Positions 1 through 64,000 of a DNA stretch of 64,000 nt are shown here, in pieces. The notes under the pieces are model-generated. The model saw only the letters and a list, made by a program, of their open reading frames with translations. It had not been told where the DNA came from and made no database searches. The position numbers were made by a program, and so were the translations under genes. Within the stretch, counting starts at the first letter, position 1; each line of letters opens with the position of its first letter. The stretch is from Actinophytocola algeriensis (GTDB taxonomy: Bacteria; Actinomycetota; Actinomycetes; Mycobacteriales; Pseudonocardiaceae), in NCBI RefSeq assembly GCF_014203735.1, contig NZ_JACHJQ010000002.1:620001-684000 (forward strand). The letters are read 5' to 3'.

Positions 1-3000
1 AGCGACCTGATCCTGGACGCCTTTGTTCCCGGCTGGGTCGCTACGGTCAGGCCGCCGCGTAACGTGCCTGTGGACGCTCGGTTGTGGGCGTCCAGCGGCA
101 GGGACCAGCGCACGTCCAGGAACGGCAGTGCGGCCCGCTCCCCCGTGCCCGCGGGCGCGCGGAACGTCCACTCCGCTCTCGTGTGCGTCGACAGTGCTGG
201 TTCCAGTGACGACGCGGCCGGGCGGTCGGCGTCTGCCACCACCGTGAACGTGCCTGGGCCCGCCGGTAGGTCGAACGTGCCAAGGCCTGCTATGTCGTCT
301 CGTCTGCCCACCTCGCGGCCGTTCGCCGTGACGACCGTGGTGCCGGTGTTCGTTGTGTCGAACATGCCTGCGTTGGCTGGGTCGTTGTCGGCGAACATCG
401 GGATCGACAGGGTCAGGCGGTTGTTCTGGCGGTACGCGTACGGAACCGGTTTGCCGTCCTGGCGGCTGGTCGGGGCCGTCGTCAGCTCCGGGCCGAACGG
501 GGCGCCGAACATCCGGACGTGCTCGCGTTCGCCTCGTTTCACCGTCATCGGGATCGCCACCTCGTTGCCGAAGCCGTAGCCGTCGTCGGTGAAGCCCGCT
601 GAGCCGAACATGGTCAGCGCGGCGCCTGGCGACACGTAGTCGGTACCCCGGCGGGGCCAGTCGACCTCCACGTCCGCGCCTGCCGTGAAGCCGCCGAACG
701 ACCAGTTGGCCGGCAGGTAGCGGTACTTCTTCGCGGGCAGGGTGTCGACCAGGTCGCGGTCGATGGCGCCCAGGTTCTTGCGGGCGAACTGGAACCTGTG
801 GCCGTCGGGGACACGACCGTTCACCTTGTCCGCCAGGAAGTACGACGCCTCCGCGTTCCTCCTGCCCGTCGCCGTGACCGTGACCGGGCCGTCCGCCAGC
901 CTGGCCGTCATCTCCTGCAGGTCGTCGGCGTTGAACACCATCACGACCGGCAGCGGCAGGTCCGGTGGGTTCGGGTCGCTGTACTGCGGGTTGTAGTTCG
1001 ACAGCACGAGTGTCGCGCCCCGCTCGGCGAGCAGCGCGATGGCGTCCTGCAACTGCTGTTCCGGCGGGTACACCGGGTCGTCCGGGCCGGTCGCGGCGAT
1101 CACCGCGATCTTGCCGCGCACGTCACCGGCCGCATCGATGGCCTCGCGGTCGCCATGGCCGACGTACGCGATCTCACCACTGACCGTGCCGCTCAGGCGT
1201 GGGTAGGGCGCGACATAGGTGTCCTCCACCTCGAACCCGTCCTGCCCGTCGACCGTGATCGTCGCGAACGGCTGGGTCCAGTACCCGAAGTGCACCAGGC
1301 TGACACCGCTCATGCGCGGGCTGCCGATCGAGTACAGCTTCTCGCGCCGGGACACGTTGCTGGTGCGGGCGACGCTCGCACCGGTGCCCGCCACCTCGGA
1401 CAGGACCGCGGTGCCGCCGCCGGACTGCCACCGCGCGTCCGGGTCGTCGACCGCGGCCGTGATCTCCTTGCCGCGCTTGGTGTCCACGACCAGTTCGGTG
1501 TCGTCCGCGACGCGCGTCCCTTCGGCGAACAGGGTGTCGGTCGCGGCCGTGAAGTCCATGGCACGGCCCAGCACCCGGTAGTCGCCCGCCGGCACGGTGA
1601 ACGTGGCGGTCTCGCCGTCGAAGAACACACCGCCCCGCGCCTTGCCGGTCCGCGTGTCCTGCACGACGAGCAGGGACGTCACCGGGGTCACTTCGCGGGG
1701 CTGGACGTTCACCGTCAGCGTGTGCGCGGTCCCCGGGAGGTACGCGGAGACGGGCGTGGTGAGCGTGACGCCGTCCGCGGTGGCGACGAGTGCGCCGCTC
1801 GGCTCCCCCGCCGCCTCGTCCGGCACGCGCAAGGTCACGGTCACCGCGGCGTTCCCGTGTGCCGGGACGGTCACCTCCGGACTGTCCACTGTGAACAGGT
1901 CACTGTCAGTTTCCAGCGACAGGTCAAGCGTCACCGGGGTGTCGCCGTCGTTGACGTAGCCGATCCTGCGCTCGACGGTGTCCGCGTCGCCCGCCCACGT
2001 GGTGCCGAAACCGAGCACGCCTTCGACACGCACCCGCTGCGCGACACCGCGGGCGATGTCGAGCCGCCCGGCGCCCTGCGCGTAGGTGTCGATGCCCGGC
2101 AGCCGCTTCGCGCTGCCGACGAGCGCGTCCTTGAGCTGCGCGCCGGTCCAGTCCGGGTGCTGCCCGGCGAGGACGGCGGCGGCACCGGCCACGTGCGGGG
2201 TCGCCATGGAGGTGCCGGACATCCGCGTGTAGTGCTCGTCGACGGACGTGCCCGGGTTCGTCCCGGCGGCACGGGCGGCGACGATGTCCGAGCCGGGCGC
2301 CGCGATCTCCGGCTTGAGGCCGTGGTCGCCGACGCGTGGGCCCTGGCTGGAGAACTCGGAGAGCTGGTCGCCCTTGGTGACGCTGCCGACCGTGAGCGCG
2401 CGGTCCGCGGTGCCGGGCGAGCCGACGGTCTCGCGGGCGCCGCTGTTGCCCGCGGCCACGACGAACAGCGTGCCGCTGGTGTCGGACAGCTCGTTCAGCG
2501 TCTGCGACATGAGGTCCGTGCCGTCGCTCGGACCGCCGCCGAGGCTCATGTTGACGACGTCGGCGCCCTGGTCGACGGCCCACTGCATGCCTGCGATGAT
2601 CCCCGCCTCGGAGCCGCCGAACTCACCGAGCACCTTGCCGATCAGCAGCCGCGCACCGGGTGCGACACCGGTGCGGCGGCCGTCGGACGCGGCGCCGGAA
2701 CCGGCGATCGTGCTCGCGACGTGCGTACCGTGCCCGACGGTGTCGGCGATGCTCTCGTCGGTGAAGTCCTGTGCGGCGTCGACGATCCCGGCGAGGTCGG
2801 GGTGGTTCGCGTCGTAGCCGGAGTCGAGGACGGCGACCTTCGCGCCGGTGCCGGTGAACCCGGCCGCCCACGCTTCCGGGGCGCCGATCCGCGGCACGCT
2901 GTCCTCGAGCAGCGGCCGCACGCGGCCGTTGAGCCAGATCTTGCCGGCGGCCCTCGCGGTGCGCATGTCCCGCCAGGCGGCGCCGTCCTTGGGCGCCTCG

Positions 3001-3440
3001 ACGACGGTCAGCCCGCGCGCGGGGACGGTCGCGGTGCGTTCGGTGGCGCGCGGCGCGGCGGCGCCCTGGACGATCAGGGGCACGGTGCGGGTGGCGGCGT
3101 CGTCGAGGCCCTGGTCCACCAGTTCGGTGATGTCGAAGAGCCGCCGGTCGAGCCGGTCCTGTTCGACGAGCGGAGCGGCGTCGGCGGGCAGCACGTACTG
3201 GTGCCCGTTCATGTCGTACTGCCAGACGGGCTGCGCCTCCCGTCCTGGCGCCATGCGGATACCGGCGACTTTCCCGTCCACGACACGCACCTGGTCACCG
3301 GTGAGCAGGGTGACGGTCGACAGCCGGCCCGGCCCGGCCGCCGCGGGCGGCGGGTCCGTGGCGCCGGCGGGGCTCGCGGACACGACCGCGGCCACGACGG
3401 CGAGACCGGCGATGGCGCCGGTGCTTCTGCGCAGGTTCAT
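1..3440 (-). CDS. Subtilisin-like (S8) secreted serine protease, C-terminus cut by window
   Basis: About 1146 residues are visible and the frame is still open at the window edge, so the C-terminus is missing. The ATG at 3440 opens a signal peptide (MNLRRSTGAIAGLAVVAAVV). A pro-region containing LLTGDQVRVVDG precedes the catalytic domain. The triad is readable: Asp206 in VAVLDSGYDANHPDLAG, His237 in GHGTHVAS and Ser411 in MSGTSMATPHVAG; VVAAGNSGAR holds the oxyanion Asn. The long C-terminal part probably carries beta-sandwich modules, as in other large actinomycete S8 enzymes. It should act outside the cell on proteins; its substrate cannot be told. It is transcribed alone, away from the brkB-like gene. 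Confidence 0.93.
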   Translation of the reverse strand, partial: MNLRRSTGAIAGLAVVAAVVSASPAGATDPPPAAAGPGRLSTVTLLTGDQVRVVDGKVAGIRMAPGREAQPVWQYDMNGHQYVLPADAAPLVEQDRLDRRLFDITELVDQGLDDAATRTVPLIVQGAAAPRATERTATVPARGLTVVEAPKDGAAWRDMRTARAAGKIWLNGRVRPLLEDSVPRIGAPEAWAAGFTGTGAKVAVLDSGYDANHPDLAGIVDAAQDFTDESIADTVGHGTHVASTIAGSGAASDGRRTGVAPGARLLIGKVLGEFGGSEAGIIAGMQWAVDQGADVVNMSLGGGPSDGTDLMSQTLNELSDTSGTLFVVAAGNSGARETVGSPGTADRALTVGSVTKGDQLSEFSSQGPRVGDHGLKPEIAAPGSDIVAARAAGTNPGTSVDEHYTRMSGTSMATPHVAGAAAVLAGQHPDWTGAQLKDALVGSAKRLPGIDTYAQGAGRLDIARGVAQRVRVEGVLGFGTTWAGDADTVERRIGYVNDGDTPVTLDLSLETDSDLFTVDSPEVTVPAHGNAAVTVTLRVPDEAAGEPSGALVATADGVTLTTPVSAYLPGTAHTLTVNVQPREVTPVTSLLVVQDTRTGKARGGVFFDGETATFTVPAGDYRVLGRAMDFTAATDTLFAEGTRVADDTELVVDTKRGKEITAAVDDPDARWQSGGGTAVLSEVAGTGASVARTSNVSRREKLYSIGSPRMSGVSLVHFGYWTQPFATITVDGQDGFEVEDTYVAPYPRLSGTVSGEIAYVGHGDREAIDAAGDVRGKIAVIAATGPDDPVYPPEQQLQDAIALLAERGATLVLSNYNPQYSDPNPPDLPLPVVMVFNADDLQEMTARLADGPVTVTATGRRNAEASYFLADKVNGRVPDGHRFQFARKNLGAIDRDLVDTLPAKKYRYLPANWSFGGFTAGADVEVDWPRRGTDYVSPGAALTMFGSAGFTDDGYGFGNEVAIPMTVKRGEREHVRMFGAPFGPELTTAPTSRQDGKPVPYAYRQNNRLTLSIPMFADNDPANAGMFDTTNTGTTVVTANGREVGRRDDIAGLGTFDLPAGPGTFTVVADADRPAASSLEPALSTHTRAEWTFRAPAGTGERAALPFLDVRWSLPLDAHNRASTGTLRGGLTVATQPGTKASRIRS

Positions 3441-3534
3441 GATCTCTTACACGCGGATGTGCCCTCGCGGGTTGCATCGCCGCGATACGTGGGTAACCGG
3501 CCGTTTCCGACGACGCAGCGCGAAGGAGAAGGAC

Positions 3535-4452
3535 ATGCGTGCCGAGACGCCAACGGACCTGCCGAAGCACGCGTGGTGGGGCGCGCTGAAACGCACGTTC
3601 CGCGAGTTCATGGACGACAACCTGCCCGACTGGGCGGCCGCGCTCACCTACTACAGCGTGCTCTCGCTGTTCCCCGCGGTGATCGTGCTGGCCAGCCTGA
3701 TCGGGCTGGTCGGCGACCCGAACAAGCTCGCGGACAACCTGCGGCAGTTCGCACCGAGCCAGGCCCAGGACACCCTCGTCGACGTGGTGCGGCAGCTGGC
3801 CGGGTCGTCGTCGATCGCGGGACCGGTGGCGATCATCGGTCTGCTGAGCGCGCTGTGGGCCGCGTCCGGGTACCTCGGCGCGTTCATCCGCGCGTCGAAC
3901 GCGATCTACGAGGTCGAGGAGGGCCGGCCGATCTGGAAGACCATCCCGCTGCGGATCGCGCTGACGCTCACGATGATGGTCCTGCTCACGGCGACCGCGC
4001 TCGGCGTCGTCCTGACCGGCGGCATCGCCGAACGCGTCGGCCGCGCGCTGGGACTCGGCTCGACCGGCATCGCGGTGTGGGACATCGCGAAGTGGCCCGT
4101 GCTCGCGCTGCTGGTCAGCCTGGCGATCGCGATCCTGTTCTGGGCGGCGCCGAACGTGCGGCAGCCCGGGTTCCGGTGGGTGACGCCGGGCAGCCTGCTG
4201 GCGGTGCTGGTGTGGGCCGCCGCGTCGGCCGGGTTCGCGATCTACGTCGCGAACTTCGCTTCGTACAACAAGGTCTACGGGTCGCTCGCCGGCGTGGTCG
4301 TGTTCCTAGTGTGGCTCTGGCTGTCCAATCTCGCGATCGTGTTCGGTGCGGAGTTCGATGCCGAGCTGACGCGCGGGAAGGAGGTCGCGCAGGGGCTTCC
4401 CGAGGACGAGGAGCCGTTCCTGCCGCCGAGGGACACGCGGGCGATGGACTAG
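3535..4452 (+). CDS. YihY/BrkB family integral membrane protein
   Basis: This 305-residue protein has about six membrane segments and the BrkB/YihY landmarks: WAAALTYYSVLSLFPAVIVL near the N-terminus, a central amphipathic stretch (GSSSIAGPVAIIGLLSALWA) and a C-terminal FASYNKVYGSLAGVVVFLVW. The ATG at 3535 was chosen because GAAGGAGA lies just upstream; the frame is open much further upstream, but only as antisense of the protease gene. The family is often misnamed ribonuclease BN; its molecular role is not settled. It stands divergent from the S8 protease and convergent with the VanZ-like gene. Confidence 0.92.
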   Translation: MRAETPTDLPKHAWWGALKRTFREFMDDNLPDWAAALTYYSVLSLFPAVIVLASLIGLVGDPNKLADNLRQFAPSQAQDTLVDVVRQLAGSSSIAGPVAIIGLLSALWAASGYLGAFIRASNAIYEVEEGRPIWKTIPLRIALTLTMMVLLTATALGVVLTGGIAERVGRALGLGSTGIAVWDIAKWPVLALLVSLAIAILFWAAPNVRQPGFRWVTPGSLLAVLVWAAASAGFAIYVANFASYNKVYGSLAGVVVFLVWLWLSNLAIVFGAEFDAELTRGKEVAQGLPEDEEPFLPPRDTRAMD

Positions 4453-4635
4453 CCGGCCGCCGGGATCGGGCCGTCCGGGGCCGGCGTCACGTTGTCGGCG
4501 TGGATGCCGGAAAGCCAAGAAGGACACGACGAGCCGTCCGTCGAGGCCGCGACCCGCTCCGGGGTGTCGGGGCGCAGGGACGTCGAAAGATTCCAGGTTC
4601 GCGGCGGCCCTGGCGGACCGCACCTCGGCCTGACT

Positions 4636-4680
4636 CGATAAAAATCGGACATCTATATAGTTCATAATTCATTATTACAA
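4636..4680. other. AT-rich island between convergent brkB-like and vanZ-like genes
   Basis: About 45 bases, roughly three quarters A+T, in an otherwise very GC-rich window. It contains the small inverted pair CGAT-AAAA-ATCG and a run rich in ATAATTCATTATTA. The 232-nt gap that contains it (4453-4684) has no convincing gene; a 67-codon minus-strand frame beginning at 4652 lacks a ribosome-binding site and family features. It may be a weak terminator or an AT-rich protein-binding site. Confidence 0.5.
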
Positions 4681-4684
4681 TGCG

Positions 4685-5806
4685 CTACGACGGTGCGGAT
4701 GTCGCCGACTTCTCCGACGGCACCGCCGCCACGATGCGCGTCCGCGTCAGGCGCTCGTACGGCGCCGGCTCGTCGCCGAAGAAGACCGCCAACGGGGCCC
4801 AGACACCGACGACGAACACCGACACCAGCAGCCCAACGGGGATCAGAAGCTGTTGCGGCGCACCGAAAACGTCCCACCGGTCCACCGAAAGGCCCAGCCA
4901 CACGAGCCACAACGGCGACAGCAGCACCCCGTTGCGCACCAGCCACGCCACCGGCCCCGCCCGATGCCCGTCGGCGCGTGCCACCCGCAGCAGCATCGCG
5001 CGCTTGCCCGGCGTGGCGTCGATCAGTACCGGCACCAGCCAGAAGTAGCCGATCGCCAGCGCCAGCACGCTCGGGCCGCGGGGCACGCCCAGGCCGAACA
5101 GCTTCACCAGGCCGAGCACGAGCACCATCAGCACGCCGAACGCCACCATGTCCGTCAGCAGCGCCAGCAGGCGGCGGCTCGCGGTCACCCGCTCCGCGTA
5201 CCGGCGGCGGTCGCGGACCGGGTCGAGGTCGGGCAGCAGGCGGATCAGCGGGCCCGCGACGACCCAGCCCAGCACGGCTCCCGCGGTGTTGAGGATCAGG
5301 TCGTCCACGCTGAAGAGGCGGTACGCGCACGGGTAGATGAACCACAGCCCGGTGAGCTGGGTCAGCTCGAAGAACAGCGACGTGCCGAACCCGAATGCCG
5401 TCGCCGCCAGGAAACGGGTGCCCGCGAGGTAGCGCAGGAAGAAACTGAGCGGCGCCAGCAGCATCACGTTCAGCGCGGTGCTCCACAGCGCCGGGTTGAG
5501 CCACGTGCCGGACACACTGGCACGCGTCTGGAGGACGTCGACGAAGTAGAACGGACGCAGCTGCGGGTCCGACGCGTACGTCTGGCCCGCGCAGTACTCC
5601 GCGGGGTTCGCCGGCAGCGGGATGATCGTCTGCATCAGCGCCGCGAGCAGGTAGAAGAGGAAACAGTAGAAGACGAGCGTCGACCATCCACCCGCCCGGC
5701 CGCGGCGGCGGTACGAGACCACCGCGACCGGGAGCATCACGATCAGCACGAGCAGCGGGAAGACCGTCAGTGCCGTGGTGACCGGCAGCAGATAGGTCTC
5801 GAACAC
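4685..5806 (-). CDS. VanZ-like / RDD-domain membrane protein
   Basis: This 373-residue, many-pass membrane protein has two parts. Residues about 1-210 match the VanZ-like family: a hydrophobic block with FFELTQLTGLW and the motif FSVDDLILNTAGAVLGW. Residues about 215-350 match an RDD domain, with two Arg in RRLLALLTDMVAFGVL and the DATPGKRAML signature. VanZ-like proteins are linked to glycopeptide or lipoglycopeptide resistance in some bacteria, but most family members have no known role, and no other van gene is present here. It ends 14 nt before the secreted beta-helix gene begins to be read, on the same strand, so the two may be cotranscribed. Confidence 0.88.
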   Translation of the reverse strand: MFETYLLPVTTALTVFPLLVLIVMLPVAVVSYRRRGRAGGWSTLVFYCFLFYLLAALMQTIIPLPANPAEYCAGQTYASDPQLRPFYFVDVLQTRASVSGTWLNPALWSTALNVMLLAPLSFFLRYLAGTRFLAATAFGFGTSLFFELTQLTGLWFIYPCAYRLFSVDDLILNTAGAVLGWVVAGPLIRLLPDLDPVRDRRRYAERVTASRRLLALLTDMVAFGVLMVLVLGLVKLFGLGVPRGPSVLALAIGYFWLVPVLIDATPGKRAMLLRVARADGHRAGPVAWLVRNGVLLSPLWLVWLGLSVDRWDVFGAPQQLLIPVGLLVSVFVVGVWAPLAVFFGDEPAPYERLTRTRIVAAVPSEKSATSAPS

Positions 5807-5820
5807 CCGGTACTAATACC

Positions 5821-7803
5821 TCACCACTCCGACGGCGCCGGGGGCGGCACCACCGGCGGCCGGTCGTCGCAGGTGACGGTGTTCGGCAGCATCCACGGCT
5901 GCAGCCAGCCGCCGTCGTTGCCACCGGCGTCGGTCACCGTGAACTCGGAACCCGTCGCCGGGAAGTTGAACGAGCCGCAGTTGTTCACGCCCACCGCGCC
6001 GACGTTGCGCGCGTCCGTGTTCTCGAACGTCGCATCGCCCATCACGCGGGCGCTCAGCACCGACGTGCCCGTGCCGTCGATCCGCGTGTCCGCGAAGTGG
6101 GCGCCGCGGATCGAGTACAGGTCCTTCACCGGCCAGTCGCTCACGAACATGATCGCGTTGTAGGTGTTGTCGAGGAAGTGGTTGCCGACGACCTGGATGT
6201 CGGCGTCGATGTCGCGGTCCAGCGCGTAGAACCAGATCGCGCCGAGTCCGATGTTCCAGTTCAGCTCGTACGTGCCTGCGCGGACCGTCGTGTTGCCGGT
6301 GATCCACACGTGCCCGGTGAACGGCTGCGCACCGAACCGCGAGCCGACGTGGATGCCGCTGCCCTCGCGGATGGGGTCGGCGACGAGGTTGCCCGACACG
6401 GTGTTGTCCGTACCGCCGTACAGCGCGATGCCGTTGGCCAGTACCGGGGACTGCACGGTGTTGCTGTCGAACGTGTTGCGGGCGTTCTGCTGGTGCTCGG
6501 CCCACATGGCGAGCCCGTCGTCGCCGGTGTTGCGCACGAAGTTGTCGCGCACCACGGAGTCCGTGACGCCGACGTGGAAGTTCAGCGCGTCCGCGATCTG
6601 GTCGGTGATGACGTTGTCCTCGACCACGGTGCCGGACATGGGACCGTCGAACCACAGGCCGACCTTGGTGTGGTGGATGTACATGCCGCGGATCGTGGAG
6701 TCGCTCATGGCGCCGCCGATGCCGTTGACCTGGTCGGTGTCGATGCGCTCGCGGACGTCGCCCTCGATGGTGAACCCGGACAGGTGCACGTTCGACGAGC
6801 CGCCGTCCGCCGCGTCCCGGCCGTAGAAACCGACGCCGGTGTGCACGGAGCCGTCCGGCGCGGGCGGGTCGAGCGCGACCTCGCGGCCCTTGACGACCGT
6901 GTGCCAGTTGCCCGCGCCGACGATCGTCACGTCGTCGACGATGATGTGCCGGTTGACCTGGAACGTGCCCGGCGGCAGGTACACCGGCACGTTCAGGAAC
7001 CTGGCCAGCGCGATGGCGTGCTCGATCGCGGGTGCGGCGTCGCGGCGGCCGGCCGGGTCGGCGCCGAACAGCCGGACGTCGAGTGCCCTCTTCTCGACGT
7101 GCGGCCGCCCGACCTGTTCGGAGTCGAGCAGGTCGATGACCGTCCACGCGGCCTTGTTCGACGCGGTGAGCCGGATCCGGTCGCCCGCGCGGTAGGTGCG
7201 GTCGAGCTTCAGCCGCGCTTCGTCGTAGAAGTGCGTGGGGCGGAACGGTTTCCGGATCACCGGCGGCGGCGTGGTCTGCGACGGCACGCAGGCGCACTCG
7301 GTGATCCACCAGTCCGGGTGCAGCAGGTCGGCGCCGGGGTCGTTGCTGAACGGGTACTGGTTGTAGAGCCACGCGTACTGCGAGGTCAGCGTCATCGTCG
7401 CGCGGTGCTTGCCGTTCACGGACACGCCGAGCGGGGCGGTGATGCCGCCGCCGTTCGGCGCGTCGGGAATGCTGTAGCGGACGGTGATCGCGTTCGCGTC
7501 GGCCGGCAGCGTGAACTCGACGTGCTGGCCGGGCAGGAGCCGGACCGCGGTGCGCCCGGACGCCTCGGCGGGCAGCGTGTAGGCGGTCCGGTCGGGCCCG
7601 ATGACCGTGCCGTTCGTGGCCGCGTTCTCGGCCTCCTGCTCGAGGAACGCGACCTCCGCGCCCCGGCCCTCGACCAGGTGCGGCGCGAGCGCGGCCCGCG
7701 TGACGACCGGCCCTGCGGCTTTCGGCGTCTCGGCCACCGCGGCCGCATCGCCCACACTTAGGGCGACGACCGCGCCCACCACCAACCAACGAGTCCATGT
7801 CAC
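5821..7803 (-). CDS. Secreted right-handed beta-helix glycan-active protein (GH87-like)
   Basis: The protein has about 660 residues. The GTG at 7803 (VTWTRWLVVGAVVALSV) gives a compact signal peptide; a start at 7863 would add 20 residues and spoil the n-region. After it comes a CBM6/35-like module (FLEQEAENAATNGTVIG and following), then a pectate-lyase-type beta-helix with repeated short rungs such as VVEDNVITDQIADALNFHV and VVRDNFVRNTGDDGLAMWAE. The order CBM35-like module then beta-helix with Asp pairs (DDGLAMW) resembles GH87 alpha-1,3-glucanase/mycodextranase proteins. The family level is likely; the exact substrate is not shown. No ribosome-binding site is obvious. Confidence 0.82.
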   Translation of the reverse strand: MTWTRWLVVGAVVALSVGDAAAVAETPKAAGPVVTRAALAPHLVEGRGAEVAFLEQEAENAATNGTVIGPDRTAYTLPAEASGRTAVRLLPGQHVEFTLPADANAITVRYSIPDAPNGGGITAPLGVSVNGKHRATMTLTSQYAWLYNQYPFSNDPGADLLHPDWWITECACVPSQTTPPPVIRKPFRPTHFYDEARLKLDRTYRAGDRIRLTASNKAAWTVIDLLDSEQVGRPHVEKRALDVRLFGADPAGRRDAAPAIEHAIALARFLNVPVYLPPGTFQVNRHIIVDDVTIVGAGNWHTVVKGREVALDPPAPDGSVHTGVGFYGRDAADGGSSNVHLSGFTIEGDVRERIDTDQVNGIGGAMSDSTIRGMYIHHTKVGLWFDGPMSGTVVEDNVITDQIADALNFHVGVTDSVVRDNFVRNTGDDGLAMWAEHQQNARNTFDSNTVQSPVLANGIALYGGTDNTVSGNLVADPIREGSGIHVGSRFGAQPFTGHVWITGNTTVRAGTYELNWNIGLGAIWFYALDRDIDADIQVVGNHFLDNTYNAIMFVSDWPVKDLYSIRGAHFADTRIDGTGTSVLSARVMGDATFENTDARNVGAVGVNNCGSFNFPATGSEFTVTDAGGNDGGWLQPWMLPNTVTCDDRPPVVPPPAPSEW

Positions 7804-7966
7804 GGGCGGACCGTAACCCAGATCACACTGCTTTGCTAGATACTTGCGCAACTTCGTCAACAAATTGCGCTACGCAGTGCGACGACTGTGACGGTACGTA
7901 GTCACGTTGACGTAACACCTTCGGCCGCCCCCGCAACGAGCCCGCCTGGCCGGGCGACGATCCGAC

Positions 7967-8752
7967 ATGGACAACGAATTCGCCATCAAGACATACCGCT
8001 ATCTCCGGATCGCCATGATCGCGGTGATCATCATGCTGCTGGCCGCGGTGGTGTTCGAATGGCAGAACACCGGGCCCGATTGCTGGCAAAGCTCACTCAG
8101 CGCCTATTACTACACGCCGGTCCAGTCGATCTTCGTCGGCACGCTCATCACCATCGGCGTCTGCATGGTCGCGTTGCGGGGCCTCACCGACATCGAGGAC
8201 ACCTTCATGAACCTGGGCGGGCTGCTCGCCCCGGTCGTCGCCCTGGTGCCCACCCCGGAACCCGGCGGGTGCCGGTCGATGGGCGAAGCCGTGGCCACCG
8301 CTCCGGAGAACATCGAGAACAACATGATCGCCCTCTTCTTCGCGGGTCTCATCGGCCTGGTGGCCGCGGTGATCACGTGGCTCGGGCAGGCGAGCAGGAA
8401 GATGTCCCAGGGCGTCGGGATCGGCGTGGCCGCTGCGGTCTTCATCGGCGGTGTCATCTGGTTCTTCGCCGACCGGGACAGTTTTGACAGGGCCGCGCAT
8501 TACGGCGCGGCGATCCCCCTGTTCGTCTTCATCATCGTGGTGGTGTTCCTGAACTCCCGGCGGCGGTGGAGGTGGCGGTACCTGACGATCGCGATCCTCA
8601 TGGCAGGCAGCGGCCTGGTCATCGGGGGCATCGCCTTCTTCGGCGACTGGGCGCACGGGGTCCTGGTCGTGGAGGTGACGCTGATCGTGCTCTTCGCGGT
8701 CTTCTGGGTCATCCAGACCATCGAACGCTGGAACGCCTCCCCCGCCGAGTGA
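7967..8752 (+). CDS. Uncharacterised multi-pass membrane protein
   Basis: The protein has 261 residues with about seven hydrophobic segments. Residues 45-60 contain SLSAYYYTPVQSIFVGTL, followed by a D..D..N...G...AP.VAL.PTPEP pattern (residues 75-100), then helices at about 118-140, 150-168, 182-198, 205-225 and 232-250. The SxSAYYYT pattern recurs in uncharacterised DUF998-like actinobacterial membrane proteins, but no function can be assigned. The ATG at 7967 has no strong Shine-Dalgarno. The next gene starts 13 nt downstream on the same strand, so they may share a transcript. Confidence 0.8.
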   Translation: MDNEFAIKTYRYLRIAMIAVIIMLLAAVVFEWQNTGPDCWQSSLSAYYYTPVQSIFVGTLITIGVCMVALRGLTDIEDTFMNLGGLLAPVVALVPTPEPGGCRSMGEAVATAPENIENNMIALFFAGLIGLVAAVITWLGQASRKMSQGVGIGVAAAVFIGGVIWFFADRDSFDRAAHYGAAIPLFVFIIVVVFLNSRRRWRWRYLTIAILMAGSGLVIGGIAFFGDWAHGVLVVEVTLIVLFAVFWVIQTIERWNASPAE

Positions 8753-8765
8753 CTACCGTGCAGGG

Positions 8766-9587
8766 GTGCTGCCGTTCCTCGATCGCGACACCGTCATGGG
8801 CCTCACGTACGCGGGCGCGGTGGCCGCGTTGCGCGAGGCCCTGCTCTCCGGCCTCGACGTGGACGCCGACCCGGCGCGGACGGTCGTGCCGGTGCCCGCG
8901 GGGCAGCTGCTGCTGATGCCGTCGTCGGGCACCCGGTACACGGGCGTGAAGCTGGCGACGGTGGCACCGGACAGCACCCCGCGGATCAAGGGCGTCTACG
9001 TGCTGATGGACGCGGCGACGCTGGCCCCGCTCGCGCTGCTCGACGGCCCGGCGCTGACCACCCTCCGCACTCCGGCGGTGTCCGCGCTCGCCGTGGACCA
9101 CCTGGCACCGAAGGCGCCCGCGCGGCTGGTGGTCTTCGGCAGGGGCCCACAGGCGCACGGCCATGTCGCGGCGATCGACGCGGTCCGCGAGGTGGTCGAC
9201 GTGACCCTCCTCGGCCGCGGCGACGACCCGGCCCCGGTCGCCGGGGCCGACATCGTCTGCTGCGCGACCACCGCACGGACGCCTCTGTTCGAGGCGGGGC
9301 TCATCCGGCCCCACGCGACAGTCGTGGCGGTCGGCTCCCACGAACCGGACGCCCGCGAACTCCCCGCGGAACTGATGGGGACGGTGGTCGTGGAGTCCGT
9401 TGCCACCGCACGCCGTGAGGCCGGTGACGTGATCATGGCCGGGACCGCGGACCTGATCCCCCTCGCGTCGGTCGTCCGGCACGAGACCACCGTGCCGGAC
9501 GACCGTCCGCGCGTGTTCAAGAGCGTCGGCATGGCCTGGGAGGACCTGGCCGTCGCCGCGGCCGTCTACGAGGCCCAGACTCACTGA
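8766..9587 (+). CDS. Ornithine cyclodeaminase / mu-crystallin family protein
   Basis: This 273-residue protein is of the OCD/mu-crystallin fold. It shows the GVKLATV substrate-binding lysine region (about 60), the LTTLRTPAVSALA motif (about 95-107) and the Rossmann-type VVFGRGPQAHGHVAA (about 118-132). It is shorter than the usual 310-350 residues, mainly in the nucleotide-binding half. Relatives include ornithine cyclodeaminase, alanine dehydrogenase and ketimine reductases, and the substrate here is unknown. The start is GTG at 8766. It runs 24 nt short of, and convergent to, phoD. Confidence 0.88.
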   Translation: MLPFLDRDTVMGLTYAGAVAALREALLSGLDVDADPARTVVPVPAGQLLLMPSSGTRYTGVKLATVAPDSTPRIKGVYVLMDAATLAPLALLDGPALTTLRTPAVSALAVDHLAPKAPARLVVFGRGPQAHGHVAAIDAVREVVDVTLLGRGDDPAPVAGADIVCCATTARTPLFEAGLIRPHATVVAVGSHEPDARELPAELMGTVVVESVATARREAGDVIMAGTADLIPLASVVRHETTVPDDRPRVFKSVGMAWEDLAVAAAVYEAQTH

Positions 9588-9611
9588 GGCTTCCGGCGAG
9601 CCGAGCCCCGG

Positions 9612-11195
9612 TCAGGCCTCCTGGACGCCCGGCACGCGGTCCTCGACCACGTAGCTCGCGCGGGTGGCGACCGGCGCGCCCGGCTGTTGGACGTACGGCA
9701 GCACCCGGAAGTCGCTCTGCCAGCGTTCCCGGTTGACGTTCACGCGGACGTACCCGCGCTGGGCGTTGAAGAACTTCATGTGCGGGTTCGCCGCCATGAA
9801 GTTCACGCCGTCCTGGTTCATGTCGGCGCCGTCGCCGCCGCTGGTGATCGACGTGCCCACGAACTCCGACGCGACCGTGGGCGACGTCGGGTCCGCGTAG
9901 TCGCGCTTCAGGTCCCACGCGTAGTTCTGGTGCCGGTCGCCGGTGATGACCACCAGGTTCCGGACACCGCGGTCCTGTGCCGCCGCCAGTACGCGGTCGC
10001 GGTCGGCGACGTAGCCGTCCCACGGGTCGTACCAGACGTTCAGTGCCGGGCCCGGGTCGCGGTCGGTCTGGCCGAGTGGGGCCTGGTTGCCGAGGATCTG
10101 CCACCTCGCGTGCGAGCGGGAGAAGCCGTCCAGCAGCCACTTCCGTTGTGCGGCACCGAGGATGGTCCGATCGGGATCCAGCCGGTCCGCGCAGTCGACC
10201 CCGTTGCCGTCGCCGCACGGCTGGTCGTCGCGGTAGGACCGGGTGTCCAGCATCGTCAGGTCGGCGAGCTTGCCGTAGGTCAACCGCCTGTGCATGTGGA
10301 TGTCCGGGCCCGTCGGCATCTGGGCGCGGCGCAGCGGCAGGTTCTCGTACATGGCCTGGAACGCGTCCGCGCGCCGCCTGCGGAACACGGCCGGGTCCTG
10401 GTCCGGCTCGGTGTCGGCCTGCGAGAGGTCGCCCGCCCAGTTGTTCTCGACCTCGTGGTCGTCGAACGTGGTGATGAACGGGTGTCGCGCGTGTGCGTTC
10501 TGCAGCGGCGCCTCGGTCTTGTACAGCGAGTACTGCAGCCGGTACCGCGCCAGGTCGAACGTCTCGGTGTGGAAACGCGGGTCGGTCTGGACGCCGCGCC
10601 GGTTGGTCCGCACGCCGGACTCGTACAGGTAGTCGCCGAGGTGCACCACGAAGTCCAGGTCCTCGGCCGCCATGTGGTCGTACGCGGTGAAGTACCCGTC
10701 CTGCCACGCCTGGCAGGACGCGAACGCGAAGTTCAGCTCCCTCGGGTTCGAGTGCTGCGCCGGCATGGTCCTGGTGCGGCCTGCCTGCGAGATCTCGTCG
10801 CCGACGCGGAACCGGTAGAAGTACTCGCGGTCCGGTGCGAGACCGCGGATCTCCGGGTGCACCGAGTGGCCGAGCGACGGGGTGGCGACGACGCTGCCGC
10901 GCCGCACGACGCCCCGGAACCGCTCGTCCACGGCGACCTCGTACGCGACGCGGACGGGGCGGTCCGGCATGCCGCCCTTGCCGTCCACGGCGAAGGGGTC
11001 GGTGGCGAGGCGGGTCCACAGCACGACACCGTCCGGCGTGGGATCACCGGACGCGATGCCGAGCGTGAACACGCCGCCGGCCCTGGGCGCGGCGAAGGCA
11101 CCGGCCGCGTTCCAGGCACCGGTGCCCAGCAGCACCGCCGCGGCGCCCGCGCCGCCCAGTCCCAGTGCCCGCCGCCGCGACATGCGTGTGTTCAA
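9612..11195 (-). CDS. phoD: Alkaline phosphatase D (PhoD-type), Tat-exported
   Basis: The protein has 527 residues. A TTG start at 11195 is preferred because AGGAGG lies five bases upstream; the ATG at 11183 would be too far from it. The N-terminus reads SRRRALGLGG, a Tat signal. FTLGIASGDPTPDGVVLWTR marks the PhoD N-domain, and the metallophosphatase ligands are seen in FAFASCQAW, VVHLGDYLYE, TFDDHEVENNW and ITGDRHQNY. PhoD hydrolyses phosphodiesters and monoesters outside the cell, usually with Fe/Ca cofactors, under phosphate limitation. A possible PHO box lies upstream at 11241-11268. It is separated from the M28 peptidase gene by a strong hairpin. Confidence 0.95.
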   Translation of the reverse strand: MNTRMSRRRALGLGGAGAAAVLLGTGAWNAAGAFAAPRAGGVFTLGIASGDPTPDGVVLWTRLATDPFAVDGKGGMPDRPVRVAYEVAVDERFRGVVRRGSVVATPSLGHSVHPEIRGLAPDREYFYRFRVGDEISQAGRTRTMPAQHSNPRELNFAFASCQAWQDGYFTAYDHMAAEDLDFVVHLGDYLYESGVRTNRRGVQTDPRFHTETFDLARYRLQYSLYKTEAPLQNAHARHPFITTFDDHEVENNWAGDLSQADTEPDQDPAVFRRRRADAFQAMYENLPLRRAQMPTGPDIHMHRRLTYGKLADLTMLDTRSYRDDQPCGDGNGVDCADRLDPDRTILGAAQRKWLLDGFSRSHARWQILGNQAPLGQTDRDPGPALNVWYDPWDGYVADRDRVLAAAQDRGVRNLVVITGDRHQNYAWDLKRDYADPTSPTVASEFVGTSITSGGDGADMNQDGVNFMAANPHMKFFNAQRGYVRVNVNRERWQSDFRVLPYVQQPGAPVATRASYVVEDRVPGVQEA

Positions 11196-11240
11196 GACAA
11201 CCTCCTGTGGTGGGTTGTCCACAGGAAATGCCACTTCAAC

Positions 11241-11268
11241 GGTGAACATCAACGAACCGCGCGCGAAC
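11241..11268 (-). promoter_or_regulatory. Possible PHO box upstream of phoD
   Basis: On the minus strand three GTTC-starting units occur in a row: GTTCGCGCGCG, GTTCGTTGAT, GTTCACC, with 11- and 10-nt steps. Actinomycete PhoP boxes are GTTCACC-like direct repeats with an 11-nt period, so the second step is off by one. It lies about 46 nt before the phoD start. The match is partial. Confidence 0.4.
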
Positions 11269-11289
11269 GTACGACGTCCAAAGAGGAAA

Positions 11290-11323
11290 CTGCCTGGGCC
11301 GGGTGCGCACCCGGCCCAGGCAG
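11290..11323 (-). terminator. Perfect hairpin after the M28 peptidase gene
   Basis: A perfect 34-nt palindrome with two 17-nt arms (arm CTGCCTGGGCCGGGTGC) lies 17 nt after the peptidase stop codon. There is no U-tract, as is usual for actinomycete hairpin terminators. Confidence 0.8.
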
Positions 11324-11339
11324 CCGGGTCGGGCAGGGG

Positions 11340-13713
<2,374 letters not shown>

Positions 13714-13941
13714 GACGACACTCCCGGAGTGCGACCTGGAGCGGCGGACAGCCGCCCCACATCGCCAGCCGCGGGGGTTCCTCGATCCGGCTAGCGGCTG
13801 ACTAGCCGAGTCGGAAGAACGTTGTCGTCATGCGGTAGACGCTACCGGGTGTGATCAACCGATTTCCGGCCGCGGGTCGGCCAGGCCCGCCGCGGCCATC
13901 CGGTCGGCCGCCTCGTGCGCCCAGCTCCGGCCGACCGCGCT

Positions 13942-15507
13942 TCACGTCCACAGTGGACTGCCGACTTCGGTCACCATGCCGTCGTGCCCGAAGTACAGGT
14001 ACCGGTCCAGGTCTCCGGCGAACCAGCGGTCGTGGGTGATGGCGAGGACCGTGCCGGTGAACTCGGCCAGCCCGGCCTGCAGCGCCTCCGCGCTCGCGAG
14101 GTCGAGGTTGTCGGTCGGCTCGTCGAGCAGCAGCAGGGTCGCGCCGGCCAGCTCCAGCAGCAGGATCTGCAGCCGCGCCTGCTGCCCGCCGGACAGCGTC
14201 TCGTACGTCTGCTGTCCCGCGGCGGCGATCTCGTACCGGGCGAGCGCGGCCATCGCGTCGTTGCGGACGAGCGCGGCGTCGGCCATGACGATGTCCGCGA
14301 CCCGGCGTCCGTGCAGGTCAGGGCGTACGTGGGTCTGCGAGAACAGGCCGGGCACGACGCGGGCGCCCAGTTCGACGGTGCCTGTGTGCGGCACGTCCTC
14401 GCCCGCGAGCGCGTGCAGGAACCGGGACTTGCCGGAGCCGTTGCCGCCGAGCACGCCGACCCGCTCACCGAACCACACGTGCAGGTCGAACGGCTCGGTC
14501 AGCCCGGTCAGCGCGATCCGTTCGCAACTCAGCGCGCGCTTCCCGGTCCGCCCGCCGGACAGGCGCATCCGGATGTTCTGCTCGCGCGGCGGCCGCTTCG
14601 GCGGTCCGGCCTCCTCGAACCGGTCCAGCCGGGTGCGGGCCGCCTTGTACGCCGAGGACACGGCGTCGTTCTTCGCGGCGTTCTGGCGCAACGTGTTGAC
14701 CATGACCCGCAGCCGCCGGTGCTCGTCCTCCCAGCGCTTCCGCTTGTCGTCGAGCTCCGCGACGCGCCGGTTCCTGGCCGGGGGGAAGGTGGCGTAGCCG
14801 TCGCCGTGGACCCACACGTCCCGGTTCTCGACCGACAGGATCCGGTCGGTGGCGGCGGCGAGGAGCTGCCGGTCGTGCGAGACCAGCAGGATCGTCTTGG
14901 CACTGGCCCGCAGCCGCTCCTCCAGCCACTGCTTCGCCGGCACGTCCAGGTAGTTGTCGGGTTCGTCGAGCAGGAGCAGGTCGTCCGGCCCGCGCAGCAG
15001 CGCCTCCAGGACCAGCCGTTTCTGCTCGCCGCCGGACAGGGTGCCGAGCGGCCGGTCCGCGACCTCGTCGAACGGCAGCCCGAGCGCGGCGGTCGTGCAG
15101 GTGTCCCAGACGACCTCGATGTCGTAGCCACCCGCGTCGACGTGCTCGGCGAGCGCGGTCGCGTACCGCAGCTGCGACGCCTCGTCCGCGGCGAGCGCGG
15201 CCTCCGCGGCGGCGAGTGCCGCGGTGGTCGCGCGGATCCGGGCCGGGGCGACGCCGAGCAGCAGGTCACGAACCCGGCCGGGGCCGGTGAACTGCCGCAT
15301 CACGCCGATGCCGCCGGTGGTCGCGACGGTGCCCGCCTGCGGCCGCAGCTCCCCCGCGACCAGCCGCAACAGGGTCGTCTTGCCCGCGCCGTTCGGGCCG
15401 ACCAGCCCCGCGGTGACCCCGGCGCCGACGCGGAACGACACGTCGTCGAACAGGACCCTGCCGTCGCTGAGGCGGTGGGTGAGGCCGGTGACCTCCACGT
15501 GCGCCAA
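13942..15507 (-). CDS. ABC-F ATPase, probable ribosome-protection antibiotic resistance protein
   Basis: The 521-residue protein has two ABC cassettes and no membrane segment. Cassette 1 carries GPNGAGKTTLLRL, LSGGEQKRLVLEAL and LLLLDEPDNYLD; cassette 2 carries GGNGSGKSRFLHAL, LSGGQQARLQILLLEL and LLLLDEPTDNLDL. The charged linker between them (DKRKRWEDEHRRLRVMVN and following) fits the ABC-F interdomain arm. A TTG start at 15507 follows GAGGAGG with five bases between; the frame is open much further upstream only as antisense of tetR. ABC-F proteins displace drugs from, or otherwise act on, ribosomes. A divergent TetR regulator and shared palindrome indicate drug-inducible control. Confidence 0.93.
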   Translation of the reverse strand: MAHVEVTGLTHRLSDGRVLFDDVSFRVGAGVTAGLVGPNGAGKTTLLRLVAGELRPQAGTVATTGGIGVMRQFTGPGRVRDLLLGVAPARIRATTAALAAAEAALAADEASQLRYATALAEHVDAGGYDIEVVWDTCTTAALGLPFDEVADRPLGTLSGGEQKRLVLEALLRGPDDLLLLDEPDNYLDVPAKQWLEERLRASAKTILLVSHDRQLLAAATDRILSVENRDVWVHGDGYATFPPARNRRVAELDDKRKRWEDEHRRLRVMVNTLRQNAAKNDAVSSAYKAARTRLDRFEEAGPPKRPPREQNIRMRLSGGRTGKRALSCERIALTGLTEPFDLHVWFGERVGVLGGNGSGKSRFLHALAGEDVPHTGTVELGARVVPGLFSQTHVRPDLHGRRVADIVMADAALVRNDAMAALARYEIAAAGQQTYETLSGGQQARLQILLLELAGATLLLLDEPTDNLDLASAEALQAGLAEFTGTVLAITHDRWFAGDLDRYLYFGHDGMVTEVGSPLWT

Positions 15508-15521
15508 CGGTGCCTCCTCGA

Positions 15522-15547
15522 ACGTTGGTCGAGTGTTCGACCAACGT
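15522..15547. promoter_or_regulatory. Perfect palindromic operator between ABC-F and tetR genes
   Basis: ACGTTGGTCGA and its exact reverse complement flank GTGT (11-4-11). It fills the 55-nt gap between the TTG of the ABC-F gene (15507) and the GTG of tetR (15563). A candidate tetR promoter, TTGGTC (15525) with TACTAG (15547), lies across it and would give an almost leaderless mRNA. It is probably the TetR binding site. Confidence 0.8.
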
Positions 15548-15562
15548 ACTAGAGTGCGGCGC

Positions 15563-16267
15563 GTGGACGCGAAGGGTTTGCGGGCGGGTGGGCGCGGCGG
15601 CCGGTCGGGCGGAGTCGCGGGCGAGGTGTGGCTGCGCGCGGAGAAACCCCGCCGCGACACGCTGACCCGCGACCGCATCACGGTCGCCGCGATCGAACTG
15701 CTGGACGCGCACGGCACGGCGCACCTCACGATGCGCAAGCTGGCCGAGCGCCTCGAGGTGGCGCCGCCGACGCTGTACTGGCACGTGAAGACGAAGGACG
15801 ACGTGCTCGACCTGGCCGTCGACGCGGTCTTCTCCGAGGTCGAGATCCCGAGCCGGACCGACGACTGGGCACAGGACGCGCGCACGCTGGTCCTGCGGTG
15901 GCGGGCCACGATGCTGTGCCACCCGTGGTCACCCGCGCTCATCGGCCGCCCGATGCTGGGCCCGAACGTGCTCGCGCGCACCGAGTTCCTGCAGTCCACC
16001 CTCGCCCGCGGCGGCCGCACCGGCCCGTCGCTCGCGGCCGCGACCCACGGCCTCGCCAACCTGACGATCGGCGCCGCGCTCACCGAGTCCACCTGGCACG
16101 GGCAGCTGCCGCGGTCCTCGGCCCACGAGCTGATCCAGGCCAACGCCGACCGCTACCCCACCCTCGCCGCCAACCACCACTTGGACGCACCGGACCAGGA
16201 CGCGCTCTTCGACCAGGCGGTCCGCACCTTCCTGGCCGGGCTCGGCCAAGATATAAGCAGATGTTGA
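15563..16267 (+). CDS. TetR family transcriptional regulator (TetR_C-type), divergent from ABC-F gene
   Basis: The protein has 234 residues. After a Gly/Arg-rich 30-residue start comes the HTH region (TLTRDRITVAAIELLDAHGT ... MRKLAERLEVAPPTLYWHVK), whose PPTLYWHVKTKDDVLD recognition segment is of the tetracycline-repressor subgroup. The C-terminal ligand domain (residues 95-230) fits that subgroup too. GTG at 15563 follows the -10-like TACTAG by ten bases, which suggests a near-leaderless transcript. It most likely represses itself and the ABC-F gene through the 15522-15547 palindrome, with an antibiotic as inducer. Confidence 0.9.
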   Translation: MDAKGLRAGGRGGRSGGVAGEVWLRAEKPRRDTLTRDRITVAAIELLDAHGTAHLTMRKLAERLEVAPPTLYWHVKTKDDVLDLAVDAVFSEVEIPSRTDDWAQDARTLVLRWRATMLCHPWSPALIGRPMLGPNVLARTEFLQSTLARGGRTGPSLAAATHGLANLTIGAALTESTWHGQLPRSSAHELIQANADRYPTLAANHHLDAPDQDALFDQAVRTFLAGLGQDISRC

Positions 16268-16395
16268 CGTCGCGGACGTTGCTGTCGCCCTCGAGGAGTT
16301 GGTGCGGCTCTTCCGGCGCCTCAACCCGGCCGGTGGACTGTCCCTGACCTCGGCGGCGACGCTGGCGAGCCTCGACCGCGACGGACCGGCGGGCG
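16263..16395 (+). pseudogene. 5' fragment of a MarR-family regulator gene
   Basis: In the frame beginning GTT at 16263 the translation reads DVAVALEELVRLFRRLNPAG then GLSLTSAATLASLDRDGP, the typical first helices of an actinomycete MarR regulator. After about 45 codons the similarity stops abruptly at GPAG, before the winged helix, and the frame continues as low-quality sequence. No start codon with a ribosome-binding site is present, and the fragment overlaps the end of tetR by five bases. It is read here as a remnant of a deleted gene. Confidence 0.6.
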
Positions 16396-16676
16396 CCGGT
16401 GGCCGCGGAGGCACACGCACGAACGTGACTCCTGCGTTCGACCCAGTTCCCGGCAGCGCCCGGAGCACCCGCTCCGGGCGCTGTCCGTTGGGCGGAGAAG
16501 TCGACACGACACGTAGCCGTGTGATCACCCGCAGGCTCTTAACCGGGAAAAACCCGCTTTCCCGCTTGTGAAACGCGAGCAACCCCCGAACCGAGAAACC
16601 CAGGTACGGGGGCATGTACAACCGTGCCCGCTCGTGGACACACCTCACGGCGGGCGCGCATATCGAAAGGGTTTCC
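16396..16676 (+). other. Intergenic leader of the M6-like protease gene
   Basis: This 281-nt stretch has no credible gene. It holds the MarR-fragment tail, a terminator-like hairpin (16454-16483) and then a leader region of lower GC with CTCTTAACCGGGAAAAACCC around 16540. A regulatory leader for the secreted protease is possible, but no known riboswitch consensus was recognised. Confidence 0.4.
16454..16483 (+). terminator. Hairpin after tetR / MarR fragment
   Basis: A 13-bp perfect stem (CAGCGCCCGGAGC with its complement) closes a four-base loop ACCC. It would end transcription coming from tetR before the protease leader. Confidence 0.75.
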
Positions 16677-18860
16677 ATGCGACGACGCCGATTAGTCTCG
16701 GTCGCGGCCGCTCTGCTCGTGGTTCCACTGCTCCAGGTACTGCCCGCTCCGGCGGCGGCGGGCGCGCCGACCGCTGCCGTGCCCGCCGACGACACCCGTG
16801 AGCTGACCCGCAAGGACTTCACGCTCGACGGGAAGCCGGTGGACGTGCCGGCCAGCTACTCGCCGAGCGCGAAGCGGTCGGCGAGTGCCGCCGCGGTGAC
16901 GCCGCCGGTCGGCACGGTGCGGCCGTGGCTCGCGCTGGACGACGCCCAGGGCCAGCTGTACCTGAAGGACTACACGCTGCGCGGTGTCGGCGACAAGATC
17001 GAGGTCTGGGTCGCGAACGACACGTCGTTCCCGGCCGCCGACTGCCGCAACCAGATCGCGGGCACCACGGACGTCACGGACGCCCAGGTCGCCGACCTCG
17101 TCAACCAGTTCGACACGAACATGTACCCGAAGGAGACGGCAGCCTTCTCCACGCCGCCCGACCGGGACGGCTCCAACGCCGACCCGCAGCTGGAGGGCTT
17201 CGACTTCACCGGCGACGGCGACAACACGGTCGCGCTGATCGACAACGTGCGCGACGACAACTACTACACGTTCCCGGAGGCGCCGACCTACATCGCCGGC
17301 TTCTTCTCCGGCCAGTTCAACGAGCTGGTCGACCGGAACGTGATGACCGTCGACGCGTTCGACTGGGCGCACCGCACCGGTGTCGAGCCCGCCGACGAGC
17401 CGACGGACGACCTGTGCACCAGCCGCCCGGCACGTCCGCGCCTGTACGAGGGCACGTTCGCGCACGAGTGGCAGCACCTGCTCATGTACTACACCGACCC
17501 CTTCGAGGGGAACTGGATCAACGAGGGCCTCTCGGACTGGGCACAGACGCTCGTCGGCTACGTCGACCCGCGCCTGACCGTGTTCGACAAGGGCGGCGAC
17601 AGCCACATCTACTGCTACCAGGGTTTCGGCATCGTCCAGACGCCGTACAACACGAACCCGAGGGACTGCGGTGGTGCGGAGAACTCGCTTAACCTGTGGG
17701 GTGAGGGCAACCCGAACGCCGTCCTCGCCGACTACGGCAACGCGTACTCGGTCATGCAGTTCCTGTCCGACCGCTACGGCCAGGACTTCATGACCCGCCT
17801 GCACAACGACGGCGAGCACCAGGGGCTGGCCAGCCTCGACGCGGCGCTCGAGGCCGAGGGCGTGTCCGACATGTACAAGGTGCTGCACGACTACCAGTCG
17901 ATGACGCTGCTGGACAAGATCGTCGGCGACTCGCGGCGCGGAGTCGTGCTCGGTGTGCCGAAGAGCAGGGTGACCACGCCGAGCCTGCGCTCGACGGTGA
18001 ACCTGGCCAACCCGCAGTCCTACGACGATCCGGGTGCCGCACCCAACGGCGCCGACTTCGTGCCGCTGCAGAAGGCCGACGGGACCGTGCTCAGGGGCAA
18101 GGACCTGAAGTCGCTGTCGTTCAACGGTGCCGCCACGCTGCCCGCACTCCCGCTGGAGTGGACGGTCGTGTCCGACGACCCGGACAGCCCGGGTGACCCG
18201 GTGCTGTTCTCCGGCAACGGCAACAACATCAACGCCACCGCGGTGACGTCGGTGGCCGTGCCCGCGACCGACCCGACGCTGCGCTTCGAGGCGAAGTACG
18301 GCGCCGAGCTCGGTTACGACTACGGCTACGTGGTCGTGTCCACCGACGGCGGCGCCACCTACACGCCGATCAGTGGTGACAAGACGGTGCCGGGTCCGCA
18401 GGGCCCGTCGCTGAACGGCACGACAGACGGGTTCGAGCCGCACTCGTTCGACCTGTCCGCGTACGCGGGCCAGACGGTGCTGGTCGGCTTCCAGTACATC
18501 AGCGACGGCGGCGTCAACGAGGGCGGCATCCTCATCGACGACATCACCGTCGGTGGCACGGCCGTGTCCGACGGCTCGTCGCTGGAGCCGTTCGACTCGC
18601 CGACCGAGATCCGGCCGTTCCCGGTGCAGAACTGGAACCTCAAGCTCATCGCGTATGACGAGAAGAACCAGATCGCACTGCAGGTCGAGTTCAACGGCAA
18701 GAACAAGGTCAACCTCGGCTGGCTGCAGCTGCTGTTCCTGACCCCGTTCCCGAAGGTTGTCGCGGTGGTCGCGTACGACGAGCCCACCGAGCTCGTCAAC
18801 CAGTACGCGCCGTACACCCTGACGGTCAACGGTGTCGTCCAGCCGGGCGGCGCTTCCTGA
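16677..18860 (+). CDS. Secreted immune-inhibitor-A-like (M6) metalloprotease
   Basis: The protein has 727 residues. ATG at 16677 with GAAAGG upstream opens a signal peptide (MRRRRLVSVAAALLVVPLL). The zinc site reads FAHEWQHLLMYY with a downstream Glu in NWINEGLSDWAQ, the HExxH...E arrangement of M6-type peptidases. The C-terminal half includes a jelly-roll module (YDYGYVVVSTDGGATYTPIS, AYAGQTVLVGFQYISDGGVN), seen in immune inhibitor A-like proteins. Cysteines near residues 120 and 320-345 fit secreted disulfides. The long leader and following hairpin mark it as a monocistronic unit. Substrate not known. Confidence 0.88.
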   Translation: MRRRRLVSVAAALLVVPLLQVLPAPAAAGAPTAAVPADDTRELTRKDFTLDGKPVDVPASYSPSAKRSASAAAVTPPVGTVRPWLALDDAQGQLYLKDYTLRGVGDKIEVWVANDTSFPAADCRNQIAGTTDVTDAQVADLVNQFDTNMYPKETAAFSTPPDRDGSNADPQLEGFDFTGDGDNTVALIDNVRDDNYYTFPEAPTYIAGFFSGQFNELVDRNVMTVDAFDWAHRTGVEPADEPTDDLCTSRPARPRLYEGTFAHEWQHLLMYYTDPFEGNWINEGLSDWAQTLVGYVDPRLTVFDKGGDSHIYCYQGFGIVQTPYNTNPRDCGGAENSLNLWGEGNPNAVLADYGNAYSVMQFLSDRYGQDFMTRLHNDGEHQGLASLDAALEAEGVSDMYKVLHDYQSMTLLDKIVGDSRRGVVLGVPKSRVTTPSLRSTVNLANPQSYDDPGAAPNGADFVPLQKADGTVLRGKDLKSLSFNGAATLPALPLEWTVVSDDPDSPGDPVLFSGNGNNINATAVTSVAVPATDPTLRFEAKYGAELGYDYGYVVVSTDGGATYTPISGDKTVPGPQGPSLNGTTDGFEPHSFDLSAYAGQTVLVGFQYISDGGVNEGGILIDDITVGGTAVSDGSSLEPFDSPTEIRPFPVQNWNLKLIAYDEKNQIALQVEFNGKNKVNLGWLQLLFLTPFPKVVAVVAYDEPTELVNQYAPYTLTVNGVVQPGGAS

Positions 18861-18894
18861 CCGTGCACACGGTGTGACAGCTCGACAGTGAGTC

Positions 18895-18921
18895 GGCCCC
18901 CGGCACTCCGTGCCGGGGGCC
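18895..18921 (+). terminator. Terminator hairpin after the M6-like protease gene
   Basis: GGCCCCCGGCAC and its exact complement enclose TCC: a 12-bp perfect stem, 34 nt past the stop codon. Confidence 0.85.
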
Positions 18922-18974
18922 GCTCCATGCCCACCTCGAAACCGGCGCGATCCGGTGAGTGACAGGATGGCGGC

Positions 18975-19760
18975 ATGCGGTCTCTTCGGTTCGAGCGGGC
19001 CGGCACCACGCTCACCGCACTCGTGCGGGACGGTGCGGGCACGCCACTGGTGGTACTGCCCGGGGTCATGGCGGACGCGGAGTCGTGGTTACCGGTCGTC
19101 GAGCACATCACCCTGCCGAACCCCGTGATCGTGATCAACCGCCGCGGCCGCACCCCGAGCGGTCCGCTGGGGCCGCACTACTCCGTCCGCACCGAGATCG
19201 ACGACCTGCACCGGATTCTCGACGACCTCGGCACCGACACCCACCTGTTCGGCTGGAGCTACGGCGGGCTGATCGCCGTCGAGGCCGCGACCGAGCGGTA
19301 CGACCTGCGCTCGCTCACGCTGTACGAGCCGGTCGCCACCCCGTTCGCCGCCGAGCACGTCGCGCCGCTGCGGGACGCGACCGCACGCGGTGACCTGGAC
19401 CGGGCCGTGGAGATCGTCAACCGGGACGTGTCCGGGTTCTCCGCCGAGTACGTCGAGAACCTGCGCCGCACACCGGTGTGGCCCGCGCTCGTGCGGCTCG
19501 CCGCGCCGCTCGCGGAGGAACTGGCGGCGGTCAACGACCACAGCCCCGCGCTCGGCCGCTACCCGGGCCTGGACCTGCCGGTCACACTGCTCGTCGGAGA
19601 GCTGTCCGAGGGCCGCCTCCCCTACGGCAAGCCGCACGCGATGTTCGCGGGTGCGCTGCCGCAGGCCAAGGTCCAGCGCATCACCGGCCAGGGCCACCTC
19701 GCGCACGCACAGGCACCGGACCTGCTGGGCAAGCAGATCACCGACGCCGTGCACTGCTGA
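18975..19760 (+). CDS. Alpha/beta-fold hydrolase
   Basis: The protein has 261 residues with a cytoplasmic alpha/beta hydrolase layout. VVLPGVMADAESW is the oxyanion region, FGWSYGGLIAVEA the nucleophile elbow (Ser about 97), LLVGELSEG the acid region and GQGHLAHAQAP the His loop. The third strand has INRRGRTPSG. The family covers esterases, epoxide hydrolases and peroxidases, so the substrate cannot be named. ATG at 18975 is the first codon after the upstream terminator. No operon partners. Confidence 0.88.
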   Translation: MRSLRFERAGTTLTALVRDGAGTPLVVLPGVMADAESWLPVVEHITLPNPVIVINRRGRTPSGPLGPHYSVRTEIDDLHRILDDLGTDTHLFGWSYGGLIAVEAATERYDLRSLTLYEPVATPFAAEHVAPLRDATARGDLDRAVEIVNRDVSGFSAEYVENLRRTPVWPALVRLAAPLAEELAAVNDHSPALGRYPGLDLPVTLLVGELSEGRLPYGKPHAMFAGALPQAKVQRITGQGHLAHAQAPDLLGKQITDAVHC

Positions 19761-19837
19761 TTGTTCGCTCCGCTCCTCCGCTAAGACCCCGTCTTCCCTC
19801 GTCGCGTGCTCGGCGCTGGCGCGCCTGCGCGCGCTCC

Positions 19838-20266
19838 TCAGTCCAGACGGCGCCCGCTCCCTCGCTCCCGCTCACTGACCTTGCGGTAACTCCACCCCAG
19901 CAGGGCGAACAGCACGATCCCGGACAGGATCAGGCTCGACCCGGTGCTCCAACCCGGGAACGGCAGCCACGGGAACACCCGCAGCCCCCAGATGATCCCG
20001 GCCGCGACGAGCCCGAGCCCGACGACCACCGACCCCGCGACCCGCAGCGGCGACGACACGCTGTCCTCCGCGGCCTTCATCGCACGGTCCCGCACGGGAT
20101 CGACGTGCCGCTCCAGCGCGGGGAACTCCGAGGCGAGGATGACGAGACCGGCGAGGACCAGCAACAGTCCGGGCCCCGGCAGGACGAGCAACGCGACACC
20201 GACGAGGAGGACGACCGCGCCAACCACCGCGATCGTCGCCCGCTTGACCTGTTTCCCAGCTGCCAT
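19838..20266 (-). CDS. PGPGW-type small membrane protein (TIGR02611-like)
   Basis: The protein has 142 residues with three to four membrane segments. The family mark is LPGPGLLLVLAGLVILASEF followed by charged ERHVDPVRDRAM. This is the PGPGW/TIGR02611 family, widespread in actinobacteria and of unknown role. It is monocistronic and divergent from the GH15 gene; the intervening 80 nt must hold both promoters. Confidence 0.85.
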   Translation of the reverse strand: MAAGKQVKRATIAVVGAVVLLVGVALLVLPGPGLLLVLAGLVILASEFPALERHVDPVRDRAMKAAEDSVSSPLRVAGSVVVGLGLVAAGIIWGLRVFPWLPFPGWSTGSSLILSGIVLFALLGWSYRKVSERERGSGRRLD

Positions 20267-20346
20267 AGTCCCTCAATCGTGCCTGGTCGCCGTGGATTCC
20301 GCTCGCTCGTCGTGCGGCGGCCCGCCGGGTGGGGCACCGTGGACGC

Positions 20347-22449
20347 GTGCGGATGACAGTGCTGTTATCGGTCCTGGCGGTGGTGGCGACGACTGTTTCG
20401 ACAGCGGCGGCGGTCCCGGGAGGTGACGCGCCCGGTGCGCCCGGCGCACCGGCGATCTACCAGCCCGCCGACAAACAAGGCTTCGGCACGGCGCGCAGCG
20501 GCCCGGAGAGCCCCGTGTGGTTCACCCTCGGCGGCGGCCGCATGACCGAGGTGTTCTACCCCGACCTCAGCACACCCGCCATCCGGGAGCTGCAGTTCGT
20601 GGTGACCGACGGCCGCACGTTCACCGAGCCGGTGCGCGGCCGCACGGAACAGGTCGGCGACCTGAAGTTCCGCCAGACCGCCCGCGGCACCGGCTGGACC
20701 GCGGTGACCACGTACGTCACCGACCCGGCGCGCGCGACCGTGTTGGTGGACCTGGACTTCCGCTCGCACCGCCCGCTGCGGGTGTACGCGGTGCTCGACC
20801 CGGCGCTGTCCCGCGAGGGCGGCGACGACACGGGGTCGAGCGGCGGCGCTCTGGTCGCGTCGGACGGCGCGACGGCGTCGGCGCTGGTGGCCGGCCGCGG
20901 ATTCGGTGCCACGTCGACGGGTTACCTCGGCACGAGCGACGGCTGGACCGACCTGGCGGACCACCGCATGGACTGGCGGTACCCGAAGGCGGGCCCCGGC
21001 AACATCGTGCAGACCGGTGAGCTGCGCGTGGACGGCAGGCGGCACGAGACCCTCGCGCTGGGTTTCGGACCCGACCGCCGGTCCGCGGTGGCCACCGCCC
21101 GCGCGTCGCTGGCGACGGGCTTCGACGAGGTGGCGTCGCGTTACGCGAAGGGTTGGCAGGACTACGTTTCCGGCCTGCGCAAGCCGCCGCCCCCGGCGTC
21201 CCGCGCGGTGTACCGCAGCTCGGTGCTGGTGCTGGCGGCCTCCGAGGACAAGCGGAACCCGGGCGCGTACATCGCGGCGCCGGGTTTCCCGTGGGCGTTC
21301 GGGTTCGACCGCGAGCTGGCGCCGGAGTTCGGTTCCTACGCACTGGTGTGGCCGCGGGACCTGTACCAGATAGCGACAGGCCTGCTGGCCGCCGGCGACG
21401 AGGACGGTGCTCACCGCGCGCTGGACTACATGCTGAACGTGCAACAGCAACCGGACGGCCACCTGGCGCAGAACACGAGGGTGACCGGCGAGCCGTACTG
21501 GACGAGCGTCCAGCTGGACGAGACGGCGGCCCCGATGCTGCTGGCGTGGCTGCTGAACCGCACCGACGAGTCCACACTGGACGGTCTTCGGCGGGCGGCC
21601 GAGTTCATGGTGAACTACCCGGACGCCCCGTTCACCGAACAGGAACGCTGGGAGAACCAGAGCGGCTACTCCCCCGCGACGATCGCGTCGGAGGTGGCGG
21701 GCCTGGTGTGCCTGGCGGACCTGCTGACCCGGGCGGGCGACCAGGCTTCCGCGGACCGGTACCTGGCGATCGCGGACGACTGGGCCGCGTCGCTGGAGGA
21801 GTGGACGGTCACGTCGACGGGCCCGCTGTCGCCGGAGCCGTACTACCTGCGCCTGACGAAGGACGGCAACCCGAACGCGGGCACGACGTACAACCTGGGC
21901 GACAACAACGTCGGCGAGGTGGATCAGCGCACGGTGGTGGACCCGAGCTTCCTGGAGGTGGTCCGCCTCGGCCTCCGCCCGGCCGACGACCCCGCGATCC
22001 GCAACACGATCGCGGTGGTGGACGAGGAGTTGGGCGAACGAACCCCGGCAGGCGAACTGTGGCACCGCTTCACCAGCGACGGCTACGGCGAGACAGCGTC
22101 CGGCGAACCGTGGAACGTCAACTGGCCGACCCCGACCCGCACGTACGGCAGGCTGTGGCCGATCTTCGCCGGCGAACGCGGCGAGTACGAACTACTCGCC
22201 GGCGACCCGGCTTCGGCCCGTGCCCGCCTGTCGACGATCGCCGCGACGGCGAACAGCGGGCTCATGCTCCCTGAGCAGGTGTGGGACGCCGCGGCGCCGC
22301 CTGGCGCCCGTCCGGGCACCGGCACCGGGTCGGCGACACCGTTGGTGTGGACCCACGCCCAGTACATCCGCCTGGCGTGGTCGGTGGCGGAAGGCCACCC
22401 GGTGGAACAGCCGTCGGTGGTGGCCTGCCGCTACGCGAAACCCTGCTGA
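20347..22449 (+). CDS. Secreted GH15 glucoamylase / glucodextranase-like enzyme
   Basis: The protein has 700 residues. GTG at 20347 (VRMTVLLSVLAVVATTVS) gives a signal peptide; ATG at 20353 is equally possible. The N-terminal beta-sandwich of bacterial GH15 (QGFGTARSGPESPVWFTLGG, residues 35-270) is followed by the (alpha/alpha)6 barrel with ALVWPRDLYQIATGLL, GEPYWTSVQLDETAAPMLLA and the general-acid region ENQSGYSPATIASEVAGL. Enzymes of this shape release glucose from alpha-glucan ends; glucoamylase and alpha-1,6-glucodextranase cannot be told apart here. It is a single-gene unit, convergent with the hydrolase/LysR pair. Confidence 0.92.
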   Translation: MRMTVLLSVLAVVATTVSTAAAVPGGDAPGAPGAPAIYQPADKQGFGTARSGPESPVWFTLGGGRMTEVFYPDLSTPAIRELQFVVTDGRTFTEPVRGRTEQVGDLKFRQTARGTGWTAVTTYVTDPARATVLVDLDFRSHRPLRVYAVLDPALSREGGDDTGSSGGALVASDGATASALVAGRGFGATSTGYLGTSDGWTDLADHRMDWRYPKAGPGNIVQTGELRVDGRRHETLALGFGPDRRSAVATARASLATGFDEVASRYAKGWQDYVSGLRKPPPPASRAVYRSSVLVLAASEDKRNPGAYIAAPGFPWAFGFDRELAPEFGSYALVWPRDLYQIATGLLAAGDEDGAHRALDYMLNVQQQPDGHLAQNTRVTGEPYWTSVQLDETAAPMLLAWLLNRTDESTLDGLRRAAEFMVNYPDAPFTEQERWENQSGYSPATIASEVAGLVCLADLLTRAGDQASADRYLAIADDWAASLEEWTVTSTGPLSPEPYYLRLTKDGNPNAGTTYNLGDNNVGEVDQRTVVDPSFLEVVRLGLRPADDPAIRNTIAVVDEELGERTPAGELWHRFTSDGYGETASGEPWNVNWPTPTRTYGRLWPIFAGERGEYELLAGDPASARARLSTIAATANSGLMLPEQVWDAAAPPGARPGTGTGSATPLVWTHAQYIRLAWSVAEGHPVEQPSVVACRYAKPC

Positions 22450-22450
22450 C

Positions 22451-23661
22451 TCAGAGCAGCTCCAGCAGGCGGGACATGACCTCGCCGTCGCTGACGCGCA
22501 GGCCGTCGTGCTGGTGGTCAGCCGTGTGCCAGACGCGGGCGCCACCGATCAGCGACGCCGTCCGCAGGGACAGGTCGCGATTCACGTACATGTCCGTGTC
22601 GTACACCGCGGCCACCACCGGACCTCGTTGGCGCGCAACCGGTCCACGTCGTACAGCATGGGCCACTCCGGACGGGCGGCCACGTCGTCCGCGACGCCCC
22701 GCAGCGGAGCCATCAACGGGTCGTCGTCGAACATCCACGGGTAGATCATCTCGCCGGTGAAGTACACCGGGTCCGCCGAGACGAACTCCGGGAACTCCGC
22801 GCGTACCCGGTGCGCCGCCCACGCCGTCGCACCGGGACCCTGCGCGTACGTCGGCTCGTGCAACAGGTAGTACAGCGGGTTCGCCGCCGTCGCCCACGAC
22901 AGTGCCGCCGCCGCGTCCAGCAGGAACGCGTCCGACAGAACGGCACCGTCGAACGGGGACTCCAGCAGGTAGTGCAGCCGTGCGCTGCCGTCCCGGCCGC
23001 CGAGCAGGTTGCCCAGCGACTGGAACGCCGCCAGCGTGAGCCGCCGTCCGGTCGGCAGGCGCACCCGGTGCTCACGCAGGTACGCCGCCACCCGGCGGGC
23101 CTGCTCGACGTCCTGCGGATACGACCGGTAGTGCGCCTCGTTCTTCTCGGCCACCACCGGGTACAGCGCCCGGTACGCACCCACCGCGTCCGTCTCCACC
23201 CCCGGCAAGCCGCCGGTCACCAGCGCGGCTCGCAGACCGCCGGGCGCGAAGGACAGGTACGACACCGTGCAGAACCCGCCGAAGCTCTGGCCCAGCACCG
23301 TCCACGGCACGTCACCGAGCAGCCGGGCACGGATCGCTTCCGCGTCGCGGACGATCGAGTCCGCACGGAAGTGCGTCAGGTACTCCGCACCGCGGTCCAG
23401 TGCGACCCGCCTCGTCACCGGTGTCGACCGGCCAGTGCCGCGCTGGTCCAGCAGCAGCACCCGGTAGTCCCGCAGCGCACGCAGCAGCCAGCCCTCACCA
23501 CCGAGCGGGCGGGGCGCGGCGAAACCCGGGCCACCGCCGAGGTACAGCAGCCACGGCAGCGCGGGATCCGCCGTGACCTCCCGCGCGTACACGGTGATCC
23601 GCTCGCCGTCCGGCCGCGCGTGGTCGAGTGGCAAGTCAAACGTATGGTCAACGAACCGCAC
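22451..23661 (-). pseudogene. S33 proline-iminopeptidase-like hydrolase with frameshift near its C-terminus
   Basis: From GTG at 23661 the frame encodes an S33-type hydrolase with oxyanion LYLGGGPGF, LLDQRGTGRS and the nucleophile elbow VLGQSFGGFC. At about 22620 the frame breaks: after RLRANEV it runs into RWWPRCTTRTCT and stops at 22582. The +1 frame continues in family style as PVVAAVYDTDMYVNRDLSL and HTADHQHDGLRVSDGEV, containing the catalytic Asp and His, to a stop at 22451. Restoring one C in GAGGTCCGG (to GTCCCGG) would mend the gene. The shift is either a real inactivating deletion or a sequencing error. The start overlaps the end of the LysR gene by 14 nt, implying coupling. Confidence 0.85.
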
Positions 23662-24550
23662 GGGTCCTCCGCAACGAGTCGGCGGCCACCGCCGCGACGG
23701 CGTCCGCCACCGCGGACAGAGCAGGCGAGTCGAGTTTCCACTGTTGCCAGTACAGCGGTACGTCCACCGGCCGGTCGGCGAGCGTCACCAGCGCGCCCGC
23801 CCGCAGCCGGGGTTCGGCCTGCACCGACGGCACCATCCCCCACCCGAGCCCCGCCGCGACCGCCTCCGCGAACGACTCCGACGCCGGGACGTAGTGCCGC
23901 AACGTGCTCGCGTCGCGGCCGCTCACCGCGCGCACGAACGCGTCCTGTAGATCATCACGCCGGTCATACACCACCACCGGCGCCCGCACCAGGTCCTCGG
24001 CGAACGACCCGGCGAACCACCGCGCCGCGAACTCCGGGGTCGCCGACGGCAGGTACCGCAGGCCGCCGAGCGGGCGCACCGAACAGCCCTGCACCGGCGT
24101 CGGCGACGACGTGACCGCGGCCATCACCGTGCCGTCCCGCAGCAGCGTCGTCGTGTGGTCCTCGTCCTCGCGATGCAGCTCGAAACACACCGGCGGGTCC
24201 GTCGACACCCGTGCGAGCGCGGGCAGGAACCACGTCGCGAGGGAGTCCGCGTTGACCGCGATGGGCAGCCGGACCGGCTCACCGGCACCGCTCATGCCCA
24301 ACTCGGCACGCGCGTCCCGCTCCAGCGCCGCGAGCCGCCGCGCGAACCGCATCACGACCTGCCCCGACTCGGTGAGCCGCACCGGCTTCGTGCGCGTCAC
24401 CAGCACACTGCCGGTGCGCTGTTCGAGTGCCTTCACCCGCTGGCTCACCGCCGACGGCGTCACGTGCAGCACGGCGGCGGCCGCGTCGAAGGTGCCCTCC
24501 TCGGCGACCGCCAGCAGCGTGCGGACCTGGTCGGGTGGCAGATCTGTCAT
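23648..24550 (-). CDS. argP: LysR-type regulator, ArgP-like, of the adjacent LysE-type exporter
   Basis: The 300-residue protein has a LysR winged helix (LLAVAEEGTFDAAAAVLHVT PS then AVSQRVKALEQRTGSVLVTR) and an ArgP-like effector domain starting NADSLATWFLPAL. ATG at 24550 is the first good start. It is divergent from a LysE/ArgO-family exporter, the standard arrangement in which ArgP/LysG activates the exporter when basic amino acids accumulate. The hydrolase gene downstream overlaps it by 14 nt. The 69-nt divergent gap is relatively AT-rich (AATGTTACGTTAGAATCTTT) and must hold the control sites. Confidence 0.9.
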   Translation of the reverse strand: MTDLPPDQVRTLLAVAEEGTFDAAAAVLHVTPSAVSQRVKALEQRTGSVLVTRTKPVRLTESGQVVMRFARRLAALERDARAELGMSGAGEPVRLPIAVNADSLATWFLPALARVSTDPPVCFELHREDEDHTTTLLRDGTVMAAVTSSPTPVQGCSVRPLGGLRYLPSATPEFAARWFAGSFAEDLVRAPVVVYDRRDDLQDAFVRAVSGRDASTLRHYVPASESFAEAVAAGLGWGMVPSVQAEPRLRAGALVTLADRPVDVPLYWQQWKLDSPALSAVADAVAAVAADSLRRTRAVR

Positions 24551-24619
24551 CACGATCGCTAATGTTACGTTAGAATCTTTAGCTGTACTGTCGACATGGC
24601 CGCACCTAGCCTCGCCGTC

Positions 24620-25243
24620 ATGAGAGACGCCCTGCTCGCGGCCGTCGCCGGGTTCGGCACCGGCCTGTCCCTGATCGTGGCCATCGGCGCGCAGAACGCG
24701 TTCGTGCTGCGGCAGGGCATCCGCCGGGACGGGGTGCTCGCGGTGGTCGCCATCTGCGCGCTGTCGGACGCGGCGCTGATCACCCTGGGGGTCGGCGGCG
24801 TCGGCGCGGTGGTGGCGGCGTACCCGAGGCTGCTGACGGTCGTCGGGATCGTGGGCGGCGCCTTCCTGCTGTGCTATGGGTTCCTGGCGGCCCGCAGGGC
24901 GTTGCGCCCGTCGGCCATGAACGTCATGGGCGACCCGGCAGGGTCGTCGCGGTCCGCGCGCCGGGTCGTGCTCACCTGCGTGGCGCTGACGTGGCTGAAC
25001 CCGCACGTGTACCTGGACACCGTGCTGCTGCTGGGCACCGTTGCCGCCCACCGCGGTGACCTGCGGTGGGCGTTCGGCGTCGGCGCGACGCTCGCGAGCC
25101 TGTGCTGGTTCGCGGCGCTGGGCTTCGGCGCGCGGCTGCTGACCGGCTTCTTCGCGCGGGCGTCGTCATGGCGTGTGCTGGACGGCCTGGTGGCCGCCAC
25201 GATGGTCACCCTCGGCGTGTCGCTGGTCGTGGGCGCGAGCTGA
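24620..25243 (+). CDS. argO: LysE/ArgO family basic amino acid exporter
   Basis: The protein has 207 residues and about six membrane segments. It shows the LysE/ArgO opening GFGTGLSLIVAIGAQNAFVL and the second-half signature ALTWLNPHVYLDTVLLLG. It is expected to export L-arginine or L-lysine, using the proton gradient, when the cell is overloaded. ATG at 24620 fits the family start; an ATG at 24596 would add eight residues. Its last 78 nt overlap, tail to tail, the 3' end of the MFS gene. Confidence 0.92.
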   Translation: MRDALLAAVAGFGTGLSLIVAIGAQNAFVLRQGIRRDGVLAVVAICALSDAALITLGVGGVGAVVAAYPRLLTVVGIVGGAFLLCYGFLAARRALRPSAMNVMGDPAGSSRSARRVVLTCVALTWLNPHVYLDTVLLLGTVAAHRGDLRWAFGVGATLASLCWFAALGFGARLLTGFFARASSWRVLDGLVAATMVTLGVSLVVGAS

Positions 25244-26371
25244 CGGGAACCCGTGCCTGCGCGCGGCGAGCACCACGGCCAGCACCGGCGGCATCAGCAC
25301 CAGCGCGGTCCACGGCAGCGCGCCCGGCCCGCCGTGGTCGAGCAGCAGACCGCCGGCCACCCCGCCCGCGGCCATCGCCGCGTTCCACAACGTCACCAGC
25401 ATGGCCTGCGCGGTGTCGGCGGCGGCACCACCGGCCTTCGCGGCGGCGGTCTGCAGCAGCGTCGGCACACCACCCCACCCGAGCCCCCAGACCGCGGCCG
25501 CGACGAACACGAACGCCGTGCTCCCCGCCAGCACCGCCACGGCGACCGCGAACAGCGCCGCGCTCACGACGGTCAGTGTGCGCAGCCGCCGGTCGACGTG
25601 CGCCCCGACGACCACGATGCTCACCATCGACGCGACCCCGAACACCAGCAGCACCACGTCGACCGCGCCACCCATGCCGCGCGCACCGAGGAAGGTCGCG
25701 ACGTAGGTGTAGAGCACGGTGTGCGCGAGGACGAACACGAGCGTCACGAACAGGATCGCGGGCACGCCCGGCACCCTCAGCGTCGCCCGCAGGTCCGGCC
25801 TGCCACCCCGCGATCCCGGGAAGTCGGGCACGAGCGCCACGATCCACCCGAGCAGCACCACGGCGACCGCCGTCATCACCCAGAACGTCACCCGCCAGCC
25901 GAGCAGGTCGCCGAGGAACGTCCCGGCCGGCACCCCGAGCGACAGCGCGAGCGGGATACCGGCCATCACGACCGCGATCGCCTTGCCCCGCAGCGGCTCC
26001 GGCGCGAGCCGCGCCGCGTACCCGGCGAGCAGCGCCCACACGACCCCGGCCGCGATCCCGGCGACGAACCGGGCGGCCATGGTCAGCACGTAGTCCCCCG
26101 ACACCGCGGTGACGGTGTTGGCGATGGCGAACCCGGCCACGCCGAACAGCAGCAGCCGTTTGCGCCGCCAGCCCGCCGTCGCCGAGGACAGCGGGATCGC
26201 GGCGAGCGCGGTGCCGATCGCGTAGATCGTGACGGCCTGCCCCATCGCGGACTGACCCACCCGCAGGTCGGCACTCATGGCGGGCAGCACACCGGCGGGC
26301 AACGCCTCGGTGAGCACGGTGACGAACGCGGCGGTGGTGAGGGCAGCGAGCGCCCTGATCGGAAGTCCCAT
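25166..26371 (-). CDS. MFS drug-type exporter (DHA1 family)
   Basis: The 401-residue protein has 12 predicted membrane segments. Motif A-like SSATAGWRRKRLLLFGVAGF lies between segments 2 and 3, and motif C-like GIPLALSLGVPAGTFLGD in segment 5 marks a drug/H+ antiporter-type member, near AraJ/Cmx-like sugar-efflux and chloramphenicol exporters. A polar His-rich tail (DQRHAEGDHRGGHQAVQHT) follows segment 12. This tail is antisense to the LysE gene and may be a read-through extension. The gene starts 13 nt after a perfect 11-2-11 palindrome (26384-26407), a likely repressor or MerR site. The substrate is unknown. Confidence 0.88.
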   Translation of the reverse strand: MGLPIRALAALTTAAFVTVLTEALPAGVLPAMSADLRVGQSAMGQAVTIYAIGTALAAIPLSSATAGWRRKRLLLFGVAGFAIANTVTAVSGDYVLTMAARFVAGIAAGVVWALLAGYAARLAPEPLRGKAIAVVMAGIPLALSLGVPAGTFLGDLLGWRVTFWVMTAVAVVLLGWIVALVPDFPGSRGGRPDLRATLRVPGVPAILFVTLVFVLAHTVLYTYVATFLGARGMGGAVDVVLLVFGVASMVSIVVVGAHVDRRLRTLTVVSAALFAVAVAVLAGSTAFVFVAAAVWGLGWGGVPTLLQTAAAKAGGAAADTAQAMLVTLWNAAMAAGGVAGGLLLDHGGPGALPWTALVLMPPVLAVVLAARRHGFPSARAHDQRHAEGDHRGGHQAVQHTP

Positions 26372-26383
26372 GCGGGCATGGTC

Positions 26384-26407
26384 GAACCTGACACAGGTGT
26401 CAGGTTC
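26384..26407 (-). promoter_or_regulatory. Perfect palindrome in front of the MFS exporter gene
   Basis: GAACCTGACAC, two bases, and the exact complement GTGTCAGGTTC. It begins 12 nt before the ATG. On the minus strand TTGAAC (26409-26404) precedes it. The dyad over a promoter with short leader resembles MerR- or TetR-family operators. No regulator gene sits beside it. Confidence 0.7.
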
Positions 26408-26424
26408 AAGTCAGCCCCGCCGGG

Positions 26425-26694
26425 TCAGCCCTCCACGCGACCCGTCACGCGCTCGCCGAGGTCGCTCACCTGGTCCGCGAGCCAGCCGCACGCCTGCGTG
26501 GCGTACCGGCCGGCGGCCGCACCGGCCTCACCGCTCACCCGGGCAGCGGTGAGGGCCGCGGCGTCCGAGACGTCGGCCAGGACCACGGCCGTGTCGTCGA
26601 GCAGGCCCGCGGTGCGGCCGGTCAGCCACGCGACCCCGTCGGCCGCCTCGTCACGGGCCCGGTCGATCAGCTGATGGATGGGAAAGACGGACAT
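26425..26694 (-). CDS. Small Ala-rich helical protein of unknown function
   Basis: An 89-residue frame with ATG at 26694 preceded by AAAGGTGA, a good ribosome-binding site. The sequence is Ala-rich and predicted almost wholly helical (DAAALTAARVSGEAGAAAGR), with no signal peptide or long hydrophobic run. No family was recognised. The site and the absence of overlap with other genes favour a real gene. It is divergent from thymidine kinase. Confidence 0.6.
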   Translation of the reverse strand: MSVFPIHQLIDRARDEAADGVAWLTGRTAGLLDDTAVVLADVSDAAALTAARVSGEAGAAAGRYATQACGWLADQVSDLGERVTGRVEG

Positions 26695-26790
26695 TCGTCA
26701 CCTTTCGACCTACTGCGCTGACACCGCCGTGGATACCCACGCACCTCGGGTCCCATACCGGTGATCGAGGTCGGGATAGGGTCACCAGCC

Positions 26791-27528
26791 GTGGAGCCCA
26801 TGCCGCCTCATCTCAGTGACCCGACCGACGCGCTGTCCTCGGTGCCCGCCGCAGGGTCGCGGCGGGCGGTGCCCGTGGTGGGGCACCTGCGGTTCTACTA
26901 CGGACCGATGGACTGCGGGAAGTCGACACTCGCGTTGCAGGTCGACCACAACCAGGCCAGACAGGGCCGCAGAGGGCTTCTCCTCGTCCACCACGACCGC
27001 TCCGGCAAGCCGCAGATCTCCAGCCGCATCGGGATCACCCGCCAGGCGCTCGAGGTGCACGGCGGGGTCGACCTGCGGGAACTGGTCCGCGCCCGCTGGG
27101 CCGAGGGCCACCGGGTGGACTACGTGATCGTCGACGAGGCCCAGTTCCTCACCCCGGGCCAGGTCGACCAACTGGCGGAACTGGCCGACGACGTGCAGGT
27201 CGACGTGTACTGCTTCGGCATCGCCACCGACTTCCGCAGCCGCATGTTCCCCGGCTCGCAGCGGCTGTTCGAGCTCGCCGACGAGCTGGAGCCGGTCCAG
27301 GTCGACGTGCTGTGCTGGTGCGGGCTGCCCGCGCGGTTCAACGCCCGGGTCGCCGACGGCGCGGTCATCAGGGCCGGGGACACAGTGCTAGTCGCCGACA
27401 CGGACCGTGAATTACCGGATTCCACCCCGGTGACTACAGTGCGTTACCAAGTACTGTGCCGGAGACACTTCCGCGTGGGCGATCTCGGCCCAGCGGTGGC
27501 AGGACGAGGCCAGCTCAGCCTGGCCTGA
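26791..27528 (+). CDS. tdk: Thymidine kinase (type II)
   Basis: The protein has 245 residues from GTG at 26791. Walker A reads FYYGPMDCGKSTLAL and Walker B VIVDEAQFL. The lasso and zinc region has C-W-C in DVLCWCGLPARFNAR and C in YQVLCRRHF, so not all four classic zinc cysteines are in standard spacing. The enzyme phosphorylates thymidine for dTMP salvage. TAGGGT at 26777 is nine bases before this GTG, implying a leaderless mRNA; the GTG at 26761 would add ten residues. A ~35-residue N-terminal tail precedes the family core. Confidence 0.92.
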   Translation: MEPMPPHLSDPTDALSSVPAAGSRRAVPVVGHLRFYYGPMDCGKSTLALQVDHNQARQGRRGLLLVHHDRSGKPQISSRIGITRQALEVHGGVDLRELVRARWAEGHRVDYVIVDEAQFLTPGQVDQLAELADDVQVDVYCFGIATDFRSRMFPGSQRLFELADELEPVQVDVLCWCGLPARFNARVADGAVIRAGDTVLVADTDRELPDSTPVTTVRYQVLCRRHFRVGDLGPAVAGRGQLSLA

Positions 27529-27775
27529 CCGGCCATCCTGGGCAACCAGTACCCCCAAGTGGGCGACATCATTCGGCAATCCGACGAGTGTCGCGTCACG
27601 AACACGTTTACGGGGCATCTCTACGGTGGAAGCTATAGAAGCAGGGGTTGCCGCAGGTCACCCTGAGCAACTGGGTGTGGCGGGCGGGAACGTTTCGACC
27701 CACTCGGACGTTGCTCTTGGTGAGCACCACCCTGGCTCCAGCTGGGAGCTGTGAGCTGAACGAAAGGACGTCGCC
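27529..27775 (+). other. Intergenic region upstream of rbpA
   Basis: This 247-nt stretch has no gene I can support. It holds the rbpA promoter region (27686-27713) and a 60-nt untranslated leader ending in GAAAGGA. Confidence 0.6.
27686..27713 (+). promoter_or_regulatory. SigR-type promoter upstream of rbpA
   Basis: GGGAAC (27686) and CGTTG (27709) are separated by 17 bases, close to the actinomycete SigR consensus GGGAAT-N18-CGTT. In Streptomyces rbpA is a known SigR target, which supports the reading. Confidence 0.7.
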
Positions 27776-28120
27776 ATGGCCGACCGTGTACTCCGTGGAA
27801 GCCGACTTGGCGCGGTCAGCTACGAGACAGATCGTAACCACGACCTCGCGCCCCGGCGGACGATCCGCTACGCATGCCCGAAGGACCACGAGTTCGAGGT
27901 GCCCTTCTCCGACGACGCCGAGGTTCCGTCGATGTGGGAGTGCCGTCTGCACGGCACCGCGTCGAAGCTGATCGACGGCACCGAACCGGAGACCAAGAAG
28001 GTCAAGCCCCCGCGCACTCACTGGGACATGCTCCTCGAACGCCGGACCATCCCCGAGCTCGAAGACCTCCTGACCGAGCGACTGCAGGAACTGAAGGTTC
28101 GCCGCAGCCGTTCGGCCTGA
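27776..28120 (+). CDS. rbpA: RNA polymerase-binding protein RbpA
   Basis: The 114-residue protein matches RbpA over its full length: N-terminal MADRVLRGSRLGAVSYETDR, the core IRYACPKDHEFEVPFSDDAE with a second Cys in MWECRLHG, basic linker and the sigma-interacting C-terminal HWDMLLERRTIPELEDLL. RbpA binds the beta subunit and group 1/2 sigma factors and stabilises open complexes, and it lowers rifampicin sensitivity. GAAAGGA sets the ATG at 27776. A SigR-like promoter upstream suggests induction by thiol-oxidative stress. A strong bidirectional hairpin follows. Confidence 0.97.
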   Translation: MADRVLRGSRLGAVSYETDRNHDLAPRRTIRYACPKDHEFEVPFSDDAEVPSMWECRLHGTASKLIDGTEPETKKVKPPRTHWDMLLERRTIPELEDLLTERLQELKVRRSRSA

Positions 28121-28135
28121 ACCCTCCCTCCCACC

Positions 28136-28172
28136 CCGAATGCCACATCGGGCGCACCGATGTGGCATTCGG
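28136..28172. terminator. Bidirectional terminator between rbpA and FAD monooxygenase gene
   Basis: CCGAATGCCACATCGG and its exact complement enclose GCGCA: a 16-bp perfect stem between two convergent genes, six bases from the monooxygenase stop. Confidence 0.9.
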
Positions 28173-28178
28173 CGTGTT

Positions 28179-29381
28179 TCAGCTGGTCACCGTGACCGAG
28201 TAGTCCTTCACCGGCAACGAGTCGTGCAGCCGGACGCCTCTGGTGTTGAGCTTCGCGAGCGCTCTGCTGACCCCGGCGGGCAACGCTGACACCAGCCGCC
28301 CGCCCTGCGTCAGCGCCCACACCCCGAGCCGCGACGACGGGATCAGGCCCTTGGCCGTACCGATCGCGAACGCCCTGCTGCGCCGCACGATGTCGGACAT
28401 CTCACGTTCGTACGCGGCGAAGGCCCGCTCGTGGTCACCACCGGCCGCCGCCAGCTCCCCCGCCAGCACGTACGCGCCGAGCACCGCAAGGCTCGTGCTG
28501 CCACCCACCGCGGGCCCCGGGCAGTAGCCCGCGTCGCCGACGAGCGTGACGCGGCCCGCCGACCACCTGTCCATCCGCAGCTGGGTGATCGAGTCGAAGT
28601 AGAACGCCCCCGTCCGGTCCAGTTCCGCCAGCCAGGAGTCGACGCGCGGGTGCATGCCCGCGAACGCCGCGCGTAGCAACTCCTTCTGCCTCGGCACGTC
28701 CCGGTAGTGGTAGTCGAGCGGCCGCTCCCTGCGGAAGAGGAAGACCACGCGCGCGTCGTCCGCGTGCCGCGCCGAGTAGACGCCCGCCATCCGGCCGGGC
28801 CCGATGTGGCTGACGAACTCGCCGTCCGCCAGCAGGTCCTTCGGCACGCTCAGCACCGCGAGGTAGGCGCCGATGAACACCTCGTTCCCGTCCCCGAACA
28901 CGAGCCGCCGGACGTTCGAGTGCAGGCCGTCGGCACCGACGACGAGGTCGAACTCGCGTGCCGCACCACGCTCGAAGGAGACGGTCCGGCCCTCGATGGC
29001 CGTGATCGAGTCGCCGAAGACGTACTCGACATCCGCGCTCGTGGCGTCGTGGTAGATCTCGCTGAGGTCGTCGCGCATGATCTCGACGTGCCGGTCCGAG
29101 GTGGCGCCGAACAGCTTGGACAGGTCCACGGCCACCGGCTTCGCCGAGCCTTCCCGCACGACCGTCAGGCGCGTCGTGCCGGTGGCCGCCGCCTCGACGC
29201 GCGGCAGCACCCCCATGCGCTCCGAGATCTCCATGGCCGGGCGGAACAGGTCGACCGCGTGGCCGCCCGTCTTGCGCAGCCGCGGCGCGCGCTCGACGAC
29301 CGTGACCTCGAAGCCGTAGCGGTTCAGCCAGTACGCCAGCACGGGCCCCGAGATGCTCGCGCCCGAGATGAGAACCTTCAT
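28179..29381 (-). CDS. FAD-dependent monooxygenase (PHBH/PheA-TfdB type)
   Basis: The protein has 400 residues. The FAD Rossmann motif is VLISGASISGPVLAYWL, with ERAPRLRKTGG at the second strand, and the second FAD motif reads VTLVGDAGYCPGPAVGGSTS. The middle DLVVGADGLHSNVRRLVFG is the DG motif contacting NAD(P)H. ATG at 29381 has AGGGGGG six bases upstream; ATG at 29387 abuts the G-run and is less suitable. It lies divergent from a TetR gene with two similar dyads between, so it is probably induced by its aromatic or drug-like substrate. The substrate is unknown. Confidence 0.92.
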   Translation of the reverse strand: MKVLISGASISGPVLAYWLNRYGFEVTVVERAPRLRKTGGHAVDLFRPAMEISERMGVLPRVEAAATGTTRLTVVREGSAKPVAVDLSKLFGATSDRHVEIMRDDLSEIYHDATSADVEYVFGDSITAIEGRTVSFERGAAREFDLVVGADGLHSNVRRLVFGDGNEVFIGAYLAVLSVPKDLLADGEFVSHIGPGRMAGVYSARHADDARVVFLFRRERPLDYHYRDVPRQKELLRAAFAGMHPRVDSWLAELDRTGAFYFDSITQLRMDRWSAGRVTLVGDAGYCPGPAVGGSTSLAVLGAYVLAGELAAAGGDHERAFAAYEREMSDIVRRSRAFAIGTAKGLIPSSRLGVWALTQGGRLVSALPAGVSRALAKLNTRGVRLHDSLPVKDYSVTVTS

Positions 29382-29392
29382 GACCATCCCCC

Positions 29393-29412
29393 CTTACTTA
29401 TCGGTAAGTAAG
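29393..29412. promoter_or_regulatory. TetR operator 1 (monooxygenase side)
   Basis: CTTACTTA-TCGG-TAAGTAAG is a perfect 8-4-8 dyad, 11 nt before the monooxygenase ATG. Confidence 0.82.
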
Positions 29413-29424
29413 GCTAGCATCGAA

Positions 29425-29444
29425 CTGACCTATCGTTAAGTCAG
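29425..29444. promoter_or_regulatory. TetR operator 2 (tetR side)
   Basis: CTGACCTA-TCGT-TAAGTCAG is an 8-4-8 dyad with one mismatch. Its centre is 32 bp, about three helical turns, from that of operator 1 and it shares the core TA-TCGK-TAAGT. Confidence 0.8.
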
Positions 29445-29457
29445 TTACGCTGCGCAC

Positions 29458-29991
29458 GTGGCATCGGACACGAAGAAGCGGATACAGGCGGTGGCCCGCG
29501 AACTGTTCACGCAGAAGGGCGTGCAGAAGACGAGCCTGCAGGAGATCGCCGACCGGCTCGGGATCACGAAACCCGCGCTGTACTACCACTTCCAGTCACG
29601 CGAGGAGCTGGTGCGCAGCATCGTGCAGCCGCTGGTCGACGCGGGTCAGGAGTTCCTCGAACGGCAGGAGCAGGCGCCTGAGCAGAACGCCAGGGCCCTG
29701 CTGGAGGGCTTCTTCGACTTCCACTTCGAGTACCGCGCGGACGTGCTGCTGGTGCTGACGGAGATGACCACGCTCGCCGACCTGGGTCTCATCGACGTCG
29801 TGCTGGAGTGGCGTGCCCGCCTGACCCGGCTGCTGTTCGGCCCGGACCCGACGCTCCAGCAGGCGACCCGAGGGGTCATGGCGCTCGGCGGGATGCAGGA
29901 CTGCACGATGCAGTTCCCGGACGTGCCGCAGGACGAGCTGCGCACGGCGACCGTCGAGGCCGCGATGGCGACGCTGGGCCTCGCGCCATAG
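29458..29991 (+). CDS. TetR family regulator of the divergent FAD monooxygenase
   Basis: The 177-residue protein has a TetR HTH (KKRIQAVARELFTQKGVQKT ... LQEIADRLGITKPALYYHFQ) and a short ligand domain. GTG at 29458 lies 13 nt after operator 2, so a repressor bound there would block its own transcription. Paired operators with the same core face both genes. It is expected to repress both and to release on binding a substrate of the monooxygenase. Confidence 0.92.
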   Translation: MASDTKKRIQAVARELFTQKGVQKTSLQEIADRLGITKPALYYHFQSREELVRSIVQPLVDAGQEFLERQEQAPEQNARALLEGFFDFHFEYRADVLLVLTEMTTLADLGLIDVVLEWRARLTRLLFGPDPTLQQATRGVMALGGMQDCTMQFPDVPQDELRTATVEAAMATLGLAP

Positions 29992-29997
29992 CCCTTG

Positions 29998-30013
29998 ACT
30001 GGTCTGGACCAAT
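29998..30013 (+). promoter_or_regulatory. DasR-responsive element (dre-like) upstream of GH19 chitinase
   Basis: ACTGGTCTGGACCAAT differs at two of 16 positions from the Streptomyces dre consensus ACTGGTCTAGACCACT. It overlaps a candidate -35 (TTGACT at 29995) and lies 49 nt before the chitinase ATG, where DasR binding would block transcription until amino sugar phosphates accumulate. Confidence 0.8.
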
Positions 30014-30061
30014 ACGGGATGGTGGTGACACTCCGGAATTACCCTGCATCGAGGAGTGACC

Positions 30062-30784
30062 ATGAAGCGGCTACTGGCGACCCTGTTCGCCGTCGGGGTG
30101 GCCCTCACCATGGCGTCGTCCCCGGCGACCGCCACCCCAGGCTCGGACTCCGTCACCGCGAAACGCGCGTTCGTCGTGTCCGAGGCCCAGTTCAACCAGA
30201 TGTTCCCGAACAGGAACTCCTTCTACACCTACAGCGGCCTGACCGCGGCGATGGACGCCTTCCCCGCGTTCTCGTCCGCGGGTGGCGACACCATCGCGCG
30301 GCAGGAGGCGGCGGCGTTCCTCGCCAACGTGTCCCACGAGACCGGCGGTCTCGTGCACATCGTCGAGCAGAACGAGGCGAACTACCCGCACTACTGCGAC
30401 TGGAGCCAGCCGTACGGCTGCCCAGCGGGGCAGGCCGCGTACTACGGCCGCGGCCCGATCCAGCTGAGCTGGAACTTCAACTACAAGGCGGCCGGTGACC
30501 ACCTGGGCATCGACCTGCTCGGCAACCCGTGGCTGGTGCAGAACGACTCGGCGATCGCGTGGAAGACCGCGCTCTGGTACTGGATGACCCAGCGGGGTCC
30601 CGGCACGATGACCCCGCACGACGCGATGGTGAACCAGCGCGGCTTCGGCGAGACGATCCGCAGCATCAACGGCTCGATCGAGTGCAACGGCGGCAACCCG
30701 GGCCAGGTCCAGAGCCGCGTCGACAACTACAACCGGTTCGTCGGCATGCTGGGCGTCCCGGCAGGCGGCAACCTCTACTGCTGA
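30062..30784 (+). CDS. Secreted GH19 chitinase
   Basis: The protein has 240 residues: a signal peptide (MKRLLATLFAVGVALTMASS) and a single GH19 catalytic domain without a chitin-binding module. The general acid is Glu93 in NVSHETGGLVHI and the base Glu102, a 9-residue spacing as in Streptomyces ChiG. Further signatures are YYGRGPIQLSWNFNY, and the C-terminal Cys pair. ATG at 30062 follows GAGGAG; a GTG at 30056 is less likely. It cuts chitin to oligomers outside the cell. The dre-like site upstream indicates control by N-acetylglucosamine supply through DasR. Confidence 0.95.
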   Translation: MKRLLATLFAVGVALTMASSPATATPGSDSVTAKRAFVVSEAQFNQMFPNRNSFYTYSGLTAAMDAFPAFSSAGGDTIARQEAAAFLANVSHETGGLVHIVEQNEANYPHYCDWSQPYGCPAGQAAYYGRGPIQLSWNFNYKAAGDHLGIDLLGNPWLVQNDSAIAWKTALWYWMTQRGPGTMTPHDAMVNQRGFGETIRSINGSIECNGGNPGQVQSRVDNYNRFVGMLGVPAGGNLYC

Positions 30785-30795
30785 CACGCCCGATG

Positions 30796-30834
30796 GATCA
30801 GCGCGAGGCATCGAGCCGATGTCTCGCGCTGATC
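30796..30834. terminator. Bidirectional terminator between chitinase and ppm genes
   Basis: GATCAGCGCGAG and its exact complement CTCGCGCTGATC form a 12-bp stem, 11 nt past the chitinase stop, between convergent genes. Confidence 0.85.
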
Positions 30835-30883
30835 AGCAGTTATCTCACGGGAACGTGACGGCGCTCCGGCGAGACCGCGTGCG

Positions 30884-31633
30884 TCATCGCGAGAACAGCG
30901 ACTTCAGCTGGGTGCCGCGGCGGCGCAGGCCCCACTTGGTGACACGGATCAGCGCCTCGCGGATCACGTCGCTGCTCATCTTCGACACGCCGTGCTCGCG
31001 CTCGGTGAAGGTGATCGGCACCTCGACGACCGTGAAACCCGCCTCGATCGTGCGCCAGCCGAGGTCGATCTGGAAGCAGTAGCCGCGGGACGCGACGTTG
31101 TCGATGCGGATCTTCTGCAGTGCCTCGCGGCGGTAGGCGCGGAAGCCCGCCGTCATGTCCTTCACCCGCGCGCCGAGCGCGATGCGGGCGTAGGTGTTGG
31201 CGCCCCACGACAGCATGTAGCGGTGCTTCGGCCAGTTCACGACCTTGCCGCCGGGCACGTACCGGGAGCCGATCGCGAGGTCGGCGTCCGCCAGCGCGTC
31301 GAGCATGCGCGGCAGGTCCTCCGGCGAGTGCGAGCCGTCGGCGTCCATCTCGACCAGCACGGCGTAGTCGCGTTCCAGGCCCCACTGGAAGCCGGCGACG
31401 TAGGCGGCGCCGAGCCCGTTCTTCTCGGTCCGGTGCATGACGTGCACGTGCCCGTCGGACTCGGCGGAGAGCCGGTCCGCGATCTCACCCGTGCCGTCCG
31501 GGCTGCCGTCGTCGACGATCAGAGCGTGCGCCTTCGGCAGTGCCGCACGCAGCCGGCTCACGATCCGCTCGATGTTGTCCCGCTCGTTGTACGTCGGGAT
31601 CACCACGAGCACCGGCTCGAGCTGCTCCGCCAT
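30884..31633 (-). CDS. ppm1: Polyprenol monophosphomannose synthase (Ppm/Dpm1-like GT2)
   Basis: The 249-residue GT2 glycosyltransferase has [16 protein letters not shown] at the start, [14 protein letters not shown] as nucleotide site and [17 protein letters not shown] with the DxD motif; SRYVPGG and GWRTIEAGF are typical of dolichol/polyprenol phosphate mannose synthases. It moves mannose from GDP-mannose to polyprenyl phosphate for protein O-mannosylation and lipoglycans. There is no membrane domain. The lnt gene lies 58 nt upstream on the same strand. In mycobacteria the two domains are joined in one Ppm1 protein; here they are separate genes. Confidence 0.94.
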
Positions 31634-31691
31634 CCGTCACCCTCCTCGCCGGCACGTCCCGCGCGCCGGTTCACTCACGTCGTTCGTTCGG

Positions 31692-33269
31692 TCAGTTGCT
31701 TGTCCTGGCACGCCGCCGGGCCGCGATCGCCACGCCGACCGCCCCCAGCCCGGCGAGCACCATGATCCATTCCGGGACCGGGCCCAGTTGGTCAGACAGC
31801 GTAGTCGTCGTCCGCAGCGGCACCGTCTCGACCAGCGCGCCGGGCACGAACATGCCGGTCGACTGGCTGACGGACCCGTCCGGCCGGACGAACGCGCTGA
31901 CGCCGCTCGTGGCCGCGACCGCCACGGCACGACCGTGTTCGACGGCACGCACGCGGTCCATGGCGAGTTGCTGGTAGGTCATCTCGGTGTAGCCGAACGT
32001 GGCATTGTTCGTCGGCACCGCGAGCAGGTTCGTGCCCTCGACCGACTCCCGCACCACGCCGTCGAACGCCACCTCGTAACAGGTCGCGAACCCGACGGTG
32101 GCGTCGCCCATCCGGAACGAGACCGCCTTCTCACCCGGCACGAACTGCCCTGCGCGGTCGACCGCCGAGGTGAACAGCCGGAAGAACGACCGCATCGGCA
32201 TGGTCTCGCCGAAGGGCTGCAGCTTCCGCTTCGTGTACTGCTCGATCGGGCCGCGCTGGGGGTCCCACAGCAGGATCGTGTTCCGCGGCAGCCCGTCGTC
32301 GCCGAGAAGCACCGAGCCGACGGCGATCGGCGCCTTGATCGCACGGGCCGCGTCGTCGATGCGGGCCCACGCGTCCGGGTTGCGGTACGGGTCGATGTCG
32401 GACGAGTTCTCCGGCCAGATCACCAGGTCGGGCTGGTCGACCTTGCCTGCGCGCACGTCCTGGGCGAGCTGTTCGGTGCGTGCCACGTGGTTGTCGAGCA
32501 CGGCGCGGCGCTGGGCGTTGAAGTCCAGCCCGGCGCGCGGCACGTTGCCCTGGACGACCGCGACCGTCGCCTCCCCGTCGTTGGCGTCGGTGCCGACCAG
32601 CGGCAGGGCGCCGAACGCGGCGACGACGGGCAGCACGACCGCGAGCGCGGGTGCCACGATCCGGCGCGGCCTGCGGTCCAGGAGCAGGGTGCGCACCAGC
32701 ATCGTCAGCCCGAAGCCGGTCAGGGCGACCGCGAGCCCGATCAGCGGGGTGCCGCCCACGGTGGCGAGCGGGAGGAAGACGCCGTCCGGCTGTGTGAACG
32801 CGATCCGCGCCCACGGGAACCCGCCGAACGGGAAGATCGAGCGCAGGTACTCTCCCGCGACCCACACCAGCGCCGCCCACACCGGCCAGGCACGCAGGAC
32901 GCTCACCACGGAGATGGCGGCACCGGCCAGACCCATGAGGGCCGCCTCCAGGAGTGCCAGCGGCAGCCACGCGACCACGCCGACGAACTCGCCGGTCCAC
33001 GCGAGCAGCGGGACGGTGAAGCCGAGTCCCGCGCACAGCGTGTAGCCGAACCCGGCCCGCGCGCGGGCGCCGTAGATCACCGCACCGAGGATGGCGAACC
33101 CGATCGGGGCGAGCCACCACAGCGTGCGCGGCGGGCCGCTGAAGTAGATCAGGAGGCCCGCGGCGGTCGAGATCACGACACGCAGGAGCACATTTCGCCA
33201 GGCAGGCGTGCGTTCGTCCGTTTTGTCGGACACTGCCGGCTCTTCCGGCGAGACTGCGGGTGCGACCAC
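31692..33269 (-). CDS. lnt: Apolipoprotein N-acyltransferase
   Basis: The 525-residue membrane enzyme has about seven N-terminal helices followed by a nitrilase-fold domain from residue ~235. Catalytic residues by motif are Glu287 (VIWPENSSD), Lys347 (YTKRKLQPFGE) and Cys397 (FATCYEVAF). It adds the third acyl chain to the N-terminal Cys of lipoproteins. GTG at 33269 was chosen because TACCCT lies twelve bases upstream, fitting a leaderless mRNA; the open frame continues to 33329. It forms the first gene of a lnt-ppm operon, whose products interact in mycobacteria. Confidence 0.94.
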   Translation of the reverse strand: MVAPAVSPEEPAVSDKTDERTPAWRNVLLRVVISTAAGLLIYFSGPPRTLWWLAPIGFAILGAVIYGARARAGFGYTLCAGLGFTVPLLAWTGEFVGVVAWLPLALLEAALMGLAGAAISVVSVLRAWPVWAALVWVAGEYLRSIFPFGGFPWARIAFTQPDGVFLPLATVGGTPLIGLAVALTGFGLTMLVRTLLLDRRPRRIVAPALAVVLPVVAAFGALPLVGTDANDGEATVAVVQGNVPRAGLDFNAQRRAVLDNHVARTEQLAQDVRAGKVDQPDLVIWPENSSDIDPYRNPDAWARIDDAARAIKAPIAVGSVLLGDDGLPRNTILLWDPQRGPIEQYTKRKLQPFGETMPMRSFFRLFTSAVDRAGQFVPGEKAVSFRMGDATVGFATCYEVAFDGVVRESVEGTNLLAVPTNNATFGYTEMTYQQLAMDRVRAVEHGRAVAVAATSGVSAFVRPDGSVSQSTGMFVPGALVETVPLRTTTTLSDQLGPVPEWIMVLAGLGAVGVAIAARRRARTSN

Positions 33270-33351
33270 CCGGCAAGGGTACGGCGTCGGATGTTCGCTT
33301 CGTGTTCCAGCCGTCCCGGACCACTGCACCGCGTGATGCCCCCCGTGAAGT

Positions 33352-33732
33352 CTAGGAACGGAACTGCGCGGCGTAGCGGGCCCGCGCCGCCTCTTCCGTC
33401 TTCTCGTTGCGGGCCTCGCGGGTGGCGCGGGCGATGCCGTGCTCGTAGCCGTGCTTCACTGCCCGCAGTTCACAGCTCTCGTCCACGTACGACAGGGAGA
33501 AGTAGACGCCGACGATGGCCACCAGCAGCACCATCGCGAGCCGCAGCCCCAGCGGTCCGGGGAGCAGCAGGCACCCGGCCGCGATCGGCGCGAGCACGAC
33601 CGCACCGCGGGCCGCGTGGCGCAACACCCTGGTCCGCGCCGTGACGTCGTGCAGCACCCAGGGCGCGAGCCGCTCGGGGAGCCGACCACCCACCGCGTAC
33701 CAGAGCCACTGGAATGGATTCGGTCGTTGCAT
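33352..33732 (-). CDS. DUF5313 family membrane protein
   Basis: The 126-residue protein begins MQRPNPFQWLWYAVGGRLPE and WVLHDVTARTRVLRHAARG, as in DUF5313 proteins of Pseudonocardiales and mycobacteria. Two membrane helices (about 53-70 and 75-95) are followed by a charged tail. Its role is unknown. ATG at 33732 fits the family start. The gene is divergent from the MarR/OhrR-like gene across a 49-nt gap that holds a tandem repeat, which suggests that it is regulated with that gene. Confidence 0.85.
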   Translation of the reverse strand: MQRPNPFQWLWYAVGGRLPERLAPWVLHDVTARTRVLRHAARGAVVLAPIAAGCLLLPGPLGLRLAMVLLVAIVGVYFSLSYVDESCELRAVKHGYEHGIARATREARNEKTEEAARARYAAQFRS

Positions 33733-33735
33733 ACC

Positions 33736-33762
33736 TAGTACACTAACACTTAGTACGCTAAC
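33736..33762. promoter_or_regulatory. Tandem repeat operator between DUF5313 and MarR genes
   Basis: TAGTACACTAAC (33736) and TAGTACGCTAAC (33751) repeat with a 15-nt period and one mismatch. Each contains a weak dyad (TAG...CTA). The gap is only 49 nt, so binding would cover both start regions. Confidence 0.7.
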
Positions 33763-33781
33763 TATCAGAGGACTATGAGCG

Positions 33782-34255
33782 ATGCCACCCATCGACCTGG
33801 GCCCGGACCCGCTGGCACTGGACCGGCAGGTCTGCTTCGCATTGTCGCTGGCCTCCCGCAGCGTCATCGCGATCTACCGGCCGCTGCTCGAGCCGCACGG
33901 CCTGACGCACCCGCAGTACCTGGTGCTGCTGGCCCTGTGGGACCGCTCGCCCCGGACCGTCCGCGACATCGGCGAGACACTGCGCCACGAACCGGCCACC
34001 CTCTCCCCCATGCTGAAACGCCTGGAGGCGCTGGGCTACCTCAGCCGCACCCGCAGCCCCCGCGACGAGCGGGCCCTGGCCGTCGACCTCACCGACAAGG
34101 GCCGCGCACTGCGGGCGGAGGCCGAGAAGATCCCGTACCAGGTCGTGGAGCAGCTCGGCATGGAGCTGTCCGAACTCGAGGAGCTCCACGCCGCACTGTC
34201 GCGCGTGCTGGCCGCGACTCAGAGGACGCCGGGCGACACCAGGCCGGTCTCGTAG
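33782..34255 (+). CDS. MarR/OhrR-type redox-sensing regulator
   Basis: The 157-residue protein has the OhrR-like N-terminus RQVCFALSLASRSVIAIYRP with a single reactive Cys at position 18, Tyr residues in IYRPLL and HPQYLVLLALW, and a winged helix (ETLRHEPATLSPMLKRLEAL, RSPRDERALAVDLTDKG). 1-Cys OhrR proteins release DNA when the Cys reacts with organic peroxides. There is no ohr gene beside it; the divergent DUF5313 gene is the likely target. ATG at 33782 has only a weak ribosome-binding site. Its last 37 nt overlap the response regulator gene tail to tail. Confidence 0.88.
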   Translation: MPPIDLGPDPLALDRQVCFALSLASRSVIAIYRPLLEPHGLTHPQYLVLLALWDRSPRTVRDIGETLRHEPATLSPMLKRLEALGYLSRTRSPRDERALAVDLTDKGRALRAEAEKIPYQVVEQLGMELSELEELHAALSRVLAATQRTPGDTRPVS

Positions 34256-35010
34256 GCGACCATCACCGCCTGCGCCCGGTCCCGGATGCCGAGCTTGAGG
34301 AAGATGCGGCTGACGTGCGTCTTCACGGTCTGCTCGGCCAGCACCAGCCGCCCGGCGATCTCCGCGTTCGACTCCCCGCGCGCCACCCACACGAGGACCT
34401 CCCGCTCCCGCGGCGTCAGGCCGGTCAGCGACGGCGGCGTGCTCACCAGCGTCGGCTGCCGTGCGAAGTGCCCGATCAACCGGCTGGTGACCGCCGGCGC
34501 GAGCAGCGACTCCCCCACCGCCACCACCCGCACAGCCGCCACCAGCTCGTCGGGGGTGGCGTCCTTGAGCAGGAAGCCGGACGCCCCGGCACGCAGCGCC
34601 GCGTAGACGTAGTCGTCGATGTCGAACGTGGTGATCATGAGCACCCGCGACGAGCTGTCCGCCAGCCGTTTCGTGGCCTCGACCCCGTCCAGGACCGGCA
34701 TGCGCACGTCCATCAGCACCACGTCGGGCGAGGTGGCGGCACAGACCTCCAGGGCAGCCTGCCCGTCGGCGGCCTGCCCGACGACGGAGATGTCGGACTG
34801 CGCGTCCAGCAACGCCGCGAACCCGGCCCGCACCATGTCCTGGTCGTCCGCCACGACAACGGTGATCGGGCCGCCCCGTGCTGGATGGTTCGCTCCGCAA
34901 GCTCCGCCCCGTGCTGGATGGTTCGCTCCGCAAGCTCCGCCCCGTGCTGGATGGTTCGCTCCGCAAGCTCCGCCCTGTGTTTGATGGTTCGCTCCGCAAG
35001 CTCCGCTCAC
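34219..35010 (-). CDS. NarL/FixJ-type response regulator with an 11-residue tandem repeat at its N-terminus
   Basis: The receiver domain starts at ITVVVADDQDMVRAGF, with phospho-acceptor Asp in VVLMDVRMPVLDG, Thr in LMITTFD and Lys in GFLLKDATP. A LuxR HTH follows (LTPREREVLVWVARGESNAE ... QTVKTHVSRIFLKLG). No start codon exists just before ITVVVADD. The only good start is GTG at 35010, which overlaps the kinase stop as GTGA. From there the frame runs through four copies of a 33-bp repeat, giving SGACGANHQTQ and three copies of GGACGANHPAR before the receiver. Such an extension is not usual in the family. It is the partner of the upstream kinase. Confidence 0.9.
   Translation of the reverse strand: MSGACGANHQTQGGACGANHPARGGACGANHPARGGACGANHPARGGPITVVVADDQDMVRAGFAALLDAQSDISVVGQAADGQAALEVCAATSPDVVLMDVRMPVLDGVEATKRLADSSSRVLMITTFDIDDYVYAALRAGASGFLLKDATPDELVAAVRVVAVGESLLAPAVTSRLIGHFARQPTLVSTPPSLTGLTPREREVLVWVARGESNAEIAGRLVLAEQTVKTHVSRIFLKLGIRDRAQAVMVAYETGLVSPGVL
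34871..35002 (-). repeat. Four tandem copies of a 33-bp unit inside the response regulator gene
   Basis: Copies lie at 34871-34903, 34904-34936, 34937-34969 (these three identical) and 34970-35002 (three substitutions). The period is 11 codons, so the frame is kept. The element's core GGTTCGCTCCGCAAGCTCCG also occurs at 39594-39616 and, shortened, at 40011-40030. Confidence 0.95.
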
Positions 35011-36146
35011 AACGGCAACACCGCCCTCAGTCGCCAGCCCCCGTCCGGCTGGTCCACCTCGAAACGCCCACCCAGCAACGTCACGCGTTCCCGCACGCCC
35101 ACCAGCCCGTGCCCGCCTTCCTTCTCCGTGAGCGGGCCGCCACCCGCCACCGCCTCGTTCGTGACCTCCACCCTCAGGGTCTCCCCGGTGCGACCCACGT
35201 CGACCCACGTCCGCGCGCCGGGCGCGTGCCGCACCACGTTGGAGAGCCCTTCCTGCACGATGCGGAACACCGCCAGCTGCAGGACCTGCGACAGGTCGTC
35301 GGTGCCAGGCCCGACCGTCAACGTCACCGGTGTGCCGGCAGCCTCGACCCGCGCCACCAGCGCGGGCAGCTCGGCGAGCGTGGGCTGCGGCGCCCGGTTC
35401 GGGTCGGCGCCGTCGTCGCGCAGTGCCGACAGCAGCCCGCGCAGCTCCGACAGCGAGCCACGGGCCAGCCGCGCGATCTCGGTGAACTCGGCGGCCGCCG
35501 CCTCCGGGAGGCCGTCGAGCCGGTAGCGGGCCGTCTCCGACTGCACGACGATCACCGACATGTGGTGCGCCACCACGTCGTGCAGCTCGCGGGCGATTCG
35601 CGCCCGCTCCTCGACCACCGACCGCAGCTCCCGTTCCGCCGCGCTGACCTGCCGTTCCTCCGCGAGCTCGACAGCCATGCTCCGCCGGGAGTGGACGATG
35701 TCGCCGACGAGCACCCCGACCCCGCACAGGACGGAGTTGACCACGACCGAGGTCAGGTCGCCCCGGTCCGGCCAGACCCACAGCAGCAGGCCCAGCCCGG
35801 TCAGCACGCCCAGCATGGTCAGCGAGAGGCGCCGGTGTCCCCGCGCGGCGACCAGCCCGCCGAGCGCGGTCAGCGCCGCGGTGCTGGTGACGGCCCACGG
35901 CCACGGCTCGGCGGACGTCACCGGCGTCGACACGACCGCGAGCGCGACCACCGCCGCCAGCTCGAACAGCCACGCCTCGAGCGGCAGCCGCCGGTAGAAG
36001 AGCAACGGCACCGCACGGACGACGCCGAACGCGAGCGCGGCCGGCGGATCCGTGCGGTAGTGCTGGACCAGGTCGAGCGCGCCCAGCCCCACCAGAAGGG
36101 CCACGGTCACCCCGAGGCCCAGGCGGCGGTAGGTCACGGCGACCAT
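35007..36146 (-). CDS. Two-component histidine kinase (HisKA_3 / NarL partner)
   Basis: The 379-residue protein has four to five N-terminal membrane helices (residues 10-150), a dimerisation/phosphoacceptor helix with ERARIARELHDVVAHHMSVI (His in ELHDVVAHH) and a HATPase with RIVQEGLSNVVRHAPGA and GHGLVGVRERVTLLGG. There is no sensor domain outside the membrane, so the signal is probably sensed at or in the membrane. ATG at 36146 overlaps the upstream gene's stop (TAATG) and its own stop overlaps the response regulator start (GTGA); the three genes form one operon. Confidence 0.93.
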   Translation of the reverse strand: MVAVTYRRLGLGVTVALLVGLGALDLVQHYRTDPPAALAFGVVRAVPLLFYRRLPLEAWLFELAAVVALAVVSTPVTSAEPWPWAVTSTAALTALGGLVAARGHRRLSLTMLGVLTGLGLLLWVWPDRGDLTSVVVNSVLCGVGVLVGDIVHSRRSMAVELAEERQVSAAERELRSVVEERARIARELHDVVAHHMSVIVVQSETARYRLDGLPEAAAAEFTEIARLARGSLSELRGLLSALRDDGADPNRAPQPTLAELPALVARVEAAGTPVTLTVGPGTDDLSQVLQLAVFRIVQEGLSNVVRHAPGARTWVDVGRTGETLRVEVTNEAVAGGGPLTEKEGGHGLVGVRERVTLLGGRFEVDQPDGGWRLRAVLPL

Positions 36147-36487
36147 TAGACCGCCTCGGCGAGCTCTCGGCCGTGCACGCGCCGGATCAAGGCCATACAG
36201 ATGACCTGCATGCCGAACGCGCACATGGCGTGGACGAACCAGGCACCGGCGAGCGTCGGACCACCCCAGGCACCGGAGAAGCGCGCGTCGGCGGTGAACG
36301 GGTGACCGAGGGCGCCGATCGCGTCCGGCCGCAAGGGATAGCACCACCCGCTCCAGGTGACGAACACGGCGAGTACGGCGAAAGGGAACGCGAGGTACAC
36401 CACCGGCCGCCACGAGAAGCCCAGCCGGGCGGCGACGCCGCGGCTCGGGAGGAGTGCGTAGGCGAGGTGGCGGAGCGTGCGTGTCAT
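36146..36487 (-). CDS. Small membrane protein, first gene of kinase operon
   Basis: The 113-residue protein has two or three membrane helices (WRPVVYLAFPFAVLAVFVTW at 27-46; about 77-98). ATG at 36487 lies 12 bases after TAGCGT, which suggests a near-leaderless mRNA. No family was recognised. Its one-base stop-start overlap with the kinase implies coupled expression and a possible role in sensing. Confidence 0.75.
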   Translation of the reverse strand: MTRTLRHLAYALLPSRGVAARLGFSWRPVVYLAFPFAVLAVFVTWSGWCYPLRPDAIGALGHPFTADARFSGAWGGPTLAGAWFVHAMCAFGMQVICMALIRRVHGRELAEAV

Positions 36488-36576
36488 GGGCACGACGCTA
36501 GGGACCGGACCACCCGCGATCGTCACACCGCGGAGCCAACCTGCGCGTAGTACTCCGGTACTACGAGAATCGCCGC

Positions 36577-36933
36577 ATGTTGCGAATCGGGTCGACTGTA
36601 TTGGGTGCTTCCGACGTGCGGCGTGCCGCCGAGTTCTGGAGCCGGGCGCTGGGGTATGTGCCGCGCGACGAGATCAAGGAGACGTGGGCGGTCCTGTCGC
36701 CCGCCGACGGGGTGGGCCAGAACGTCTCGCTCATGCTCAGCTCGACACCCGTCCAGGAGAAGCCGCGCGTCCACCTCGACCTGTACACCGCGACCCCGGC
36801 CGAGGAGATCGACCGGCTGCTCGACCTCGGCGCCCAGCGCGTCGACTGGGACGACTACCCGCCGGACGCCGACTTCACCGTCCTGGCCGACACCGAGGGC
36901 AACCGCTTCTGCGTGATCGACACGACCCGGTAG
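36577..36933 (+). CDS. VOC family (glyoxalase/bleomycin-resistance fold) protein
   Basis: The 118-residue single-domain VOC protein has the two babbab halves: IGSTVLGASDVRRAAEFWSR then PRVHLDLYTATPAEEIDRLL, ending VLADTEGNRFCVID. Metal ligands may be His in RVHLDLY and Glu in DTEGN. VOC proteins include dioxygenases, isomerases and drug-binding proteins; the role is open. It is divergent from the kinase operon and ends five bases from the acyl-CoA synthetase stop on the other strand. Confidence 0.85.
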   Translation: MLRIGSTVLGASDVRRAAEFWSRALGYVPRDEIKETWAVLSPADGVGQNVSLMLSSTPVQEKPRVHLDLYTATPAEEIDRLLDLGAQRVDWDDYPPDADFTVLADTEGNRFCVIDTTR

Positions 36934-36937
36934 GTGC

Positions 36938-38989
36938 TCAGCTGTCCATGAGCAGCCGCCGCCGGACCACCTTCCCGGTCGCGTTCCTCGGCAGCGCGTT
37001 CACGAAGATCACGTCCCGAGGCACCGCGAACCGCGGCAGGTGCGCGTGCACGTACTCACGCACCGCCGTGGGGCTGATCGCGGCCCCGGGGCGGGGCACG
37101 ACGTACGCGGCGAACCGCTGCCCGAACTCCCGGTCCGGCACCCCGATCACGGCCGCGTCCATGATCTGCGGCAACGTCATCAGCAGCTCCTCGACCGGCC
37201 GGGGGAAGACGTTCTCGCCACCGGAGACGATCATGTCGTCGTCCCGGCCGGACACGAACAGCCGTCCGTCGGCGTCGAGGTAGCCGCGGTCGCCGGTGAC
37301 CATCATGTCGTCGTAGACCGCGTTGCTGCCGCCGCCCGTGTAGCCCTCGAACAGCATGTCGTTGCCGACGCAGATCTGGCCGACGACACCGGGCGGCACT
37401 GGCCGCCCGTCCGGGTCGAGGATGCCGACGCGGGTGCCGACCGGGCAGCGGCCAGCGGTCGTCGGCGCGGCCTTCAGGTCCTCGGGGTCGGCGATGCTCG
37501 CCCACGACACCTCGGTCGAGCCGTACAGGTTGTAGAGCACGTCCCCGAACTCGGCCATGAACCCCGTGACCAGGGACGCGGGCAGCGCCGACCCGCTGGA
37601 CGCGACGACCCGCAGCGAGGACGTGTCGTAGCTGCGGATCACCTGGCGCGGCAGGTCGAGGATGCGCTGCAGCATGATCGGTACCGCGATCAGCGTCGTG
37701 CAGCGCTGTTCCTCGATGGCGGCGAGCGTCGCCTCGGGGTCGAACTTGCGGTGCAGCACCAGCTTCGCGTGCAGCGGCATGCCGAGCTGCATCGCCGCGA
37801 GGCCCCACGTGTGGAACAGCGGCGCCGCCACCATCATCCGCTCGCCTGCCTGGAACGGGATCCGCGACAGCACAGCCGCCGCGGTGCGGATGCCGTGCGG
37901 GTTGCGCCGCCGCGCGCCCTTGGGGTTGCTGGTCGTGCCGGACGTCAGCACGATGATCTTGCCCGCCGACGACGGCGCCTTGATCCGCTCCGGGGACGCG
38001 TCCTCGATGAGCCCGTCGATCGTGAGCTCGCCCTCGTGGCCCCGGCCCCAGGTCAGGATGCGGGGCAGCGACGTGGGGAGGTAGTGCATCAGCGTCATGA
38101 ACTCTTCGTCGACGAGCACGGCCGCCGGCCGGTGCGTCATCACCGTGTCCCGCACCTGGTTCGCCGACAGGCCGGTGTTCAGCAGCAGCACGCTCGCGCC
38201 GAGCTTCCCGCAGGCGACGATCGACTCGACCATGCCCGCGTGGTTGCGGCACATCACCGCGACCCGCCGCCCCTGCCGGACCCCGTACTTCGCCAGCCCG
38301 TTCGCGAGGCGGGTGGTGCGCTGGTCGACCTCGGTGAAGTTGAGCGTGCCGAGCTCGTCGGAGATCGCATCCTCCTTCGGGAACCGCACGCACGCCGCCC
38401 GGTAGCCGCCCGCGACGGTCGCACCCCACTTGGCCAGCACGTTCAGCTGGCGCAGCAACCGGTCCGGGCGGCCGGGCGTGAGCACGCCCGCCTTGGTCAG
38501 GATCCGGGCCGCGGTCAGCTGCGACTGGCTCTTCGCGGCCTGGTCGATCCCCTTGCGCGAAGCGGTGATCGGGATGCCCGCGAGGTGGTGGTGGATGAGC
38601 GTGAACGCGCGCCGGACCCGTTTCCGCAGCCAGGAGCCGGTGACCGAGGTGTCGACGTTCGGCAGTGAGACGGTCAGCTCCACCTCGGTGCGCGCACGGT
38701 CCAGTGCCGCGAACTTCAGCGACACGTGCCCGCCCGGCCACTTGTCGCTGACGATCACCAGGTGCTCGTGCGGCCGGTTGACCAGCACCTCGACCTCGTG
38801 CCGCACCACCGGTCCCTGGTCGACGCTGAACCGCACCTCGTACCGACCCGCCCCGGCCTCGCCGAGGTGCTCGCACCAGGCCACCTCGGCGACGAACTTC
38901 GGGTAGGCCTCGAGATCGGTCAGCAGTGACCAAACTCGGTCGAGCGGGTGGTCGAGGACTTCTGTCACCTCGACGAGATCGGTCGCCAT
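36938..38989 (-). CDS. SRPBCC domain fused to an acyl-CoA synthetase (FadD-like)
   Basis: The protein has 683 residues. Residues 1-150 form an SRPBCC/polyketide-cyclase-like helix-grip domain (VTEVLDHPLDRVWSLLTDLE, VSLKFAALDRARTEVELTVS). From ~190 follows an ANL-superfamily ligase like mycobacterial FadD12: VAVMCRNHAGMVESIVACGK, P-loop LTSGTTSNPKGARR, YGSTEVSW, TGDRGYLDADGRLFVSGRDD and the C-terminal catalytic Lys in NATGKVVRRRLL. The ligase half should make acyl-CoA from a fatty or related acid. ATG at 38989 after GGAGG gives the fused protein; no start separates the halves. The gene follows the lysine cluster on the same strand, 89 nt behind the GNAT gene. Confidence 0.88.
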   Translation of the reverse strand: MATDLVEVTEVLDHPLDRVWSLLTDLEAYPKFVAEVAWCEHLGEAGAGRYEVRFSVDQGPVVRHEVEVLVNRPHEHLVIVSDKWPGGHVSLKFAALDRARTEVELTVSLPNVDTSVTGSWLRKRVRRAFTLIHHHLAGIPITASRKGIDQAAKSQSQLTAARILTKAGVLTPGRPDRLLRQLNVLAKWGATVAGGYRAACVRFPKEDAISDELGTLNFTEVDQRTTRLANGLAKYGVRQGRRVAVMCRNHAGMVESIVACGKLGASVLLLNTGLSANQVRDTVMTHRPAAVLVDEEFMTLMHYLPTSLPRILTWGRGHEGELTIDGLIEDASPERIKAPSSAGKIIVLTSGTTSNPKGARRRNPHGIRTAAAVLSRIPFQAGERMMVAAPLFHTWGLAAMQLGMPLHAKLVLHRKFDPEATLAAIEEQRCTTLIAVPIMLQRILDLPRQVIRSYDTSSLRVVASSGSALPASLVTGFMAEFGDVLYNLYGSTEVSWASIADPEDLKAAPTTAGRCPVGTRVGILDPDGRPVPPGVVGQICVGNDMLFEGYTGGGSNAVYDDMMVTGDRGYLDADGRLFVSGRDDDMIVSGGENVFPRPVEELLMTLPQIMDAAVIGVPDREFGQRFAAYVVPRPGAAISPTAVREYVHAHLPRFAVPRDVIFVNALPRNATGKVVRRRLLMDS

Positions 38990-39078
38990 GCTCCTCCGTC
39001 CGCGGGGCGAACGCCCAGAGCTAGTGTTACTAGCAGCGTGCTCCATTCGGAGCAAGACCCGGTTCCGTGATGTGGACG

Positions 39079-39549
39079 TTATATCGCACGCGACAGCAGT
39101 TCCGTGCTCACCCCGGGATCGCTCTCGAGCGGCTCGCGCCTGCCGGTCGGCTCGAACCCGTGGCGGAGGAACAACTTCCGCGCCGCGTCGTTGCCGTCCG
39201 CGACCCGCAGCACGACCCGGGACCAGCGGTTTTCGCCCGCCCACCGCAACACGTCCGTGATCAACAAGTCGCTGATCCCGAGCCCTCGCGCGGCGGGCCG
39301 CACCCACATGGCGACGAGCATGGGCGTGTCGTCCGGCACGTAGGCGCCGACGAGGCCCACGGTTTCGCCGGCGCGGCGCACGACCGTCCACAGCGCGCCG
39401 CCGTGGAGGCGGCGTCGCCAGTCCGCCTCCTCGAACGCCTCCTCCACCGCGAGCGAGGACCCATAAGCGTACGGGGCGTCGGCGAGCGCGGCCAGGCGGA
39501 CGTCCCGCAACAGCCGCCAGTCGTCGCCGGTCAACCGTATGGTGTCCAT
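39079..39549 (-). CDS. GNAT family N-acetyltransferase, last gene of lysine operon
   Basis: The 156-residue GNAT protein has the acetyl-CoA loop MWVRPAARGLGISDLLI and the motif B region VADGNDAARKLFLRHGFEPT. It starts 13 nt after the end of kal on the same strand, so it is probably cotranscribed. In other organisms beta-lysine is acetylated by AblB; whether this protein has such a role is only a guess, since simple GNATs cannot be assigned by sequence alone. Confidence 0.85.
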   Translation of the reverse strand: MDTIRLTGDDWRLLRDVRLAALADAPYAYGSSLAVEEAFEEADWRRRLHGGALWTVVRRAGETVGLVGAYVPDDTPMLVAMWVRPAARGLGISDLLITDVLRWAGENRWSRVVLRVADGNDAARKLFLRHGFEPTGRREPLESDPGVSTELLSRAI

Positions 39550-39562
39550 GCCAGACGGTAAG

Positions 39563-40030
39563 TCAGGCGACGGGCGATCCGCCTTCCTGTTTCGCGGAGC
39601 TTGCGGAGCGGACCATGGGGGCTGTCGGCGGCACCACGATCGTCGCGGTCGCCTTCGTCGCCACCACCGGCGGGTCCAGCACGTCGGCGGACGACGGACC
39701 GCGTTCCGGCGCGGCCCGGCAGAGCACCTTCGCCTCGAACTCGAGGTCGCGGGAGCGGGTGCCGACGCGGGTCACCGTGGCGGTCACCTCGACCACGTCA
39801 CCGGCCTGGATGGGTGCGAGGAACTCGACGTTCGAGTACCCGGCGAGCAGGCTCTCGTCGCCGTCGGTGTGGATGGCGAGATCGGTCGCCACGTCACCGA
39901 ACATGGCGAGCCCGTAGGCGCCGTCCACCAGGTTGCCGCCGTAGTGCGCGTGCGCGTAGGGCACGTACCTGCGGTGCGTCACCGAAAATCCGACTGCGAG
40001 ACGCTCTGCCTGATGGTTCGCTCCGCTCAC
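39563..40030 (-). CDS. kal: 3-aminobutyryl-CoA ammonia-lyase (hotdog fold)
   Basis: The 155-residue hotdog protein contains HAHYGGNLVDGAYGLAMFGD and AGYSNVEFLAPIQAGDVVEV, as in Kal of lysine fermenters. Kal removes ammonia from L-3-aminobutyryl-CoA to give crotonyl-CoA, the last specific step. GTG at 40030 overlaps the kamE stop (GTGA). Both ends carry pieces of the short dispersed element: the N-terminus reads SGANHQAE, and after the family's natural end (ATIVVPP) a tail TAPMVRSASSAKQEGGSPVA is encoded by the copy at 39594-39616. Without the neighbours it would be called only a MaoC/thioesterase-like protein. Confidence 0.85.
   Translation of the reverse strand: MSGANHQAERLAVGFSVTHRRYVPYAHAHYGGNLVDGAYGLAMFGDVATDLAIHTDGDESLLAGYSNVEFLAPIQAGDVVEVTATVTRVGTRSRDLEFEAKVLCRAAPERGPSSADVLDPPVVATKATATIVVPPTAPMVRSASSAKQEGGSPVA
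39594..39616 (-). repeat. Dispersed element copy in the 3' end of kal
   Basis: On the minus strand this reads ATGGTCCGCTCCGCAAGCTC and CGC, matching the 33-bp unit core at 34871-35002 with one change. It adds the residues MVRSASSA to Kal. Confidence 0.75.
40011..40030 (+). repeat. Short copy of the dispersed element at the kamE/kal junction
   Basis: TGATGGTTCGCTCCGCTCAC is the same as the sequence at the kinase/regulator junction (34982-35010) except that nine bases (CAAGCTCCG) are lacking. In both places the minus-strand GTGA start-stop overlap is part of it. Confidence 0.8.
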
Positions 40031-40767
40031 GCCGCCACTCCCTTGCTCTCCTTCATCGCGTGCACGAGGTAGCTCGCCACCTCGCCGGGCGTCGTGCCGC
40101 GGCCGAAGACCCGGTCCACGCCGAGCTGTCCCGCCATCAACGGGTCGAACCGGGGGCCGCCCGCGATCAGCACTGGGCGCCGGTCGCCCATGGCCTCGCG
40201 GAACGCCGCCGACATCTCCTGGGTGTTCAGGATGTGCGCGTCGCGCTGGGTCACGACCTGCGAGACGAGCACCGCGTCGGCCTTCTCCGCGCGAGCGCGT
40301 TTCACCAGCTCCGGCACGGTGACCTGCGCGCCGAGGTTGACCACCTTCAGCTCGCGGTAGTACTCGAGGCCCTTCTCCCCCGCGAAGCCCTTGATGTTGA
40401 GGATCGCGTCGATGCCGACCGTGTGCGCGTCGGTGCCGATGCAGCCGCCGACCACGACCAGCTTGCGCCGCAACCTCTTCCTGACCTCGCCGTTCACCTC
40501 GGCCGGCGACAGCAGCGGGTACTCGCGCTCGACGACGGTGATCGCGTCGAGGTCGACGAGGTGGCGCACCGAGCCGTAGACCACGAAGAACGTGAAGTCG
40601 GACCCGATGCCGTGCGAGTGCACGACCATCGCGGGTTCGATGCCCATCTTGTTCGCGAGCTGCATGGCCGCGCCCTCGGCCTTGGGGCCGGGTGGCATCG
40701 GCAGTGTGAACGACGTCTGCACCATGCCGTCTCCGGTGGTGTCGCCATACGGGCGTATCGAACTCAT
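40027..40767 (-). CDS. kamE: Lysine 5,6-aminomutase, small (B12-binding) subunit
   Basis: The 246-residue subunit begins with a PLP/dimer region and carries the cobalamin motif D-x-H-x-x-G in CIGTDAHTVGIDAILNIKG: His115 would bind cobalt, and Lys126, eleven residues later, is the counterpart of the clostridial Lys144 that forms the Schiff base with PLP. The C-terminal part (VLVSQVVTQRDAHILNTQEM) completes the Rossmann B12 domain. With KamD it moves the terminal amino group of beta-lysine from C6 to C5 using adenosylcobalamin and PLP. ATG at 40767 overlaps the kamD stop by four bases. Confidence 0.95.
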   Translation of the reverse strand: MSSIRPYGDTTGDGMVQTSFTLPMPPGPKAEGAAMQLANKMGIEPAMVVHSHGIGSDFTFFVVYGSVRHLVDLDAITVVEREYPLLSPAEVNGEVRKRLRRKLVVVGGCIGTDAHTVGIDAILNIKGFAGEKGLEYYRELKVVNLGAQVTVPELVKRARAEKADAVLVSQVVTQRDAHILNTQEMSAAFREAMGDRRPVLIAGGPRFDPLMAGQLGVDRVFGRGTTPGEVASYLVHAMKESKGVAA

Positions 40768-42341
40768 TTCGTCTCCCCCGACTCCAGCAGGTCGGCGGCC
40801 GGGTTGCGGTAGCCGTCCGCCTTCTCGACCACGCCGTCGGCGCCCTTCCCCTTGTCCGGCGGGCGTTTCATCAGCCCGAACGTACCGTCGGCGATGGCGT
40901 TCAGCAGCCCGTCGCGGACGATCCGGTCGAGCAGGTCGACCGCCTCGCCGAGCACCTGGTGGGCGCGTTTGACGATGAACCCGCCGGGCGCTGGGTGGAA
41001 GTCCTCGCGCAGGCCCGCTGCCGCGTCGAGCACGTACCGCACGTTCTGCAGCGCCAGGTCGCGGTCGGACAGGAACGGCGTCACCACGGCCTCGGTCATC
41101 ATGCCGACCAGCAGGATCGACTGTCCGGTGAGGACGCCCGCGAGGTTGAAGAACCCGTCGAGCAGGTAGCCGTTGAACACGTCGCCCGTCATGTGCTTCG
41201 TGGGCGGCATCCACTTCAGCGGCGCGTCGGGGAACAGCTCCCGCGCCAGCAGCGCGTGCGCCAGCTCGAGGCGGAACGACTCGGGGACCTTCGGGTTGAT
41301 CTCGAAGGCGTGGCCGAGCCCGAGCAGCTCGTCCGGCAGGCCCGCCTCGTGCGCGAAGTGCTCGTTGAGCAGCTGCGACACGGTCACCGTGTGCGCGGCG
41401 TCGACGGCGTCGGCGGTGGTGAGGTAGTTGTCCTCGCCGGTGTTGATGATGATGCCCGCGCGGGCGTGGACCTGGCGGGAGAACCGCTGGTCGACGAACG
41501 TGCGGATCGGGTTGATGTCGCGGAACAGGATGCCGTACATCGAGTCGTTGAGCATCATGTCGAGGCGCTGCAGGCCGCCGAGCACGGCGATCTCCGGCAT
41601 GCACAGGCCCGACGCGTAGTTCGTGACGCGGATGTAGCGGCCGACCTCCTTGGACACGTCGTCCATGGCGGCACGCATGATCCGGAAGTTCTCCTGCGTG
41701 GCGTAGGTGCCGGCGAACCCGTGGTGCGTGGCGCCTTCCGGCACGTAGTCCAGGAGGGACTGACCGGTGGAGCGGATGACCGCGATGATGTCCGCGCCCG
41801 CGCGGGCGGCGTTCGCGGCCTGCACGACGTCCTCGTCGATGTCGCCGGTCGCGACGATGAGGTAGATCCACGGCCGCCGGGGCGGATCGCCGAACCTCGT
41901 GATGAGCCGGTCGCGCTGGGCGCGATTGCGGTCGACCGTGCGGAGACCCTTGGCCACCGCGACGCGGCCGGCCTTGGCGGCGCGCTCGGCGTCGCGGCCC
42001 GCCGGGACGCGGTACTGGATCTGGCCGGCGGCGGTCGCCTCGGCCAGGTCCGTGAGCGAGCCGAGGTCGTGCTCGCGGAGCGCGTGGAAGGCGGGCAGGA
42101 CGACACCGTGCTCTAGGCCGCAGTGCTCGCGGACGGTGTCGACGACGCGGTTGACCCACGGCACGTCACCGGCTCTGTGGGTGGTGTCGGCACCCGTGAT
42201 GCCCGCGAGCCGCAGGGTCGCCCGTTCGACGGCGACCGTCGTGTGCGCGGTGGCGATACGCACGACTGGTTCCGCCGCTCGCGCGGCCAGCTCGCGCGCG
42301 GTCGCGACGACGTCGGGATCCAGGTCCAGCAAGGGCATCAT
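40764..42341 (-). CDS. kamD: Lysine 5,6-aminomutase, large subunit
   Basis: The 525-residue TIM-barrel subunit matches KamD along its length, including YLIVATGDIDEDVVQAANAA, IRSTGQSLLDYVPEGATHHG, RVTNYASGLCMPEIAVLGGL and GIIINTGEDNYLTTADAVDA. It provides the substrate and PLP pocket of the beta-lysine 5,6-aminomutase. ATG at 42341 overlaps the amidohydrolase stop and the gene's end overlaps kamE, both by four bases. The enzyme converts beta-lysine to L-erythro-3,5-diaminohexanoate; the clostridial enzyme also works on D-lysine. Confidence 0.96.
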   Translation of the reverse strand: MMPLLDLDPDVVATARELAARAAEPVVRIATAHTTVAVERATLRLAGITGADTTHRAGDVPWVNRVVDTVREHCGLEHGVVLPAFHALREHDLGSLTDLAEATAAGQIQYRVPAGRDAERAAKAGRVAVAKGLRTVDRNRAQRDRLITRFGDPPRRPWIYLIVATGDIDEDVVQAANAARAGADIIAVIRSTGQSLLDYVPEGATHHGFAGTYATQENFRIMRAAMDDVSKEVGRYIRVTNYASGLCMPEIAVLGGLQRLDMMLNDSMYGILFRDINPIRTFVDQRFSRQVHARAGIIINTGEDNYLTTADAVDAAHTVTVSQLLNEHFAHEAGLPDELLGLGHAFEINPKVPESFRLELAHALLARELFPDAPLKWMPPTKHMTGDVFNGYLLDGFFNLAGVLTGQSILLVGMMTEAVVTPFLSDRDLALQNVRYVLDAAAGLREDFHPAPGGFIVKRAHQVLGEAVDLLDRIVRDGLLNAIADGTFGLMKRPPDKGKGADGVVEKADGYRNPAADLLESGETK

Positions 42342-43798
42342 CGAACCTCGTGAATCGTGATTCCATCATGGACAGTGCGAAGACAGCGCGGTGACGTGCG
42401 CGGGTCGCCGTCCCAGACGGCGAAGGTGGCGCGCGCGCCGACCTCGAGACGGCCGCCGGACATGCCCGCGGCGCGCCAGCCGCCCTCGGTGTGGGCGGCG
42501 AACGCCTGCTCCCAGGTCAGCCCCGAGCCCGGGGTTCGGTGCTCGACGGCGGCGCGGACGGTGGCCCACGGGTCGACCGCGGTGACCGGGGCGTCCGAGC
42601 CGAGCGCGAGGGTCACCCCGCGGGCGGCGAGTGTCGCGAACGGGTTCAGCGCGGCGGCGCGGTCCCCGAGCCGCTGCGCGTACATGCCGTCCCGGCCGCC
42701 CCAGTACGCGTCGAACAGCGGCTGCACCGACCCGAGCACACCGAGCCGGGCCAGCTCGTCGATCTGCTCGCCGGTGACCATCTCCAGGTGTTCCAGGCGA
42801 TGGCCCGCCGCGACGATGGCCCGCTCCCCCACGACCTTCTCGGCGAGCCGGAAACCGGCCACCACCTCGGCCACGGCCGCGTCGCCGATCACGTGGAAAC
42901 CGGCCTGGCGGCCGGTTTCCGTGCACGCGACGACGTGGTCGGCGATCTGCCGCGCGCTCAGGTAGCGGGCGCCGCTCGTGTGCGGGGCGTCGGTGTACGG
43001 CTCGCACAGCGCCGCCGTGCGGGAGCCGAAGGCGCCGTCGACGAACAGGTCGCCGGCCTGTCCCCGGACACCGGGCACGGACTCGCCGAGCGCACCCCAG
43101 TAGCCAACCACCTGTGGCAGGTCACCTGGCCTGGCAAGGAGATCCGCGAGGTCGTCGGCACCCGAGATGTCCGGTCCCGCGCACTCGTGCACGCACGCGA
43201 TGCCCATCGACGCGGCGTGGCGGAGGAACGCCAGCTGCGCCGCCTCCCGCTGTGCCGGGGTGATCGACTCGCGGGCCGCGCGGCGCACGTGGTGGTGCGA
43301 GTCCTGGGCGAGCGGGCCGTCGGCCGACCAGCCCGCCGCCGTCCGCGCTCCTGGCACGAGGTCGACGAGCGCCGTCGACGCCAGCGCCGAGTGCACGTCG
43401 ATGCGGGAGAGGTACACGGGTGTGCCGTCCGCCACCGCGTCCAGTTCGGCGCGGGTGGGCGGCCGGTTCTCCGGCCAGCGGGTCTCGTCCCAGCCGTGCC
43501 CCCACAGCAGTACGTCCTGCTCGACCCGGTCGCGGACCGCGTCGAGCAGGTCGGACAAGGACTCCGTCGCGGTCAGGTCGAGGCCGGTGTGCAGCAGGCC
43601 GGCGGAGGTGGCGTGCACGTGCGCGTCCACGAACGCGGGCGTGACGTACGCGCCACCCAGGTCGACCGTGTCGGCGACCGGGCCCCGGTGGTCCGTGCCG
43701 AGCCAGGTCACCTGACCCGCGTCGACGGCCATGGCGGTCGCGGTGGTCGCGCCCGGCGCGTCACCGTGGATCCGCGCGTTCGTGTACAGGGTCGTCAT
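42338..43798 (-). CDS. Amidohydrolase family 3 (YtcJ-like) protein inside the lysine operon
   Basis: The 486-residue metal-dependent hydrolase shows YVTPAFVDAHVHATSAGL with the HxH pair, GFHVIGDAAVAEV, RLEHLEMV and ALGSDAPVTAVDPWATV with the last Asp, as in amidohydrolase_3/YtcJ proteins. It lies between kdd and kamD with four-base overlaps on both sides, so it must be made together with the pathway. No amidohydrolase step exists in the known clostridial pathway. It may act on an acylated or cyclised form of an intermediate (for example a lactam); this is inference. ATG at 43798 was set by overlap and family start. Confidence 0.9.
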   Translation of the reverse strand: MTTLYTNARIHGDAPGATTATAMAVDAGQVTWLGTDHRGPVADTVDLGGAYVTPAFVDAHVHATSAGLLHTGLDLTATESLSDLLDAVRDRVEQDVLLWGHGWDETRWPENRPPTRAELDAVADGTPVYLSRIDVHSALASTALVDLVPGARTAAGWSADGPLAQDSHHHVRRAARESITPAQREAAQLAFLRHAASMGIACVHECAGPDISGADDLADLLARPGDLPQVVGYWGALGESVPGVRGQAGDLFVDGAFGSRTAALCEPYTDAPHTSGARYLSARQIADHVVACTETGRQAGFHVIGDAAVAEVVAGFRLAEKVVGERAIVAAGHRLEHLEMVTGEQIDELARLGVLGSVQPLFDAYWGGRDGMYAQRLGDRAAALNPFATLAARGVTLALGSDAPVTAVDPWATVRAAVEHRTPGSGLTWEQAFAAHTEGGWRAAGMSGGRLEVGARATFAVWDGDPRTSPRCLRTVHDGITIHEVR

Positions 43799-44832
43799 GT
43801 CGAAGCAGTGTGCCGTTCCCTGCGCTCGAACAGCTCGCGCACACCTGGCGTTTCGCGGAACAGGTCGAGCGCGAACGTCGCGTGACCGGGGACGAACCCG
43901 TTGCCGATGAGCATGCGGACGTCCGCGGCCAGGCCTTCGGCGCCGAGCGCGGCGGCCGAGAACGAGGTGGCCATCGAGAAGAACACGATCGTGCCGCCGT
44001 CCGCGGTGGCCAGCACCGCACCGTGCTCGCAGCCCGGCACGTCGACGCACACGATCGTCACGTCGACCCGTTCGCCGACCGCATCGGCCACGGCCAGCGG
44101 GTTCCGCGCGTCGGCGACCACGATCTCGTCGGCGAGCCCGGCCCCGCGCACCGCGTCGGCCTCGTCCTCGGTCGGCACGAGCGCGACCAGTCGCCCGGCC
44201 CCCGCCTTGCGGGCCGCCGCCAGCGACAGGCTGCCCGACTTCCCGCCACCGCCGAGTACCAGTACGGATGACCCGGAACCGGCCTCGCGCACGACGCGGT
44301 CGGTCAGCGCGGGCGCGCCGCACACGTCGAGGACCGACAGCGACAGCTCGTCCGGCAGGTCCGGCGGCAGCACCGCCGCGATGGACCGCCCGAACAGGAC
44401 CGCCGTCCCCCGGCAGGGCACCTGCTCGCTCTCGCCCGACCAGCCGGCGAGGCCGTCGACGCCACCGTCGATCCGCAGCGGCGTGAGCGTCAGCGACACG
44501 AGCGTCGCGATCCGGTCGCCTGGCTTGAGACCGAGCGGCGACTCGGGGCCGACCTCGCGGACCGTCCCGAGCAGCATCCCGCCGGAACCGGTCACGGGGT
44601 TGTGCATCTTCCCGCGCTGCTCGATGATCCCCGCCACCGCGCCACGCACGGCGTCCGGAGTCCCGTGCTCCTCACGCAGCTGGCGGTAGGAGGCCGCGTC
44701 CAGGTTCAGGCGCTCGACGTCCACCAGGACTTCATCCGGCCACGACCCTGGCGCAGGTGACAGTCGCCACGCTTGCTGTGGCAGGACCCCTTCCGGCTCG
44801 ATCACCCGGTGTAGCCCGTATGGAGAAGACAC
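43795..44832 (-). CDS. kdd: L-erythro-3,5-diaminohexanoate dehydrogenase
   Basis: The 345-residue protein resembles Kdd of lysine-fermenting bacteria: an N-terminal zinc-free alcohol-dehydrogenase-like fold, the NAD-binding loop VLVLGGGGKSGSLSLAAARK and VTIVCVDVPGCEHGAVLATA then GGTIVFFSMATSFSAAALGA. It oxidatively deaminates 3,5-diaminohexanoate to 3-keto-5-aminohexanoate with NAD. GTG at 44832 (VSSPYGLHRVIEPEG) follows GGAGG; an upstream ATG at 44880 would add 16 poor residues. It is the first gene of the five-gene overlapping operon and is divergent from kamA. Confidence 0.92.
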   Translation of the reverse strand: MSSPYGLHRVIEPEGVLPQQAWRLSPAPGSWPDEVLVDVERLNLDAASYRQLREEHGTPDAVRGAVAGIIEQRGKMHNPVTGSGGMLLGTVREVGPESPLGLKPGDRIATLVSLTLTPLRIDGGVDGLAGWSGESEQVPCRGTAVLFGRSIAAVLPPDLPDELSLSVLDVCGAPALTDRVVREAGSGSSVLVLGGGGKSGSLSLAAARKAGAGRLVALVPTEDEADAVRGAGLADEIVVADARNPLAVADAVGERVDVTIVCVDVPGCEHGAVLATADGGTIVFFSMATSFSAAALGAEGLAADVRMLIGNGFVPGHATFALDLFRETPGVRELFERRERHTAST

Positions 44833-44913
44833 ACGACCTCCTTCCGTAGGATTTGCGTCTGTACTACGTTCTGGCAGCATATCTTTACGTCAACCTAGCG
44901 ACCAGGAGGACGG

Positions 44914-46320
44914 ATGACGGCGCTTCATGAGACGGTCACCGCCGCCACGACGGTCTCCGACGCAGTGGAAGAGACCGCGCGGCAACCGTACGAGTACGTC
45001 AGAAGAGAGCTGGTCGAGCCGGACTGGCGCCGGTTCCCGGGGTGGAGTCACATCACGGACGCCCAGTGGCGGGACGCACAGTGGCAGCGGGTGCACTGTG
45101 TGAAGAACATCAAGCAGCTACGCGCCGTGATGGGCGATCTGCTCGCCGAGTCGTTCTACGACGACCTCGTGGCGGACCAGGAGCGGCTGGCGACGATGTC
45201 GATGCTGCTGCCGCCGCAGATGCTGAACACGATGGCGCCGACGGCGACCGGTGGCGACATCACCAAGGAGTTCCTGGCGGATCCGGTACGCCGGTACATG
45301 ATGCCGGTCGCGAGCGACCGCGACCCGGTGTGGCCGAACCACCCGCACTCGTCGCGCGACTCGCTGCACGAGGCGGAGATGTGGGTCGTCGAGGGATTGA
45401 CCCACCGCTATCCGACCAAGGTGCTGGCCGAGCTGCTGTCGACCTGCCCCCAGTACTGCGGGCACTGCACGCGGATGGACCTGGTCGGCAACTCGACCCC
45501 GTCGGTGGACAAGCACAAGCTGTCGCTCAAGCCGGTCGACCGCCAGGACCAGATGATCGACTACCTGAAGAAGACCCCCGGCGTCCGGGACGTGGTGGTC
45601 TCCGGCGGCGACGTGGCGAACGTCCCGTGGCACCAGCTCGAGTCGTTCCTCATGCGGCTGCTCGACATCGAGACCGTGCGGGACATCCGGCTCGCCACCA
45701 AGGCGCTGGCCGGCCTGCCGCAGCACTGGCTGCAGCCCAAGGTCGTTGAGGGCCTGGAGCGGGTCGCGCGCACCGCGCACCGGCGCGGCGTCAACCTGGC
45801 GATACACACGCACGTGAACCACGCGCAGTCGGTGACCCCGCTGGTCGCGGAGGCCGCCCGCACGGCGCTGGACGTGGGGGTGCGCGACGTCCGCAACCAG
45901 GGCGTGCTGATGCGGGGCGTCAACGCGACCCCGGACGATCTGCTGGACCTGTGCTTCGCGCTGCAGGGCGAGGCGAACATCCTGCCGTACTACTTCTACA
46001 TGTGCGACATGATCCCGAACGCCGAGCACTGGCGGGTCGCCGTGTGGGAGGCACAGGCGCTGCAGCACGCGATCATGGGTTACCTGCCCGGCTACGCGAC
46101 CCCGCGCATCATCTGCGACGTGCCGTACGTCGGGAAGCGCTGGGTGCACCAGCTGGCGGAGTACGACCGCGAGCACGGCATCTCGTACTGGACGAAGAAC
46201 TACCGCACGGGCATCGAGCACGCCGACGCCGACGCCCTGTCGCGGCACTACCCGTACTACGACCCGATCAGCACGCTGCCCGAGGCCGGTCAGCAGTGGT
46301 GGCGTGACTCGGGAGAGTAG
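44914..46320 (+). CDS. kamA: Lysine 2,3-aminomutase (radical SAM)
   Basis: The 468-residue radical SAM enzyme has Cys178, Cys182 and Cys185 in STCPQYCGHCTR. Asp365 (FYMCDMI) and Asp402 (IICDVPY) match the two Asp that hold the side-chain amino group of lysine in the clostridial enzyme, and Lys408 in VPYVGKRW is the likely PLP lysine. The usual GGGGK loop is replaced by PYVGK, and the tail (YWTKNYRTGIEHADADA) differs as well, so this is a divergent branch. It converts L-lysine to L-beta-lysine. AGGAGGA precedes the ATG at 44914. It shares an 81-nt divergent promoter region with kdd. Confidence 0.94.
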   Translation: MTALHETVTAATTVSDAVEETARQPYEYVRRELVEPDWRRFPGWSHITDAQWRDAQWQRVHCVKNIKQLRAVMGDLLAESFYDDLVADQERLATMSMLLPPQMLNTMAPTATGGDITKEFLADPVRRYMMPVASDRDPVWPNHPHSSRDSLHEAEMWVVEGLTHRYPTKVLAELLSTCPQYCGHCTRMDLVGNSTPSVDKHKLSLKPVDRQDQMIDYLKKTPGVRDVVVSGGDVANVPWHQLESFLMRLLDIETVRDIRLATKALAGLPQHWLQPKVVEGLERVARTAHRRGVNLAIHTHVNHAQSVTPLVAEAARTALDVGVRDVRNQGVLMRGVNATPDDLLDLCFALQGEANILPYYFYMCDMIPNAEHWRVAVWEAQALQHAIMGYLPGYATPRIICDVPYVGKRWVHQLAEYDREHGISYWTKNYRTGIEHADADALSRHYPYYDPISTLPEAGQQWWRDSGE

Positions 46321-46362
46321 CGACCCGGACAAACACAGCTCGGCCGGCTCGGAGGCCTGACC

Positions 46363-46407
46363 GTGAGTGCGCCCGGCGTGCGCAGGGGCGACGCCGGGCG
46401 CAGTCAC
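46363..46407. terminator. Hairpin between kamA and aldo/keto reductase gene
   Basis: A 17-bp stem with one mismatch (GTGAGTGCGCCCGGCGT and its complement at 46391-46407) closes an 11-base loop between two convergent genes. Confidence 0.88.
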
Positions 46408-46414
46408 GGGTGCG

Positions 46415-47239
46415 TCAGTTGAACTGGTCGGGGTCCGGGCCGGTGCGCAGGCCGCGCTCCAGCGCGGACAGCGACGCCACGTCGTCGTCGGTCAGTTCGA
46501 AGCCGAAGACGTCGAGGTTCTCCGCGATCCGGGACGGGGTCACCGACTTCGGGATCACGATGTTGCCCAGCCGCAGGTGCCAGCGGAGCACGACCTGCGC
46601 GGCGGTACGGTCGTATTTCTTCGCGAGCGACGTCACGACGTCCTCCGCCAGGAGGTCGCCGCCCTTCGCGAGCGGGCTCCACGCCTCCGTGGCGATGCCG
46701 AGCTCGGCGTCGGTCGCGCGGACCGCCTCGTTGGTGAGGTACGGGTGCAGCTCGACCTGGTTCACCGCGGGCACGGTGCCGGTCTCGTCGACCAGCCGCC
46801 GCAGGTGGTCCGGCTGGAAGTTCGACACGCCGATGGCCCGCACGCGGCCGTCGGCCAGCAGCTTCTCGAACGCGCGCCAGGTGTCGACGTACCTGTCGCG
46901 CTGCGGCGTCGGCCAGTGGATCAGGTACAGGTCGAGGTACTCCAGGCCCAGCCTGGACAGCGAGTCGTCGAAGGCCCGCAGCGCCGAGTCGTAGCCCTGG
47001 TCGCTGTTCCACAGCTTCGTCGTGATGAACAGCTCGTCGCGCGCGACGCCGGACTTGGCGAGCGCCGCGGCGACGCCCTCCTCGTTGCCGTAGATCTTGG
47101 CGGTGTCGATGCTGCGGTACCCGGCGTCGAGCGCGGCGGTCACGGCCGCCTCGGTCTCGTCGTTCGGGACCTGGAAGACGCCGAAGCCCAGCTGGGGCAT
47201 CTCGACGCCGTTGTTCAGCTTCACGTTCGGGACAGTCAT
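46415..47239 (-). CDS. Aldo/keto reductase
   Basis: The 274-residue AKR has the family marks MPQLGFGVFQV, RSIDTAKIYGNEEGV (Asp and Tyr of the tetrad), TTKLWNSDQGYDSALRAFDD with Lys, LIHWPTP with His, IGVSNFQPDHL and IPKSVTPSRIAENL. It reduces carbonyls with NADPH, and closest homologues are 2,5-diketo-D-gluconate reductase-like. ATG at 47239 follows AGGAG. It lies 13 nt behind an SDR on the same strand, so both oxidoreductases are probably induced together by the divergent MarR regulator. Confidence 0.93.
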   Translation of the reverse strand: MTVPNVKLNNGVEMPQLGFGVFQVPNDETEAAVTAALDAGYRSIDTAKIYGNEEGVAAALAKSGVARDELFITTKLWNSDQGYDSALRAFDDSLSRLGLEYLDLYLIHWPTPQRDRYVDTWRAFEKLLADGRVRAIGVSNFQPDHLRRLVDETGTVPAVNQVELHPYLTNEAVRATDAELGIATEAWSPLAKGGDLLAEDVVTSLAKKYDRTAAQVVLRWHLRLGNIVIPKSVTPSRIAENLDVFGFELTDDDVASLSALERGLRTGPDPDQFN

Positions 47240-47252
47240 CGCTTTCTCCTGG

Positions 47253-48047
47253 TCAGGGGATGATCGTGGGCGCCACGCCACCGTCGCCGCGCAACGCAGC
47301 GCCGGTGGTCGAGGACGCGAGGTCGGAGGCCACGTAGGTGATCAGGTTGGCGATCTCCTGTGGCCGGATCAGCCTGCCGAGCAGCGACGTCGGCCGCTCC
47401 TCCGCCATGAACCGGCGCTCGGCCTCCTCGAACGGCACGTCGGCGCCGATGCGGTCGCGGACGAACTCGGCGACGCCGGGCGTCAGCGTCGGACCGGGCA
47501 GGACCGTGTTCACGGTGACTCCTGTACCCGCGACCTCCTGCGCCATGCCGCGCGCGACCGAGATCTGCGCGGTCTTCGTCATGCCGTAGTGCACCATTTC
47601 GGTCGGGATGAACACGGCCGACTCCGAGCTCACGAAGATCACCCGGCCCCAGCCGCGGTCCGCCATGCGGGGTGCGTAGTGCCGCGCGAGGCGGACCCCG
47701 GACAGGACGTTGACCTCGAAGAACCGTTGCCACTCTGCGTCCGGGATCTCGAAGACGGGCGTGGCGGAGAAGATGCCGGCGTTGTTGACGAGGACGTCGA
47801 CGTCGGGCACCTCGGCGATCAGGGCGTTCGCGCCGTCGGCGGTGCCGACGTCCGCCGCGACGCCGCTGACGAGGTCCGACCCGGCCTCGGCCCGTAACGC
47901 CTCGACCGTCGCGTCGACGCGGTCCTTGCTCCGGCCGTTGACCACCACCGCGGCGCCTGCCCGTGCGAGGGTCGCCGCGGTGGCCTGCCCGATGCCCGAG
48001 GTGGAGCCCGTGACGAGGGCTCTCTTCCCGGTGAGGTCGATGTTCAT
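47253..48047 (-). CDS. Short-chain dehydrogenase/reductase
   Basis: The 264-residue classical SDR has VTGSTSGIGQATAATLARAG, DVLVNNAGIF, a catalytic Ser in VIFVSSESAVF and the Tyr/Lys pair in MVHYGMTKTAQISVARG. The substrate is unknown. The promoter region toward the divergent marR contains one arm of a 10-bp inverted repeat, only 16 nt from its ATG. Operon with the aldo/keto reductase. Confidence 0.93.
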   Translation of the reverse strand: MNIDLTGKRALVTGSTSGIGQATAATLARAGAAVVVNGRSKDRVDATVEALRAEAGSDLVSGVAADVGTADGANALIAEVPDVDVLVNNAGIFSATPVFEIPDAEWQRFFEVNVLSGVRLARHYAPRMADRGWGRVIFVSSESAVFIPTEMVHYGMTKTAQISVARGMAQEVAGTGVTVNTVLPGPTLTPGVAEFVRDRIGADVPFEEAERRFMAEERPTSLLGRLIRPQEIANLITYVASDLASSTTGAALRGDGGVAPTIIP

Positions 48048-48062
48048 GTTCCTCCAGTACTA

Positions 48063-48107
48063 TGCAAATACCAGCGTCGACAATAGTTGCACACGCAGGT
48101 ATTTGCA
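48063..48107. promoter_or_regulatory. Split inverted repeat between SDR and marR
   Basis: TGCAAATACC (48063) and GGTATTTGCA (48098) are exact complements, 25 bases apart. Each arm lies near one gene start, which fits two half-sites or two MarR dimers on a shared divergent promoter region. Confidence 0.72.
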
Positions 48108-48126
48108 GCGCGAGGAGCTGAGTCGC

Positions 48127-48573
48127 TTGTCACTCGATGATGACGCCGCCGAGGCGAGGGCGCAGGGCTGGCGCACGCTGGCGGCACTGCACGCCAGGAT
48201 CGAGGACTCGCTGGAGAAGGCGCTACGCCGCGAGCACAGCCTGTCGGTGAGCGAGTACGGCGTGCTGGACGTGCTGGCCAGGCAGGACGGCTGGCACATG
48301 CGCATGACCCAGCTGTCCAATGCCGTCGTACTGAGCCAGTCGGCGACGACGCGGCTCGTCACCCGGCTCGAGGACCGCGGCCTGCTGCAGCGGTACCTGT
48401 GCCCGACCGACCGCCGCGGCATCTACACCGAGGTGACCCCCGCGGGCCACGAGCTGCTGGCCGCCGCCCGCCCCACCCACGACGCGACGGTCTCGGCGGC
48501 ACTGGACGAGGCCGGCGAGGTGCCGGAGCTGGCACCGCTGGTGCAGGCACTGGACCGCCTCGGCGTCGGTTGA
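48127..48573 (+). CDS. MarR family regulator of the SDR/AKR pair
   Basis: The protein has 148 residues with an alternative TTG start at 48127 (GAGGAG nine bases upstream); TTG at 48103 would add eight residues and overlap the operator arm. The winged helix is WHMRMTQLSNAVVLSQSATT RLVTRLEDRG then CPTDRRGIYTEVTPAGHEL. The divergent dehydrogenase pair is the likely target; the effector is unknown. No redox Cys is in the N-terminal helix. Confidence 0.85.
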   Translation: MSLDDDAAEARAQGWRTLAALHARIEDSLEKALRREHSLSVSEYGVLDVLARQDGWHMRMTQLSNAVVLSQSATTRLVTRLEDRGLLQRYLCPTDRRGIYTEVTPAGHELLAAARPTHDATVSAALDEAGEVPELAPLVQALDRLGVG

Positions 48574-48688
48574 CCCGCACGCGGTCCCGCGCCGATTGAC
48601 CGACCGTCCTTTTGGCGGCTGTTCGCGGCGCGGGTGCTCGGGAACAATCCGGCGAGGTTGACCCTGCGCATCCCCGAGGAGTCCCCGC

Positions 48689-50086
48689 GTGCACAACCGA
48701 AGAAAGACGTTCGCGGCCATGGCGGCGACGCTGCTCGCCACCACCGCGATCGGGCTGACCACGGCCGCGCCCGTCCAGGCGGCGCCGGCCGACATCGCCG
48801 ACCAGCTCGCCGCGATCCCCGGCATGACCGTGGCCGAGCAGCCCCCGCCTTCCGCGGGCTACCGGTTCTTCTTCCTGACCTACCGGCAGCCGGTCGACCA
48901 CACGAAACCGTCCGGGCAGACGTTCGCCCAGCGGCTCCAGCTGCTGCACCGCGACGTCAGCCGCCCGATGATCCTGCACACCACCGGCTACGACATGCCG
49001 GAGTACGCGTTCCGCGCCGAGCCGACGCAGCTCGTCGACGGCAACCAGATCTCGGTGGAGCAACGCTTCTTCTCCCCGTCGCGGCCGAACCCCGCCGACT
49101 GGAGCAAGCTGAACATCTGGCAGGCGGCGACCGACCACCACCGGATCACGCAGGCGCTGAAGACGATCTACTCGGCGAAGTGGCTGTCCACCGGCGCCAG
49201 CAAGGGCGGCATGACCTCGGTGTACCACCGCCGCTTCTACCCGAGGGACGTCGACGGCGTGGTCGCGTACGTGGCGCCGAACGACCCGAACAACCGCGAG
49301 GACAGCGCGTACGACGAGTTCTTCGACTCGGTCGGCAGCACGCCCGCGTGCCGCACCGCGCTGAAGACGCTGCAGGACGAGGCGCTGTCGCGGCGCACCG
49401 ACATGGTGAACCGGTACGACGCGCTCGCCGCCGAGCAGGGCCTGCACTTCGACCAGGTCTTCGGGTCGACGGACAAGGCGTTCGAGATGGCCGTGCTCGA
49501 CACCGAGTGGGCGTTCTGGCAGTACAACACAGAGGCGAACTGCGACGTGCCCGGCCGGGACGCGACGAGCGACGAGATCTTCGCGTTCATCGACCAGACC
49601 GCGGGCTTCTCGTTCTACTCGGACGAGGGGATCCTCCCGTACGCGCCGTACTTCTACCAGGCGGCGACCCAGCTGGGCTGGCCGCAGCCGAAGTTCCGCT
49701 ACCTGCGGGACGGGGTGCGCTACCCGGGCATGTACCAGGCGAACTCCAGCCTGCCCGCCGAGCTGCAGTCGCGGCACGACGCGTGGCCGATGGCCGACGT
49801 CGACCACTGGGTCACGAAGACGGCGAGCCAGATGCTGTTCGTGTACGGCTCCAACGACCCGTGGGGTGCGGAACCGTTCCACCCCAGCGGCAAGGACTCG
49901 TACACCTACACCGCGCCGGGCGCGAACCACGGCGCGAACATCGCCCGCCTGACCGCCGCGGACGCGGCGGCGGCACGGGCGGCCGTGCTGCGGTGGGCCG
50001 GGGTGGCGACGCAGGCGGCACAGCGGTCCTCGTCGACCGCGGTGCTCGACTCGCGCAACCCTGACCTGCAGCGACGTCCCATCTAG
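48689..50086 (+). CDS. Secreted S37-type prolyl tri/tetrapeptidyl aminopeptidase
   Basis: The 465-residue protein has a signal peptide (MHNRRKTFAAMAATLLATTA). The catalytic serine lies in WLSTGASKGGMTSVYHRRFY, as in the S37/PS-10 family, with VYGSNDPWGAE (acid) and APGANHGANI (His). The family includes Streptomyces mobaraensis tri/tetrapeptidyl aminopeptidase, which removes pro-peptide ends from secreted proteins such as transglutaminase. GTG at 48689 has GAGGAG upstream. A hairpin follows. Chosen over other alpha/beta hydrolases because of the conserved block after the nucleophile (DVDGVVAYVAPNDPNNRED). Confidence 0.92.
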   Translation: MHNRRKTFAAMAATLLATTAIGLTTAAPVQAAPADIADQLAAIPGMTVAEQPPPSAGYRFFFLTYRQPVDHTKPSGQTFAQRLQLLHRDVSRPMILHTTGYDMPEYAFRAEPTQLVDGNQISVEQRFFSPSRPNPADWSKLNIWQAATDHHRITQALKTIYSAKWLSTGASKGGMTSVYHRRFYPRDVDGVVAYVAPNDPNNREDSAYDEFFDSVGSTPACRTALKTLQDEALSRRTDMVNRYDALAAEQGLHFDQVFGSTDKAFEMAVLDTEWAFWQYNTEANCDVPGRDATSDEIFAFIDQTAGFSFYSDEGILPYAPYFYQAATQLGWPQPKFRYLRDGVRYPGMYQANSSLPAELQSRHDAWPMADVDHWVTKTASQMLFVYGSNDPWGAEPFHPSGKDSYTYTAPGANHGANIARLTAADAAAARAAVLRWAGVATQAAQRSSSTAVLDSRNPDLQRRPI

Positions 50087-50094
50087 CACGACCG

Positions 50095-50131
50095 GACGGC
50101 AGGCCTCGCGATGATCTCGGGGCCTGCCGTC
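50095..50131 (+). terminator. Hairpin after the S37 peptidase gene
   Basis: GACGGCAGGCC and its exact complement (50121-50131) make an 11-bp stem with a 15-base loop, eight nt after the stop codon. Confidence 0.8.
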
Positions 50132-50158
50132 GGCCGTTGTTCCTTAAGATGAGTCCCG

Positions 50159-51211
50159 ATGCGACCCTCGGGATGGCTTGTCCTCTTCCTCGTCCTGGTC
50201 ATGGCCACGTTCGGGCTGGCCGGCGACCACCGGTTTCCCGCGCCGGAACCCCTGCCCGGCCCGCCGGAGGACGCGCCGACCGCGATCGTCGCCATGGGGG
50301 ACAGCACGATCTCCGGTGAGGGCGCGGGCGACTACGAGCGCGGCACCGACGGGGAGAAGGGCAACTGGTGCCACCGCTCCTCCCACGCGTCGATCTTCCA
50401 GGTGGAGGTGCCCGGGGTGGACAAGGCGTTCAACCTCGCGTGCTCCGGCGCGCCGTCCGCGCAGGTCGGGCTCGGCAACGTCGAGCAGTACACCGAGATC
50501 TCGCAGTCCAAGCAGCTCGCGCGGATCGCCACCCGCAACCGGGTGACGGCGATCGTGGTGGCGTCCGGCGCCAACGACGACCCGTCCTTCTCGCACGTGC
50601 TCGACTCGTGCGTGCAGGCGTGGGCCGGGCGCGGGCAGCCGTGCAGCAAGTCGGTCGGGCCGGAGTGGGAGCGGCGGGTCGACCGGATGATCCCCAAGCT
50701 GACGAAAGCGCTGCGGGACATCAAGACCGTGATGCGCAACGCCGGCTACGCCCGTACCGACTACGAACTGGTCGTCCAGTCGTACGCGGCACCGGTCGGC
50801 CCGGACGTCGTGCGCGGGCTGCAGGACCTGTCGGGCTGCCCGTTCCTGACGCAGGACCTGCGGTGGGTGGAGGGCGACGCGGTCCCGGTGCTCACGGCGG
50901 GCGTGCGCACCGCGGCACGCGACGCGGACGTCCGGTTCCTCGACCTGTCGCGGGCTGGGGTCGGGCGCGAGGCGTGCACGTCGGAGCGTGACCCGGACAG
51001 CGAGTGGTTCCGGCGGCTGGCCGTCGAGTGGGACAACCTCGAGCACGACGAGCGCGCCACCCACGCGCTGCAGGAGTCCTTCCACCCCAACGCGAACGGG
51101 CACCGGCAGTTCGGTCAGTGCCTGTCGGAGTTCCTCACGTCGACCGACCGGGCGGCGGCGTGCCTCGTCGGCCGCGACGGTGAACTGCACGCCGCGGCAA
51201 GCGCTGACTAG
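50159..51211 (+). CDS. SGNH/GDSL-type esterase, secreted or anchored
   Basis: The 350-residue protein begins with a membrane helix (MRPSGWLVLFLVLVMATFGL) and the block I motif AIVAMGDSTISGEGAGDY; VASGANDD is block III and SFHPNANGHRQFGQC block V with His. Several Cys (CHRSS, LACSGAP, SGCPFL, CLSEF) suggest disulfides outside the cell. Such esterases act on lipids or acylated glycans. Its end overlaps the HAD gene by 77 nt, tail to tail. Confidence 0.9.
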   Translation: MRPSGWLVLFLVLVMATFGLAGDHRFPAPEPLPGPPEDAPTAIVAMGDSTISGEGAGDYERGTDGEKGNWCHRSSHASIFQVEVPGVDKAFNLACSGAPSAQVGLGNVEQYTEISQSKQLARIATRNRVTAIVVASGANDDPSFSHVLDSCVQAWAGRGQPCSKSVGPEWERRVDRMIPKLTKALRDIKTVMRNAGYARTDYELVVQSYAAPVGPDVVRGLQDLSGCPFLTQDLRWVEGDAVPVLTAGVRTAARDADVRFLDLSRAGVGREACTSERDPDSEWFRRLAVEWDNLEHDERATHALQESFHPNANGHRQFGQCLSEFLTSTDRAAACLVGRDGELHAAASAD

Positions 51212-51812
51212 CCACCAGCGCACGGAACCGCGCCACCTCGGTGAAGTGGTGCCCGGCCATGCCGAGCGTGCGGGCGGCGGCGACGTTCGTGGCGCTGTCG
51301 TCGACGAACAGGCAGCGCTCCGGCGGCACCCCGGCCGCGACGGCCGCGGCGAGGTAGATGGCGGGTTCCGGTTTGGCGACACCGAGCCGGGCGCTGCTCA
51401 CGATCGCGTCCACGTGCCGGGCCAGCCCCAGCGCGTCCACATCGGACTCCAGACGGGTGGTCGCGTTGGTGACGAGCACGACCGGGCCGTGTGCGCGGGC
51501 GTCCGCGAGCACCTCGGCGACGTCGTCGTCGATGGCTCCCGCGCCCGCCGACCACGCCGCGACCAGGTCCGCCGCCCGGTCGGTGTGCACGCGGAGGTCG
51601 TCGGCGACCGCGGCCCGCCAGTCGTCGTCGGTGCACTGCCCGGTGATCGCGGGCAGGAGCCGGTGCGGCGCGAACGCCGCGGCGGCGAGAGCGCCATCCG
51701 GCACGCCGTGCGCCCGTTCGAGGTCGGTCAGCGCGGGCCAGCGGCGGAGCACCCCGTCGAGGTCGCACAGGATCGCGTCGAAGGTCACGGCGGCCGCGGT
51801 TCGCTCGCTCAC
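51135..51812 (-). CDS. HAD family hydrolase
   Basis: The 225-residue HAD-like phosphatase has motif I FDAILCDLDGVL, motif II VLVTNAT, motif III Lys in RLGVAKPEPAIYL and motif IV CLFVDDSATNV. The C-terminal ~25 residues are basic and probably read-through opposite the SGNH gene. GTG at 51812 overlaps the SDR stop (GTGA), so the pair is cotranscribed. The substrate is unknown. Confidence 0.88.
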   Translation of the reverse strand: MSERTAAAVTFDAILCDLDGVLRRWPALTDLERAHGVPDGALAAAAFAPHRLLPAITGQCTDDDWRAAVADDLRVHTDRAADLVAAWSAGAGAIDDDVAEVLADARAHGPVVLVTNATTRLESDVDALGLARHVDAIVSSARLGVAKPEPAIYLAAAVAAGVPPERCLFVDDSATNVAAARTLGMAGHHFTEVARFRALVASQRLPRRAVHRRGRRGTPPPGRST

Positions 51813-52576
51813 AGCGCGTGCCCGCCCGCGACCTGGAGCACCTGGCCGGTGATCCACCTGGCCTGGTGCGAGGCGAGGAACACCACGGCGTCGGCGATGT
51901 CCTCCGGGGTGCCCACGCGGCCAAGCGGCACGATCGCGCTGACCTGTTCGACCAGGTCGTCGGCTATCCAGCCGGTCTGCACCGGTCCCGGGGCGACGGC
52001 GTTGACGCGGATGCCGCGTGGGCCGAGGTCGAGCGCGGCGGCGCGGGTGAACGCCTCCAGCGCGGCCTTGGACGTGCCGTAGCCGAGCTGCCCGGGGAAC
52101 GCGCGGGCGGCGTCGGTCGAGATGTTGACCACGCACGGCGGCGGGTCGCCCGCCCTGCGCGCCAGTTCGGCGACGAGCAGCGCGGGTGCGATGGCGTTGA
52201 CGCGGTAGTGGCGGTCGAGACCGTCGTGGGTGAGCGCGTCGATGGTGTCCGGGCTCTCGCAGTGCGCCGCGTTGTTGACCAGCACGTCCACCGGCCCGGC
52301 CGCGTCGAACAGGCGGGTGGCGGCGTCCGGTGCCGCGAGGTCGCCGCTGACGGCGACGCCACCCAGCTCCGCCGCCAGTTCCTCCGCGCCCGTCGGCAGC
52401 GTGTGTTCCCAGCTGACGCCGTCGGGTGCGGCCGGCGCCTCGGCGAGGTGGTGGATCACGACGCGGGCGCCCTCGGCGGCGAACGCGCGGCTGATGGCGG
52501 CGCCGATGCCGCCCGCTCCCCCGGTCACCAGGACCGTGCGCCCGTTGAGTTCTGTGTTGACCACGGCGCCGATCAT
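51809..52576 (-). CDS. Short-chain dehydrogenase/reductase
   Basis: The 255-residue SDR has TVLVTGGAGGIGAAISRAFA, VDVLVNNAAHCES, VNISTDAARAF with Ser and LGYGTSKAALEAFTRA with Tyr/Lys. ATG at 52576 overlaps the last codon of the upstream pseudogene as ATGA, a relic of a coupled operon; GTG at 52561 is an alternative start. Substrate unknown. Confidence 0.9.
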   Translation of the reverse strand: MIGAVVNTELNGRTVLVTGGAGGIGAAISRAFAAEGARVVIHHLAEAPAAPDGVSWEHTLPTGAEELAAELGGVAVSGDLAAPDAATRLFDAAGPVDVLVNNAAHCESPDTIDALTHDGLDRHYRVNAIAPALLVAELARRAGDPPPCVVNISTDAARAFPGQLGYGTSKAALEAFTRAAALDLGPRGIRVNAVAPGPVQTGWIADDLVEQVSAIVPLGRVGTPEDIADAVVFLASHQARWITGQVLQVAGGHAL

Positions 52577-53164
52577 GCCCGGCGGGCGGCGATGTCGGCG
52601 ACCGCGAATCGGGCGTCGGACGTCGTCGGGTGGTCCGGGCCGAGCACGTGTTCCGCGTCCGCCGCGAGGTGTTCTGCCAGGTCGAGTGCCTCGTCGTGGC
52701 GTTGGGCGGCGTCCAGCGCGGCGATGCGGGACAGGCGTATCTCCAACGTGGTCCGCGCGGTCCCGCACCAGCTCCCGGGCCAGGCCTGCGGCGCGGTGCG
52801 GGTCACCGCGGCCGTCGACCGTCGCGCCGGTGTGCCACACCCGGCGCAGCCGGAGGTCGGCGAGATCGTCCGCGGGCAGGTCGGCGGCCGCCTCGAGCGC
52901 GGCGGGACCGTCGGGCACCACGCACCGGCGATGTGGCAGCGAGGCGCGCAGGGCCTCGTACGCGAGCCTGGTCCTGCCCGCCACGGCGTCGCCGACGACA
53001 AGCACGAACCCCCCGCCCGAGCGCATCGACCAGGTCCGGCAGCCGGCCCCTCGGCACGAACGGCGGCACGGGATGGCCGCCGGGTGCACGCCGGGTGCGA
53101 GCGGATCGGCGAGCCTGCGCACCCTGGTGACCCGCAGGTCCCGGCGACGTCGCTTGATCCGCAT
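52573..53164 (-). pseudogene. Decayed P-loop/tetratricopeptide protein gene
   Basis: Pieces of one protein are scattered over three frames in the correct order: DLRVTRVRRLADPLAPGVHP (frame of 53164), VPPFVPRGRLPDLVDALG in a second frame, GFVLVVGDAVAGRTRLAYEA and VVPDGPAALEAA back in the first, then LEIRLSRIAALDAAQRHDEA and DAEHVLGPDHPTTSDARFAV in a third to a stop at 52573. The intact family joins a P-loop domain to many TPR_10 repeats; only the last repeat survives. At least three frameshifts and a large internal deletion make a functional product impossible. The Walker A Lys is also replaced (GDAVAGRT). Confidence 0.8.
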
Positions 53165-53277
53165 CGTGCGGATGCTGGTGAGTACCGCCGCGGTAGGCGA
53201 CGATCATCGGTGGTTCACCCGTGGTTCGCCGCGGTGCCCTACCGTGTCGGCCACCCGAGACTCTGGAGGTTGTCCCC

Positions 53278-54126
53278 GTGCGGCGTCCCCTGCTCCTCCT
53301 GCTGGCCGTCCTGGGCCTCGTCGCGGGCGCGGTGCCCGCGACCGCCACCGCCGCGCACCACGAGCGGGTCCGCCCGCTCGCACAGGCCCACGCGCACAAC
53401 GACTACGAGCACGACCGGCCACTGTTCGACGCGCTCGGCGAGGGCTTTACCAGCGTCGAGGCCGACATCTACCTCGTGGACGGCGAGCTGCTCGTCGCCC
53501 ACGACCCGGAGGACCTGGACCCGGCGAGGACGTTGACCTCGCTGTACCTGGAACCGCTGCGGGAGCGGGTGCTCGACAACCGCGGCGGCGTCTACCGCGG
53601 TTTCCGGGACTTCCAGCTGCTGATCGACATCAAGACCGAGGGCGAGTCGACCTACGCCGCCCTCGACGCGCTGCTGCGCGAGCCGCGCTACGCGTTCCTG
53701 TGGACCACGTACCGGTACGGCCACGTCCGGACCCGTGCGGTCACCGCGGTGGTGTCCGGCAACCGGCCCCGCGCCACGATGGCGGCACAGCGCACCCGCG
53801 TCGCGTTCTATGACGGTCGTATCGCCAACCAGTCGGACCTCGGTCCCGGCTCCGACGCGCGCCTGACGCCGCTGGTGTCGGACAACTGGACGAACCTGTT
53901 CTCGTGGACCGGTGCGGGTCCGATGCCCGCCGACGAGAAGGCCGAGCTGCGCGAGATCGTGCGGACCGCGCACCGCGCGGGTCAGCGGGTCCGGTTCTGG
54001 GCCACCCCGGACGTGGCGGGCCCGGCGCGGGACGCGGTCTGGCGGGAGCTGGTGGCCGCGGACGTCGACCACATCAATACGGATGACTTGAAGGGGCTTG
54101 CGGACTTCCTGCGCGACGATCGGTGA
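53278..54126 (+). CDS. Secreted PI-PLC/GDPD-like phosphodiesterase
   Basis: The 282-residue protein has a signal peptide (VRRPLLLLLAVLGLVAGAVP). It shows PI-PLC-like marks: QAHAHNDYEHDRPLFDAL, GFTSVEADIYLVDGELLVAHD with metal Glu/Asp and His, and LLIDIKTEG. A C-terminal WATPDVAGP and DHINTDDLKGLADFL complete the barrel. It probably hydrolyses phosphodiester lipids outside the cell. GTG at 53278 follows GGAGG by eight bases. The 3' end overlaps the ECF sigma gene by 53 nt, tail to tail. Confidence 0.87.
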   Translation: MRRPLLLLLAVLGLVAGAVPATATAAHHERVRPLAQAHAHNDYEHDRPLFDALGEGFTSVEADIYLVDGELLVAHDPEDLDPARTLTSLYLEPLRERVLDNRGGVYRGFRDFQLLIDIKTEGESTYAALDALLREPRYAFLWTTYRYGHVRTRAVTAVVSGNRPRATMAAQRTRVAFYDGRIANQSDLGPGSDARLTPLVSDNWTNLFSWTGAGPMPADEKAELREIVRTAHRAGQRVRFWATPDVAGPARDAVWRELVAADVDHINTDDLKGLADFLRDDR

Positions 54127-55297
54127 GGAAGGCCCGCTCGGCGTCGTTGTCCGCGAGCGCGATCGCGTCCTCGTACGCGGCGTCCGCGGCACGGCCGAGG
54201 CGGCGCAGCAGGTCGGCCTTCACCGCGGGCAGGTAGCGGTACCCGGCGAGCCTGCCGTCCTGGTCGAGGGTCTCCACTTCGGCCAGGGCGGCCGAGGGCC
54301 CGTCAACCTCGGCGACCGCGACCGCCCGGTTGAGCGCCACCACGGGTGACGGCCACACCCGCAGCAGTTCGTCGTACAGGACCAGGATCTGCGGCCAGTC
54401 GGTGTCGGCGTAGGACGGTGCGGTCGCGTGCAGTGCCGCGATGGCGGCCTGTACCGCGAACCGCCCCGGCCGTCCGCCCCGCAACGCGCTGACCACCAGC
54501 GCGTCCGCCTCCGCGATCGCCTCCCGGTCCCACCGCGCACGGTCCTGTTCGGACAGGCGGAGCAGGCGTCCGTGCTCGTCGACGCGGGTCGCGCGGCGGG
54601 CGTGGTTGGCGAGCAGCAACGCGAGCAGGCCCCGCACCTCGCGTTCGTCGGGCATCAGCGCGCGCAGCATGCGGGTCAGTCGTATCGCGTGCCGCGCGAG
54701 GTCGTCCCTGGTCAGCGACGGGCCCGCGGGCGCGGTGTGGCCGGTGGTGAACAGCAGGTGCAGCACGGTCAGCACCGCGTCGAGGCGGTCCGGCAGCTCA
54801 CTCGCGGCGGGGATCCGGAACGGGATGCCCGCCGCGACGATCTTCTTCTTCGCGCGGGTGATCCTGGCCGCCATCGTGGCCTCGGGGACGAGGAACGCCG
54901 CCGCCACGTCCGGTGTCGCCACCCCGCACGCGAGCCGCAGCGTCAGCGCGACCTGCGACTCGACCGCGAGTGCGGGGTGGCAGCACAGGAACACCAGCCG
55001 CAGCGAGTCGTCCGGTGCCGGTTCGGCGACTGGCTCGACGAGCAGGTGCAGCTTCGACCGCAGTGTCCGCGCCCGGCGGAGCGCGTCGAGCGCGTTGTGC
55101 CGGGCGGCGGTGGTGAGCCAGGCACCCGGGCGCGCGGGCACGCCGTCCCGTGCCCACTCGTGCAGCGCGGCGGCGTACGTGTCCTGCACGCACTCCTCCG
55201 CCAGGTCGAGGTCCCTGGTGACGCGCACCGTCGCGGCGAGCACGGCGGTCCACTCGCGACGGTGCGCGTCAGCCAGCGCGGCCCGGATGTCGGTCAT
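54074..55297 (-). CDS. ECF42-type RNA polymerase sigma factor with C-terminal helical domain
   Basis: The 407-residue sigma factor has a sigma2 region (EWTAVLAATVRVTRDLDLAE ECVQDTYAAALHEWARDGVP), sigma4 (QVALTLRLACGVATPDVAAA FLVPEATMAARITRAKKKI) and a ~210-residue C-terminal DUF6596/TPR-like domain, as in the ECF42 group. These sigma factors are not controlled by a usual anti-sigma factor but are linked with DGPF/YCII genes, as here. ATG at 55297 lies 10 nt after the YCII stop. Order of transcription is DHFR-like, YCII, sigma. Confidence 0.93.
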   Translation of the reverse strand: MTDIRAALADAHRREWTAVLAATVRVTRDLDLAEECVQDTYAAALHEWARDGVPARPGAWLTTAARHNALDALRRARTLRSKLHLLVEPVAEPAPDDSLRLVFLCCHPALAVESQVALTLRLACGVATPDVAAAFLVPEATMAARITRAKKKIVAAGIPFRIPAASELPDRLDAVLTVLHLLFTTGHTAPAGPSLTRDDLARHAIRLTRMLRALMPDEREVRGLLALLLANHARRATRVDEHGRLLRLSEQDRARWDREAIAEADALVVSALRGGRPGRFAVQAAIAALHATAPSYADTDWPQILVLYDELLRVWPSPVVALNRAVAVAEVDGPSAALAEVETLDQDGRLAGYRYLPAVKADLLRRLGRAADAAYEDAIALADNDAERAFLTDRRAGSPQAPSSHPY

Positions 55298-55307
55298 GTG
55301 TATCGCT

Positions 55308-55649
55308 TCACTGCATGAGTGGCCGCACCTCGACCGCGCCGTCCATGATCGGCAGCAGCCTGCCGACGGCGAGGGCCTGCTCGAGGCCGGCCGCCTCGAT
55401 CACGAAGAACCCGGCGATGACCTCCTTGGTCTCCAGGAACGGGCCGTCGGTGACCATCCCTCCCTTGTGGATGGTGCGAGCGGCCGCGGCGGGCTCGCAC
55501 CCGTGCTCGTGCACGACCCGCACCCCCATCGCGGCGATCTTCTCCCCCGCCGCGATGTTCGCCGCCATCACGTCCGGCGGTATGTCGGCCACCCCGCCGG
55601 GCAGCTCCTTCTCGTAGATCAGGATCGCGTACTGCGGCATCGTCCTCAC
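55308..55649 (-). CDS. YCII/DGPF-domain protein linked to ECF42 sigma factor
   Basis: The 113-residue protein has the YCII fold with the eponymous DGPF motif in VTDGPFLETKEVIAGFFVIE. GTG at 55649 overlaps the upstream stop (GTGA); ATG at 55640 (MPQYAILIYEKE) is nearly as good and fits the family. Such proteins accompany ECF42 sigma factors and may tune them; enzyme activity is not shown. Confidence 0.9.
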   Translation of the reverse strand: MRTMPQYAILIYEKELPGGVADIPPDVMAANIAAGEKIAAMGVRVVHEHGCEPAAAARTIHKGGMVTDGPFLETKEVIAGFFVIEAAGLEQALAVGRLLPIMDGAVEVRPLMQ

Positions 55650-56272
55650 CAGTTCCCGGTTTCCGGCCCCATGGCACCGTATTCAAGCTTGCCGTCCCGC
55701 ACGTACGTACCGGCGACGACACCACCGCCGAAGCCAGTGACGTCGGTCAGCCGGAGCCTGCCGGGTGCCGTGCCGTCGCCGAACAGCCGGGTGCCGGAGC
55801 CGATCAGCACCGGGAAGGTGAACACGACGAACTCGTCGACGAGGTCGTGCGCGAGCAGTGTCTGGAGCAGGCCCGGGCTGCCGTGCACCTGGATCTCGTC
55901 GCCGTCCGCGCGCTTCAGCTCGCGCACGGCCTCCTGGACGTCTCCGGTCAGCAGCGTCGAGTTGGTCCACGTCACCGTGTCGAGGGTGCGGGAGGCCACG
56001 TACTTCGGCATGGCGTTCAGCTTCGCGCCCACCGGGTCGTCGGCCTCGGCGAGCGGCCAGGTGGCGGCGAAGGTCTCATAGGTGCGGCGGCCGAGCAGCA
56101 GCGCGCCGCCCCGCCGGGTCAGCGCCGTGATCACGTCGAGCGTGTCCTGGTCGAAGTGCGGCACGGCCCAGCCGCCGTGTTCGAACCCCTGCGTGCGGTC
56201 CTCGTCGGGACCGCCCGGGCCCTGCATCACGCCGTCCAGGGACACGAACGACATCGCCGTCAGCTTCCGCAT
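55646..56272 (-). CDS. Dihydrofolate reductase-like (RibD C-terminal fold) protein
   Basis: The 208-residue protein of the RibD_C/YyaP-like family starts MRKLTAMSFVSLDGVMQGPG and contains LLLGRRTYETFAATWP, QVHGSPGLLQTLLAHDLVDE and TFPVLIGSGTRLFG. Members bind NADPH but few have known reactions. GGAGGAG sets the ATG at 56272. It is the first gene of the sigma operon. Confidence 0.9.
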   Translation of the reverse strand: MRKLTAMSFVSLDGVMQGPGGPDEDRTQGFEHGGWAVPHFDQDTLDVITALTRRGGALLLGRRTYETFAATWPLAEADDPVGAKLNAMPKYVASRTLDTVTWTNSTLLTGDVQEAVRELKRADGDEIQVHGSPGLLQTLLAHDLVDEFVVFTFPVLIGSGTRLFGDGTAPGRLRLTDVTGFGGGVVAGTYVRDGKLEYGAMGPETGNW

Positions 56273-56344
56273 GTCTTCTCCTCCTCCGGGTGCCGGGCTG
56301 GCACCCACACCTGCCCGGCGAACGGGCGGCGGAGAAATCGACAG

Positions 56345-56920
56345 CTATGCGCCTGCGGCCCTGCGGGCGCGGAACGCGGCCGCCTTGACCCGGTTCTGGC
56401 AGGTCGTCGAGCAGAACCGGCGGGTGCCGTTGCGCGAGACGTCGATGTAGACCCGGTCGCACGCCGGCGCGTTGCAGAGCCCGAGCCGGTCGACGGCCGC
56501 GTTGCCGAGCACGATCGCGAGCGCGGTCGCCATGGACGCCGCCCAGCTCACCGCCCACGTCGCCTCGACGCTGTGGAAGTGCAGGTGCCACGGCTCGCCG
56601 TCGTGCCGCGCCAGCGTCGGGATCGCGTTCGCCTCCCGCATGATCGCGTTCAGGTCGGTGCAGGCGGTGTCCATGTCGCCGCCGTCGACCTTCGCCACCA
56701 CCTGCCGCAGGCGGACCGCCCAGGCGGCCAGCTCCGCCGCGTCCGACGCCCTTGGCAGGTCAGCTGTACGGGCCGGCGGCAGCGCGTCCCGCACCGCCGC
56801 CGTGAGCGCCTCCCCCTCCGGTGCCGGGAACGGGCGGCCGTGCCGCTCGCCGGGGGTCACGTTGTTGACCACCGCGACCGCCCACTCGACCACGTCGCTC
56901 GTGTGACTGTCGAATTCCAC
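56345..56920 (-). CDS. CGNR zinc finger (ABATE-type) regulator
   Basis: The 191-residue protein has an N-terminal stress-sensing ABATE domain (DSHTSDVVEWAVAVVNNVTP) and a C-terminal CGNR-type zinc finger: LCNAPACDRVYIDVSRNGTR RFCSTTCQNRVKAAAFRARR, with four Cys; the CGNR box reads CQNR. GTG at 56920 fits the domain start; ATG at 56962 would add 14 residues. It is divergent from the methyltransferase gene, its likely target. Two CCAGTTAC copies 46 nt apart lie between them. Confidence 0.87.
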   Translation of the reverse strand: MEFDSHTSDVVEWAVAVVNNVTPGERHGRPFPAPEGEALTAAVRDALPPARTADLPRASDAAELAAWAVRLRQVVAKVDGGDMDTACTDLNAIMREANAIPTLARHDGEPWHLHFHSVEATWAVSWAASMATALAIVLGNAAVDRLGLCNAPACDRVYIDVSRNGTRRFCSTTCQNRVKAAAFRARRAAGA

Positions 56921-56988
56921 TTGACCAGTTACTTCCGTTCGAGTTAGCGTCACTGTCGTCAAGCTTAACGCCAGTTACGGAGGATCAG

Positions 56989-57735
56989 ATGCAGCAGACG
57001 ACCGCGACCCGGTGGCTCGAGCGGTGGGACGCGCAGCAGGAACGCTACGTCCCGGACCGCGAGGAGCGCTTCCGCGTGGTCATCGACGTCGTCAGGACCG
57101 CGGCAGGCGACGGGCCCGCCGCGGTGGTGGACCTCGGCTGCGGGCCCGGGTCGCTGTCCCAGCGGCTCGCCGAGGCGCTGCCGGACGTCCAGGTGGTCGG
57201 TGTCGACGCCGACCCGCTCCTGCTCGGTCTCGGCCGGGCGAACACGAACCCGCGGGTCCGGCTGATCGAGGCGAATCTCGCCAACGCCGGCTGGCCCGAC
57301 GCGACCGGTCTGCCGGGGCCGTGGGACGCGGCGGTGTCCAGCACGGCACTGCACTGGCTGTCGCCGGAGGACCTGGGTCAGCTGTACCGGATCCTCGCGC
57401 GGAACCTGCGGCCCGGTGGCGTGTTCGTCAACGCCGACAACATGGGTGTCGGCCAGCCCGCGCTGGACGGCATCGCCGACGCGGTCCGCACCGCCCGCAC
57501 TCGCCGGGTGGGCACGCAGGACAACGAGGAGTGGGCCGCGTGGTGGCAGGCGCTGCGCACCGACGACGAGCTGGCGCCGCTGGTCGACGCCCGGTCCAAC
57601 GCCGCGATCGCGCACAGCGGCGAGAACGGGCTCACCGTGTGGCAGCACGCGGACCTGCTGCGGCAGGCCGGTTTCGCCGAGGCAGGCCCGGTGTGGCAGT
57701 TCGGCGACGACCATGTCCTGGTGGCGGTGCGCTGA
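56989..57735 (+). CDS. Class I SAM-dependent methyltransferase
   Basis: The 248-residue methyltransferase has motif I VVDLGCGPGSLSQRLAEALP, acidic post-I VVGVDADPLLL, motif II-III WDAAVSSTALHWL and LARNLRPGGVFVNADNMG. The family is close to trans-aconitate methyltransferase-type enzymes; the substrate is unknown. ATG at 56989 follows GGAGGATC. It is divergent from the CGNR regulator and tail to tail, with no gap, with an Lrp gene. Confidence 0.9.
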   Translation: MQQTTATRWLERWDAQQERYVPDREERFRVVIDVVRTAAGDGPAAVVDLGCGPGSLSQRLAEALPDVQVVGVDADPLLLGLGRANTNPRVRLIEANLANAGWPDATGLPGPWDAAVSSTALHWLSPEDLGQLYRILARNLRPGGVFVNADNMGVGQPALDGIADAVRTARTRRVGTQDNEEWAAWWQALRTDDELAPLVDARSNAAIAHSGENGLTVWQHADLLRQAGFAEAGPVWQFGDDHVLVAVR

Positions 57736-58191
57736 TCAGAGCGCGGGCGACCGGCCTTCGTACGGGGTCGAGAGCACGACCGTGGTCCGGGTGGACACCT
57801 TCGCCGCCTCGCGGATCTGCCGCAGCAGGTCCTCGAGCGCGGCCGGGGAGGCCACCCGGACCAGCAGGATGTACGACTCGTCGCCCGCCACCGAGTAGCA
57901 CGCCTCGATCTCGCGGATGTGCTCCAGCCGGTGCGGGTAGTCGTCCGGCGCGGCGGGGTCGATCGGGGTCAGCGAGATGAACGCGGTCAGCGACAGGCCG
58001 ATGACCTCGCCGTTGAGCTGCGCGTGGTACCCGCGGATCACCCCGCGCTGCTCGAGCCGCCGCACCCGCTGGTGCACGGCGGACACGGACAGCCCGACCC
58101 GCTCCGCCAGGTCCGTGAAGCTGCACCGGCCGTCGTCGGCCAGCTCACGCGCGATCGCCTGGTCGATCGGCTCCAGCTCGGACGCGGTCAT
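57736..58191 (-). CDS. Lrp/AsnC family regulator
   Basis: The 151-residue protein has the AsnC HTH (CSFTDLAERVGLSVSAVHQRVRRLEQ split at 20) and the RAM ligand domain (ACYSVAGDESYILLVRVASP). It senses amino acids as an octamer or dimer. ATG at 58191 overlaps the stop of the M24 peptidase gene (ATGA), so the two are coupled. This suggests control of peptide or proline metabolism. Confidence 0.92.
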   Translation of the reverse strand: MTASELEPIDQAIARELADDGRCSFTDLAERVGLSVSAVHQRVRRLEQRGVIRGYHAQLNGEVIGLSLTAFISLTPIDPAAPDDYPHRLEHIREIEACYSVAGDESYILLVRVASPAALEDLLRQIREAAKVSTRTTVVLSTPYEGRSPAL

Positions 58192-59324
58192 CGGGTCGGC
58201 AGCGACACGAGGTCGTGCGGCCGGGTGTTGAGCGGCTCGACGCCGTCCTCGGTGACCACCACGATGTCCTCGATCCGCGCGCCCCACCGGCCCCGCTGGT
58301 AGATGCCCGGTTCGACGGAGAACGCCATGCCCGGCTCGAGCCGCAGGTCGTTGCCGCCCACGATGTACGGGTGCTCGTGCACGTCGAGGCCGATGCCGTG
58401 GCCGGTGCGGTGGATGAAGAACTCGCCGAACCCGGCCGAGGCGATCACGTCACGGGCGGCCGCGTCGACGTCCTGGGCGGGAACGCCGGGACGGACCGCG
58501 TCGACGGCCGCCTGCTGTGCCTCCTGGAGCACCGCGTAGGTCTTCAGTACATCCGTATCGCGTGGCTCGCCCATGATGTACGTGCGGGTGCTGTCCGAGC
58601 AGTACCCCTCGGGCACCGGACCGCCGATGTCGATCACCACGACGTCACCGTCCTGGACGACGCGGTCGGACAGGCTGTGGTGCGGGCTCGCGCCGTTCGG
58701 GCCGGAGGCGACGATCACGAACTCGGCGACCGCGTGGCCCTCCTCGACGATCGCGGCGGCGATGTCCGCGCCCACCTCGGATTCGGTACGGCCGACTCGC
58801 AGGAACTCGCCCATGCGGGCGTGCACGCGGTCGATCGCGGCGCCCGCGGCCCGCAGCGCGGCGATCTCCTCGGCGTCCTTGCGCATCCGCAGCTCGCGCA
58901 CGATCGGCCCGGCCAGCACCTGTTCGGTGTCCGGCAGCGCGGCACGCAGCCCGAGCACGTGCATCGCGACCATCACGTCGCCGACCGCGACCTTCGCCGC
59001 CGTGCCGACGCGGGACGCGACCAGCGCGTACGGGTCCTCGCCGTCGACCCAGGTCGCGACGTCGATCCCCAGGTCGCCGAGCGGCACCGGGTCGTAGCCG
59101 GGTGCCTCGAGCTTCGGCACCACGAGCGTCGGCGACCCGTCGGAAGGCACCACGAGGCAGGTCAGGCGCTCGAACGAGCTGCCGCCCGCGCCGAGGAGGT
59201 ACCGCAGGTCCGAGCCGGGCGCCATGAGCAGGGCAGCCACCCCGGCGCTCGCGGCAGCGGCGGCGGCGCGGTCGAGCCGCTTCGACAGTGCCGAGGGGTT
59301 GATCGCGGAGACGGTGGTCGACAT
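58188..59324 (-). CDS. M24 family Xaa-Pro dipeptidase/aminopeptidase
   Basis: The 378-residue pita-bread enzyme carries creatinase-N and M24 domains. Metal ligands appear in VVVIDIGGPVPEGYCSDSTR (two Asp), HRTGHGIGLDVHEHP (His), MAFSVEPGIYQ (Glu) and ARIEDIVVVTEDG (Glu). It cleaves X-Pro bonds in the cytoplasm. ATG at 59324 lies 12 bases after TAGGCT, fitting a near-leaderless mRNA. It is cotranscribed with the Lrp-type gene. Confidence 0.93.
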   Translation of the reverse strand: MSTTVSAINPSALSKRLDRAAAAAASAGVAALLMAPGSDLRYLLGAGGSSFERLTCLVVPSDGSPTLVVPKLEAPGYDPVPLGDLGIDVATWVDGEDPYALVASRVGTAAKVAVGDVMVAMHVLGLRAALPDTEQVLAGPIVRELRMRKDAEEIAALRAAGAAIDRVHARMGEFLRVGRTESEVGADIAAAIVEEGHAVAEFVIVASGPNGASPHHSLSDRVVQDGDVVVIDIGGPVPEGYCSDSTRTYIMGEPRDTDVLKTYAVLQEAQQAAVDAVRPGVPAQDVDAAARDVIASAGFGEFFIHRTGHGIGLDVHEHPYIVGGNDLRLEPGMAFSVEPGIYQRGRWGARIEDIVVVTEDGVEPLNTRPHDLVSLPTR

Positions 59325-59547
59325 GACGGAAAGCCTAGTGCCCCGTCCGCGTGGGGTGGGTCGGCCATCCGTGGATCCAGGTGGACGCTGACAAGGCGCC
59401 GGAAAGCCGCTCGTACTGGATGTACTTGGGCTTTCGGCAACGCCGCCAGCGGCCGCCTGGGCCGCGGAGAGCCGTGCCCACCCCGCGTGGACGGGGCACT
59501 GGCCCGCAGCCTGTGTCAGCCGTACCGACACGCGGATCAGGCGGATC

Positions 59548-59956
59548 TCAGCCCCGTGTCAACTCGGTGAGCCGCGCGATCGGCGCCTGCGCGAGCGCGG
59601 GCCCACGCCACAGCGCGAGCGCGGCGGCGGTGGTCGCGGGGTCGGTGCCACCCTGCGCGACGAGCCGCTCGAACCGGTGCACGTCGACGTCGTCGGGGTC
59701 GAGCGCGAGCAGGTAGCCGGTGGGCCGGGACTCGACGGTGCGCCCGGTGCGGCGCAGCCGGGAAACCGTGCCTGCAGGGCGTTGGCGGCCTCGGCGGGTG
59801 GTTCGTCGCCCCAGACGCCGTCGACGAGCCGGCTGGTGGGAACGACGCGCCCGGCGTCGAGGGCGAGGATGATCAGGAGCGTGCGCAGGCGGGGACCGGC
59901 GCCGGAGATCCGTCGTCGGCCCGCACGCCGAGGGGACCGAGCATCGCGACACGCAC
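59548..59956 (-). pseudogene. SARP (BTAD) regulator remnant
   Basis: From GTG at 59956 the sequence reads VRVAMLGPLGVRADDGSP, the start of a SARP activator. It then shifts frame to RLRTLLIILALDAGRVVPTS and LVDGVWGDEPPAEAANALQA, and shifts again to VSRLRRTGRTVESRPTGYLL and DPDDVDVHRFERLVAQGGTD before a stop at 59548 within the BTAD domain. Two frameshifts and loss of most of the BTAD domain show it is dead. A SARP gene usually activates an antibiotic cluster, but none remains next to it. Confidence 0.82.
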
Positions 59957-60000
59957 TCGGGTGGTTCTGCCCCTTGGCGTGGACGTGGGAGGCTGACCCC

Positions 60001-60933
60001 GTGACTGGCCCACTCGTACTGCTGGACTCGGCAAGCCTGTACTTCCGGTCCTTCTACGCGCTACCCGACTCGTTGACCGCGCCGGACGGCACGGTGGTGA
60101 ACGCCGTGAAGGGGTTCACGGACACCATCGCGAGGATCCTGAACGACCGCAAGCCGTCGCGGCTGGTGGCGTGCATGGACGCCGACTGGCGCCCGGCGTT
60201 CCGGGTCAACGCCCTGCCGACGTACAAGACCCACCGCGTGGCCGACCCGGCGAACAACGTCGAGGAGATCCCGGACATTCTGACGCCCCAGGTCCCGATC
60301 ATCCTGGAGGTCCTGGACGCCTTCGGGTTCGCCGTGGCCGAGGCGGAGGGGTACGAGGCCGACGACGTGATCGGCACCCTGGCCCACCGCGAGTCGAAGG
60401 ACCCGGTCGAGGTGATCACGGGCGACCGCGACCTGTTCCAGGTGGTCCGCCACGAGCCGACCCCGGCCAGCGTCGTGTATGTGGGCCGAGGCTGGGCAAA
60501 AGCCGAGGTCATCGGCCCCCGCGAGCTGGCGGCGAAGTACGACCTGCCGTCGGAGAACACCGGCATCGCGTACGCGGACATGGCCCTGCTGCGCGGCGAC
60601 CCGTCGGACGGGCTGCCGGGCGTGGCGGGCATCGGCGAGAAGACGGCGGCAAGGCTGATGGTCAAGTACGGGTCGCTCGAAGGGCTGCTGGCGGCAGCGG
60701 CGGCCGACCCGTCGGACGTGGCCCTGCGCGTCCGCTCGGCGTTGACGGACGCGGCGGACTACGTCGCGGCGGCGCCGCTGGTGGTGCGGGTGGCGCTGGA
60801 CGCGGAGGTCGTGCAGGACCGGGATGACCGGGTGCCTGCTGAGGCGCGGGATCTCGACCGGGTGCGGGAGCTGCAGGAGACGTGGGACCTGGGCGCTTCT
60901 ATCGACCGGCTGCTGGCGGCACTACCGGGCTGA
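60001..60933 (+). CDS. 5'-3' exonuclease (DNA polymerase I N-terminal-domain type)
   Basis: The 310-residue protein is the stand-alone 5' nuclease domain. Metal Asp residues are in VLLDSASLYFRSFYALPD, VACMDADWRPAFR, GYEADDVIGTLA, VITGDRDLFQVV and the H3TH LPGVAGIGEKTAARLM. It removes flaps and RNA primers. GTG at 60001 follows GGGAGG by nine bases; the open frame upstream is antisense of the SARP remnant. Actinomycetes often carry such a paralogue beside polA. Confidence 0.94.
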   Translation: MTGPLVLLDSASLYFRSFYALPDSLTAPDGTVVNAVKGFTDTIARILNDRKPSRLVACMDADWRPAFRVNALPTYKTHRVADPANNVEEIPDILTPQVPIILEVLDAFGFAVAEAEGYEADDVIGTLAHRESKDPVEVITGDRDLFQVVRHEPTPASVVYVGRGWAKAEVIGPRELAAKYDLPSENTGIAYADMALLRGDPSDGLPGVAGIGEKTAARLMVKYGSLEGLLAAAAADPSDVALRVRSALTDAADYVAAAPLVVRVALDAEVVQDRDDRVPAEARDLDRVRELQETWDLGASIDRLLAALPG

Positions 60934-61030
60934 CGCCCGCGAAGCGGGAGAGATCGGGCCCGTCGTCAGCGGGCCCGCACGCGCCCAGGAGGGCGACGAC
61001 GAACAGTGCGACGAGCACGCGTGTGACCAC
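60899..61030 (-). CDS. Possible 43-residue lipoprotein
   Basis: From GTG at 61030 the frame reads VVTRVLVALFVVALLGACGP ADDGPDLSRFAGVSPVVPPA and ends at TAG (60899). LLGAC is a lipobox after a short basic n-region and a hydrophobic core. TAGCGT lies twelve bases before the GTG, so the mRNA would be near-leaderless. It overlaps the end of the exonuclease gene by 35 nt. Because it is so short it might be chance, but lipobox and promoter together are suggestive. Confidence 0.42.
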   Translation of the reverse strand: MVTRVLVALFVVALLGACGPADDGPDLSRFAGVSPVVPPAAGR

Positions 61031-61274
61031 ACGCCCACGCTACCTCGGTGAGGGGCGTGGCCTCCGGCCCCCGTTTCCCACGCTACCGGAGCCCACCGAC
61101 ACAACCGGCGGCCGAGGCTGGTGGCTGTGGACAACCCCGCTACGGGACCTGCGCCTGTGGACAAGTGGCGCCAGGCGGCCCGGAAATGTCGGTGCCCCAT
61201 GGCAAGCTGGTAACCGGGGGCCGGAGGCCACGCACCCCCAGCGGCTCGTCGCCTGCCGCGGGAGCCTGGCCGCC
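61031..61274. other. Non-coding repeat region between small lipoprotein frame and tetR
   Basis: There is no gene here. The region holds parts of a repeat family (61058-61134 inverted, 61155-61230 direct) and two CTGTGGACAA motifs. The rest of that family lies in the end of tetR. Confidence 0.6.
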
Positions 61275-61435
61275 TCAGCCAGTGTGGGCGGCCCCGCACT
61301 TCAGTCGACCCGAACGCTTCAGCGCGGGCCGCCGCTCCCGCCAGGCAGCCCCTCGACCGGCTGTGGACAACCGAACCCGGCCGCGCCGGAAAAGTCGGTG
61401 GCGGATGGAAGACTCGAACCGGGGGCCGGAGGCCA
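61058..61435. repeat. 76-bp imperfect repeat family, three copies
   Basis: Copy 1 at 61155-61230 and copy 2 at 61361-61435 both begin CTGTGGACAA, carry CGGAAA-GTCGGTG in the middle and end ACCGGGGGCCGGAGGCCA. A third, more diverged copy in the opposite direction begins GTGGCCTCCGGCCCCCG at 61057 and reaches the CTGTGGACAA at 61125. The three TTGTCCACAG words match actinobacterial DnaA-box style sequence, though function as such is unproven. Confidence 0.85.
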
Positions 61436-62063
61436 GCGCCAGCATCACCAGCACCGCGGCCACCGGCTGACCCAGCAGCCTCCCCAAGGCGCGCCTGGCC
61501 TTCGCAGGCGCCGTCGTGTCGCGGTGTAGCTGCAGGGCGTGGTTCAGCCCCAGCATCACCCCCGACACCTCGAACACCAACTGCTCCGCGTCCGTGCCGG
61601 CGGGCAGGTCGCCGTCCGCGGTCGCGGTGCGGATCTGGCGGTACAGGTCGCGGTCCCACACCGACGTCAGGCCCGCGATGGTGTCGCGCACGCGGCCCGG
61701 CCGGTCGTCGAACTCCGACGCCGCGGCTGTGAAGAAGCAGCCACCGGGAAACACGCGGCGTTCCAGGTACGACACCCACGCCTCGCACATCGCCGTCAGC
61801 TTGCGTAGGCCAGGGGGCGCCGCACGGGCAGGATCGGCCACCTCGCGGGCGAAGATGTCCGCCGCCGCGTCGATCACCGCCAGCTGCAGTTCTTCCTTGG
61901 TGCCGAAATGTCCCAATACGCCTGACTTGCTCAGGTTCAGCTCCGCCGCCAGACGGCCGATCGTCAAGCCCTCCAGGCCCTCCGCCGACGCCAGGCGCAC
62001 CCCGCACGCCAGTATCTCCACCCTCGTCTGGCGGGCCTCGGCAACTGACCGTCGCGGACTCAT
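61275..62063 (-). CDS. TetR family regulator with a repeat-derived C-terminal extension
   Basis: The protein has 262 residues from ATG at 62063, which lies 13 nt after TACTGT (near-leaderless). The HTH is GLTIGRLAAELNLSKSGVLG HFGTKEELQ, of the AcrR/YxaF-like group with Cys in FPGGCFFTAAASEFDD. The family core ends near residue ~205 (RRALGRLLGQPVAA). The last ~50 residues (FESSIRHRLFRRGRVRLSTA and on) are coded by copy 2 of the 76-bp repeat and look foreign. It probably represses the divergent fabH-like gene through the CCGAACGTTCGG palindrome. The native stop was probably lost to repeat insertion. Confidence 0.85.
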   Translation of the reverse strand: MSPRRSVAEARQTRVEILACGVRLASAEGLEGLTIGRLAAELNLSKSGVLGHFGTKEELQLAVIDAAADIFAREVADPARAAPPGLRKLTAMCEAWVSYLERRVFPGGCFFTAAASEFDDRPGRVRDTIAGLTSVWDRDLYRQIRTATADGDLPAGTDAEQLVFEVSGVMLGLNHALQLHRDTTAPAKARRALGRLLGQPVAAVLVMLALASGPRFESSIRHRLFRRGRVRLSTAGRGAAWRERRPALKRSGRLKCGAAHTG

Positions 62064-62087
62064 GGACGACACAGTAGCATTTGGCGA

Positions 62088-62099
62088 CCGAACGTTCGG
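62088..62099. promoter_or_regulatory. Palindrome in the tetR/fabH divergent promoter
   Basis: CCGAACGTTCGG is a perfect 12-bp palindrome within the spacer of a candidate fabH promoter (TTGGCG at 62081, TAAAAG at 62104, 17-bp spacing). It is a likely TetR site. Confidence 0.65.
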
Positions 62100-62117
62100 A
62101 CGCTAAAAGGAGCACTT

Positions 62118-63056
62118 GTGCCGGGATCCCGCATCGTCGCCATGGGCCACCACCAACCCGACCACGTCGTCACCAACGACGACCTCGCTCGCACCATCGA
62201 CACCAGCGACGAGTGGATCCGCAGGCGGACCGGCATCGTGACGCGGCGGATCGCGCGCGAGGAAACAGTCACCGATCTCGCTGCCGCCGCCGCGGGCAAG
62301 GCGCTCGCGGCGGCCGGCGTGGATCCCGCGGACGTCGGGCTCGTGCAGGTCGCCACCTGTTCGGCGATCGACCGCTGCCCCAGCATCGCCGCGCAGGTCG
62401 CGGGGCGGCTCGGCATCCCCGCCGCCGCGGCCTTCGACGTGAACAACGCGTGCGCCGGCTTCTGCACCGTCCTCGCCACCGCCGACCACGCCATCCGCGC
62501 GGGTGCCGCCCGGCACGCGCTGGTGATCGGCGCGGAGAAGATGAGCGACATCACCGACTGGACCGACCGGTCGACCTGCGTGCTGCTCGGCGACGGCGCG
62601 GGCGCGGCGGTGCTGTCCGCGGACGCCACAGAGCACGTCGGGCCCGTCGTCTGGGGCTCGGATCCCGCACAGGGCAACGCGGTCCGCATCCTCGGCGACT
62701 GGCACCCGTCGTTCGCACAGGACGGACAGACCGTTTTCCGTTGGGCCACAACGACTCTGGCACCACTGGCGCGCCAGGCCTGCGAGCGGGCGGGGATCGC
62801 GCCGCGGGACCTCGGCGCCATCGTCACCCACCAGGCGAACCTGCGGATCATCGAGGCGATCGCAGCACAGCTCGACGTGCCGGACGTGCTGGTGGCCACG
62901 GACGTCGTCGAGTCCGGCAACACCTCCGCCGCGTCGATCCCGATCGCGTTGTCGAAACTGTTGACGCGCAACGAGATCCAGCCGGGCACGAGGGCACTGC
63001 TGTTCGGGTTCGGCGGCGGCCTGTCGTGGGCGGGACAGGTCGTGACATGCCCCTGA
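62118..63056 (+). CDS. 3-oxoacyl-ACP synthase III-like (FabH/KAS III) enzyme
   Basis: The 312-residue thiolase-fold enzyme shows the KAS III triad: Cys112 in VNNACAGFCTVLATA, His238 in VTHQANLRIIEA and Asn268 in ESGNTSAAS, plus TSDEWIRRRTGIVTRRIA at the entrance. It condenses acyl-CoA with malonyl-ACP to start fatty acid or polyketide chains. Separate from the housekeeping fab cluster and placed under a TetR palindrome, it may serve a special lipid. GTG at 62118 follows AAAAGGAG. It overlaps the acyltransferase gene by ten bases. Confidence 0.92.
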   Translation: MPGSRIVAMGHHQPDHVVTNDDLARTIDTSDEWIRRRTGIVTRRIAREETVTDLAAAAAGKALAAAGVDPADVGLVQVATCSAIDRCPSIAAQVAGRLGIPAAAAFDVNNACAGFCTVLATADHAIRAGAARHALVIGAEKMSDITDWTDRSTCVLLGDGAGAAVLSADATEHVGPVVWGSDPAQGNAVRILGDWHPSFAQDGQTVFRWATTTLAPLARQACERAGIAPRDLGAIVTHQANLRIIEAIAAQLDVPDVLVATDVVESGNTSAASIPIALSKLLTRNEIQPGTRALLFGFGGGLSWAGQVVTCP

Positions 63057-63643
63057 TCCGGGTCGAAGGCCGGGAACACCTGCCGCGCACCGGCGCGGTC
63101 ATCATCGCCAGCAACCACCTGTCGTTCGTCGACAGCGTCGTCATCCGGCTCGCCGCGCCGCGCCGCGTCATGTTCCTCGCCAAGGACGAGTACTTCGTCA
63201 AAACGGGGCTGCGCGGGCGGATCATGCGGTGGTTCTTCACCGCCGCCGGCTCGGTGCCCGTCAGCCGCGGCAGCCACCGCGCGGCGCAGGCGGCGCTCGA
63301 CACCGCACGCGAGGTGCTCGCGGGCGGCAACGCGTTCGGCATCTACCCGGAGGGCACGCGGTCACTGGACGGCAAGCTGTACCGCGGCCGCACCGGCGTC
63401 GCGTGGCTCGCGCTCGCCGCCGGCGCACCCGTGGTGCCGGTGGCACTCGAAGGCACCGAACGCCTGCAGCCGGTCGGCAAACGGCTGCCCCGCCCGCACC
63501 GCGTGACGGTCCGGTTCGGGCCGCCGCTCACGTTCACCGGCGACCCGAAGTCGCCGCGTGCCCGGCGCGCGGTCACCGATGAGGTCATGCTGGCGATCGC
63601 CGGACTGTCCGGACAGGAGCGCGCCGACCGCTTCGCCGCGTAA
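63047..63643 (+). CDS. PlsC-type lysophospholipid acyltransferase
   Basis: The 198-residue acyltransferase has the NHxSFxD block (SNHLSFVDSVVI), the FTAAGSVPVSRGS block and GIYPEGTRSLDGKLYRGR with VVPVALEGTERLQPVG. It transfers an acyl chain to a glycerol or lysolipid. The usual N-terminal membrane segment is absent, since ATG at 63047 lies inside the end of fabH. The overlap indicates coupled translation and a shared lipid product. Confidence 0.9.
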   Translation: MPLIRVEGREHLPRTGAVIIASNHLSFVDSVVIRLAAPRRVMFLAKDEYFVKTGLRGRIMRWFFTAAGSVPVSRGSHRAAQAALDTAREVLAGGNAFGIYPEGTRSLDGKLYRGRTGVAWLALAAGAPVVPVALEGTERLQPVGKRLPRPHRVTVRFGPPLTFTGDPKSPRARRAVTDEVMLAIAGLSGQERADRFAA

Positions 63644-63674
63644 GACACGTGAAACGCTGAGACGGCTGAACCGC

Positions 63675-64000
63675 CTAGAAGAGCGACCCGTTCCACGCCG
63701 GCCTGCCGACCGCGAACAGCCGGTCGGCGGCCGGCAACGCGGCCGGGTCGGCGACGGTGATCCGGCCGATGTCCGCGAGCACAGTGGACCGCCACGCGCC
63801 GAGATAGATCATGGCGAGCACCTCCACGTCCATGGTGAGCGCCGGCGCGCCCGTCGTCCGCTCCATCCCCTGTGGACTGACGCGGTACCGGCCGGAGTTG
63901 CCAGGCAGCAACGGATCCACGACCTCGATGACCACCGGCTCGGCGATGCCGTAGGTGCGGGCGGCGAGCGCGGCGGGCACGTCCACGATGCGCAGCCACA
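63675..64000 (-). CDS. Eis-like GNAT acetyltransferase, C-terminal sterol-carrier-like domain only
   Basis: The visible 108 residues begin WLRIVDVPAALAARTYG and run through LAMIYLGAWRSTVLADIGRI to AVGRPAWNGSLF. This is the C-terminal domain of Eis-type acetyltransferases, which acetylate aminoglycosides or other amines; the N-terminal GNAT domains lie beyond the window edge. The C-terminal Phe, which in Eis enters the active site, is present. Convergent with plsC-like gene, 31 nt away. Confidence 0.82.
   Translation of the reverse strand, partial: WLRIVDVPAALAARTYGIAEPVVIEVVDPLLPGNSGRYRVSPQGMERTTGAPALTMDVEVLAMIYLGAWRSTVLADIGRITVADPAALPAADRLFAVGRPAWNGSLF

Follow-up and report, generated by a model that had tools for sequence, protein, structure and literature searches.

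The Barker pathway of lysine breakdown is usually treated as an anaerobic amino-acid fermentation. The locus described here raises the question of whether that pathway, or an altered form of it, is encoded by an actinomycete whose lifestyle we take to be aerobic, and what an amidohydrolase gene is doing among its genes when the gene for the cleavage enzyme Kce is missing from the window, that is, from the whole stretch of 64,000 nucleotides that was analysed (contig C2, positions 620001 to 684000).

Gene content and order of the cluster

The features of the window that the argument needs are the following (positions within the window).

27776..28117 (approximate, tblastn), plus strand: rbpA-like gene, conserved neighbour, name read from the sequence
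30893..31633 (approximate, tblastn), minus strand: DPMS/ppm1-like gene, conserved neighbour, name read from the sequence
31734..33305 (approximate, tblastn), minus strand: lnt-like gene, conserved neighbour, name read from the sequence
39079..39549, minus strand: generic GNAT acetyltransferase, starting 13 nt past kal
39563..40030, minus strand: kal, 3-aminobutyryl-CoA ammonia lyase (NF052388, 182.4 bits, cut-off 160)
40027..40767, minus strand: kamE, lysine 5,6-aminomutase (NCBIfam KamE, 343.1 bits, cut-off 280)
40764..42341, minus strand: kamD, lysine 5,6-aminomutase (NCBIfam KamD, 685.9 bits, cut-off 600)
42338..43798, minus strand: amidohydrolase of the Amidohydro_3 type (Pfam PF07969, 266.9 bits, gathering score 29.7)
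43795..44832, minus strand: kdd, L-erythro-3,5-diaminohexanoate dehydrogenase (NF052381, 247.8 bits, cut-off 200)
44914..46320, plus strand: kamA, lysine 2,3-aminomutase-like radical SAM/PLP enzyme of an actinobacterial subfamily
57739..58188 (approximate), minus strand: Lrp/AsnC-type regulator, name read from the sequence

The first-pass annotation had recognized kdd, kamD, kamE and kal by motif, and the NCBIfam scores of all four lie above their cut-offs. For the KamDE pair both NF052384 and NF052385 exceed the cut-off, the solved relatives are 8t0v, 9q1a and 1xrs, and the alignment of KamE with the solved lysine 5,6-aminomutases spans the His115/Lys126 motif. The open reading frames and their translations likewise bear out the described layout, with kdd, the amidohydrolase, kamD, kamE and kal in one minus-strand run (39563-44832) linked by four overlaps of four bases each, the amidohydrolase between kdd and kamD, kamA divergent from the run and the GNAT gene 13 nt after kal. 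The description of a lysine-degradation cluster in an actinomycete is thereby supported. The Lrp/AsnC-type regulator, about 11 kb away from kamA in the window, adjoins kamA divergently in six of seven f10 loci, which belong to another class, and in locus L152.

Conservation was followed in 297 genomes of the host family (Pseudonocardiaceae), and gene orders were taken from tblastn because a simple gene caller missed genes or gave open reading frames on the wrong strand. All six genes were present in 37 of 80 named KamA loci, and order and strands were identical in all 37, so that the grouping is more than chance. The cluster order was also conserved in the 33 kamD loci that were read out of 101 kamD-positive family genomes. 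The GNAT gene was seen in two of these 33 loci, and its best model was RimI with a score of 37.6, far under the cut-off of 86.4; as a member of the unit it was rejected on the count. Outside the family 14 kamD genomes scored over the cut-off, of which 13 were read and the fourteenth was a 3.4 kb contig; in the class sample kamD was looked for in a minority of the genomes.

KamA itself reached no KamA model cut-off (158.3 bits against 525.4 for TIGR03820), and its alignment with the lysine 2,3-aminomutase 2a5h is limited to residues 39-407 (E 6.6e-41). Nevertheless the mechanism-based test for a lysine 2,3-aminomutase, radical SAM cysteines together with the residues that presumably bind lysine and PLP, found the full set in 103 of 103 KamA ORFs (some genomes are represented twice). 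Positions matching Arg134, Asp293 and Asp330 of 2a5h, taken from the alignment, and Lys337, taken by motif, are conserved in every one of these ORFs; in the window they are Arg187, Asp365, Asp402 and Lys408, and the CxxxCxxC cysteines are Cys178/182/185. These cysteines, His115 and Lys126 of KamE and the PYVGK loop of KamA are all found where the first-pass annotation had placed them. The loop reads DVPYVGK in 86 ORFs and DVPFVGK in 17, one residue shorter than what we take to be the 2a5h loop, DAPGGGGK. It is thus fixed in the subfamily, and the idea that it is an oddity peculiar to this strain was rejected.

A second locus for kce

The genome search for a DUF849/BKACE gene that the first-pass annotation had proposed found a single place, on contig C3, in agreement with the absence of Kce from the window on C2. 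The best NCBIfam model of this gene is Lys_ferment_KCE (NF052387; 274.9 bits, under the cut-off of 382), and among solved structures it comes closest to 2y7d, which is named Kce (201.9 bits, compared with 132.7 for the next). Among the 297 family genomes kamD and a close kce orthologue occurred together in 100, kamD only in one, kce only in one, and neither in 195, a count that does not accept as an orthologue the BKACE of eight genomes, which is 56-65% identical; counting these as kce-positive gives eight exceptions to the match. The genome with kamD only (G110) is listed as 100% complete and contains kamA, and no close kce was found in it. In the genome with kce only (G293) the contig stops inside the amidohydrolase gene, right after kdd (locus L182).

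The TGAE, HxH and MED motifs of kce are intact in all nine kamD-positive loci that were read, and some or all of them are lost in the gene at the kce site in all five kamD-negative loci read among eight such genomes (in one, L313, the alignment begins at residue 63 and the loss of HxH is taken from the gene start). Some of the markers used in the kce neighbourhood are antisense ORFs that overlie kce and two other genes, named lyase and YgfZ on the basis of their translations, and the kce gene of L274 is masked by such an ORF in the marker reading and visible in the motif alignment.

The first-pass annotation had offered two alternatives, either that kce lies elsewhere or that the amidohydrolase marks a changed route. 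The gene on C3 and the co-occurrence counts uphold the former. The latter finds no support, since a kce orthologue with intact motifs is present and the amidohydrolase, which occurs in 259 family genomes, is without kamD in 159 of them. The amidohydrolase as a substitute for Kce was also rejected, given a close kce orthologue in 100 of 101 kamD-positive genomes. A changed step in which the amidohydrolase or another enzyme uses up 3-keto-5-aminohexanoate would account for a kce gene outside the window and for G110, but in view of the orthologues with intact motifs we regard it as very improbable.

The amidohydrolase and kamA outside kamD loci

Confinement of the amidohydrolase to one strain, which the first-pass annotation had named as grounds for dropping the pathway, is contradicted by its presence in 259 of 297 family genomes. 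It precedes kamD in all 33 family loci read, which is compatible with an obligatory as much as with an accessory role, and in 11 of the 13 that were read beyond the family (L153 shows a gap of 1.5 kb and L154 a partial match); no amidohydrolase of the window type was found before kamD in two kamDE loci of the phylum outside the family (L155 and L163). It is present in 187 of 195 kamA-positive family genomes, the eight exceptions being listed at 74-92% completeness, and without kamA in 72 of the 297. Loci with the amidohydrolase were read for 20 of the 159 kamD-negative genomes and for 10 of the 57 other class genomes that have the gene. In a tree of the protein the kamD-negative rows are nested among the kamD-positive ones. 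The tree omits the window's own copy (L284) as well as L154, L160, L271, L285 and L286; its label kamAonly denotes kamA in the genome, which in L144-L146 does not adjoin the amidohydrolase gene, and its label "none" denotes that the stretch read contained no kam gene, the genome of L135 (G160) having kamA elsewhere.

No specific NCBIfam model matched the amidohydrolase above cut-off. The lysine of the KxFxDG position, used as a test for Amidohydro_3 enzymes, is replaced by Asp both in the enzyme of the window (Asp250) and in the aligned orthologues (L271 has Glu; L154 was not aligned), and the Asp signature recurs in the f10 loci. The paralogue L285 and L155 have Lys there (L286 gave no row), and so do 3icj and 3igh, two uncharacterised metal-dependent hydrolases from Pyrococcus, which are the best sequence and fold matches (TM 0.75-0.78). 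Foldseek ranked uncharacterised proteins highest, followed by general amidohydrolases. The enzyme is probably a general amide- or lactam-hydrolysing one, perhaps for supply or rescue of lysine-type compounds, and would be an ancient neighbour dispensable for the reactions from KamA to Kal.

Of the 196 kamD-negative family genomes, 95 contain kamA (one of them, G293, being an assembly break), and kamA lies divergently beside the amidohydrolase gene in 17 of the 20 such loci read. Kdd was looked for in four of the kamD-negative genomes, without a positive control, and gave no match. In kamD-negative genomes that keep it, kamA may be a remnant or reflect a second use of beta-lysine. A more specific and rather doubtful idea treats KamA and the Asp-type amidohydrolase as a separate two-gene unit that predates the degradation route or is independent of it. 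The hydrolase would release or salvage an amide that contains lysine or beta-lysine, KamA would convert lysine and beta-lysine into each other for a use not yet described, and lineages that also have kamDE, kdd, kal and kce would have drawn on the unit for catabolism.

The proposed route and its alternatives

The genes very probably constitute a complete actinobacterial Barker lysine pathway, split over two loci, most likely leading from L-lysine to crotonyl-CoA and acetoacetate. The reactions from KamA to Kal are established Barker chemistry, and applied to this host KamA would convert L-lysine to L-beta-lysine, KamDE would form 3,5-diaminohexanoate by shifting the terminal amino group, and Kdd would oxidise this to 3-keto-5-aminohexanoate. 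Kce, encoded on the other contig, would then use acetyl-CoA to form acetoacetate and 3-aminobutyryl-CoA, from which Kal would strip ammonia to yield crotonyl-CoA.

An alternative we consider possible, with the odds clearly against it, is that the amidohydrolase works in the route. It might, for example, open a six-membered lactam into which 5-amino-3-oxohexanoate or 3,5-diaminohexanoate could close, or act on an N-acyl or amide precursor to set lysine free. Its position before kamD within and outside the family, its presence in nearly all kamA-positive genomes and the Asp signature shared with another class agree with this, whereas the 72 genomes with the amidohydrolase and no kamA, the kamDE loci L155 and L163, and the fact that Perret et al. 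(PMC3149608), writing on the anaerobic clusters, do not use the word "amidohydrolase" in their main text speak against it. That the cluster instead makes or processes beta-lysine for a compatible solute or natural product is unlikely; kamA in kamD-negative genomes and a GNAT gene after kal in the host strain point that way, but a set of kdd, kamDE and kal, with kce co-occurring, appears ill-suited to synthesis, and the GNAT gene is rare at kamD loci and poorly matched by RimI.

The complete Barker route thus remains the preferred reading, and it extends a pathway usually seen as anaerobic fermentation to a large actinomycete group, in which the separate kce locus can be put to the test. It also raises the puzzle of a conserved KamA without KamD in 95 of 297 family genomes, mostly beside the amidohydrolase in the loci read. 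A literature search of titles and abstract openings, with subscription papers mostly outside its scope, found no description of such a system, which may still be published. Compared with the lysine fermentation of Fusobacterium and Cloacamonas, as given in the main text of PMC3149608, the host genome encodes homologues of KamA, KamD, KamE, Kdd, Kce and Kal, but the host is an actinomycete, kce is at a separate locus, the amidohydrolase gene lies between kdd and kamD, and KamA belongs to a divergent subfamily. With the Kat variant of Cloacamonas, going by the same text, the first four steps are shared; there a transaminase replaces Kal, whereas the host has a Kal match above cut-off.

Cluster genes and a second locus carrying kce

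The gene models of the first-pass annotation proved correct when open reading frames and translations were checked, and the cluster is arranged in the window as follows.

44914-46320, plus strand: kamA, divergent from the other five cluster genes
44832 to 39563, minus strand: kdd, the amidohydrolase gene, kamD, kamE and kal, in that order and with four 4-base overlaps

Curated NCBIfam cut-offs were exceeded by Kdd, KamD, KamE and Kal. A minus-strand ORF past the cluster (36938-39391) reads as an SRPBCC and acyl-CoA-synthetase-like fusion, and its group consists of nine called genes, including that of the window.

The cleavage-enzyme gene kce had been noted as missing, and it is indeed absent from the window, while a whole-genome BKACE (PF05853) search found one gene on another contig, C3. 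Among the 297 genomes of the host family, kamD was found in 101, and the number with a close orthologue of kce (77-100% identity) is likewise 101; 100 genomes carry both, one kamD alone (G110), one kce alone (G293) and 195 neither (Fisher p 8e-78, with the relatedness of the genomes ignored). The absence of kamD in G293 is ascribed to an assembly break, since the contig stops within the amidohydrolase gene just past kdd (L182). G110 (locus L020), listed as 100% complete, is the sole kamD genome of the 101 without a close kce.

Eight more family genomes contain a BKACE gene at 56-65% identity, and these have kamA in 8/8 and kamD in 0/8 cases. In all five of their loci that were read (L283, L311, L312, L313 and L314) the diverged gene occupies the kce site, and the TGAE, HxH and MED motifs are partly or wholly gone, HxH being retained in L283; the motifs are intact at kce in 9/9 kamD-positive loci read. 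We read the diverged genes as decayed or re-purposed kce. Collectively, the co-occurrence, the shared site and the motif loss without kamD link the C3 gene with the kam cluster. Most likely, this actinomycete has the whole Barker-type pathway for lysine, divided between two loci, and the parts already known class it as a variant of a known pathway.

The amidohydrolase with and without the kam genes

Loci with kamD were read from 33 of the 101 kamD-positive family genomes, covering 18 genera. The amidohydrolase gene precedes kamD in 33/33 and is itself preceded by kdd in 32/33, the exception (L052) being truncated by a contig end; kamA was seen in the stretch in 29/33, L052, L060, L061 and L062 being without it. 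All six genes are present in 37 of 80 named KamA loci, with order and strands identical in 37/37, and the remainder, some of them truncated by contig ends or with kamA more than 10 kb distant, have kamA and the amidohydrolase only (32), kamA only (5), kamA and kdd (3), kamA, kdd and the amidohydrolase (2) or all but kal (1). Outside the family, the amidohydrolase comes before kamD in 11/13 kamD loci read (L153 with a 1.5 kb gap, L154 as a partial match; L155 and L163 depart from the arrangement), and kdd adjoins it in 10/13. The window-type amidohydrolase and that of the f10 loci, from another class, are taken as one orthologous group because Asp replaces Lys in both. In the loci read, the amidohydrolase constantly accompanies kamD.

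The suggestion that it signals a changed route was not borne out, since 159 of the 259 family genomes in which it was detected (E 1e-90) are without kamD; in the wider class sample it was detected in 58/103 genomes (E 1e-45), counted there irrespective of kamD. Genes that we read as lnt-, DPMS- or rbpA-type come after it in 14/20 kamD-negative family loci, and they are also found downstream of the cluster in the window. Ten class loci comprise two with kam genes and eight without a kam gene in the stretch, and lnt- or DPMS-type genes lie by the amidohydrolase in 8/8 of the latter. In the amidohydrolase tree, rows without kamD fall inside groupings of rows with kamD, and the well-supported branches require six changes or more. 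This fits repeated kam gene loss around a retained amidohydrolase; alternatively, the kam genes may have been transferred. In two genomes without kamD, the strand opposite the amidohydrolase gene carries close by a gene resembling kal, at 59-60% identity (L144:8441-8812 and L145:12647-13042), and the Kal match in G026 spans one TGA.

The gene kamA is present in 195/297 family genomes, namely 100/101 kamD-positive (the one without it, G285, is a draft in some 650 contigs) and 95/196 kamD-negative. It is divergent from and adjoins the amidohydrolase gene in 17 of 20 kamA-positive, kamD-negative neighbourhoods read, the exceptions being L169 (amidohydrolase about 13 kb off), L173 (none within 10 kb) and L182 (contig break). 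The amidohydrolase reached threshold in 187/195 kamA-positive genomes; the other eight, whose listed completeness is 74-92%, include two (G016, G293) with part of the gene at a contig end. Another 72 genomes have the amidohydrolase without kamA. Presence is therefore nearly nested, kamD within kamA within the amidohydrolase. The KamA-amidohydrolase pair is the part that merits bench work. In four kamA-positive, kamD-negative genomes a Kdd search, which lacked a positive control, gave no match, and Kal matched in one of the four. For two Amycolatopsis strains, a published report notes a lysine 2,3-aminomutase and the absence of the cadaverine route (PMC5859366).

Residues of KamA and the amidohydrolase

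KamA scores below all its NCBIfam cut-offs (best TIGR03820, 158.3 bits vs 525.4) and gave no Pfam match at E 0.001. Its residues 39-407 align with the solved lysine 2,3-aminomutase 2a5h. Among 103 KamA ORFs, taken from overlapping loci so that some genomes count twice, all keep the counterparts of 2a5h Arg134, Asp293 and Asp330, as well as Lys408, which lies just past the alignment end and was equated with Lys337 by motif; these four equivalents presumably bind lysine and PLP. The loop reads DVPYVGK in 86 and DVPFVGK in 17. The closest named KamA loci (90-91%) belong to Actinophytocola oryzae, A. gossypii, A. xanthii and a MAG of this genus, so that the window most likely derives from an Actinophytocola. 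A second kamA-like copy was seen at L199:20050 (74% identity), at L221:18964 (78% identity) and in several genomes.

The amidohydrolase model has a mean pLDDT of 88.1, with residues 255-277 mostly below 50, and its nearest structures are the uncharacterised hydrolases 3igh and 3icj, followed by general amidohydrolases, matches that point to no particular substrate. The conservation of His60, His62, His302, His337 and Asp402 makes a metal site likely, in which we infer that Asp250 would bridge the metals. One relative (L271:3981-5411) has Ser at the His302 position and Ala at that of Asp402, and is possibly inactive or misaligned. Most orthologues align over about 40 columns more than the residue count of the window's protein, apparently reflecting an insert near the C-terminus that has no counterpart in the latter.
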